Below, in pieces: positions 1 through 34,096 of a DNA stretch of 34,096 bases. Below the pieces are notes generated by a model. That model was not told where the DNA came from. It ran no database searches and was given only the letters and a program-made list of their open reading frames with translations. Position numbers and translations under genes: made by a program. Source of the DNA: Bacteroidota bacterium (lineage in GTDB: Bacteria > Bacteroidota > Bacteroidia > UKL13-3); the NCBI GenBank assembly GCA_947477885.1, contig CANJUD010000018.1:1-34096 (forward strand), read 5' to 3'. Each line of letters opens with the position of its first letter. Position 1 is the stretch's first letter.

Positions 1-685
1 GCAGGACGAACAATGAAACCCATGTTGCACCCTTCCTGCGTCAGGACAGGCTGCACCTTGGGTAGTTTTAATCGAAGTATATGGGGTTTGCGTTTAAATG
101 GCAGTTAATCCGCCGCAGCGAAATGCTGCAAATAGAAGTAAAATATTACCGCTACTATATATGTTGGTTTATTTTATGATATATATTTATCAAATGGGTA
201 GTTGTTAGTGTATGTTATAATATATTTTTTTTGATTTTTTATCCTTTGGGGCATAGCCAGGCCGAATAATCAGCTATTTTTTTATTATAGTTTTTCTTTA
301 TTGCGGTTTGTAAGTTTGGGTGGCCCGCGTTTGGTTAGTATTTCTAGCGTAATCATAGTTTCTGTTTTGCAATACGGGCATAGTTTTGGGTTGTACACTA
401 TTGCTGTGCTTTGGGGAACTATAATTGCAAGGATGAAACAAGAAGAGATACAAAAGGAAAGCACTATCATAGATAACAATAAAATTAATATAAATAATTC
501 AAATAAACATTCTACTTTTGAACCGTACTAAAAATGGGATGGCTACACAATATGGGCGAAAGCCAATTAGGCGATCATTATAGTGATATAAAATACAAAT
601 AAATAAAGTGGAGACTAGAACCCACTCTAAAAAACGGGGCCAAATCCGAAAAGCCTTTTGAGTAGGGAATATAAAAATCAAAGAA
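1..685. other. Accessory region without a convincing gene
   Basis: This stretch of nearly 700 bases holds no gene that I can defend. The first 108 bases are open in frame 1 up to a TAA at 106-108, so the tail of an upstream reading frame is possible, but the translation matches nothing I know. At 285-479 on the minus strand there is a 64-codon frame with a hydrophobic N-terminus and a CPYC motif. It overlaps a 76-codon plus-strand frame and either or both could be chance. The right part contains one arm (502-546) of an inverted repeat whose other arm lies at 7337-7381. The base composition is AT-rich. Confidence 0.5.
502..546 (+). repeat. Left arm of 45-nt inverted repeat
   Basis: The reverse complement of these 45 bases matches 7337-7381 at 41 of 45 positions, including an unbroken core around CCATCCCATTTTTAGTACG. 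The arms point toward each other across about 6.8 kb that contains the cassette-like genes and the oxidative operon. On the inward-reading strand both arms also encode a similar peptide (VAIPFLVRFKSR), so the repeat may derive from a coding segment. It may be a pair of dispersed repeats or the ends of a mobile unit. Confidence 0.75.
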
Positions 686-1168
686 ATGAAAAGACTAAAA
701 AGTGTTTTGGTTTTAATTAGTTCATGTTTAATTCTGTTATCAAGTTGCAGTGAGAATTACTCAAATGGCGAAAGAATTGGAGTAATTACCCAATTTTCAG
801 AAACAGGTTTAATTTGGAAAAGCTGGGAAGGTCATTTAAACGTAACTCAAACGGGAATGAATAGTAGTGTTCCTTTTGATTTTTCAATTGACAATGACTA
901 TCCAGACGAACAAATAATTACAAAGCTTGATTCAGCAGCTCAATATGGTTGGAAGGTAAAATTAGTTTATCATGAAACGGCTGGCAAAAATTGGTTTAGT
1001 AACAGAGGTGAAACCAGTCATTTTATTACCAAAGTGGAAGTGCTTGAAAAGAATTTTGGAAATGCTTTTAATGGAAATCAACAGCAAAAAATTTCAGGAA
1101 AAGTTATTGATACAATTTATGTAGTTATTACGCCAGACAATCCTGACTATAAAAAATTCTTTAAATAA
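686..1168 (+). CDS. Small lipoprotein of unknown function
   Basis: This 160-residue protein has a lipoprotein signal peptide: a basic start, a hydrophobic run at about residues 5-19, then a lipobox ending LLSSC with the acylated cysteine near residue 21. The mature part is soluble and contains a GERIGVI...GLIWKSWEG segment near residues 28-50. I recognise this as typical of a Bacteroidota lipoprotein family, sometimes loosely misannotated as a phosphogluconate dehydrogenase; no enzymatic motif is visible. It stands alone, with an attC-like spacer downstream and another single-gene unit after that, which fits a gene-cassette origin. Location is expected in the periplasm or inner leaflet of the outer membrane. 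Function is unknown. Confidence 0.75.
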   Translation: MKRLKSVLVLISSCLILLSSCSENYSNGERIGVITQFSETGLIWKSWEGHLNVTQTGMNSSVPFDFSIDNDYPDEQIITKLDSAAQYGWKVKLVYHETAGKNWFSNRGETSHFITKVEVLEKNFGNAFNGNQQQKISGKVIDTIYVVITPDNPDYKKFFK

Positions 1169-1199
1169 GAAATAATAATAATCAGCCCACAATAGCTAG

Positions 1200-1320
1200 A
1201 ACAAAAGGCTTATCTCAATGCGGGTTTTTCGGTTTGGAAAAGTGTATTCTTCACACTACCTTCACGATTGGGTTAAACATCTCGGCTTCGAAATCCGCAC
1301 TGAACAAGCCCTCGAACGTT
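1200..1320 (+). repeat. attC-like imperfect hairpin (spacer 1)
   Basis: The spacer between two single-gene units folds as a long imperfect hairpin: 1207-1211 pairs with 1306-1310, and 1219-1227 pairs with 1291-1299 (nine pairs, one G-T). It is bounded by AAC at 1200-1202 and GTT at 1318-1320, the only strictly conserved triplets of integron attC sites. The 121-nt span falls in the attC size range. The next start codon follows 32 nt after the GTT. No integron integrase is visible in the window, so this is a structural resemblance only. Confidence 0.4.
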
Positions 1321-1352
1321 ATGTGCAAGCAATATAAACACTCAATATAAAT

Positions 1353-1964
1353 ATGAAGCAAACAGAATTACCAAAGCAATTTGAACAAGTACTCGACAAT
1401 AATGAAAAAACATTATGGATTGGAAAACCAAAATTCATTCCCTTTTTGACAACAGGAATTCCATTCTTAATAATTGGTATAATATGGTTTTGTATAGATT
1501 ACTTTGGCTTCATTAAAAACATAGAACTTGACGACTCAAGTTACTTCACAATTCCATTTTTCTTATTACATCTTTTTCCATTTTGGGGTAGCATACTAAA
1601 TATTTTCAGATTATTATTGGTTTACAACAATACATATTACACTTATACGAACAAAAGAATTATGATGAGAAGTGGCTTTTTAGGGACAGATTTTAAAGCA
1701 ATTGATTATGATAAAATTTCCGATATTGAAGTAAATGTAAATCCTATTGAAAATTTATACAATGTTGGAACAATTCAAGCTTATAGTGGCCGTGTTGGAG
1801 ATAAAGGGAATCGAGTATATGATAAATTAATAGCTATTGAAAACCCGTATGAGGTTTTTAAAATGATTAAACAAATTTCTGTTGATATAAAAACTGACTA
1901 TAATTATCCTAATGCATTAAGACCAGATACAAATCCAGGTTATAAAACTGAATATAGACCATGA
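1353..1964 (+). CDS. Membrane protein with bacterial PH domain
   Basis: The 203-residue protein begins with a soluble segment ending in ETLWIGKP-like residues (KTLWIGKPKFIPF), then has two hydrophobic stretches at about residues 28-50 and 64-90. After them comes a bacterial pleckstrin-homology (bPH2/DUF304) domain, recognised by YTYTNKRIMMRSGFLGTDFKAIDYDKISDIEV at roughly 95-130. Such proteins sit in the inner membrane with the PH domain in the cytoplasm; their ligands are mostly unknown. The tail is polar and proline-rich. The gene is a lone unit flanked on both sides by similar hairpin spacers of about 180 bp, consistent with a mobile cassette. Assignment to the PH-like family is good; function is not known. 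Confidence 0.8.
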   Translation: MKQTELPKQFEQVLDNNEKTLWIGKPKFIPFLTTGIPFLIIGIIWFCIDYFGFIKNIELDDSSYFTIPFFLLHLFPFWGSILNIFRLLLVYNNTYYTYTNKRIMMRSGFLGTDFKAIDYDKISDIEVNVNPIENLYNVGTIQAYSGRVGDKGNRVYDKLIAIENPYEVFKMIKQISVDIKTDYNYPNALRPDTNPGYKTEYRP

Positions 1965-1978
1965 TTTTGCCTGCTTTT

Positions 1979-2090
1979 AACACACGGTACAAGCAATTTA
2001 GGTATTAAATTGGTTTGGTATTTGGAAGATTTGGCAAATCCGAATAATGTGCTTAATATAGTTCCAAAATGCTTGTAGCCCGAAAACGTT
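1979..2090 (+). repeat. attC-like imperfect hairpin (spacer 2)
   Basis: A second spacer of similar length has AAC at 1979-1981 and GTT at 2088-2090 with complementary arms TACAAGCA (1988-1995) and TGCTTGTA (2070-2077). The outer GG at 1986-1987 can pair with CC at 2079-2080 across a single bulged G, a bulge being typical of attC stems. The span is 112 nt, close to that of spacer 1. The primary sequence differs from spacer 1, as attC sites usually do. Confidence 0.4.
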
Positions 2091-2142
2091 TTGCTTTATT
2101 TTTTATTCAAATGATATCACAAAGAAAAACATCCAAAACCAA

Positions 2143-2739
2143 ATGGAATTTAACTTCGACAATAAATACATCCTTGAAAACGATAGAGTTATTTTAAGAC
2201 CTCTAGAATACTCAGATTTTGATAATTTAATTTCATTCTCTACAGCAGAACCTGAAATTTGGAAATATTCGTTAATACATGCAGTGGGTGAAAATGGCTT
2301 GAGAGACTATTTAAGCTTAGCAATCGATGCGAGAATAGCTAAGAAAGAGTATCCGTTTATTGTTTTCGATAAAGCGACCAATTCATTTGCAGGCTGCAGC
2401 CGCTTTTACGATATACAACTGGCAAATAAGTGCTTACTATTAGGATATACTTGGTACGGAAAAAAGTTTCAAGGGACCGGAATAAACAAACACTGCAAAT
2501 ATTTGCTCTTGCAGTTTGCATTTGAAGACATTGAAATGGAACGAGTGGAATTTAGAGCTGACTATGAAAACAAGCGAAGTATTTCAGCACTGAAAGGTAT
2601 CGGATGTAAAGAAGAAGGGATACTGAGAAGTAATGCAGTAAAAAATGATGGAAACAGAAGAGATAGTATTGTACTGAGTATTTTAAAACCTGAATGGGAA
2701 ATTACAATACAAAAAGAACTTAAAAGCAAACTAGTTTAA
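2143..2739 (+). CDS. GNAT-family N-acetyltransferase (RimJ/RimL type)
   Basis: This 198-residue protein matches the Acetyltransf_3 (RimJ/RimL-like) pattern. It opens with a strand carrying NDRVILRPLEYSDFDNL, has a central FAGCSRFYDI strand, then the GYTWYGKKFQGTGINKHCK segment, which stands in for the acetyl-CoA-binding loop (usual form Q/RxxGxG/A; here FQGTGIN). Next comes a helix and the VEFRADYENKRSISALKGIGCKEEG segment, where N563-type Asn and the ALxKxGF-like motif close the fold. These enzymes transfer acetyl from acetyl-CoA to amines, often on ribosomal proteins, antibiotics or small metabolites; the substrate here cannot be told. It is the third single-gene unit of the cassette-like row and directly precedes the oxidative operon, but is separated from it by a 227-bp gap with its own promoter. 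Confidence 0.85.
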   Translation: MEFNFDNKYILENDRVILRPLEYSDFDNLISFSTAEPEIWKYSLIHAVGENGLRDYLSLAIDARIAKKEYPFIVFDKATNSFAGCSRFYDIQLANKCLLLGYTWYGKKFQGTGINKHCKYLLLQFAFEDIEMERVEFRADYENKRSISALKGIGCKEEGILRSNAVKNDGNRRDSIVLSILKPEWEITIQKELKSKLV

Positions 2740-2853
2740 CTGTAAGTCGCCATCGATTTTGCGAAAAATTTGGAGCTAGCAATTCACTGAATTTTATTTA
2801 GTATTTCTACCAAAATAAATACGGGTATTTAAACTTTTCTGCTCGCACATTAT

Positions 2854-2888
2854 AATTGTTATTAATGCATTTTCTTATAATAACAATT
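2854..2888. promoter_or_regulatory. Inverted repeat upstream of operon promoter
   Basis: Two perfectly complementary 11-nt arms lie at 2854-2864 and 2878-2888, separated by 13 nt, ending about 30 nt before the presumed -7 box of the oxidative operon. No T-run directly follows, so an operator for a regulator is as likely as a terminator for the acetyltransferase gene. No regulator gene is encoded nearby. Confidence 0.4.
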
Positions 2889-2917
2889 TAATAATTTTAT
2901 ATTTTAACCATTTTATT

Positions 2918-2925
2918 TAATTTTG
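2918..2925 (+). promoter_or_regulatory. Bacteroidota -7 box for the operon
   Basis: TAATTTTG is an exact match to the TAnnTTTG -7 consensus of the Bacteroidota primary sigma factor. Transcription would begin near 2931, giving a leader of about 35 nt before the first gene. The expected upstream TTG is not present at the usual distance, so the promoter may be weak or activator-dependent. Confidence 0.45.
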
Positions 2926-2966
2926 TATTTTAAATCGAATAATACAATTAAAATAAACCACTAAAA

Positions 2967-3704
2967 ATGCAAAAGTTTGTTTCAGAAGCGCTGCAACACA
3001 GAGCTGTTCAGCACCCCTATTTAAAAGCCCTTGCCAATGGAGAATTCTCAGACATGGAAGCAGTATTGAAGGATTTTGCCTCTCAATATGGATTCTACAG
3101 CTCTTGGTTTCCTCGTTACCTAACAGCAGTAATCTCCAAACTTGAAAACCCTGAGTACAGGAATCATTTATTGGACAATCTATCCGAAGAGAGCGGTCAC
3201 CTTCATGAGGAAGACATGGTTGCTGTTCGCGCACTCGGAATTAAAGATGAGTGGGTTCAGGGAATTCCTCACCCAGTTCTATTCAAGCGATTCCAGGCTT
3301 CCATGGGCGTAAATCCTAATGCAAATCCGGGGATAGAAGTTGATTTATGGAGAGATTCATTTCTGTCTTTGATTCAAAATGGCAGCGCCGAAAGTGCTGT
3401 TGGTGCCATAGGTTTAGGCACTGAATCTATCGTGAAGTTTATCTATAAAGATTTAATAAAGGCCATACAAGATCATACCCAATTGTCAATGGAAGACTAT
3501 GTGTTCTTTCCATTACATACTGAAGTTGATGATGAGCATGGACTCATACTACTGGATATAGCAGAAAAAATGGCGTCAAGCGGCCCCGAAGCAGAATTAG
3601 AACTTAGGAAAGGTATGAGAAAGGCCTTGAATTTACGGGCTGCTTATTGGGATGAAATGTACGACAGGGCCATGGCTATATGTAAAAAAGAAGTCTTGGC
3701 ATGA
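2967..3704 (+). CDS. Heme-oxygenase-like di-iron oxidase (HDO)
   Basis: The 245-residue protein is all-helical and carries the ligand pattern of the heme-oxygenase-like di-iron oxidase/oxygenase superfamily (UndA, BesC, SznF, CADD). I see E75xxH78 in a NLSEESGHLHEED segment, E153 in a helix, and H184xxxD188xxH191 near the end. The spacing of the last three equals that of UndA. Such enzymes bind two irons, activate O2 and perform N-oxygenation, desaturation or C-C cleavage on small amines or acids in the cytoplasm. It is the first gene of a tight operon, and its stop overlaps the start of the cupin gene by 4 bp (ATGA), implying translational coupling. The order HDO then cupin echoes the two catalytic domains of SznF. 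PqqC/TenA homologues share the fold but lack these metal ligands. The family is well supported; the substrate is not known. Confidence 0.88.
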   Translation: MQKFVSEALQHRAVQHPYLKALANGEFSDMEAVLKDFASQYGFYSSWFPRYLTAVISKLENPEYRNHLLDNLSEESGHLHEEDMVAVRALGIKDEWVQGIPHPVLFKRFQASMGVNPNANPGIEVDLWRDSFLSLIQNGSAESAVGAIGLGTESIVKFIYKDLIKAIQDHTQLSMEDYVFFPLHTEVDDEHGLILLDIAEKMASSGPEAELELRKGMRKALNLRAAYWDEMYDRAMAICKKEVLA

Positions 3705-4462
3705 CGCAACTATTTGTAAAAACTGTAAAGGCAAAACGAATTGGAATTGAAGAGAAGGAGTTTCTTGAGCAATCATTGAAACTCCTTTCAACAGCGCTGC
3801 AAAGTAATCAAATTCCCAATGCACTTAATATCACCAGCACTACCAGTGCCCTTTTTGTATTTGCGATGGGTTCGGAAAGTCAAAAAAAAGAGGTCCTGAA
3901 TTTTGTAGAATGGTTCAGTAATCCGGACTTAGAAATCAATTGGTCTGAAGGTTTGCTTTCTATCGTATCTAAATTTTTCGGCGAATTACAGATTGAGAGA
4001 CTGAGTGATTTGCTTAAAAAAATAAGTCTTCAGAAATCACTAGTGGATGTAGCTGATGCGCGTGAATTGGTGTCAAGCCTGCAGGACGTAAATCTGAATA
4101 GTTTATACCATAACAAAGTAGAAGCGCTAAATATTGATTTTAGTGTCTCAATTCTCCCATTTAAAATGGAGGTACTCGACCCAAGGATTGTTACGGTGCA
4201 ACCCGGCAAGGCAAATGAGATGCATAAGCATGCTCACGAAACGGTTTTCATATTCTTGAAAGGCAAAGGTAAGGTTATTGTAGATGCGCATGAGAATGAA
4301 GTTGGTCCTGGAGATTTTGCCCTCATCCCCAGATGGTGCAACCACCAATCGGTAAATACGGGAGAAGATGAACTCGTGTTTTTAGCGGTTGCTGATTTTG
4401 GCTTAACCGGAAAATCTTTTGTTGGGAATTACATGAAGACTGCTAGAATGAAGACTCTATAA
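3701..4462 (+). CDS. Cupin protein with N-terminal helical domain
   Basis: This 253-residue protein has two parts. Residues 1 to about 140 are predicted mostly helical and I do not recognise them. Residues about 155-240 form a single cupin barrel: motif 1 supplies H175, H177 (or H179) and E180 within PGKANEMHKHAHE; motif 2 is GDFALIPRWCNHQSVN with H215. The complete 3-His/1-Glu set predicts a mononuclear metal, probably Fe(II). In SznF the C-terminal cupin rearranges the hydroxylated guanidine made by the di-iron domain into an N-nitrosourea. Here a comparable cupin is encoded separately but overlaps the HDO gene by 4 bp. By inference it may act on the HDO product; a plain isomerase, dioxygenase or stabilising partner role is equally possible. 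The N-terminal part may be an interaction domain. Confidence 0.82.
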   Translation: MTQLFVKTVKAKRIGIEEKEFLEQSLKLLSTALQSNQIPNALNITSTTSALFVFAMGSESQKKEVLNFVEWFSNPDLEINWSEGLLSIVSKFFGELQIERLSDLLKKISLQKSLVDVADARELVSSLQDVNLNSLYHNKVEALNIDFSVSILPFKMEVLDPRIVTVQPGKANEMHKHAHETVFIFLKGKGKVIVDAHENEVGPGDFALIPRWCNHQSVNTGEDELVFLAVADFGLTGKSFVGNYMKTARMKTL

Positions 4463-4489
4463 CTATTGCACCCTTTACCTCACCAATTC

Positions 4490-5539
4490 ATGAATGCAGG
4501 ATTTCTTCGAAAAGGTTACCATATGCTTAGGGTTTGTGAAATCAAACAACTCACGGATGATGCGGTGAACATTGTTTTTAATGTACCTGAGAAACTTAAA
4601 GAATTATTCAACTACAAACCAGGCCAGCACGTTGATATTATAATCAATTGTGAGGGTGAAGAATTAGGTCGTTCCTACTCTATTTGCAGTGGACCGGGTG
4701 AACCTTTGTCAATTGGGGTAAAAACTGTTCTTAATGGCCGGGTGTCCCATTGGTTGAACATGAGCCTAAAAGAAGGGGATCAAATTGCCGTTTCGGAACC
4801 CCGGGGCTCCTTTGTGCTGAGCACGGAGGCAAACAATATTGTGCTAATTGGAGCTGGCAGCGGCATAACGCCATTACTATCGATGTATAAAAGTGGAATC
4901 AGCTCAGCTATTCAAGTCACTTTGATTTATGGAAATTCAAAGTCATCATCAATTATGTTCTCGGAGGAAATCAATAATATTAAGGGGGGCCGCGTAATTA
5001 AATACCTGAGCAGAGAAGAAAAAGAGGGCTTTATAAGTGGGAGAATAAACAGTGACAACCTATCTGCGTTGGTGCAGAAAGAGCCTAACTTGCTGAACGC
5101 GGATGCTTATTATCTTTGCGGTCCCGAGGAAATGATTGCCAGTGCTCGCTCTTTCCTTCAAAACGCGAAGGTTTCAGCAGACAAAATATTTTTCGAGTTG
5201 TTTACAGCTCCCGTTAAAAAAGTAGAGTCCCAACCCAACTTAAATACCCGATACACTGGTAAATGTCATTTGAAGATCAATCTTGAAGGAGACAAATACC
5301 AGTTAGAAGTGGAGACCGAGAGTACATCTATACTGGACGTGGCCTTAAAAGCAGGAATTGATGCGCCATACTCCTGCAAAGCAGGGGTGTGCGGCTCTTG
5401 CAGGGCAAAGGTGCTGGAGGGGCATGCCATTATTAAAAACAACTACGCACTAACTCAACAAGAACTAGATGACGGCTACGTTCTGACCTGTCAGGCCCTA
5501 CCCTCTGCGGAAATGCTGTATTTATCATATGATGATTAG
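4490..5539 (+). CDS. PaaE-like NAD(P)H:ferredoxin oxidoreductase
   Basis: This is a three-domain electron-transfer protein. Numbered from the ATG at 4490 (349 residues) it has an FAD-binding barrel with RSYS at 61-64, an NAD(P)-binding domain with GAGSGITP at 121-128 and CGP at 210-212, and a C-terminal plant-type 2Fe-2S domain with Cys296, 301, 304 and 334 (Cx4CxxC...C). The layout equals PaaE, HmpX and other reductases that feed electrons from NAD(P)H to di-iron or Rieske oxygenases. In this operon it is the obvious electron donor for the di-iron oxidase, though this is inferred from position. The frame stays open back to a TTG at 4466, 3 bp after the cupin stop, which would add eight residues; I prefer the ATG. 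The ATG at 4523 is another possibility. Confidence 0.9.
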   Translation: MNAGFLRKGYHMLRVCEIKQLTDDAVNIVFNVPEKLKELFNYKPGQHVDIIINCEGEELGRSYSICSGPGEPLSIGVKTVLNGRVSHWLNMSLKEGDQIAVSEPRGSFVLSTEANNIVLIGAGSGITPLLSMYKSGISSAIQVTLIYGNSKSSSIMFSEEINNIKGGRVIKYLSREEKEGFISGRINSDNLSALVQKEPNLLNADAYYLCGPEEMIASARSFLQNAKVSADKIFFELFTAPVKKVESQPNLNTRYTGKCHLKINLEGDKYQLEVETESTSILDVALKAGIDAPYSCKAGVCGSCRAKVLEGHAIIKNNYALTQQELDDGYVLTCQALPSAEMLYLSYDD

Positions 5540-5620
5540 CACTTGTACAAATGGAAACCGACTAATAGCTCAGATTAATAACTGAAATCAAGAGTCATAA
5601 CTAACACAACTAAATTATAA

Positions 5621-6379
5621 ATGGATACAAAAGATCTATACAATTCACAGGCAAGTGCCTGGACTAGAAACGAACCAGTTCTCCTTTCAGACTATTCAGC
5701 CCGCCCATTTGTTATCAATCTATGTGAGCCTGCAGCAGGTAAGCGTATTCTTGACATTGGCTGTGGTGAGGGATATGTGGGTAGAAAAATTGCAATGGCG
5801 GGCGCTGAGCACGTGCATGGTATTGATATATCTGATAAGATGATTGAGGCGGCGTTGGCCAATCAAGTTAGTAGCGGAATAGAAAATTTGAGCTATGAGG
5901 TTCAAGACATGAGAAATGCAGAACTGAGCGATATAGAGCCCTATGATCTTGTTTTAGGAATGTTTCTATTCAACTACCTTAGTGTGGAAGACACCCACCT
6001 TGTGATGAAAAAAGCATTTGATGTGATCAAACCTGGAGGCCATTTTATATTTTCTGTGCCTCATCCATTTTTAGCATTTTTGAAAAAAGAAAAATACCCA
6101 TTTTATTTCGAAGCTACTAATGGTTATTTCTCTGGACGAAATATTCTTTTTCCAGGGGAAATTTGGCGAAGAGATGGTGTCGCCGTTAATGTGCAATGTA
6201 TTCACAAAACATTTGAAGATTACTTCAAAGGGCTAGTAGATAGTGGATTTACGACTATGCCCGAGGTATATGAGCTGAGAATAACAGAAGAGCAGCTTAA
6301 GCTTGATTCTGCGTTTTTTGGCCCCCTCATGGACTACCCCCTTCATGTCGCTTTTAAAGTGAGAAAGCAAGACCAATGA
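5621..6379 (+). CDS. Class I SAM-dependent methyltransferase
   Basis: The 252-residue protein has a Rossmann-type methyltransferase domain with motif I ILDIGCGEG at 43-51, an acidic residue ending strand 2 (GIDIS, D69), motif II-like QDM near 96, then the PYDLVLGMFLFNYL strand and a VIKPGGHFIFSVPHP post-motif. The remaining 90 residues form a substrate cap. It resembles the Methyltransf_11/25 group that methylates small molecules at O, N or C. The substrate cannot be read from the sequence. It follows the reductase gene after an 81-bp gap and overlaps the dioxygenase start by 4 bp (ATGA). In the streptozotocin pathway a methyltransferase (SznE) methylates arginine before SznF acts; an analogous first step is possible but unproven here. 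Confidence 0.88.
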   Translation: MDTKDLYNSQASAWTRNEPVLLSDYSARPFVINLCEPAAGKRILDIGCGEGYVGRKIAMAGAEHVHGIDISDKMIEAALANQVSSGIENLSYEVQDMRNAELSDIEPYDLVLGMFLFNYLSVEDTHLVMKKAFDVIKPGGHFIFSVPHPFLAFLKKEKYPFYFEATNGYFSGRNILFPGEIWRRDGVAVNVQCIHKTFEDYFKGLVDSGFTTMPEVYELRITEEQLKLDSAFFGPLMDYPLHVAFKVRKQDQ

Positions 6380-7293
6380 TAACCAGTAAACTCTCCACTA
6401 TAGTGTGGGAAAATCTTCCTAAATCTGATCAATACACCTTCAACTTACATGATGACTTTTCAAACATTATAGGCAACTTTAAAGCTGATCAAAAAAAAAT
6501 ACTTATCGAAAACCCCAATGAATTCCTGAGCATGGACTCATATGATTGGCTTGATGAGTTGCATCTAAAATTAAAGGCGGCACCTGGTTTTGTGCTTATC
6601 AAATCAGGGGCATTATTTAGCAATGAAGAATTAAGGTACATTTATGCATTTTGCTGCCGGCGCCTTGGCTTGTTGAACAACCGATATGGCTACTTCTTCG
6701 ATGTGGTTGACCAAGGCCTCGATTACACGAAGCAAGCCATTCCAGTATCTAAGACCCGCGCAAGCACAGGCTACCATACAGACAGCACCGCAAAAGAATA
6801 TTTGCCCGACGTAGTTGGCCTTTTATGTCTTTCACCCGGAGCAATAGGTGGAGATTCTCTTCTAACGAATGCCGCAAACCTTTATAAACACTTACTTCAG
6901 AATTATTCGTATACACTTGAAGCAATGCAGGCTCCAATCATTAGAGACGTGATAACACCAGGCACCGAGAACTCGGTTGAGGCAATAATGCAGAATGCCT
7001 TTCCCATTTTTTCTTTTCCTAATGAAGGATTTACATTCAGATACATGCGCTATTGGATAGAGTCAGCATACGAGAAAACAGGGCAAAATATATCTAAAGA
7101 ACTAATGAAAGGCATCGAAGAAACTGATTGCTACTTCTCAAGCCCTCAAAATTATCTGCAATTTAAACTGGAAAGAGGTGACATGCTCTTGTTGAATAAT
7201 CGATTTATATGTCATAATAGGACTGCTTTTGAAAATAACGCCTTAGGGAGCACACCCAGAACACTTGTAAGGTCCTGGATTAATTTCCAATAG
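6376..7293 (+). CDS. TauD/TfdA-type Fe(II)/2OG dioxygenase
   Basis: The 305-residue protein shows the full facial triad of a 2-oxoglutarate-dependent oxygenase: H134xD136 in TGYHTDSTAKEYLPD, a distal H280 in LLLNNRFICHNR, and a 2OG-anchoring arginine near the end (R295 or R299). The segment PDVVGLLCLSPGAIGGDS after the HxD is typical of the TauD/TfdA and clavaminate-synthase-like group. Such enzymes hydroxylate, desaturate or halogenate small substrates, several of them free amino acids; the Asp in HxD argues against a halogenase. It is the last gene of the operon, with its start overlapping the methyltransferase stop. It may prepare the amino-acid substrate or tailor the product of the di-iron/cupin pair. 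Fold and cofactor are well supported; substrate unknown. Confidence 0.9.
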   Translation: MITSKLSTIVWENLPKSDQYTFNLHDDFSNIIGNFKADQKKILIENPNEFLSMDSYDWLDELHLKLKAAPGFVLIKSGALFSNEELRYIYAFCCRRLGLLNNRYGYFFDVVDQGLDYTKQAIPVSKTRASTGYHTDSTAKEYLPDVVGLLCLSPGAIGGDSLLTNAANLYKHLLQNYSYTLEAMQAPIIRDVITPGTENSVEAIMQNAFPIFSFPNEGFTFRYMRYWIESAYEKTGQNISKELMKGIEETDCYFSSPQNYLQFKLERGDMLLLNNRFICHNRTAFENNALGSTPRTLVRSWINFQ

Positions 7294-7644
7294 TTTAAAG
7301 CCAAAACAAATGCAAAAATAAATTGCTAATAGTGTTGTAGCCATCCCATTTTTAGTACGATTTAAAAGTAGATTTTTTATTCATGACATTTCATTTGCCT
7401 CAAAGGTATGCTAGGCAATACTTCTAAGATATTTTAGGGACTATTTTGTCCATTAACCCTAACTTTCGCTTCTAATTTATATATATTGTTTATGCTGCTT
7501 ATAAATTTAGACGTCGCTGCCATTGGTAATTTCTTTTATTAAACTATATGTTAATTGGGGTTAGGCTGCGCCACATTGCTAGGCGCATAGGCTCGCTGAC
7601 ACCTTGTTGCCAATTGATTTATATTATGTAAATTGGTACTAAGA
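7294..7644. other. Intergenic region right of the operon
   Basis: No gene is visible here. It contains the right arm of the 45-nt inverted repeat (7337-7381) and, near 7567-7590, a short GC-rich hairpin with TGCGCC/GGCGCA arms that stands out from the AT-rich surroundings. The frame through the repeat arm reads VVAIPFLVRFKSRFFIH before a nearby stop, which may be decayed coding DNA. Confidence 0.5.
7337..7381 (-). repeat. Right arm of 45-nt inverted repeat
   Basis: This is the partner of 502-546, identical at 41 of 45 positions after reverse complementation. It lies 44 bp after the last operon gene. Four substitutions are spread over one half of the arm, while the half containing CCATCCCATTTTTAGTACG is fully conserved. 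Confidence 0.75.
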
Positions 7645-8310
7645 TTAATCTTTAAGACAACGCACCGAAAAACCCTGTCCTTTATCGTCTGCGCCTACGC
7701 TCATGCCGCTAGCTAGGCCCACGAAGCGGGCAATATTATTTGCTGCGTCATCTGTAGAAGTCCACCAGCAGACACTGGTGCCCATATTGTTGAATTTGCC
7801 ATCATACCCTCGCGCACCGCCCGGAAGTCCTGAAAACCTACTTTCGTTGGTGCCATTATTATTATCTTTCCATCCATCTTTGCTTTTTATCATTTTTCCT
7901 GCCACCTCATCGTCTCCAAAATACTCTGTTAGTTTTGTCCACTCGTCATCAGTGGGGATATGCTGGCCCTTTGGTGCTATGCCACGAGCATCATTTACGG
8001 CGTGCCAGTTATATAGTTTGCCGTATTTGCTAGCGTTGGCGGTATCGTTGTTGTAATAGCACCATGCTGGCTGGCCTTTAGTGCCTGCTTTTATCCACTG
8101 CTCCTCTGTTTTTGCTTCAGGGATGGGGTCGCCGTTCCGAAATTTATCTACGTTCAGGTTCTGCGCTAGCCACACTTGCTTGCCAATGGTAACCTCAATA
8201 ATTGTTTCAGCAGTTTTGTGCTGTTTGCTGATGTGAGAGCTTTCCTTAAAACTTGATACTAGCAATGCGGTTAGTAGTGAAACACTTAAAATTAAACTTA
8301 CTTTTTTCAT
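7645..8310 (-). CDS. FISUMP-domain secreted protein
   Basis: The 221-residue product has an N-terminal signal peptide (MKKVSLILSVSLLTALLVSS) and one Fib_succ_major (FISUMP) domain covering most of the rest. Typical marks are IGKQVWLAQNLNVDKFRNGD, WCYYNND, YGKLYNWHAV, GWHIPTD-like GQHIPTDDEW, the GLPGGARGYDG segment, WWTSTD, and a terminal FSVRCLKD. FISUMP domains occur in surface or secreted proteins of Fibrobacteres and Bacteroidota; their role is not established. I chose the ATG at 8310 over an upstream one at 8346 because the upstream extension (rich in Lys) would spoil the signal peptide. A near-perfect promoter lies 93-123 bp upstream. It is transcribed away from the oxidative operon. 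Confidence 0.88.
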   Translation of the reverse strand: MKKVSLILSVSLLTALLVSSFKESSHISKQHKTAETIIEVTIGKQVWLAQNLNVDKFRNGDPIPEAKTEEQWIKAGTKGQPAWCYYNNDTANASKYGKLYNWHAVNDARGIAPKGQHIPTDDEWTKLTEYFGDDEVAGKMIKSKDGWKDNNNGTNESRFSGLPGGARGYDGKFNNMGTSVCWWTSTDDAANNIARFVGLASGMSVGADDKGQGFSVRCLKD

Positions 8311-8619
8311 TCTTACTTTTTTGTTTTTCTTTTTTATTGTTCTCATTGGTCAACATGCCCTAATATTTTGGCTGTATCTTTTTTGAAAATTATTATTCTC
8401 AACAAAATTATGGAAAAAAAATTAATGAATCAATTGCGTTTTATATTTGTGTGGTATCATTGTTTAAAAACTAACCTTTCGTACATTTATAGCTAGCCAC
8501 TTAAAACTTAGGGATCGCACTCCTAAAGTAATGCGGCTTTTTTTAATAAACAAAAGAAAGCAAAATAAAATGACTGTTTAATTAATGAACTATAAAAAAA
8601 TAATAGACGAAAGTCCCAG
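8311..8619. other. Intergenic region with promoter for FISUMP gene
   Basis: About 300 bp separate the FISUMP gene from the nuclease gene. Apart from the minus-strand promoter at 8403-8433 I see no gene. The remainder is AT-rich, with no clear terminator for the nuclease gene that ends at 8620. Confidence 0.5.
8403..8433 (-). promoter_or_regulatory. Promoter of the FISUMP gene
   Basis: Read on the minus strand this is TTG (8431-8433), 20 nt, then TAATTTTG (8403-8410), an exact fit to the Bacteroidota TTG-N19/21-TAnnTTTG promoter. Transcription would start near 8397, giving a leader of about 85 nt. Confidence 0.65.
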
Positions 8620-10008
8620 TTAAATATTTACACAATCTCCCCTATTTGGGATAAAAATATCCGAAACGCCATTCTTTTTTAACAAAACGCTCAATTCATT
8701 CATATTTCCTTCATCCCCATGAACCAAGCAGGTTTTGCGTGTTTTTGTGTTGTTTTCTGAAATGGCAAAACAAAGTCCATTTGCATCGGCATGAGAACTA
8801 AAAGCATCAGTGCTAGCAATACGGGCGTACACTGCCATTGGGCGACCTTTCACGGTAATTGTTTGTCTGCCTTGTAGCAAATCATGTCCTAAAGTTCCAG
8901 GAGAACAAAAGCCAGCAATCAATATAGTTGCATAATTATTGGAAATGTGATTGGCTATATGTGTCTGTATTCGCCCGCCCTCTACCATTCCTGCTGCGGA
9001 AACAATAACACAGGGTTCGAAATAATTATCAAGTAGAAAATTATCTGATTGGTCTTCTATAAGTTGAAGATTCGGGAAATTGAATAAATCATTAAAGCTA
9101 TGAGCAAACTCAGCAGTTTCGGCATTCAAATCGTTGCGGTAACTACTATAAATATTTGTACTTTTAATAGCTAATGGACTATCCACAAATACTTTCACAT
9201 CGGGCAACAAACCTTTTCTGGCCAGTTTATTAAGAGTGTAAACGATGGATTGGGTTCTACCAACTGAGAAAGCGGGTATAATAAGTTTACCTCTTTGTGT
9301 AACACAGGTACTCGTTACAAATTCTAACAATTCGGCTTCTGGGTCTATGTTTGGCCTATGGAGGCGGCCACCATAAGTGCTTTCACTAATTAATACATCA
9401 CATTCAGGAAGTGATTCTGGGTCTTTTAATAAGGGAGCATTTGCCCGGCCCCAATCACCAGTGAAAACCAAGGATTTTTCTTTCCCACCCTCATTAATTT
9501 TTAATTGAACGAATGCCGCTCCCAATAAATGTCCAGCTATTCCAAAAGTTAAAGTTACTCCGGGTGCAATTGCATATGGTTTATGGAAGGGCACTGTTTT
9601 AAACTGAGCGACAGTTTGTTTTACATTCTTTTCGGTATAAAGCGGTTTAGGAGTCTGTATTTTTTTACGACGGTTTTTACGGTAATCATGATCTTGAATA
9701 CGGGCACTGTCCAATAACAAATGGTAAGAAAGCTCAGATGTAGCTGGTGTGCAAATAATCCTACCTCCGAATCCTTGCCTTACTAAATTGGGCAAATTGC
9801 CGCTGTGGTCGATATGTGCATGGCTTAAAATAACTACATCAATACTAGCAGGGTCAAACGGAAATGAGTTAGGTGGGCTATAATGAAAATTCTTTTTTTG
9901 CTCGTAATCAAGACCGCAATCGAGCAGAATTTTATAGCCATTATCTAAGGTGAGAAGATGCATGCTGCCTGTTACTTGGCGAGCTGCACCACAAAAAGTT
10001 ATTTGCAT
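8620..10008 (-). CDS. MBL-fold beta-CASP RNA-processing exonuclease
   Basis: This 462-residue protein joins a metallo-beta-lactamase domain to a beta-CASP domain, as in CPSF73/Ysh1-like and TTHA0252-type ribonucleases. It starts MQITFCGAARQVTGS, shows the zinc motif H63xH65xD67H68 within LSHAHIDHSGNLP, then GHLLGAAFV and FTGDWGR. The beta-CASP part has PAFSVGRTQ and the three late motifs, including SAAGMVEGGRI and SSHADANGL, and ends with the VHGDEGNM segment and a short tail. Two Zn(II) ions are expected, with endo- or 5'-3' exonuclease action on RNA in the cytoplasm. Length matches the family. The gene stands alone in a run of minus-strand genes. Confidence 0.9.
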   Translation of the reverse strand: MQITFCGAARQVTGSMHLLTLDNGYKILLDCGLDYEQKKNFHYSPPNSFPFDPASIDVVILSHAHIDHSGNLPNLVRQGFGGRIICTPATSELSYHLLLDSARIQDHDYRKNRRKKIQTPKPLYTEKNVKQTVAQFKTVPFHKPYAIAPGVTLTFGIAGHLLGAAFVQLKINEGGKEKSLVFTGDWGRANAPLLKDPESLPECDVLISESTYGGRLHRPNIDPEAELLEFVTSTCVTQRGKLIIPAFSVGRTQSIVYTLNKLARKGLLPDVKVFVDSPLAIKSTNIYSSYRNDLNAETAEFAHSFNDLFNFPNLQLIEDQSDNFLLDNYFEPCVIVSAAGMVEGGRIQTHIANHISNNYATILIAGFCSPGTLGHDLLQGRQTITVKGRPMAVYARIASTDAFSSHADANGLCFAISENNTKTRKTCLVHGDEGNMNELSVLLKKNGVSDIFIPNRGDCVNI

Positions 10009-10058
10009 TTTTCGGACATTTGCCTCCCTCGCATCATCCCAGTTTGTATGGGGATAGC

Positions 10059-10916
10059 TTAAGGGTGGTTAATTATTATTTTATTAGTTTCTGTTTGCCC
10101 ATTTGTATACGTTATATATAATGTATAAAAACCGCTGGGCATATTATCGGTGGCAAGAGGGACCAAGCCTGATGCAAAGATACGGCTGTAAATGATTTTG
10201 CCTAACAAATCAACTATTTGAACATTTGCGGAATTTGCTAATTTTAAGTTCAATTCTTCATTTGCTGGGCAAGGAAACGAACTATGATTTTTTTTATTGT
10301 TAAAAGGTTCGAGAAATCCAGTACTTGTAGAAAAAGAAATTTCATCAACATAAAAAGATATATCTTTTTTGCCTAATGCATTACTGGGGTAGTCAAAAGC
10401 TATGTGGCATCGAGTTGGCATTGTGGTATCTGTATAGAAGATGGTAAATGCTTGCTCTACCCAACCTGATTGTGTATATCCAAATGTGCTGACACCGCTC
10501 CCCACTGGTTTCCAATTGCTATTAGTGTCTGATGCATATAATATAATAGTGGCCGTGGCACTGTTTCCCGGCTGGTCGAAACTAGCAAAAAACCGCAGAC
10601 TATTAGGGCGTCCTTTAAATGGAAAAGTATTCTGTAATGTTTCGTGGTCATATAGATTATTCGAGGAATCAATGACCATTTGTACACTATAACTACCTCG
10701 GGCAGCATAACTACTTTTGCGAACAATACCTGAATTTCCTAACATAAAAAGTGTATCAGTATTAGCAGCCGTCCATTTGCTGGGCAATTGATGTCCTTGA
10801 TTTAGCGTATCGAAATCTTGCCAATTTTCAAAGCCTGAATTTGGAACCAGTGTTTGGGCAAAAGATTGCATTGAAAAAAAATATATATATAATAATGATA
10901 AGTGGGAGCGAAACAT
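10059..10916 (-). CDS. Secreted protein with T9SS type A sorting domain
   Basis: The product has a signal peptide ending SMQSFAQ and then a carbohydrate-binding-like region starting LVPNSGFENWQ, a pattern of Bacteroidota jelly-roll surface modules. The last 70 residues form a type IX secretion C-terminal sorting domain: a FPCPANEELNLK strand, NVQIVDLLGKIIYS, and MPSGFYTLYITYTNG followed by KIIINHP. The protein should cross the outer membrane through the type IX system and be released or anchored at the surface. I chose the ATG at 10916 rather than a GTG at 10922. A TATCTTTG -7-like box sits immediately upstream (10922-10929), so the leader would be very short. The ligand is unknown. Confidence 0.85.
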   Translation of the reverse strand: MFRSHLSLLYIYFFSMQSFAQTLVPNSGFENWQDFDTLNQGHQLPSKWTAANTDTLFMLGNSGIVRKSSYAARGSYSVQMVIDSSNNLYDHETLQNTFPFKGRPNSLRFFASFDQPGNSATATIILYASDTNSNWKPVGSGVSTFGYTQSGWVEQAFTIFYTDTTMPTRCHIAFDYPSNALGKKDISFYVDEISFSTSTGFLEPFNNKKNHSSFPCPANEELNLKLANSANVQIVDLLGKIIYSRIFASGLVPLATDNMPSGFYTLYITYTNGQTETNKIIINHP

Positions 10917-10949
10917 GTTCACAAAGATAGTGTTTGGATTATATATATG

Positions 10950-11627
10950 CTAAAACTTGTCGCCCCATTGAAAGTAATTACCTGCTAAACGCTTTTGAGT
11001 ACAATTACTTCCGGCATTAAACATATAACCAAGGCCAATATTTACCCTACTTAAGCCATCAGGTTTCTTATTGATACTAACTCCATCAAGATAAGAATTG
11101 CTATTAATATAATAAGTATAATTTGAACGGAAAATAAACCTACCAAATACCATCTTAAAACCTGCACCAGCTCCAAACCAAAAATTATAACTTGAACCCG
11201 ATTTTTGTATATCTGGATCTACAGTTACCCAATTGTCTGCGGCATTTATTTTTTGTGCTCCTGCACTTAATAATATTAGGGGCGCAAAACCACTACCATT
11301 CATAGCAGGATGAAAATCGAAGAAATGAAACTCATTATAAATAGCAAATTCTTGGTACTTATTTGTAAAAGTTGCAGCAATGGGCATCATCGCATTGCCT
11401 TTGTTTTTACCACTGATGGTGCCAAAACCTATGCTTGCTCCAAATGCATTTTTGGGAGTTGTATATAACCCACCCACACTGTGTTGTCCTCCTTTCAATT
11501 GGTATGAATTATTATATTCTCCCTTATATAAATTTAAAGAATATGCGTAAGTCATTTCAAATAACTGAGCATGCGAATGCTTAATATAAATGAATTGAAA
11601 TAGCAACATATATATAATCTTTTTCAT
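10950..11627 (-). CDS. Putative outer-membrane beta-barrel protein
   Basis: The 225-residue protein has a signal peptide (MKKIIYMLLFQFIYIKHSHA) and alternating short hydrophobic/polar strands with glycine and aromatic residues, such as FGASIGFGTISG, FAIYNEFHFFDF, FWFGAGAGFKMVFG and VNIGLGYMFN. This is the usual appearance of small outer-membrane barrels or T9SS-associated PorT-like proteins, without a specific match that I can name. It is followed at 27 bp by the sorting-domain gene on the same strand, so the two may be co-transcribed. Function unknown; the barrel prediction rests on strand pattern only. Confidence 0.65.
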   Translation of the reverse strand: MKKIIYMLLFQFIYIKHSHAQLFEMTYAYSLNLYKGEYNNSYQLKGGQHSVGGLYTTPKNAFGASIGFGTISGKNKGNAMMPIAATFTNKYQEFAIYNEFHFFDFHPAMNGSGFAPLILLSAGAQKINAADNWVTVDPDIQKSGSSYNFWFGAGAGFKMVFGRFIFRSNYTYYINSNSYLDGVSINKKPDGLSRVNIGLGYMFNAGSNCTQKRLAGNYFQWGDKF

Positions 11628-11704
11628 CCCTATTCTAAGTTATTTCTGCCTTTCATCTTTCATCTTTCACCTTGCGTCATTAGTCTTTTGACTTTATACT
11701 ATCA

Positions 11705-12454
11705 TTACAATCCCAAAAAATAATCGTACCCCTCTTCCGCCCAAAAATCTGGTGGTTTTGTGTTGCTAAAAAATATACTTCCAATTCGTTTGATATGCTT
11801 CACTCCATATTTTACTGGAATTATCAAACGCAAGGGATAGCCTTGGTTCAAAGGTAAGACTTTACCATTCATTTCATAACAAAGAATTGTTTGTGGATGA
11901 ACCGCACTAGGCATATCTATTCCTACATAATATCCTTTATCAGGTGTTATCATACCTACATATTCCATTTGTATTTCATTATCAAGTTCATAATACTTTG
12001 CAAATTCCGAAAATTTTACACCTCCCCAATGGGTAATTTGGTTCCAACCTTCTACACATTTAAAATCAAAAACTATATCTGTTTTTGGTAGCTTTTTGAT
12101 ATCATCCAAGGTGATAAAAATTGTATCCCCTGTTTTGCGAACCACTTTTAATTTCCAGTTTGCATCGAGTGGCGTTTCTATGCCATCCCACCCATTTACA
12201 CGCACCTTTTTTTCAGCCTTTTGCAAGGGGTAAGTTTTCACTAAATGCTCTTGACTTACTAAGGGTTTAAATATTTTCTCATTTTGGATTAATACTTTTC
12301 GCAGCGGTTTCAAAGCTCCGTGCTCTTCCGGTTGGGCGTATAGCCATTTCCAAAAACAATAAGCCAAGCCCATCATTACAAAGAAAACTACAAAAGATAA
12401 TATTGTTCTATTCCTTACTTTTTTCGTGTTCCAGATTTGCTCTTTTATGGTCAT
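11705..12454 (-). CDS. Sulfite-oxidase-like molybdopterin oxidoreductase
   Basis: This 249-residue protein has one N-terminal membrane helix (about 19-36) and a sulfite oxidase-fold molybdopterin domain in the periplasm. The probable molybdenum ligand is Cys133 in FDFKCVEGWNQITHWGGV, which matches the conserved C-x-E-G-W of the SUOX/YedY group. The YVGIDMPSAVHPQTILCYEMNG and GYPLRLIIPVKYGVK segments are also typical. It overlaps the preceding cytochrome b gene by 47 bp in another frame; the pair resembles MsrP-MsrQ in logic (a periplasmic molybdoenzyme with a membrane heme partner), though the cytochrome is of a different type. The substrate is not predictable. No Tat signal with twin arginine is seen, and the long membrane anchor replaces a cleavable leader. 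Confidence 0.85.
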   Translation of the reverse strand: MTIKEQIWNTKKVRNRTILSFVVFFVMMGLAYCFWKWLYAQPEEHGALKPLRKVLIQNEKIFKPLVSQEHLVKTYPLQKAEKKVRVNGWDGIETPLDANWKLKVVRKTGDTIFITLDDIKKLPKTDIVFDFKCVEGWNQITHWGGVKFSEFAKYYELDNEIQMEYVGMITPDKGYYVGIDMPSAVHPQTILCYEMNGKVLPLNQGYPLRLIIPVKYGVKHIKRIGSIFFSNTKPPDFWAEEGYDYFLGL

Positions 12455-13115
12455 TGGATTCTATCTTTTTTGTTTCAAAACCTGTAATCATTGAACTGAA
12501 GTTTTTCCATCCTGCTAGTATAACTTGCATAATATGAACTAAAAAAAACAAGGCAAACAATATTGTTATAACAAAATGCTCAATACGTGCAGCCTCATAC
12601 CCGCCGCAGGTTGCACACAACCAATTTAGCTGAGCAGGTTTATATATTGCCAAGCCTGTTACTATCATAAAAAATCCCAATATAATTACACCTGTATATG
12701 CAATACGTTGTGCGGCATTATATTTCTTTTGGGGTGGTAATCCTTTTCTTATGTGCAAATCGTGGAGCAAAACCAGCCATGCTTCTTTTAAAGCACGACG
12801 GTGCGGAAATAGGAGTTTGTACTCTTTCGAAAAGATTAAATATAGGAAATATATAACACCATTAATAGTAAACAACCACATAAAAGCAAAGTGTAACGAC
12901 ATTCCTTCAGCCAATCTGCGACGCATGCCTATAGCATCATAAAACCATTCTGGAAAAAATGTTATAGTAGTAAAACCTAAATCTAATTTGTATACGCGGT
13001 TAGCATAATATATAAGTAACCCACTCCATATCATTACTGCTAATAGTGGGAAATTCACCCAGTGCAGCCAGCGTATGGCAAGTGAGTGTTTGTGTATTAC
13101 TTTTTTATTTTCCAA
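12408..13115 (-). CDS. Membrane cytochrome b subunit
   Basis: The 235-residue integral protein has four to five hydrophobic helices and begins HSLAIRWLHWVNFPLLAVMIWSG, the signature of the cytochrome b561/NrfD-like Ni/Fe-hydrogenase and thiosulfate-reductase cytochrome b family. Candidate heme ligands are His in the first helix (WLHW), His near MSLHFAFMW, and His in IEHFVITI and FLVHIMQ. A CATCGG motif lies in the loop before the fourth helix; it is not a heme-c site because no His follows. It likely passes electrons between the quinone pool and the molybdopterin protein encoded directly downstream, whose start lies inside this gene (47-bp overlap), implying coupled translation. Confidence 0.85.
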   Translation of the reverse strand: MENKKVIHKHSLAIRWLHWVNFPLLAVMIWSGLLIYYANRVYKLDLGFTTITFFPEWFYDAIGMRRRLAEGMSLHFAFMWLFTINGVIYFLYLIFSKEYKLLFPHRRALKEAWLVLLHDLHIRKGLPPQKKYNAAQRIAYTGVIILGFFMIVTGLAIYKPAQLNWLCATCGGYEAARIEHFVITILFALFFLVHIMQVILAGWKNFSSMITGFETKKIESNDHKRANLEHEKSKE

Positions 13116-13130
13116 ATATATAAAATCTAT

Positions 13131-14375
13131 TTATTTGGCAGGCACAAACCATTTCTTTTTGAACTTATACATACGCCTCCACTTCACATGTTTCAATTTG
13201 CTCATTTCTCTGGTGCAGATCATTTTTTCACCCTTTTTATTATAATATGTTGCGGTTACTGTTTGTATATCCAAACATCTAGGTGGGAAATAGAATTTAT
13301 TTGATTTAATTTTTTGAGCTTTGATATTATGCATGCCATTTTCGATAACTATATCAATATTGTTATTTGCTGATTTAGGTATTTTAAATGTATTGTTTTC
13401 GAATTTTAAATTCCCTTTACCAGCGGGGTATCTCATCATGCCTTTTATTTTATCACAATTTAGTCCTCCCAATCTCATGGTAGGAAATGTATAATACATT
13501 TTTGCGGGTGCAAATTTTACAGGCATTTTTTTAGCGACATCACCTGTAGTATCAAATCCAATTGGTGTGCTATTAATATCCCAAGTTGTTTGCTCAGGCA
13601 AGGTATTAGAATCCGCATTAAATAACTGCATCTCGGGGTCAATTGAATTTGTTGGAAATGCAATATCAATTGGGCAGTTAGGTTGAATTTCCTTTCCTTT
13701 ATAAGTTGCCTTAATAAATGCCATCCCACCTGATATTAAGCAACGACCATCGGTAGTAACGGTGCGAATTCCAGAAGCTTGGATAGATTGTTGATCGAAA
13801 AATTCTTTAAACTCCCATTTAATATCTTTGTAATCGATTGGAGCAAACGCACAGTCCTTCATCATAATCACGATGCCTTTGGGGCCAACTATTACAGTAT
13901 CTTTTGCACGAGGTGGTTCTACTTTTAGTACAACTACAGAATCTGAAGATCCTTTCTTCTTGGCATTTTTATCTTCATACTTATATACAATTTCAACACG
14001 ACGGTTGAGTCTTCTTCCTATCACCGTTTTATTATCATACTTGGGTTCTTTTCTACCAAAGCCTTTTTTCTTTTCTATATATTTAACCTCGATTCCTTTT
14101 GAAACTAAATATTTCAAAACGGTATTTACACGTTTTTCTGATAGTTCCTTGTTCAATTTATCGGAACCGCGAACATCGGTATGCCCATAAACATCAATAT
14201 CAGCAATCTTCAAATCAATAAATACTTTGCATATACTATCTAGTTTCTGTTTGCCAATTTTGCCTAGGTCTGATTTGTTCGTTTTGAAATAAACGAATAT
14301 GCTTTCTGTTTTCATTTGCGCATGTAAGCTACAAACAAATAAGAACATTGGAAGTATTATAATGTATTTTTTCAT
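13131..14375 (-). CDS. OmpA-family peptidoglycan-binding protein
   Basis: The 414-residue protein has a signal peptide ending near SLHAQ and then, unusually, the OmpA C-terminal domain at its N-terminal side (about residues 25-135): YFKTNKSDLG, VYGHTDVRGSDKLNKELSEKR, and IGRRLNRRVEIVYKYE. The Asp and Arg that hold diaminopimelate (HTD...R) are present. The following 270 residues are unrecognised, with repeated short strands and several Lys-rich stretches, and may form a beta-sandwich surface module. It should anchor in the periplasm by binding peptidoglycan. It is 15 bp before the TlpA-like gene on the same strand (TlpA-like first, this second), so an operon is likely. Confidence 0.8.
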   Translation of the reverse strand: MKKYIIILPMFLFVCSLHAQMKTESIFVYFKTNKSDLGKIGKQKLDSICKVFIDLKIADIDVYGHTDVRGSDKLNKELSEKRVNTVLKYLVSKGIEVKYIEKKKGFGRKEPKYDNKTVIGRRLNRRVEIVYKYEDKNAKKKGSSDSVVVLKVEPPRAKDTVIVGPKGIVIMMKDCAFAPIDYKDIKWEFKEFFDQQSIQASGIRTVTTDGRCLISGGMAFIKATYKGKEIQPNCPIDIAFPTNSIDPEMQLFNADSNTLPEQTTWDINSTPIGFDTTGDVAKKMPVKFAPAKMYYTFPTMRLGGLNCDKIKGMMRYPAGKGNLKFENNTFKIPKSANNNIDIVIENGMHNIKAQKIKSNKFYFPPRCLDIQTVTATYYNKKGEKMICTREMSKLKHVKWRRMYKFKKKWFVPAK

Positions 14376-14389
14376 ACTGCAAAATTAAA

Positions 14390-15610
14390 TCATTCATTTA
14401 ATAAGCCATCAACAAGTTGTCCAAACTCTTTTTTGTATCTTTCATAATACTCACCAGTTCCTGGGCCATAAAAACCCGTATCAATTTTTCTAATATTTCC
14501 TTTCTTATCAATTATTAACGTGGTTGGGAACATTTTTATTTTGGTTATTTGTGGCAGTGTTTTTTCAGTTCGCATGGTATCGCTTACAGCTACTCCTGTT
14601 ATTAGCAATTCATAAGAAACTTTTAATCTATCTTTTAATTTCCTGACATTTTTAAGTGAGCGGCCTATATCTGCACTGTACTCATATGCAAGGCCAATCA
14701 CTTCAACTCCTCGGTCTTTATTCTTATTATAATATTCTGTTAAGAACACTGTTTCATCAATACAATTGGGGCACCACGAACCCAAAATTTGTACAATTAC
14801 AACTCGGTCTTTGTAATGTTTATCGGCAATGGATACAGGAATTCCTTTTGTGTTTTTAAATGAGAAATTTAGTTTGCCCGCATTGGGTTTTACAAATGCT
14901 GCTGACAATTCTGGATGTGGTGAAGCACTGCTATCTCTGCTAGCAGCCCATGTTTCTTTATATACATCGCCTGAATAAAAATGTCCATCTGCAATTGTAT
15001 TTGAATCTTTTATTCTGCCATAAAAAAATAAAGCACGGGCACCATCAAATGAATATAAATATATCTTTTCATTATCTACTGCCCCCGATAAGTACCGATA
15101 ATCTCCCGTTGGTGTGAGAAAAGTTCCAGTAATATATATTCCGTACTGTGTAAATATTCCTACAGCGGGCGATTTTACTTTTTCTGCATCAGTAAACTCC
15201 ACTTTCCACATACCCGTAACTCCTTGGTTTAACAATAATCTGGGATCATAACTTGTATATACTCCGCGTTTATTTGCCACAAAGGGCATCACCATATTTT
15301 TGTTGCGAGTTGCTTTGCCCCAAGCTCCTTGAATTTTATTGCTATCTATAATTTTTAGTTTGAACTGTGATTCATATATCGGCATATACACAAACAAAGA
15401 ATCTCCTTTAGTTATGATATCATCCACCATTATTTTTTCCTCTCCATTTATAATATACCAAACGGTTTTGCCTGATTGAGTAACCACATCAAAATCAAAA
15501 CCTATATCGTTACCATCTGCACGCAGCAAAGTTCCTCTGTATTCCCCAGGTTTTTGTGCAATACAAATATTTATATATAATATCAGAAAAAAAACTAGCG
15601 TATATTTCAT
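14390..15610 (-). CDS. TlpA/ResA-like thioredoxin-fold secreted protein
   Basis: From the ATG at 15610 (a GTG/ATG upstream would give a poorer leader) the product is about 406 residues with a signal peptide MKYTLVFFLILYINICIAQ. The first 250 residues are beta-rich and unrecognised. The last 160 form a thioredoxin-like domain with the active site SWCPNC in VVIVQILGSWCPNCIDE, and the cis-Pro region FPTTLIIDKKGNIRKI. Such periplasmic proteins of Bacteroidota reduce or exchange disulfides, including apocytochrome c. The two active cysteines are both present. It starts the minus-strand pair with the OmpA-family gene. The specific partner is not known. Confidence 0.85.
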   Translation of the reverse strand: MKYTLVFFLILYINICIAQKPGEYRGTLLRADGNDIGFDFDVVTQSGKTVWYIINGEEKIMVDDIITKGDSLFVYMPIYESQFKLKIIDSNKIQGAWGKATRNKNMVMPFVANKRGVYTSYDPRLLLNQGVTGMWKVEFTDAEKVKSPAVGIFTQYGIYITGTFLTPTGDYRYLSGAVDNEKIYLYSFDGARALFFYGRIKDSNTIADGHFYSGDVYKETWAASRDSSASPHPELSAAFVKPNAGKLNFSFKNTKGIPVSIADKHYKDRVVIVQILGSWCPNCIDETVFLTEYYNKNKDRGVEVIGLAYEYSADIGRSLKNVRKLKDRLKVSYELLITGVAVSDTMRTEKTLPQITKIKMFPTTLIIDKKGNIRKIDTGFYGPGTGEYYERYKKEFGQLVDGLLNE

Positions 15611-15771
15611 AGTGCAATGATACGAAAAATTCAGCATGTTTAAAATACGTTAGCCCCTCTAAATCTCTACTGAGGGGAGACTTAATTGTACAAACACTTT
15701 GTTTTAAATTAAATTATGAACGCTTCACAATGTACAACTTAATGAAATTCCGCTATTTCACTGTTGAACCT

Positions 15772-15779
15772 TAACTTTG
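15772..15779 (+). promoter_or_regulatory. -7 box for ftcD-purB
   Basis: TAACTTTG is an exact TAnnTTTG match 18 nt before the ftcD start codon, so the transcript would have a leader of roughly 10 nt. No TTG is seen at the ideal upstream spacing. Confidence 0.5.
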
Positions 15780-15797
15780 TAGCCTATTACCCAAAGT

Positions 15798-17483
15798 ATG
15801 AAACTGATAGAATGTGTACCCAATTTTTCGGAGGGACGTGACCTCGCAAAAATCAAGCAAATTACTGACGCCATCGAATCGGTAGCGGGCATTAAATTAT
15901 TAGATGTAGACCCGGGCAAAGCTACCAACCGCACCGTTGTCACTTTTGTGGGCAGTCCAGAAGATGTGATAGAAGCTGCTTTCCGAGGCATAAAAACCGC
16001 TGGCGATATTATAGATATGAGTAAGCACACAGGAGCACATCCGCGAATGGGTGCTACGGATGTTTGTCCGCTGATTCCCGTATCTGGAATCATGATGGAA
16101 GAAACTGCTGCGTATGCCAAAAAACTTGCAGAGCGAGTGGCCAAAGAATTGCAAATTCCTATCTATTTATATGAAGCTGCCCAAAGTAATCCTGACCGTA
16201 AAAACTTAAGCCATATAAGAGAAGGTGAATACGAAGGCTTCGCAAAAAAAATAAAATTGCCCGAATGGAAACCCGATTTTGGACCTGCAGAATTCCCTGC
16301 CAAACAAGGAGCTACGGTTATTGGTGCCCGTAATTTTCTGATTGCATATAATGTTAATCTCAATACCAAATCAACCCGACTTGCAAATTCTGTTGCATTT
16401 GATATAAGAGAAAACGGAAGGGTGAAACGGACCGGGAATCTTTATACTGGCCCTGTAGAAAAAGATGCGGAAGGCAATGAAGTTCGCATTCCCGGTATGT
16501 TGAAAGAATGTAAAGCCATTGGTTGGTTTATTGAAGAATATGATATTGCACAAGTATCTATTAATCTCACAAATTTCTCTGTAACATCCGTACACCAAGC
16601 GTTTGATGCCTGTTGCCAATCAGCTCAGAATCGTGGATTGCGTGTTACGGGCAGCGAACTTGTGGGACTTATTCCTCTGCAGGCATTGTTGGATGCAGGT
16701 CGCCATTATTTGACTTTGCAAAAAAGATCGATTGGCGTGAGCGAAGAAGAACTGATCCATATTGCGGTAAAATCTATGGGGCTTGATGAACTAGGACCTT
16801 TTGATCCTGATAAAAAAATAATTGAATATAAACTTAGAGATAATGGATACGGCAAATTGGTGAAGATGAACTTGCGACAATTTGCTAACGAAACCGCGAG
16901 CGAAAGTGCTGCACCAGGTGGAGGTTCTATCTCTGCTTATTGTGCAGCTCTTGGTGTTTCATTAGGTACGATGGTGGCAAATCTCAGTGCCGGCAAACGC
17001 GGCTGGGAAGACCAAACATTATACTTTTCTAAATATGCTGACAAAGGCCAAAAATTGAAAGATGAATTATTATTAGCGGTTGATGAAGATACAGCTGCGT
17101 TCAATAAAATTATGGAAGCATTTAGTTTACCCAAGAATACTGATGAAGAAAAAAGTACACGCACAGAAGCTATACAAAATGCGACAAAATATGCTGTAGA
17201 AGTTCCTTTAAAAGTGATGAAACTATCTTATGATAGTTTGGAATTAATTAGGGCGATGGTAGAAAAAGGAAATCCAAATTCTATTACCGATGCGGCTGTT
17301 GGAGCTTTGTGTATCCGAACTGCTGTGGAGGGTGCACACTTAAATGTGCGTATAAATGCACAAGGATTGAAAGATAAAACTTTTGCTGATATACATATGC
17401 AAGAAGCAAGTAAAATTGCAAATGCTACAGAAGCTGAAGTGAAAAGTATTATAATGAATGTTGAAGAACTGATGACCAAATAA
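15798..17483 (+). CDS. ftcD: Bifunctional FTCD (formiminotransferase-cyclodeaminase)
   Basis: This 561-residue protein carries both activities of human FTCD. The N-terminal formiminotransferase part starts KLIECVPNFSEGRD and has HTGAHPRMGATDVCPLIPV with the likely catalytic H81. The C-terminal cyclodeaminase part (from about residue 360) begins FANETASESAAPGGGSISAYCAALG and ends with a long four-helix bundle. It transfers formimino from formiminoglutamate to tetrahydrofolate and then releases ammonia to give methenyl-THF, linking histidine breakdown to one-carbon supply. It is 15 bp before purB, so co-transcription with a purine gene makes sense because purine synthesis uses formyl-THF. The rest of the histidine degradation genes are not in this window. 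Confidence 0.93.
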   Translation: MKLIECVPNFSEGRDLAKIKQITDAIESVAGIKLLDVDPGKATNRTVVTFVGSPEDVIEAAFRGIKTAGDIIDMSKHTGAHPRMGATDVCPLIPVSGIMMEETAAYAKKLAERVAKELQIPIYLYEAAQSNPDRKNLSHIREGEYEGFAKKIKLPEWKPDFGPAEFPAKQGATVIGARNFLIAYNVNLNTKSTRLANSVAFDIRENGRVKRTGNLYTGPVEKDAEGNEVRIPGMLKECKAIGWFIEEYDIAQVSINLTNFSVTSVHQAFDACCQSAQNRGLRVTGSELVGLIPLQALLDAGRHYLTLQKRSIGVSEEELIHIAVKSMGLDELGPFDPDKKIIEYKLRDNGYGKLVKMNLRQFANETASESAAPGGGSISAYCAALGVSLGTMVANLSAGKRGWEDQTLYFSKYADKGQKLKDELLLAVDEDTAAFNKIMEAFSLPKNTDEEKSTRTEAIQNATKYAVEVPLKVMKLSYDSLELIRAMVEKGNPNSITDAAVGALCIRTAVEGAHLNVRINAQGLKDKTFADIHMQEASKIANATEAEVKSIIMNVEELMTK

Positions 17484-17498
17484 TATTATATATAACAA

Positions 17499-18842
17499 AT
17501 GCAATTAAATACACTCACAGCCATTAGCCCTATCGATGGGCGTTACCGCACGCAAACCGAACAACTTGCAAACTATTTCAGCGAGTATGCTTTAATAAAA
17601 TATAGAGTTCAAATTGAAATAGAATATTTGCTTGCATTGGCTGATAGTGGTATTGAACAGCTCAAAGGCAAAATAAATAACGAACAAAAAACAGCACTCA
17701 GAAATATATATAATAACTTTAGCGAAGCCGCCGCTACCCGAATAAAAGATATAGAAAAAACCACCAATCACGATGTAAAAGCGGTGGAGTATTATATCAA
17801 AGAAGAAGTAGAAAAATTTGGGCTATCTAACATATCTGAATTTATCCATTTTGGACTGACCAGTCAGGATGTGAATAATACAGCAATACCTTTGAGTTTG
17901 AAAGAAGGTATTTATGAATGCTGGAGTAAACCGATTACAGAAGTAATACAAAAACTAAAATCATTTGCCCACGAATGGGCTGATATACCCATGCTTGCAC
18001 GCACACACGGACAACCAGCATCGCCTACAAAACTTGGAAAAGAATTTTTAGTATATATAGAACGGTTGGAAAACCAATTGGCTTTACTAAAACAAATCCC
18101 CTACCCTGCCAAGTTTGGCGGAGCTACCGGAAATTTGAATGCACACTATATAGCTTATCCTAAGAATGATTGGGTGAAATTTGCGAACACATTCGTGGAA
18201 ACCCTTGGTCTCAAAAGGATGCAGCATACCACACAAATTGAGCATTATGATTATTTGGGTGCGATATTCGACAACATCAAACGTATCAATATTATATATA
18301 TAGATTTGTGTCAGGATATATGGTTATATATATCATCTGAATATTTTAAACAGAAATTGAAAGAAGGTGAAGTAGGTTCATCGGCCATGCCCCATAAAGT
18401 AAATCCGATAGATTTTGAAAATGCGGAAGGCAATTTGGGAATGGCGAATAGTATGTTTGAGTTCCTCACCCGCAAGCTTCCTGTGTCACGCCTACAAAGG
18501 GATTTGACAGATTCAACAGTTCTACGCAATACAGGAGTTCCTATAGCACACAGTGTAATTGCATTAAAAAGCATTATAAAAGGTTTAGATAAACTTATCA
18601 TAAATAAAGATAAAATACACGAGGATTTAGATAATAACTGGGCTGTAGTTGCTGAGGCTATACAAACTATTTTACGCCGCGAAGGTTATCCAAAACCTTA
18701 CGAAGCTTTGAAAGCATTAACAAGAAATAATGAAAAAGTAACGCAAGAAACTTTGGTAGTTTTTATTAATGGTTTGGAGGTGAATGATGGTATAAAAGAA
18801 GAATTGAAAAGTATTACGCCGTTTAATTATACGGGGGTGTAA
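17499..18842 (+). CDS. purB: Adenylosuccinate lyase
   Basis: The 447-residue protein belongs to the fumarase/aspartase superfamily. It starts LTAISPIDGRYRTQTEQLANYFSEYALIKYRV, which is typical of the E. coli-type PurB, includes a TTNHDVKAVEYYIKEEV segment, the FIHFGLTSQDVNNTA region, a TAHGQPASPTKLGK-like catalytic His stretch (ARTHGQPASPT), and the signature SSAMPHKVNPIDFENAEGN with the mobile catalytic Ser. It forms a homotetramer and splits SAICAR to AICAR and adenylosuccinate to AMP in purine synthesis. Length agrees with the family. It follows ftcD by 15 bp on the same strand, and a long hairpin follows its stop. Confidence 0.95.
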   Translation: MQLNTLTAISPIDGRYRTQTEQLANYFSEYALIKYRVQIEIEYLLALADSGIEQLKGKINNEQKTALRNIYNNFSEAAATRIKDIEKTTNHDVKAVEYYIKEEVEKFGLSNISEFIHFGLTSQDVNNTAIPLSLKEGIYECWSKPITEVIQKLKSFAHEWADIPMLARTHGQPASPTKLGKEFLVYIERLENQLALLKQIPYPAKFGGATGNLNAHYIAYPKNDWVKFANTFVETLGLKRMQHTTQIEHYDYLGAIFDNIKRINIIYIDLCQDIWLYISSEYFKQKLKEGEVGSSAMPHKVNPIDFENAEGNLGMANSMFEFLTRKLPVSRLQRDLTDSTVLRNTGVPIAHSVIALKSIIKGLDKLIINKDKIHEDLDNNWAVVAEAIQTILRREGYPKPYEALKALTRNNEKVTQETLVVFINGLEVNDGIKEELKSITPFNYTGV

Positions 18843-18860
18843 CCCCATATCAACCCACAG

Positions 18861-18904
18861 ATTTGACAACTTTGCCTTCGTCGCTACAGGCAAAGTTGCC
18901 AAAT
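18861..18904. repeat. Long inverted repeat after purB
   Basis: The 17-nt arms at 18861-18877 and 18888-18904 pair with one mismatch around a 10-nt loop. It starts 18 nt after the purB stop, so it may end the ftcD-purB transcript, but it lacks a T-run after the stem and could instead be a dispersed repeat or mRNA-stabilising hairpin. Confidence 0.6.
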
Positions 18905-18982
18905 ATAACTATCATTAGCATATACTTTCATTTCGTGGATTTCTCTTGGATATCTTTGGGATAACTAGACTTTTTGTAATTG

Positions 18983-18990
18983 TAAGTTTG
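18983..18990 (+). promoter_or_regulatory. -7 box for dinD-like gene
   Basis: TAAGTTTG is an exact TAnnTTTG match 20 nt before the start codon. No LexA-type palindrome is obvious next to it. Confidence 0.5.
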
Positions 18991-19010
18991 CCTTACTAAA
19001 AAATATAATT

Positions 19011-19850
19011 ATGAAACAGGAACTCATACAAGAACTATTTATGAAGTTTGAACAAGCATGCTATATTCATAATAAGGTAGAGTGTTGGAGTGCACGGGAA
19101 CTTCAAATGATTTTGGGTTACAGCGAATGGCGTAACTTTATAAAAGTAATTGACAAAGCGAAAGTTTCTTGTGAGAACAGTGGTGCCAAGGCTTCTTATC
19201 ATTTTGTTGATATCAACAAAATGATAGAACTAGCCAAAGGTGCTGAACGAGAAATTGAAGACATTGCCCTCACCCGATATGCCTGTTACCTCGTTGCACA
19301 AAATGGAGACCCAGGAAAAAATGAAGTGGCATTTGCACAAACTTATTTTGCCGTGCAAACGAGAAAACAAGAAATTATTGAGAAGCGTTTGTTGGATGTT
19401 GCAAGAGTTTCTGCTAGAGAAAAACTAAGCAAAAGTGAAAAGAAACTTTCAAGTATTATATATGAAAGAGGTGTGGATGATAAAGGTTTTGCTTCCATAC
19501 GCAGTAAAGGCGATAAAGCACTATTTGGAGGTTTTAATACCAATGATATGAAACACAAATTGAATGTGCCTGATACTCGACCATTAGCAGATTTCCTACC
19601 AACACTTACTATCAAAGCCAAAGACTTTGCTACCGAACTCACCAGCCATAATGTGACAGAAAAAGACTTAAAAGGTGATATGAAAATTAGCAAAGAACAT
19701 ATAGATAATAATATGGCTGTAAGAAAAATATTACTTGCAAGAGGCGTGAAACCTGAGGAACTGCCGCCTTCGGAAGATTTGAAAGTAGTTAAACGAAAAT
19801 TGGTTGGAGAAGAGAAGAAAATGGTGAAGGATGCGAAGGGGAGGAAATGA
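19011..19850 (+). CDS. dinD: DNA damage-inducible protein D homologue
   Basis: The 279-residue protein matches DinD across its length: a BRO-N-like N-terminal part with ECWSARELQMILGYSEWRNFIKVIDKAK, then DINKMIELAKGAEREIEDIALTRYACYLVAQNGDP and the FAQTYFAVQTRKQEIIEKRLLD segment, then a helical C-terminal part with KDFATELTSHNV and a Lys-rich tail. E. coli DinD is an SOS-induced protein reported to inhibit RecA-mediated strand exchange. The gene is carried sporadically by many bacteria, sometimes near mobile or defence genes; here it stands alone between housekeeping genes. Start and length agree with the family. A -7 box is present upstream but no SOS box that I can recognise. Confidence 0.88.
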   Translation: MKQELIQELFMKFEQACYIHNKVECWSARELQMILGYSEWRNFIKVIDKAKVSCENSGAKASYHFVDINKMIELAKGAEREIEDIALTRYACYLVAQNGDPGKNEVAFAQTYFAVQTRKQEIIEKRLLDVARVSAREKLSKSEKKLSSIIYERGVDDKGFASIRSKGDKALFGGFNTNDMKHKLNVPDTRPLADFLPTLTIKAKDFATELTSHNVTEKDLKGDMKISKEHIDNNMAVRKILLARGVKPEELPPSEDLKVVKRKLVGEEKKMVKDAKGRK

Positions 19851-19889
19851 ATCTTTAATGTAACTGGATTCGGTTAAATTTAATTGCTA

Positions 19890-19940
19890 GTCACCCAAAC
19901 GCACAGCCACCGCGTCTTTCCTCGCAATGACGGCTGTATA
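19890..19940 (-). repeat. Dispersed CGTCATTGCGAGGA repeat, copy 1
   Basis: The core TCCTCGCAATGACG at 19919-19932 (CGTCATTGCGAGGA on the minus strand) recurs at 26444-26457. Sequences of this type are widely scattered between genes in bacteria. Here it lies in the 136-bp gap between the converging dinD and DUF4175 genes. Confidence 0.6.
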
Positions 19941-19986
19941 TAATGAAAGAGAAAAATCACTCATTCTCAAATCATTCAATCATTAA

Positions 19987-22900
19987 TTACTTCCCAGTCT
20001 GCTTATCAAAATACTGCTTCACCTTGTTCTTATAATATATATTAAAGTTAGGTGGTGTAGTGCGAAGAATTTCGGCTTCTTTGTTTTTTTGTTTGACGTA
20101 TTCTTCAAAGGTTTTTTGTTGAGTGCCTTTTACTTTATCTTGCCCTTCGGTGGCTTTGCGTTGGTTGTCGGTTTCACGTTCTTGCTGGGCTTTTTCGCTC
20201 TCGAGCATACGCGACATAATTTCTTGTTGACGTTTTAGTGTTTCGGGTGTGATGCGTTTATTATATAAATCTTTTTCGTTTTGATCCATCAGTTTTTGTA
20301 TCTGCTCTAGCTGTTGTTTCAATTGCGTTGCTCCTTCTTTACCCATCTGCTGGCTCATCTGCCTCATGCGTTGGCGTATGGCTGATTGCATGGCGGCAGC
20401 TTGTGCAAACTCTTTGCTAGTAGGTTGTCCATTCTCTCCAGGTTTTCCTTGGCCGGGCTTTTGGCCTTTTTTCATGTCCTCAATTTTTTTGCTCAGTTGG
20501 TCTTGCAACTCTTTCATGCTCTTTATACCCTCGCCCTTTTTTTCACCCTCGCCTTTCTTTTTCTTTTTGCCCGGTTTTTTACAACTTTTACTTCCTGGTT
20601 TGCTGCTGCTACTTTCGTTCATCTGGTCCTGCATCTGCTTCAATACTTCGCTCAACATCACTGCCAGATTATTTACATGCGTCATTACATATTGTTGCTT
20701 GGCACGGGCCATATATATATTTCTATCGGCCATTAACGCAATCGTATTATCCATATTGGCATTAATTTGTCCAATCTCTTTATTAATGATTTTGCTTATT
20801 TGTTGCACACGTTTACTTAGTGCCAATAAACTATCTTCTATAATACTTGCATCGCCTTTTAATTTCTTTTGCTGCTGCCCTATTTTTACAAACTGCGGAT
20901 TATATCCATTCACCCCCCCAAGTTCTTGCATCAGTGCTTCTTGGTCGAAACTCAATTGTAATAAATTCTCTAATATCTGACGAAGATTATCATAATCTTC
21001 TTCTTCCTTTTCTTGTTCTTTATCCTGCATTTTTTTCTCTAACTTCTCTTTCATCTGCTTCATTTTATCGGAAGCCTCTTTTTGTTTTTTTGCAGCTTTT
21101 TGTTTCTGGTTTTTGCTTAGTTCACTTTTACTTTCTTCTTGCTTTTCTTCTATATCTTTTTGATCTTCTTTGGTATCCTGCATTTCTTCAGGTTTTTCCA
21201 ATTCGGCATTTTTTTCTTGTATATCTTTTAAGTCTTTTTCTACTTCTTTAAATTCCTTGTTCAATTCATCTTGTTTCTTTTGTATATCTTCTGTCTTACT
21301 GTCTTTTTGTTGCGATTCTTTTGATAATTCTTCTTGCTTTTTACTAAGTTCATCAAGCTTGTCAACCGTTTGTTGCATCTTCTGCTCAAGCTCCAATTTC
21401 TTAAACATTTCAAGCATTCTATCCAATTCTTTTTGCACCTCTTTATCCTGAACTTGCATCTCGCTCAGCTTCTCTTTCATTATTTCTTTATCGTTTTGTT
21501 TCAGCAAGTCTTCAAACTGTTTCATGAGGTCTTTCATCTCCTCATTCAGCACATCTTTCATCATCTTTTGCAACTCTTCTTGCTTCTGCATTAGTTCAGG
21601 ACTTTGCTGGTTCATTTCCTGCTTCATTTCCATGTTTTGCTGATTTTCCTGCTGAACCTGCTCAAGTTGTTTTTGCAAATCCTTTTGGCGTTTCAATAAC
21701 TCTTCAATTTGTTTTTTATCCTGCCAATCGAGGTTCTTTTTCTCGGCCAATTTCTCTTGCAATTTCTTCAAATCTTTTTGCAATTTGCCCGCCTCTTTAA
21801 ATGCTTGGGTCAATTCCTTTTTAACTTCTTTATTACCTGCTTCGGTTATTTCTTTGAGTTCTTCAAGCGTTGGAGCTTTCAACATCATGGCACGTGAGCG
21901 GGCGGCTTTACTGCCATTCACGCCATCATTGTCCCATACTTCAAAATAATATTCTATCTCATCGCCGGGATTTATTTTGATTTCGCTGAAATTAAAATAA
22001 TGATAAAATGCTTGTTGGGTTTTACTGGAATTTATATTAATAGGCAAACTGGTCGTAGGTTTTTTCAGCAAACTTTCATCCGTAGTTTTTATATATTTAT
22101 AATTGAATGATAAACGACTTAATCCATAATCATCAGCTATATCACCACCAAAATAACTTACCTTGGTATTGAAACTATCTTTCTTCTCTTCCACGTCCAC
22201 CGTAGGATATGCATCGGGCACTACTGAGATTCCGTAGCTCATACTGTCACTATTTTTTACGTGACTATTAGCAGGAATTAAACTATAAGTGGTACTTTGC
22301 GTAAAGCGTTTGGTAAATATATAATTATCGTCGCTACGTTGACTATTTATATTTGTATTGTCGCCAAATTTTAATTCCATTTGCTCCACATGGCTGGTTA
22401 CAAATTTCCAACTTACTTCGCTACCGGCGGGGATTGTTATATCTCCAGTATTTTGTAAAACTTCTGCTGCTTTATTTAAATATGCAGGATAATTTATTTG
22501 TATTTCGAAATTTAAAACTACGGGCAAAGGCAACACAGCAAAGTGATAACCATTGGATGCAAATTCGGAAGCAGTAAAACGAAAGTCGAATGACTTCTGT
22601 AAATTTTTTAATGTATAATGAAATTTGTTAAGCCCTTTTTTCTCCATGCGGTAGGGCTTTCCTCCAAATTCTATATATACCTCATCAGGCAGTTCTGCAC
22701 CTTGGGTTTTTAGTTCAAGTTCATAATCATTATTCTGAAATGCTTCTAATTTTTTACTTGATATAATAAAGTCGAAAGGAGCTTTTTTCTCGAAAAACTG
22801 GTCGTGGTCTATGATACGTTTGCTGCTTTCAGTTACTATTTGTGGCGACACAACTAATACAGTCACCAATATAATAAAAGGTATAGCTGCATATTTTATA

Positions 22901-23364
22901 TATTTATAATTACTCTTAAAATTAACAGCACGGGTAAATGGAATGGGGCTTAGTTCTTTTATTTTTTGATCGATACTCGCCATCAGCAAACTACCCTCCT
23001 GCTCGTGCGGGAAATTTTGTTGCAGTTGAAGGGCATTGAGCAATTTATCTTTCACTTCACCAAAATGATTTCCTATAATATTGGATGCTTGTTCGTAAGT
23101 AATATGCTGCCCAATCTTGAATAGTTTGAGCAACGGAACCACAATATAATATCCAGTAACACCCAAAGAAAGGAGCACCCAAAAGTAGAACATAAACGAA
23201 CGGGCAGTGGTATTGAAATGCCCGAAATACTCAAGGAATACCGCACTAAGCCATGATACCAGCAAAATACTAAACACCAAAATACCACCTTTTATCAGGC
23301 GGTTCTTATAATACTTTCGTATAAATTCGTCGAGTTTTCCTAGTAGTGTTTGGTAATCCGTCAT
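19987..23364 (-). CDS. Large DUF4175-family membrane coiled-coil protein
   Basis: This 1125-residue protein has three hydrophobic segments near residues 25-45, 55-78 and 152-172, an extracytoplasmic beta-rich region (about 180-500), and then a very long Lys/Glu/Gln-rich coiled-coil region (about 500-800), with further Gln/Lys-rich and helical segments including a Lys/Gly-rich stretch near 935-960. This arrangement is the DUF4175 family that is common in Bacteroidota and alpha-proteobacteria, of unknown function and often encoded near MoxR/BatA-type genes. No such neighbours are seen here. The extreme composition makes the opposite strand look open, but those antisense frames are artefacts. 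Its C-terminal DKQTGK end is intact. Confidence 0.8.
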   Translation of the reverse strand: MTDYQTLLGKLDEFIRKYYKNRLIKGGILVFSILLVSWLSAVFLEYFGHFNTTARSFMFYFWVLLSLGVTGYYIVVPLLKLFKIGQHITYEQASNIIGNHFGEVKDKLLNALQLQQNFPHEQEGSLLMASIDQKIKELSPIPFTRAVNFKSNYKYIKYAAIPFIILVTVLVVSPQIVTESSKRIIDHDQFFEKKAPFDFIISSKKLEAFQNNDYELELKTQGAELPDEVYIEFGGKPYRMEKKGLNKFHYTLKNLQKSFDFRFTASEFASNGYHFAVLPLPVVLNFEIQINYPAYLNKAAEVLQNTGDITIPAGSEVSWKFVTSHVEQMELKFGDNTNINSQRSDDNYIFTKRFTQSTTYSLIPANSHVKNSDSMSYGISVVPDAYPTVDVEEKKDSFNTKVSYFGGDIADDYGLSRLSFNYKYIKTTDESLLKKPTTSLPININSSKTQQAFYHYFNFSEIKINPGDEIEYYFEVWDNDGVNGSKAARSRAMMLKAPTLEELKEITEAGNKEVKKELTQAFKEAGKLQKDLKKLQEKLAEKKNLDWQDKKQIEELLKRQKDLQKQLEQVQQENQQNMEMKQEMNQQSPELMQKQEELQKMMKDVLNEEMKDLMKQFEDLLKQNDKEIMKEKLSEMQVQDKEVQKELDRMLEMFKKLELEQKMQQTVDKLDELSKKQEELSKESQQKDSKTEDIQKKQDELNKEFKEVEKDLKDIQEKNAELEKPEEMQDTKEDQKDIEEKQEESKSELSKNQKQKAAKKQKEASDKMKQMKEKLEKKMQDKEQEKEEEDYDNLRQILENLLQLSFDQEALMQELGGVNGYNPQFVKIGQQQKKLKGDASIIEDSLLALSKRVQQISKIINKEIGQINANMDNTIALMADRNIYMARAKQQYVMTHVNNLAVMLSEVLKQMQDQMNESSSSKPGSKSCKKPGKKKKKGEGEKKGEGIKSMKELQDQLSKKIEDMKKGQKPGQGKPGENGQPTSKEFAQAAAMQSAIRQRMRQMSQQMGKEGATQLKQQLEQIQKLMDQNEKDLYNKRITPETLKRQQEIMSRMLESEKAQQERETDNQRKATEGQDKVKGTQQKTFEEYVKQKNKEAEILRTTPPNFNIYYKNKVKQYFDKQTGK

Positions 23365-23488
23365 ATCATTTGCAATTCATTTACAAAGTAACGGAAAAGA
23401 GTTGACTTTTGATACAGAATAGACCCAAATTAGTTTAAAACATCGCCACAATAGTGCAATAATAACAATTGCCCTTTGTCTATAGATG

Positions 23489-24814
23489 CTATGCCTTATT
23501 CCGCATCTTATTAATAAAATACACAACAGCCCCAATGCCCAAAGTTGCCACTCCATACATTGATTCAGTAGGTTTACCGCTTGCTACAAAATATATAACC
23601 CAAGCATTTACAGCTAAAAATATTATAGGGGTGATAGGATATAAAAATGTTTTATAACTGCTTAGGCCTTCATTCAATTTTCGAAAACGTATAATAAATA
23701 TACCGAGCACGGTGAAGAAAGTGGAAAGCTGTAAAGTGAAACCAACATATACAAGAATCTGGTCGAAGGATGCGGTAAAAATAAGAATTGCTGATATAAT
23801 AGATTGTACTATTATAGCCATATAGGGTGTTCCTTTTGCTGAAGAAAATGACAGAAACTTTAATAATTTTATATCGTCGCCCATGGCTTTCATTACGCGG
23901 GGTCCGGCCAATATCATGGCACTGCAAGTTGATACCAAAAGCAATGATATTATAATAGCCATAATATTTGCACCGCCGTGGCCAAATATATGTTCGGCAC
24001 TAAAGTATCCTACTTCAATAGGTTTGCTGAAATCTTTGGCTTGTGCATCGGCTAAATCTTGAATGGGCACTGTATATATAAATACATAAGTAAGTAAAAG
24101 ATATAATAATATAACAAGTGCAGTTCCAATAAAAGATGATAAGGGCAAATTGCGTTTTACATTTTTAATTTCGCCCGCCAAATATGCAGATGCATTCCAA
24201 CCTGAATATGCATATCCCACATATACCAAACCTATTGCAAAGGCTTTTCCTTTCATTTGGTCCCAAGTTGCATCTGTAAAATTAAGTGTGATGTCTTGAT
24301 GTTCTCTATAGGCGAGTCCGAATCCGATAAATGCGAGTATCAATAAAACTTTGAGGGTGGAAAATACATTTTGGAACCCAAACCCTGCTTTTAATGAAGT
24401 AGCATGAATAGCTGTGATAAGGAATATTAAACTTATAGCTAATATTTTCGGATCCACATTAATTACTTTGCCTAGGTATGCTCCAAAAGCCATAGCCGCC
24501 ACCGCTACTGGAGCTGCAAATGCTACAGTTGATGAAATCCATCCCGATAAAAATCCAACAAAAGGACTATATAAGTTTGAAAGGTAATTATACTCACCAC
24601 CTGAGCGAGGGAACACCGTTCCAATCTCACCATATACCAATGCTCCACAAAGTGCCACAACGCCACCTATAAGCCATAGCATCATTAAGGCTGTTGGGTC
24701 TTTAATGTCTAGTACCTGAAAACCCAAACTGGTAAATACGCCAACACCTATAATATTAGCTACTACTATTGCAATAGCCGAGTATAAACTCACATGTCTG
24801 TTTTCTTTTTCCAT
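23489..24814 (-). CDS. APC-family amino-acid permease
   Basis: The 441-residue protein has about 12 transmembrane helices and the APC-superfamily N-terminal helix with IVVANIIGVGVFTSLGFQ, containing the unwound GxG-type substrate site, followed by GALVYGEIGTVFPRSGGEYNYLS in helix 3 and a YAYSGWNASAYLAGEIKN stretch, both characteristic. It is expected to import or exchange amino acids at the inner membrane, driven by ion gradient or antiport. The substrate is not clear; the similarity pattern is closest to LAT-like exchangers. It is a lone minus-strand gene with no co-transcribed partner. Confidence 0.88.
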   Translation of the reverse strand: MEKENRHVSLYSAIAIVVANIIGVGVFTSLGFQVLDIKDPTALMMLWLIGGVVALCGALVYGEIGTVFPRSGGEYNYLSNLYSPFVGFLSGWISSTVAFAAPVAVAAMAFGAYLGKVINVDPKILAISLIFLITAIHATSLKAGFGFQNVFSTLKVLLILAFIGFGLAYREHQDITLNFTDATWDQMKGKAFAIGLVYVGYAYSGWNASAYLAGEIKNVKRNLPLSSFIGTALVILLYLLLTYVFIYTVPIQDLADAQAKDFSKPIEVGYFSAEHIFGHGGANIMAIIISLLLVSTCSAMILAGPRVMKAMGDDIKLLKFLSFSSAKGTPYMAIIVQSIISAILIFTASFDQILVYVGFTLQLSTFFTVLGIFIIRFRKLNEGLSSYKTFLYPITPIIFLAVNAWVIYFVASGKPTESMYGVATLGIGAVVYFINKMRNKA

Positions 24815-25129
24815 AATTATAATACTTGAGTATGCAAAGATGCTAAAGGGATATTTGTTGGTTACAAAAAGTTTTCAACTGACCTCTGTGCAACTCTCTA
24901 AAAATTAAACTCTGTGAACCTCTGTTGTTAAAAAAAATCTTCTACAATTTGTGGTTGGTGAAAACACACAACCACAGGCAGCTGTAAAACCTAGCTACCG
25001 CAACATAACCACAGAAGGAACACAGAGGTAGGCACTGTTCGCCGCGGCGAATCACAGAGAAAAAAATGGAATAAAAAAACCGCAACTTATTAGGTAGCGG
25101 TTTTATATAAAAGTCTTTTGGAGTAATTA
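24815..25129. repeat. Repeat-rich intergenic region (ACACAGAG family)
   Basis: This gap holds several short motifs of the CACAGAGG/CCTCTGTG kind in opposite orientations: CCTCTGTG and CTCTGTGAACCTCTGT at about 24883-24923 and the complementary ACCACAGAAGGAACACAGAGG at about 25009-25029, so that the two halves form a large imperfect inverted repeat. Between and after them are a 14-nt perfect palindrome TTCGCCGCGGCGAA (25038-25051) and the terminator of the M23 gene. A short minus-strand frame here is not a credible gene. Confidence 0.55.
25073..25104 (-). terminator. Rho-independent terminator of M23 gene
   Basis: On the minus strand, AAAACCGC (25097-25104) and GCGGTTTT (25076-25083) form a stem with a 13-nt loop, followed by a run of T. 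It lies 26 bp after the stop of the peptidase gene. Confidence 0.75.
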
Positions 25130-26113
25130 TCAATCGAATGATTGTCCGTCACGCTCAGCAATCTTCACCATTTTTTGGTAATCGCCCGGGGTAACATCAT
25201 TATAGAAGAAATGCACGGGATTTATTTTCTGACCGTTTTTGATTACTTCATAATGTATATGTGGACCAGTAGATTTACCTGTAGAACCTACATAGCCAAT
25301 AACATCACCACGTTGAATTTTTTGCCCAGGTCTCACATTCAATTTACACATGTGACCATATAATGTTTGGTAGCCAAAGCCGTGATTGATCACTACTTTA
25401 ATTCCGTAACCGTCGCCACCCATTCCTGCTTCTGCAACATAACCATTTCCTGTAGCATGAATCTCTTTGCCGAAGGATGCAGTAAAGTCAATGCCACTGT
25501 GCATTTTTACTGATTTGTAAATTGGATCCATACGATATCCGAAACCTGAAGCTATCATACGCAAATCGTTATTGGCAATAGGTTGTATGGCTGGGATACT
25601 AGCCAACATCTCAGATTTTTTTGCGGCTGATTTAATCAATTCATCAAAAGATGTAGATTGTATGGCCACCTGACTGCGAAGTCTATCGATACGTTGGGTA
25701 AGCTCTACTACTGCATCGCTATTTTTAAATCCCAATAATGTTTTGTATTTGTCGGTACCACCTGTTCCTCCGTTAAATTGTTCGTCGGTGATTTGATCTT
25801 TTTCGTAAGTAGCACGGTACACTTGGTTGTCTTTACTATGGAGATCGGCAAGCACACCACTAATTTGGTCTACTTTGTTGCTCATATCGCTCAATTGCTC
25901 CTTTAGAAAGGCATTGTCTTGCTTAAGAGATTTCTCTTCGGGCGAATCTACAAACGACTCAAACACAAAGAAGAAAATTACGCCCATCACAAATGATGAA
26001 CTTAAGAAACCGAAGATTTGAAATAGCCTTTTACGTAGGCTAATTTGTACCATCTCAAACTTGAGCTTGTGCGGGTTATACACCCATCTTGCTTTTTTGA
26101 AATTAACTTTCAT
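25130..26113 (-). CDS. M23 (LytM/NlpD-type) peptidoglycan endopeptidase
   Basis: The 327-residue protein has a short cytoplasmic N-terminus, one membrane helix (about 34-53), a coiled coil (about 60-95 and 130-165), and a C-terminal M23 peptidase domain from about 185. The zinc ligands are visible: H205xxxD209 in KMHSGIDFTAS and H287 of the GPHIHYEV motif, with H285 also catalytic. It would cleave cross-links in the periplasm during growth or division. The membrane-anchored coiled coil is typical of the Bacteroidota members. It has its own strong promoter and terminator. Confidence 0.92.
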   Translation of the reverse strand: MKVNFKKARWVYNPHKLKFEMVQISLRKRLFQIFGFLSSSFVMGVIFFFVFESFVDSPEEKSLKQDNAFLKEQLSDMSNKVDQISGVLADLHSKDNQVYRATYEKDQITDEQFNGGTGGTDKYKTLLGFKNSDAVVELTQRIDRLRSQVAIQSTSFDELIKSAAKKSEMLASIPAIQPIANNDLRMIASGFGYRMDPIYKSVKMHSGIDFTASFGKEIHATGNGYVAEAGMGGDGYGIKVVINHGFGYQTLYGHMCKLNVRPGQKIQRGDVIGYVGSTGKSTGPHIHYEVIKNGQKINPVHFFYNDVTPGDYQKMVKIAERDGQSFD

Positions 26114-26173
26114 TGTTAGAAATTAAGTTTTAGATAAGTACAATTTATGTGCATAGGCATTTTTTAGACTTTG

Positions 26174-26204
26174 CAAATATAGGTCTGAATTTTTTAGATT
26201 CCAA
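26174..26204 (-). promoter_or_regulatory. Promoter of the M23 peptidase gene
   Basis: On the minus strand, TTG (26202-26204), 20 nt, then TATATTTG (26174-26181): an exact Bacteroidota promoter. The leader would be about 54 nt. Confidence 0.7.
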
Positions 26205-26284
26205 ACTTCATCGGAAGATTTTGGGTGGGTTTTGGCACAAACTAGGCTGGTCTTTGTTTGAGGTTGGATTATGAAATTGTGATG

Positions 26285-26362
26285 TTTTTTTACCAATGTT
26301 GCGACCTTACAGAACTATAATATAATTTTAAGTCCCAGAGGGACGCAACATTGGTAAAAAAA
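26285..26362. repeat. 19-nt perfect inverted repeat with GTCCC motifs
   Basis: Arms 26285-26303 and 26344-26362 are exactly complementary over 19 nt (T-run plus ACCAATGTTGCG and its complement), with 40 nt between. Within and after it, AGTCCCAGAGGGACGCAAC (26331-26349) and AGTCCCTTTAGGGCCGCAAC (26380-26399) are near-duplicates, each itself partly palindromic. This looks like a miniature dispersed element. Confidence 0.7.
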
Positions 26363-26424
26363 GATATATATAAAACTGAAGTCCCTTTAGGGCCGCAACA
26401 AAGTGATGTTCCACATACCCAACC

Positions 26425-26470
26425 GCAAAGGCTTACGCTTCGTTCCTCGCAATGACGCTGAGATCCTGAT
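26425..26470 (-). repeat. Dispersed CGTCATTGCGAGGA repeat, copy 2
   Basis: The core at 26444-26457 is identical to that of the copy near 19919-19932, and continues into ACGAAGCG on the minus strand. It runs through the stop codon of the DUF983 gene and forms its 3' end. Confidence 0.65.
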
Positions 26471-26852
26471 ACTTCTTATCAAACCTAATCGGAGATATAT
26501 AATGCAATGTGAGCATCCGCGAAAATCTTAATGATATCGGAGATAGCAATAGCATGGATGAAATTATCATCGTAGCATAAACCCAAAGGTCTGGATCATG
26601 GAATAATTTATACATAAGATAGCCTAGTACCAATGTTACTCCCGATGACAATCCATAACTGATATACATGGCACTATAAAAATAACCAGGTTCGATTTCA
26701 TAATGCAATCCACACACCGGGCAATCATCATACATTACATTAAATTTAGAGATTTTGCTCATCGGATATTTAAACACATTACCACTATAGCAACGTGGGC
26801 ATTTACATCTCACAATGGCTTCAAATCTCGACTTGGCGGGCTTATTAGGCAT
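26433..26852 (-). CDS. DUF983-family membrane protein
   Basis: The 139-residue protein has a zinc-ribbon-like start with C16, C18, C21 (RCKCPRCYSGNVF) and C44, C47 (DDCPVCG), followed by EPGYFYSAMYISYGLSSG, the DUF983 hallmark, and two membrane helices (about 58-80 and 88-105). The family occurs widely and its role is not known; a link with cytochrome oxidase assembly loci is often seen elsewhere. Its last eight residues, SVIARNEA, are encoded by the dispersed CGTCATTGCGAGGA repeat, so the natural C-terminus may have been lost or extended. It overlaps the upstream small gene by 8 bp, implying co-expression. Confidence 0.85.
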   Translation of the reverse strand: MPNKPAKSRFEAIVRCKCPRCYSGNVFKYPMSKISKFNVMYDDCPVCGLHYEIEPGYFYSAMYISYGLSSGVTLVLGYLMYKLFHDPDLWVYATMIISSMLLLSPISLRFSRMLTLHYISPIRFDKKYQDLSVIARNEA

Positions 26853-27102
26853 TTTGTTGTCCCGATGTATCGAGATTCTTTTTACGATAGTTGATATACC
26901 AAAGCACGCCGACTACTGCAGCTGCTATATAAGGCACCACTAACATATATTCAATCCCTGCATTTAGTCCTTTGCCAATATTACTTCCCGCATCGCCTGC
27001 GGTTTTCGCATTGGCCTTGCACATGCTGCATTGAGCTATAATTTCTCCAATTGAAACAAGAATAAAGAATGAGAATATGATATACTTTTTCACAATATAC
27101 AT
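26845..27102 (-). CDS. Small CxxC membrane protein
   Basis: This 85-residue product has a signal-like N-terminus ending IIAQ, then a CSMC pair at 25-28 and a single membrane helix (about 52-69) with a short basic tail. The pattern recurs in Bacteroidota as an uncharacterised family; I do not know a function. It lies 4 bp after gatB and overlaps the DUF983 gene by 8 bp, so the three genes form one minus-strand unit. A redox or metal role for the CxxC is only a guess. Confidence 0.7.
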   Translation of the reverse strand: MYIVKKYIIFSFFILVSIGEIIAQCSMCKANAKTAGDAGSNIGKGLNAGIEYMLVVPYIAAAVVGVLWYINYRKKNLDTSGQQNA

Positions 27103-27106
27103 TGTA

Positions 27107-28564
27107 TTAATTATCTAACAATTCCATCAGCAATTTGTTTGTGAGTTTTGGATCGGCTTTACCTTGACTGCGTTTCATTACCTCACCTACAAACAAACCC
27201 ATCAGATTTTTTTTGCCTGCTTTATATTCCATTATTTTATCGGGCCATGCTGCCAATACCGCTTCTACCATGGGTTTGATAGAACCTTCATCGCTCTCTT
27301 GTATTAAATTTAATTCTTGTGCAAGTGCTGCTGCATTGCTTTCAGGCTTATTACAGAATGCTGGAAACAATACTTGTGATGCTGCTGAGTTACTCAATTT
27401 TCCATCATCAATTAGTTTAATAATTTCTGCAAGCTGTGCAGCTTTCAGAGGGAAATCTTTCAACTCAACTGCTTGCTGATTCATATAGTTTTTCACTGCT
27501 CCCATCAACCAATTCGCTGCCGATTTATAATTATTTGTATGCTTGCAAATTTCTAAAAAGTAATAAGCAGTTTCTTTCAATTCTGTTATAACTTGTGCAT
27601 CATAAGCTGTTATATTATACTCCTCAATCAAGCGTGCAGCAAGCTGTGCAGGCAGCTCGGGCATTTGCTCTTTGATGCGTGCTACCCAATCTCTGCCCAC
27701 CATTAAGGGTGGCAAATCGGGCTCAGGGAAATAACGATAATCGTTTGCAGCTTCTTTGCTACGCATGGATATTGTTAAGTTTTTCTGTGCATCGAATGTT
27801 CTGGTATCTGATATAATAGTTTCGCCTGCTTCTATTAAATCTATCTGTCTTTTTATTTCAAAATCGATCGCACGTTGCACGTTACGCATGGAGTTCATAT
27901 TCTTCACTTCCACCTTGGTTCCAAATTTTTCTACACCTTTTATTCTCACAGAAATATTCGCATCACAACGCAAAGAACCTTCTTCCATATTGCCATCAGA
28001 AATATCCAAATAACGAACCATCTGACGAATCAAACTTATATATGCATAAGCTTCTTCGCCAGTTCTAAAATCAGGATGTGTTACAATTTCCATCAGCGGA
28101 GTTCCCGCACGGTTGTAGTCAATAAGCGAATCAAATACATCTTGGTCGTGCATACTTTTGCCTGAGTCTTCTTCCATGTGTATACGCTCGATTCCTATGC
28201 GTTTTGTCACGCCATCCTTAGTAGTTATATCTATAAATCCATCAAAGCATATAGGCGTTTTATCCTGTGTTATCTGATAGCCTTTTGGCAAATCTGCATA
28301 GAAATAATTCTTGCGTGCATAATGATTCACTTCTCTGATATGGCAATTGCAAGCCAGTCCCATTTTGATACTCAAATCAACCGCTGCTTTATTATGAAAA
28401 GGCAAAGTACCCGGGTGACCCAAACTAATCACACCCACCTGTGTATTGGGCAATGCACCATACTCAATAGGGTCGCTACAAAAAGCCTTGCTATTAGTAA
28501 GCAACTGGCTGTGAACCTCAAGCCCTATCACGGGTTCGTATTTATCGTAAATGCTCTCTTCCAT
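27107..28564 (-). CDS. gatB: Asp/Glu-tRNA amidotransferase subunit B
   Basis: The 485-residue protein is GatB over its whole length: YEPVIGLEVHSQLLTNSKAFC at the start with a Cys of the metal site, GHPGTLPFHNKAAVD, the RKNYFYADLPKGYQITQ signature, HMEEDSGKSMHD and SLIDYNRAGTPLMEIVTHPD, and a C-terminal YqeY-like tail ending GKADPKLTNKLLMELLDN. In the GatCAB complex it binds tRNA and activates misacylated Glu-tRNA(Gln) or Asp-tRNA(Asn) for amidation with ammonia from GatA. gatA and gatC are not adjacent here. A TAACTTTG box lies just upstream. Confidence 0.95.
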   Translation of the reverse strand: MEESIYDKYEPVIGLEVHSQLLTNSKAFCSDPIEYGALPNTQVGVISLGHPGTLPFHNKAAVDLSIKMGLACNCHIREVNHYARKNYFYADLPKGYQITQDKTPICFDGFIDITTKDGVTKRIGIERIHMEEDSGKSMHDQDVFDSLIDYNRAGTPLMEIVTHPDFRTGEEAYAYISLIRQMVRYLDISDGNMEEGSLRCDANISVRIKGVEKFGTKVEVKNMNSMRNVQRAIDFEIKRQIDLIEAGETIISDTRTFDAQKNLTISMRSKEAANDYRYFPEPDLPPLMVGRDWVARIKEQMPELPAQLAARLIEEYNITAYDAQVITELKETAYYFLEICKHTNNYKSAANWLMGAVKNYMNQQAVELKDFPLKAAQLAEIIKLIDDGKLSNSAASQVLFPAFCNKPESNAAALAQELNLIQESDEGSIKPMVEAVLAAWPDKIMEYKAGKKNLMGLFVGEVMKRSQGKADPKLTNKLLMELLDN

Positions 28565-28575
28565 TTTTGGTGGTG

Positions 28576-28583
28576 CAAAGTTA
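28576..28583 (-). promoter_or_regulatory. -7 box for gatB
   Basis: Minus-strand TAACTTTG is an exact TAnnTTTG match 11 nt upstream of the gatB ATG; the leader would be very short. Confidence 0.5.
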
Positions 28584-28654
28584 GGGGAAATACCAATGTT
28601 GTGTCCTGATGGAACTAAAAAAAATGTGGCTGATTTGAGATGGGGATTTTAGAA

Positions 28655-28662
28655 TATATTTG
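28655..28662 (+). promoter_or_regulatory. -7 box for hypothetical gene at 28688
   Basis: TATATTTG exactly fits TAnnTTTG, and TTG at 28635-28637 lies 17 nt upstream, slightly short of the ideal. It is divergent from the gatB promoter. Confidence 0.5.
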
Positions 28663-28687
28663 CATTAAATAATATTTTACGAAACTT

Positions 28688-29359
28688 ATGAAAACTATAT
28701 TTTTATATACAAGAATATTTTTAGGAATATTCATTCTTCAATCTTTTATTATAGTATCAGAAAATGAGGTAAGACTTTACGAGATGCTACCGAATGAGAC
28801 AATTTCATTTAAAGGCGGCCCCAATATGAATACTGATTCCTTTTTCGGATCATATAGCCAAGGCTCTTTCGATTTAACTAGATATACAATAAATGTAGAT
28901 AAAACAGGTAATTTAACCATTTCTGACCTCCGTGGATGTAAAGGCAAACATCAAAATGAAATTTCTTTATACCATTGTTCAGGAACAATAACTAGAATGT
29001 CGGATACTATTATAATACACGCAAAAACTGTTTATGATAAATTATATATATTCAGTATTAAAAAGAATGGAATAATTGATAGCCTCTCGTCTGAAGTAAA
29101 AATAGAATTAATATCTAAGACATTAAAGTGTGAGTACTGCCCAAGTTTGGCAACTATTACAGGCAGTAGTGCTAGGGTTATCGCTCTTCCAAAGAACATT
29201 AGAACAACTGAAATTTACAAACATTCTCACAAAGAAAAAACCGTCGGGGTTTTTGCCTATTTTAATGTGACAGATTTAACAGGAAAATCAAAATTGTACT
29301 CAGAAGGTGATTATGTATTAATAGGCGGCAAAACTTTGAATATTATGAACGAAGAATAA
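28688..29359 (+). CDS. Hypothetical secreted protein
   Basis: The 223-residue product starts with a basic-hydrophobic segment (MKTIFLYTRIFLGIFILQSFII) that could be a signal peptide or single anchor. The remainder is mostly beta-type with scattered cysteines (GCKGKH, YHCSG, LKCEYCPS) that could form disulfides in the periplasm. I do not recognise a family. A good -7 box lies upstream and its codon use (AT-rich, ATA-rich) is like the neighbours. It is followed by the REP-like repeat region, so its placement may be recent. Coding is supported by the promoter, the leader and the full-length uninterrupted frame. Confidence 0.65.
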   Translation: MKTIFLYTRIFLGIFILQSFIIVSENEVRLYEMLPNETISFKGGPNMNTDSFFGSYSQGSFDLTRYTINVDKTGNLTISDLRGCKGKHQNEISLYHCSGTITRMSDTIIIHAKTVYDKLYIFSIKKNGIIDSLSSEVKIELISKTLKCEYCPSLATITGSSARVIALPKNIRTTEIYKHSHKEKTVGVFAYFNVTDLTGKSKLYSEGDYVLIGGKTLNIMNEE

Positions 29360-29666
29360 ACGATTACTGCCTGCGGTTGGCGTTGTCGCCAACCACGTGG
29401 ACGACCACAAATTACATAATATAATACTTACACTATTTCGCAAACAACTTAGAGTTTGCCCAAGAAGATTTACTCCTACAATTTGGTTGGCGACAACGCC
29501 AAACCAAAGGCATATTGGAAATATTAGCAGTGCTGAGATGATATAGATAGAAGCGAGAGCGATTATGCCAAAGGCCCAGGCTCTGCCTGTGGTTGGCGTT
29601 GTCGCCAACCACGTGGACACACTACTATACTTTTGATTATATCATCTTTCAATCTATATTTGTTGC
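29360..29666. repeat. REP-like palindrome cluster beside RAYT
   Basis: Copy 1 (29368-29402) and copy 3 (29584-29618) are identical at 34 of 35 positions; each contains the stem-loop GGTTGGCG-TTGT-CGCCAACC followed by ACGTGGAC. A third hairpin at 29483-29507 has the same stem with loop ACAA, that is, in inverted orientation. This GC-rich palindromic family in an AT-rich background sits directly before a RAYT transposase gene, the classical arrangement of REP elements. A minus-strand frame through it is an artefact of the repeats. Confidence 0.85.
29655..29662 (+). promoter_or_regulatory. -7 box for RAYT gene
   Basis: TATATTTG lies only 4 nt before the ATG at 29667; transcription would begin near that codon. 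This favours a leaderless message or the in-frame ATG at 29679. Confidence 0.4.
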
Positions 29667-30182
29667 ATGGAAAAAGGTATGGAATTCTATACAGCAACTT
29701 GTCTCAATTGGCAACCTCTTTTAGATGATGACACTTCCAAAAACATTATAATGGATAGTCTGAAGTTTTTGGTAGAAGATAAAAGAATTTGGCTTTATGG
29801 ATTTGTTGTCATGCCCAATCATATACATTTGTTATGGAGCAAACAAGAAGCATATATTGCAAAGAATGTTCAGAGGAGATTCATGACATATACTGCACAA
29901 CAACTCAAGTTTAAATTGCTTGATGCAAATTCAACGCAACTTGGCAATTATAAAAGTACCCAAGAAGACAGAGAATATCAGTTTTGGGAACGCAGACCTT
30001 ATAAAGCAACAATGTATAATAGAAGTGCTGCAGAACAGAAATTGGAGTATATACATCAGAATCCCGTGAAAGCAGGTTTATGTAAAAATGCTGAAGATTA
30101 TGAGTTTTCTTCTGCTAGGTATTATAAGTTAAATGAAGAAAAACGGTGGAATTTTTTAACGCATTATATGGAACATATATAG
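29667..30182 (+). CDS. REP-associated tyrosine transposase (RAYT, Y1/HUH)
   Basis: The 171-residue protein is an IS200/IS605-type HUH transposase of the RAYT subgroup. The HUH motif is H52xH54 in GFVVMPNHIHLLW, and the catalytic tyrosine is Y128 in KLEYIHQNPVKAGL, the typical RAYT signature; FSSARYY closes the domain. RAYTs nick and move REP single-stranded DNA. It lies 49 bp after the last of three matching REP-like hairpins, which are its presumed substrates. The ATG at 29679 is an alternative start, suggested by the -7 box. No companion TnpB is seen and the protein is complete, so it may still be active. Confidence 0.92.
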   Translation: MEKGMEFYTATCLNWQPLLDDDTSKNIIMDSLKFLVEDKRIWLYGFVVMPNHIHLLWSKQEAYIAKNVQRRFMTYTAQQLKFKLLDANSTQLGNYKSTQEDREYQFWERRPYKATMYNRSAAEQKLEYIHQNPVKAGLCKNAEDYEFSSARYYKLNEEKRWNFLTHYMEHI

Positions 30183-30193
30183 TTTTAAATTAG

Positions 30194-30376
30194 ATGCTTC
30201 CCGACGACAACCCACCGGTAGGAATATTACTAGTAACTCATAAAAACAAAGCATTGGTAGAGTATGCCACTGCCGGAATAGACAATCCATTATTTGTTTC
30301 TAAATATTTATTGGAGCTTCCCGATAAAGAAAAATTGGCGAACTTTATACAACAAGAAATAGAGAAGTGGAAGTGA
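30194..30376 (+). pseudogene. C-terminal remnant of YhcG/DUF1016 nuclease
   Basis: The 60-codon frame reads LPDDNPPVGILLVTHKNKALVEYATAGIDNPLFVSKYLLELPDK in two pieces that correspond to the last part of DUF1016 (YhcG-type PDDEXK) nucleases: the NPPxGILL strand, the ALVEYA-type strand and the LFVSKYLL-LP end. The N-terminal and most catalytic regions are absent. It begins 12 bp after the RAYT gene, so the RAYT insertion or a deletion may have removed the 5' part. Unlikely to make a functional protein. Confidence 0.75.
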
Positions 30377-30455
30377 TAGGGGAAATTATATTATTTCCTT
30401 CGAACAAAAATACATGATACCTTATACAATATACTATATACTTTATACTAAAAAA

Positions 30456-32675
30456 TTACTCCCCATTATTATTAAAATCAATCGGGGCACCACCATCATC
30501 ATCTGTAAACTTGGCACAATCAATCTCTATCGTCAGTTTCTTTTTGGGTGGTTCAAATATATCGGGGAATTCAATTTTCAAAGAAGGATCGGCTTGCACT
30601 TTTTGAAAAAACAACGCCCAAATAGGCAACGACATTGTTGCACCGCTTCCATTTACTGTGCTTTGAAAATGTATAGCCTGGTCTTCGCAACCTGTCCAAC
30701 AACCTGCGGTTAAATTGGGTGTAATTCCCATAAACCAACCATCTGTATTTTTTTGTGTGGTTCCTGTTTTGCCACCTGTTGCTCCTTTTATTTTATATTT
30801 ATTTTTCACCTCCCAACCAGTGCCATGCGAGGTAACACCTTCTAATATCCTACTCATTATATATGCTGTTTGCTCGCTCATGGCTTCTTGGGTTTCCATC
30901 TGCGGCGTATATAATACATTGCCTGCTTTGTCGGTTATTTTACTTATATATTGTGGCTTCACCCAAAGTCCTTTATTTGCAAAGGTGCTAAAGGCTCCCA
31001 CCATTTCATACACACTCAAATCGAACACACCCAAACATATAGAAGGGTAGGGTTTTAAATCGCCTTTGATTCCCATTTTACGTGCCAAATCAATAACTGC
31101 TTGTGGACCATTGGGACCTAATTGTTTTAATAAATATGCTACTATATTATTTACAGAACCTGCCAATCCCTGATACATTGTTAGGTCTTTTCCACTAGTA
31201 GTTCCATCACTATTCTTTGGTGACCAATTTTCAAATTCTTCAAATACTACAGGCTGATTTGGAATTTTAGTACAAGGTGAAAAATTATTATCTACTGCCA
31301 AAGAATATACAAATGGTTTAAAAGTTGAACCTACTTGTCTGGTGGATTTAACATTGACATGATCATATTTAAAATAGTTATAGTTTTGTCCACCCACCCA
31401 TGCTTTTATTTGTCCATTATGCGGGTCCATTGCCATAAAACCACTTTGTAGCATCATCTTATAATAACCGATAGAATCAAGTGGCGATATCACAGTATCA
31501 CGCATCCCACTATAGGTCCAAACTTTGGTTTTTACTTTGGTTTCAAATTCACGCATGATATCTTTATCATTTGTTTTTGCGTGTTTCAATCTTTTATATC
31601 TGTCAGTCCGCACCATGTTTTCTTTGCAAAGTTTATCTAAATCCGGAGGCCGCCGTTTGCCCCATTCTCTATTAAATACTTTTTGTATTTCTTTCAAATG
31701 TTCTATCATAGCTTCCTCGGCATATTGCTGCATTTTGCTATTGATAGTTGTATATATTTTCAGCCCATCTTTATATATATCCAATCCGTTTTTTTCAGCC
31801 CAATCACTTATTTCTCCCCTTAAATATTCACGAAAATGTGTAGCCAATCCATCCGTGTGATCGTCTTGTGAAAATTCTACCCCCAATGGCAGTTGTCTTA
31901 ACTTTTCAAATTCTTCTTTTTTAATAAAATCATATTTTTCCATCTGTCCCAAAACAGTATTGCGACGGTTCAATGAATTCTCTGGATTTTTTACGGGATT
32001 AAATCTACCAATAGCTTTTAATATTCCAACAAGTGTTGCTGCTTCTTGTACTTGCAAATCGCTGGGTTTTTTATTGAAGAAAACTTTGGCTGCCGACCGA
32101 ATTCCAAATGCATTTCCAGAAAACTGCACTGTATTTAAATACATAGTAATAATTTCCTCTTTGGTATATCTTTTTTCTAGTTGTATTGCCAATACCCACT
32201 CCTTAAGTTTGGTTAAAGTTTTCTTAAATACATTACTAAAATCGTCACGTTTGAAAAGGTTTTTGGCAAGTTGTTGCGTAATGGTAGAAGCTCCACGTTT
32301 TCTACCAATCATATTGGCTACAAAGCCAGTACCCAATCCTTGAAAATCGATACCTGAATGTTTGTTAAAACGCACGTCTTCTGTGGATATCAATGCATTT
32401 ATTAAATTTGGCCCAATAGTCTTATAAGTTTCATTCGACCTGTTTTCTATATAATATTTGCCTATGACAACGCCATCTTCACTAATAACTTCGGTAGCCA
32501 AATTTGTTTTCGGATTTTCCAGTTCTTCTACCTTGGGCAAATTGCCAGCCCAGCCCATAGCAACAAATAAGATAAGTAGTGAAATCAATAAAAGAGAAAT
32601 AAGAAACCCGAGCCAAAACCACTTAATTTGCTGATGGTAGGCAGGGCTATATATATATGATTTTATTTTATTCAA
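30456..32675 (-). CDS. mrcA: Bifunctional penicillin-binding protein 1A
   Basis: The 739-residue class A PBP has a short cytoplasmic tail, one membrane helix (about 17-40), a GT51 glycosyltransferase domain (about 60-240) with ALISTEDVRFNKHSGID and GASTITQQLAKNLF motifs, and a transpeptidase domain with active-site STFK in RQVGSTFKPF, SxN as SVNN, and KTG in GKTGTTQ. It polymerises and cross-links peptidoglycan at the inner membrane. The length is typical for Bacteroidota. A -7 box lies at 32740-32747 (minus). The gene symbol is by family only (ponA/mrcA). Confidence 0.93.
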   Translation of the reverse strand: MNKIKSYIYSPAYHQQIKWFWLGFLISLLLISLLILFVAMGWAGNLPKVEELENPKTNLATEVISEDGVVIGKYYIENRSNETYKTIGPNLINALISTEDVRFNKHSGIDFQGLGTGFVANMIGRKRGASTITQQLAKNLFKRDDFSNVFKKTLTKLKEWVLAIQLEKRYTKEEIITMYLNTVQFSGNAFGIRSAAKVFFNKKPSDLQVQEAATLVGILKAIGRFNPVKNPENSLNRRNTVLGQMEKYDFIKKEEFEKLRQLPLGVEFSQDDHTDGLATHFREYLRGEISDWAEKNGLDIYKDGLKIYTTINSKMQQYAEEAMIEHLKEIQKVFNREWGKRRPPDLDKLCKENMVRTDRYKRLKHAKTNDKDIMREFETKVKTKVWTYSGMRDTVISPLDSIGYYKMMLQSGFMAMDPHNGQIKAWVGGQNYNYFKYDHVNVKSTRQVGSTFKPFVYSLAVDNNFSPCTKIPNQPVVFEEFENWSPKNSDGTTSGKDLTMYQGLAGSVNNIVAYLLKQLGPNGPQAVIDLARKMGIKGDLKPYPSICLGVFDLSVYEMVGAFSTFANKGLWVKPQYISKITDKAGNVLYTPQMETQEAMSEQTAYIMSRILEGVTSHGTGWEVKNKYKIKGATGGKTGTTQKNTDGWFMGITPNLTAGCWTGCEDQAIHFQSTVNGSGATMSLPIWALFFQKVQADPSLKIEFPDIFEPPKKKLTIEIDCAKFTDDDGGAPIDFNNNGE

Positions 32676-32690
32676 ACCTTTAATAATGGT

Positions 32691-32824
32691 TAATGGTTAA
32701 TTATAAATGGTTAATTATAAATGGTTAATGTATTGCTTGCAAATATAAATAATTGTAAATGATTAATTGTAAATGATTAATGAAAAAATTTCATTAACAG
32801 TTAACCATTTATTATTAACCATTA
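32691..32824. repeat. Tandem and inverted repeats between PBP1A and purE
   Basis: ATGGTTAATTATAA repeats 2.6 times at 32693-32728 and AATTGTAAATGATT twice at 32751-32778, both with a 14-bp unit. In addition 32691-32714 is the reverse complement of 32801-32824 at 23 of 24 positions, the second arm ending one base before the purE stop codon, and 32777-32785/32789-32797 form a 9-bp hairpin. All are extremely AT-rich. Confidence 0.75.
32740..32747 (-). promoter_or_regulatory. -7 box for PBP1A gene
   Basis: Minus-strand TATATTTG is an exact TAnnTTTG match; the leader of about 58 nt would contain the ATGGTTAATTATAA repeats. Confidence 0.5.
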
Positions 32825-32825
32825 T

Positions 32826-33338
32826 CTAGTCTTCCAAATACTTTTCCCAGCCCACTAATTCTAATCTTTTGGCTTTAAGCTCCACTTCATTTTTCATACT
32901 ATTCTTATATTCCGCAATTTTTTGTGCAAGCTCTGGTTTATAGAGTGCTAAAATTTGTGCAGCCAATATACCTGCATTCTTCGCACCGTTGATAGCCATT
33001 GTAGCAACTGGCACTCCTGGAGGCATTTGTACAATACTTAGAAGTGAATCCTCGCCTTGAAGTGATTTAGTTTGGATAGGCACACCAATTACAGGCAATG
33101 TGGTAAGAGAAGCTACCATACCAGGCAAATGTGCTGCACCTCCTGCACCTGCTATAATTACTTTATACCCAGCCTCCGCAGCCGTCTCGGCAAAATCAAA
33201 CATTCGACGAGGTGTACGGTGAGCTGACACCACAGTCAATTTAAATTCTATATCAAATGTTTCTAAAATTTTAGCGGCCTCTTGCATAACAGGAAGATCA
33301 CTGTCAGAACCCATGATGATGGCTATTTGTGCTGGCAT
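32826..33338 (-). CDS. purE: N5-carboxyaminoimidazole ribonucleotide mutase
   Basis: The 170-residue protein is class I Pur[13 protein letters not shown] at the start, SAHRTPRRM with the catalytic His, [13 protein letters not shown] and the [32 protein letters not shown] active-site stretch. It converts N5-CAIR to CAIR in purine synthesis and forms an octamer. The partner purK is not in the window. It is transcribed divergently from the tRNA-Ser gene. An exact TAACTTTG -7 box is at 33368-33375 (minus). Confidence 0.95.
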
Positions 33339-33367
33339 AATTATTTGATGGTGTATTATTTACTTTG

Positions 33368-33375
33368 CAAAGTTA
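33368..33375 (-). promoter_or_regulatory. -7 box for purE
   Basis: Minus-strand TAACTTTG, exact match to TAnnTTTG, 29 nt before the purE ATG. Confidence 0.5.
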
Positions 33376-33406
33376 CAGCTTGTTCGGGTATTTTAAACAT
33401 CTCACC

Positions 33407-33414
33407 TATATTTG
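33407..33414 (+). promoter_or_regulatory. -7 box for tRNA-Ser
   Basis: TATATTTG, exact match, about 50 nt before the mature tRNA end. Confidence 0.5.
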
Positions 33415-33465
33415 CAGTGCATTTATGTGGTTGGTGTCCCCACCAATCACATTGGTTGATAGTTC

Positions 33466-33550
33466 GGAGAGATGTCAGAGTGGCCGATCGAGCACGCTTG
33501 GAAAGCGTGTATACCGCAAGGTATCGAGGGTTCGAATCCCTCTCTCTCCG
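33466..33550 (+). tRNA. tRNA-Ser (anticodon GGA)
   Basis: An 85-nt class II tRNA. The acceptor stem GGAGAGA pairs with TCTCTCC, the anticodon stem (33493-33497/33505-33509) holds a TTGGAAA loop with GGA at 33500-33502, a long variable arm follows, and the T arm has GGTTCGAAT. The discriminator base is G, as for serine. CCA is not encoded. An integrase gene lies downstream, so its 3' end is a likely attachment site. Confidence 0.95.
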
Positions 33551-33575
33551 CATCATTTCTAACAAGAAATAAGCT

Positions 33576-33611
33576 AAAACCCTGATTATCAATGATAATC
33601 GGGGTTTTTTT
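33576..33611 (+). terminator. Rho-independent terminator after tRNA-Ser
   Basis: Stem 33578-33590/33594-33606 (AACCCTGATTATC with its complement, one G-T pair), 3-nt loop, followed by a T-run. Confidence 0.85.
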
Positions 33612-33675
33612 ATGGAAAAACATGGCTCTGTAAACGACTTAAAACGCCATAAAACGACACATTTATTTTGCAACT

Positions 33676-33711
33676 TGTGACGTAATCCAAAAAAACACCA
33701 ATTACGTCACA
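33676..33711. repeat. Perfect 11-nt inverted repeat before integrase
   Basis: TGTGACGTAAT (33676-33686) and ATTACGTCACA (33701-33711) are exactly complementary with a 14-nt gap. It may be an integrase arm site, an excisionase site or an operator of the integrase gene. Confidence 0.6.
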
Positions 33712-33751
33712 GTATGTCGCTCAATGTCGCGTCCTGTCTCGTTTTGACGTT

Positions 33752-33781
33752 TTGCAACTCGAGATTTTGTCATCAAATTTG
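33752..33781 (+). promoter_or_regulatory. Putative promoter of integrase gene
   Basis: TTG (33752-33754), 19 nt, CAAATTTG (33774-33781): one mismatch from the TAnnTTTG consensus, with correct spacing. The leader would be about 28 nt. Confidence 0.4.
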
Positions 33782-33815
33782 TACTCAAAATGGGGGGCCA
33801 TTTGATAAAATTATT

Positions 33816-34096
33816 ATGTCGTCAAAAACAACTTTCAGATTGATGTTTTACATCAACAGATCCCGTCCTACAAAAAACGGAGACTGCCCCATTAACATGC
33901 GAATTACCATCAACGGTCAATCGCTCGCCATGTTCACAAAAAGATACGTGCAACCCGATGTTTGGGATGGCAAACTTGGAATGTGCAAAGGAAAAACATC
34001 AGAAGCTTTAGAAGTAAATCGTTACATGGAAGCGTTCAAAGCAAATGCGTATAACAAGTACGCAGACCTTAACGCCCTCTATGACCAAGCAACTCC
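33816..34096 (+). CDS. Phage-type tyrosine integrase, N-terminal part (partial)
   Basis: The frame from the ATG at 33816 stays open to the window end (93 codons). The translation begins MSSKTTFRLMFYINRSRPTK and continues with NGDCPINMRITINGQ, FTKRYVQPDVWDGKLGMCKGKT, and ALEVNRYMEAFKANAYNKY. This is the arm-DNA-binding N-terminus of Bacteroidota integrases, in which a short beta-sheet is followed by xVxPxxWD and a helix. The catalytic R..H-R-Y part would lie beyond the window. It points away from tRNA-Ser(GGA), which lies 265 bp upstream, so an integrative element (phage, ICE or transposon) has probably inserted at the tRNA gene. Base composition is richer in GC than the neighbours, supporting recent transfer. 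Confidence 0.85.
   Translation, partial: MSSKTTFRLMFYINRSRPTKNGDCPINMRITINGQSLAMFTKRYVQPDVWDGKLGMCKGKTSEALEVNRYMEAFKANAYNKYADLNALYDQAT

Follow-up and report, generated by a model that had tools for sequence, protein, structure and literature searches.

A modular gene set built around a haem-oxygenase-like diiron protein, a candidate small-molecule pathway of aquatic bacteria

Introduction

Haem-oxygenase-like diiron oxidases/oxygenases (HDOs) comprise more than 10,000 sequences, about a dozen of which have known reactions (PMC13108848). In the streptozotocin N-nitrosourea synthase SznF/StzF, as in its homologues GrbD and ChmM, an HDO module is combined with a mononuclear 3-His cupin module; SznF acts on N-omega-methylarginine, and a SAM methyltransferase belongs to its pathway (PMC13108848, PMC11705231). 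HDO and cupin genes that are separate but lie side by side have a precedent in hamA-hamB of the fragin cluster (ham; fragin/valdiazen), which also encodes an NRPS, a polyketide-cyclase-like protein and an AurF-type N-oxygenase (PMC11659414). Fragin was still made when hamB was deleted (PMC11659414), so an HDO–cupin pair need not imply N–N bonds made by the cupin. The HDO MboA of the mangotoxin cluster has its own NAD(P)H/flavin/Fe2S2 reductase, MboB (PMC13185094), and in the HDO CtCADD Tyr27 and Lys152 are the residues consumed by the enzyme (PMC13108848).

Here we describe an operon in a 34,096-nucleotide stretch of DNA (the window) from a Bacteroidota bacterium, in which an HDO gene and a cupin gene are followed by genes for a PaaE-like reductase, a methyltransferase (MT) and a TauD-type oxygenase. 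An HDO and a predicted 3-His cupin occur together as in SznF/StzF, GrbD and ChmM, but they are encoded by separate genes here whereas they are fused in SznF, and the TauD and the reductase are additional. The arrangement of stand-alone, adjacent HDO and cupin genes is that of ham, and the HamA structure (9vwb) matches the model of the HDO with a Z of 21.2; however, the NRPS and the AurF-type N-oxygenase of ham are absent from the window and are not recurrent neighbours in related loci, its polyketide-cyclase-like protein is also missing here, and no MT–TauD pair has been reported in ham. The adjacent FAD/NAD/2Fe-2S reductase gene, present in the window and in the related loci L011, L013 and L014, resembles the MboA-MboB arrangement, whereas the mangotoxin cluster has two ATP-grasp ligases and a peptide substrate and contains no cupin, methyltransferase or TauD; ATP-grasp amino-acid ligases were not found in the operon by ORF list and Pfam. 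The single HDO enzymes HrmI/BelK, RohS, FlcD and BesC have the fold and the 3H/3C site in common with this HDO at about 13–20% identity, and we know of no pathway of theirs with the gene combination of the operon. In the openly readable literature, that is, outside subscription papers, no cluster with this gene set was found described, which agrees with the earlier note on this DNA.

Results

The five genes lie on the forward strand between positions 2967 and 7293, and the ORF map and Pfam confirmed both their number and the two 4-bp ATGA overlaps that the earlier note had reported. They encode the HDO (2967..3704, 245 aa), the cupin protein (3701..4462, 253 aa), a PaaE-like NAD(P)H/FAD/2Fe-2S reductase (4466..5539), a class I SAM MT (5621..6379, 252 aa) and a TauD-type Fe/2-oxoglutarate oxygenase (6376..7293, 305 aa), all above the Pfam cut-offs (Haem_oxygenas_2; Cupin_2; FAD_binding_6, NAD_binding_1 and Fer2; Methyltransf_31/25/11; and TauD, respectively). 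The overlaps are at the HDO/cupin and MT/TauD junctions, and since relatives share overlaps of this length (e.g. L012, L013, L015, L030, L032-L035 and L081) they are more than chance; the gap between the reductase and MT genes is 81 bp. The annotated start of the reductase is a TTG at 4466, but translation more likely begins at the in-frame ATG of position 4490. A motif scan placed TAATTTTG (2918..2925, forward strand) 41 bp upstream of the HDO ATG, a consensus match only to the TAnnTTTG -7 element of Bacteroidota promoters, and gave no clear -33 element upstream of the HDO. The G+C content of the operon is 0.40–0.43, against 0.32–0.37 in the flanks.

As the earlier note had also stated, the ORF list and Pfam gave no NRPS, carrier protein, ligase or transporter within the operon; the limits drawn there took in the five genes but left out an upstream gene for a GNAT acetyltransferase (Acetyltransf_3 by Pfam; 2143..2739, forward strand), 227 bp from the HDO gene. 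Counting the window, seven genomes show this linkage: in L012-L015 the GNAT orthologue immediately precedes the HDO gene, and it is convergent beside the HDO in L019 and beside the cupin in L087. It is the only recurrent extra neighbour, and is probably a sixth operon member with a role in self-protection or tailoring.

Alignments and the mapping of residues onto CtCADD predicted the diiron ligands of the HDO to be E75, H102, E153, H184, D188 and H191, which are conserved in the family and correspond one to one to CtCADD E81, H88, E142, H174, D178 and H181. The structure model (pLDDT 93.6) has the seven-helix haem oxygenase-like fold, with a Foldseek probability of 1.00 to CADD, BesC, UndA, FlcD and HrmI and VIA-align Z values of 21–24 against HDO structures. 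The N-oxygenase HrmI (Z 24.0, 2.4 Å, 216 residues) falls in the top VIA-align group, where CADD and BesC are tied with it within a Z of 1; since these two, UndA and FlcD score nearly as HrmI does, the fold does not fix the chemistry of the HDO. From its predicted ligands and modelled fold, the protein is assigned to the HDO superfamily with a putative diiron site that has been kept.

The cupin protein consists of a helical N-terminal part of ~110 aa, which matched no Pfam family, and a C-terminal cupin barrel. H175, H177 and H215 are invariant in 14 sequences and Thr181 replaces the usual Glu ligand of the motif, by which the cupin is predicted to be of the 3-His type; the spacing of these histidines is much like that of the SznF cupin ligands H407/H409/H448 (PMC11705231). 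The top fold group of the cupin model includes the SznF cupin domain (Z 10.3, 2.0 Å, 90 residues), tied with other cupins. SznF is outside the lists of PDB profile matches of the HDO at E≤1 and of the cupin at E≤0.1, and the folds of both match. In the TauD (76.4 bits against a Pfam cut-off of 27), the predicted iron triad and 2-oxoglutarate arginine, H134-x-D136 ... H280 and R295, are invariant in 11 sequences, and the PDB profile search ranked FrbJ and a predicted hydroxylase best, followed by gamma-butyrobetaine dioxygenase and the 2-trimethylaminoethylphosphonate hydroxylase TmpA. Predicted metal sites are thus intact in all three of the enzymes, HDO, cupin and TauD, that the earlier note had named as iron-dependent. 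The MT was assigned by Pfam, by alignment and by its pairing with the TauD.

A scan with the HDO, taking one genome per species, found 28 loci with the same HDO in six phyla (Bacteroidota, a Curvibacter, Planctomycetota, Verrucomicrobiota, Kiritimatiellota and Gemmatimonadota), so that lack of co-conservation, which the earlier note had named as refuting its reading, is contradicted, and the carriers of the gene set are lake and ocean bacteria. A second genome with all five genes and the GNAT is that of L013 (Bacteroidota), in the order HDO-cupin-MT-TauD-reductase. HDO and cupin genes are adjacent in 15 loci, and are separate, often overlapping genes in all loci having both. Nine loci carry HDO-MT-TauD with no cupin, one of them ending before the TauD, and the cultured Indioceanicola profundi SCSIO 08040 carries HDO-MT (L005); because a cupin was found in 0/9 genomes of the HDO-MT-TauD clade, the cupin step is not universal. 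In five HDO-cupin genomes the MT–TauD pair is located away from the HDO and cupin genes.

Both MT and TauD were present in 8/8 HDO-cupin-type genomes having either, and the same was true of every Bacteroidota genome having either. Of 18 other genomes bearing the HDO, seven had a TauD orthologue, against none of 394 sampled Bacteroidota (Fisher p ~8e-11). The MT and TauD trees agree in their deep split and in a group with good support, ((window, G460), L013). No MT–TauD was found in 11/19 HDO-bearing genomes of the first (HDO-cupin) kind, most of which are incomplete MAGs, yet G046, which is 99% complete, also has none. Computation thus shows a core common to the loci, the HDO with its full predicted 3H/3C site, which is combined with the cupin, with MT-TauD or with both, and often with the GNAT, and that HDO-cupin and MT-TauD are separable modules. 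The dedicated pathway of the earlier note is supported as one pathway of co-conserved genes, but the set is less fixed than a five-gene operon. The modular spread of HDO-cupin, HDO-MT-TauD and all five genes is a natural experiment on which of the enzymes cooperate.

Several further candidates were discarded. In the phylum sample, G218, G262 and G360 gave weak HDO-like matches, two of which group with CADD-like outgroups. A scan of viral contigs gave no HDO relative, and a phage or virus origin was rejected on this ground. The plasmid search gave no cupin relative; its TauD matches, at 24–30% identity, were rejected as orthologues, and among the matches listed the plasmid MTs other than that of Indioceanicola are generic, with at most about 31% identity. 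The sole PADLOC match was that of a methyltransferase domain to mad2, and a role in anti-phage defence was rejected.

The reductase, identified by Pfam, has PaaE (TIGR02160, a hypothetical equivalog) as its best NCBIfam match and has the domain order of PaaE, but it scores 310.4 bits against a cut-off of 420.8, on a model where low scores may be usual for Bacteroidota sequences. The reductase gene lies beside the HDO-cupin set, rather than paaABCD, in four loci only (the window, L011, L013 and L014). It need not be dedicated to the operon, because it is the only PaaE-type protein of the window genome (next match 25% identical), which carries paaA, paaB and paaC on contig C1 with no paaD or paaE beside them. 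It could accordingly serve the phenylacetyl-CoA epoxidase PaaABC and stand in the operon by chance, with the HDO drawing on a different donor or on no particular one, and in G450 the closest reductase orthologue sits in the paa locus; we hold this to be fairly unlikely, as the gene lies beside HDO-cupin genes in three further genomes, G449 and G465 have it on top of other PaaE copies, and its score is below the equivalog cut-off.

Discussion

We propose, with a probability of about one half, that the operon encodes a modular pathway to a small molecule: the HDO would oxidise an amino acid or derivative, most likely by N-oxygenation, and the cupin, MT, TauD and GNAT would carry out further steps. 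That the operon makes a small molecule is very probable; the substrate is perhaps an amino acid or derivative, by analogy with other HDOs. The HDO would take electrons from an NAD(P)H/FAD/2Fe-2S reductase and, with O2, oxidise its substrate, a free amino acid or close derivative, probably at a side-chain or guanidine-like nitrogen; the cupin would rearrange this product or oxidise it further, and, in one order or another, the MT would methylate it, the TauD would hydroxylate or desaturate it, and the GNAT would acetylate the product or shield the producer. N-oxygenation or N–N chemistry, in the manner of HamA-HamB or of an SznF split in two, is plausible by analogy. N-oxygenation is favoured since N-oxygenases are among the closest folds and since cupin partners of HDOs occur in pathways forming N–N bonds. 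A carrier-free, split SznF-like system, in which the stand-alone HDO and 3-His cupin would turn a free amino acid into an N-nitroso, diazeniumdiolate or other N-oxidised compound, to be methylated and hydroxylated by an exchangeable MT-TauD module, is rather unlikely.

The same kind of pathway might instead have an HDO that performs carbon chemistry on an amino acid (desaturation, alkyne formation or C–C cleavage, as BesC, PolF and MboA do). The cupin and TauD would then hydroxylate the unsaturated product or rearrange it, giving an amino-acid analogue whose toxicity is neutralised by the GNAT. BesC is the best PDB sequence match of the HDO outside the CADD proteins (E 3.8e-9; fold match Z 23.2), and MboA, a desaturating HDO, so far needs a dedicated PaaE/MboB-type reductase (PMC13185094). 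The linked GNAT genes also suit this reading, but the NCBIfam BesC equivalog model gave 24.3 bits against a cut-off of 500, and neither an ATP-grasp ligase nor a chlorinase is nearby. To our knowledge, moreover, a cupin partner has no role in any BesC- or MboA-type pathway, and we regard carbon chemistry as possible but as a minority reading. Far less credit is given to a self-sacrificing 4-aminobenzoate (pABA) synthase of the CADD/PabS type with unrelated neighbours: the CADD proteins are the top PDB sequence matches in the profile search, and CADD and NePabS have the same metal ligands, but the sacrificial Tyr27 and Lys152 of CtCADD align with L19, which is near-invariant, and L163, where the family has mainly I or L. 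TIGR04305 (CADD/PabS) scored 59 bits against a cut-off of 200, and pABA synthesis would have no use for the cupin, MT and TauD that are co-conserved with the HDO; judged by its residues and scores, the HDO is not a CADD pABA synthase.

The operon might also be catabolic or detoxifying, serving to degrade, not to make, a methylated or N-oxidised compound, which would fit the relatedness of the TauD to gamma-butyrobetaine dioxygenase and TmpA, the frequent role of cupins in ring cleavage and the absence of an export gene from the operon. A SAM methyltransferase, however, adds methyl groups at an energy cost, which is unusual for breakdown, the set as a rule comes with no transporter, dehydrogenase or CoA-entry gene, and no substrate-linked neighbour recurs, making catabolism improbable. 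Assembly of the genes by horizontal transfer, with no shared pathway, would account for the higher G+C content of the operon and for the HDO being found in 0/34 same-genus or same-family genomes; against it are the recurrent adjacency and 4-bp overlaps across phyla, the second five-gene operon, the joint presence of MT and TauD where they are unlinked, and the co-occurrence statistics, and we give it hardly any weight.

If the split SznF-like reading is true, small reactive amino acids or signals would form a family that extends across aquatic phyla and may go unflagged by standard cluster finders. With the proposed pathway, an overlooked specialised metabolite would be added to marine Planctomycetota, Verrucomicrobiota and Gemmatimonadota and to freshwater Bacteroidota that are uncultured. 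The partners of the HDO are fixed by co-conservation, and the set is small enough (5–6 genes, no megasynthase) for rebuilding in vitro. No hint of a substrate recurred in the flanks of L013, L020, L025 and the HDO-MT-TauD loci, and a search for LuxI in the Curvibacter genome gave no match, as did its control. Oligopeptide-permease-like genes are common to L023, L024 and L026, and look like the synteny of related genomes.

Gene content and genomic setting of the operon

The five ORFs that an earlier note had placed at 2967-7293 were confirmed, as were the two ATGA overlaps, which begin at 3701 and 6376, and Pfam and NCBIfam assignments agreed with the enzyme families it had named: a haem-oxygenase-like diiron oxidase/oxygenase (HDO), a cupin, a PaaE-like reductase, a SAM methyltransferase (MT) and an Fe/2-oxoglutarate oxygenase (TauD). 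The reductase ORF was called from TTG 4466, but comparison with its relatives favours a start at the in-frame ATG 4490. The genome measures 3.1 Mb and is 99.9% complete, with the window on its contig 18; the G+C content of the operon is 0.40-0.43 vs. 0.32-0.37 in the flanks, and HDO was present in 0/2 same-genus and 0/32 same-family genomes. The operon was likely gained horizontally. Elsewhere in the window, a DUF805 RNA (Rfam RF03081, 603-672, 68.4 bits) lies immediately 5′ of a small ORF (686-1168) that matched no Pfam family and is not a DUF805 protein, and the ORF at 29667-30182 resembles, as judged by eye only, a REP-associated (IS200-like) transposase.

HDO loci fall into three architectures

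The co-conservation survey proposed in the earlier note was performed by scanning an HDO alignment against one genome per species and then inspecting the gene tables of the loci, which recovered 28 HDO loci in three distinguishable architectures. The HDO-cupin architecture was found at 15 loci (the window, L011-L015, L017, L018, L020-L025 and L027), all in Bacteroidota except that of a Curvibacter MAG (L025); a further locus, L016, is cut by a contig end, and the cupin begins another contig of the same genome. HDO-MT-TauD without cupin was found at nine loci (L029-L037, with L037 cut before TauD) in Flavobacteriales, Planctomycetota, Verrucomicrobiota, Kiritimatiellota and Gemmatimonadota. The full set was present in the window and in L013, where the order is HDO-cupin-MT-TauD-reductase. 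At L026, MT-TauD and HDO are divergent, and an Indioceanicola profundi plasmid (L005) carries HDO-MT. This HDO-MT pair adjoins flagellar hook-protein and glycosyltransferase genes and is followed by ATP-grasp-like and 2OG oxygenase-like genes (by eye; no Pfam match), then by a TylF-type methyltransferase gene and, on the opposite strand, a DegT aminotransferase gene. A distant HDO (28% identity) on 38 kb Pantoea agglomerans plasmids (L006, L099 and L100) is fused to, or adjoins, an EctB-like aminotransferase, together with ThiF, TauD, GNAT, CapA, ATP-grasp, PurD-like, MFS and amidase genes, and looks like part of a small peptide-antibiotic cluster.

MT-TauD and HDO-cupin behave as modules

The cupin was present in 17/19 genomes of the HDO-cupin type vs. 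0/9 of the HDO-MT-TauD type. In 8 of those 19, MT and TauD were both present, and otherwise neither; they were adjacent in all eight, five times on a different contig from HDO. Among 395 sampled Bacteroidota genomes only the window's own carried a TauD orthologue, whereas 7 of the 18 other genomes with an HDO did so (p about 8e-11 by Fisher's test, a guide only, because related genomes are not independent). The group ((window, G460), L013) recurs with starred support in the tree of MT and in that of TauD, and both trees split off a planctomycete-verrucomicrobial set, whereas the HDO tree places the window with L014, L011, L013 and L012 and not with the HDO of genome G460. Therefore, the two pairs have partly separate histories. 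The TauD of L009/L029 (5103-6014) lacks ten residues around a conserved GGDSL stretch kept by all other members, reflecting a deletion, an assembly error or an altered enzyme.

Metal sites and folds of HDO and cupin

Alignments indicated that the six diiron ligands of HDO map onto those of CtCADD and are conserved in the family. Using VIA-align, the HDO model (pLDDT 93.6) matched HrmI, CADD, BesC and FlcD best (Z 22-24), followed by HamA (Z 21), PolF (near 19) and SznF (16.6); the fold cannot discriminate N-oxygenation from carbon chemistry. A CADD-type self-sacrificing enzyme was rejected: the sacrificial Tyr27 and Lys152 of CtCADD (PMC13108848) correspond to L19 and L163 in the window HDO, which is therefore not a CtCADD-type enzyme.

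The cupin has a helical N-terminal part, which matched no Pfam family, followed by the barrel, whose ligands H175, H177 and H215 are each invariant and in which Thr181 replaces the Glu of most cupins. Its top sequence matches were gentisate-type dioxygenases, which are three-His iron cupins as well, and the SznF cupin domain was among the tied top fold matches of the cupin model, whose pLDDT is only 74.7.

A proposed pathway

Gene content, intact metal sites, co-conservation and modularity are established for this system. By analogy with known HDO families, the HDO substrate is probably amino-acid-like and, judging from the partner enzymes, would be N-oxygenated; the cupin would then rearrange the N-oxygenated product, as in SznF or as suspected for HamA-HamB, after which MT would methylate and TauD hydroxylate. 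HDO and cupin are fused in one protein in SznF (PMC11705231), whereas hamA and hamB are separate adjacent genes, and fragin is still made upon hamB deletion (PMC11659414). The literature searched contained no description of this gene set, in line with the earlier note; the enzyme families are all known, and the novelty lies in the way they are combined, in a logic that needs no carrier and in the modular distribution.

In the Curvibacter MAG, a LuxR-type autoinducer-binding regulator (L025:8858-9733; top PDB matches RhlR and LasR) is encoded on the same strand about 260 bp 5′ of HDO-cupin, with an AraC-type gene downstream. This LasR/RhlR-like receptor gene hints that the product there, or its timing, may be linked to signalling; a LuxI search of this MAG gave no match, and its control gave no signal either.

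GNAT and reductase as probable members of the set

Orthologues of the acetyltransferase gene GNAT (2143-2739) lie immediately upstream of HDO in L012, L013, L014 and L015, and are convergent beside HDO or cupin in L019 and L087. GNAT should be counted as the sixth gene of the system, with a putative role in self-protection or tailoring.

The reductase shares its domain order with PaaE and its cofactor set with MboB, an HDO partner (PMC13185094). It is part of the HDO-cupin gene set of the window, L011, L013 and L014 and may donate electrons to HDO, though not necessarily to HDO alone: it is the sole PaaE-type protein of its genome, where paaA, paaB and paaC (L103, contig C1:506000-524000; two unrelated ORFs separate paaA from paaB) lack adjoining paaD and paaE, and therefore it may serve both HDO and PaaABC. 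In G449 and G465, whose genomes carry additional PaaE copies, the reductase is more likely to have a dedicated role. The paaABC genes of L085 (G450) and L086 (G453) are adjoined by an SDR and a tandem pair of PaaE-like reductases; the second reductase of the pair is the nearest relative there of the operon reductase and suggests where the operon gene originated.
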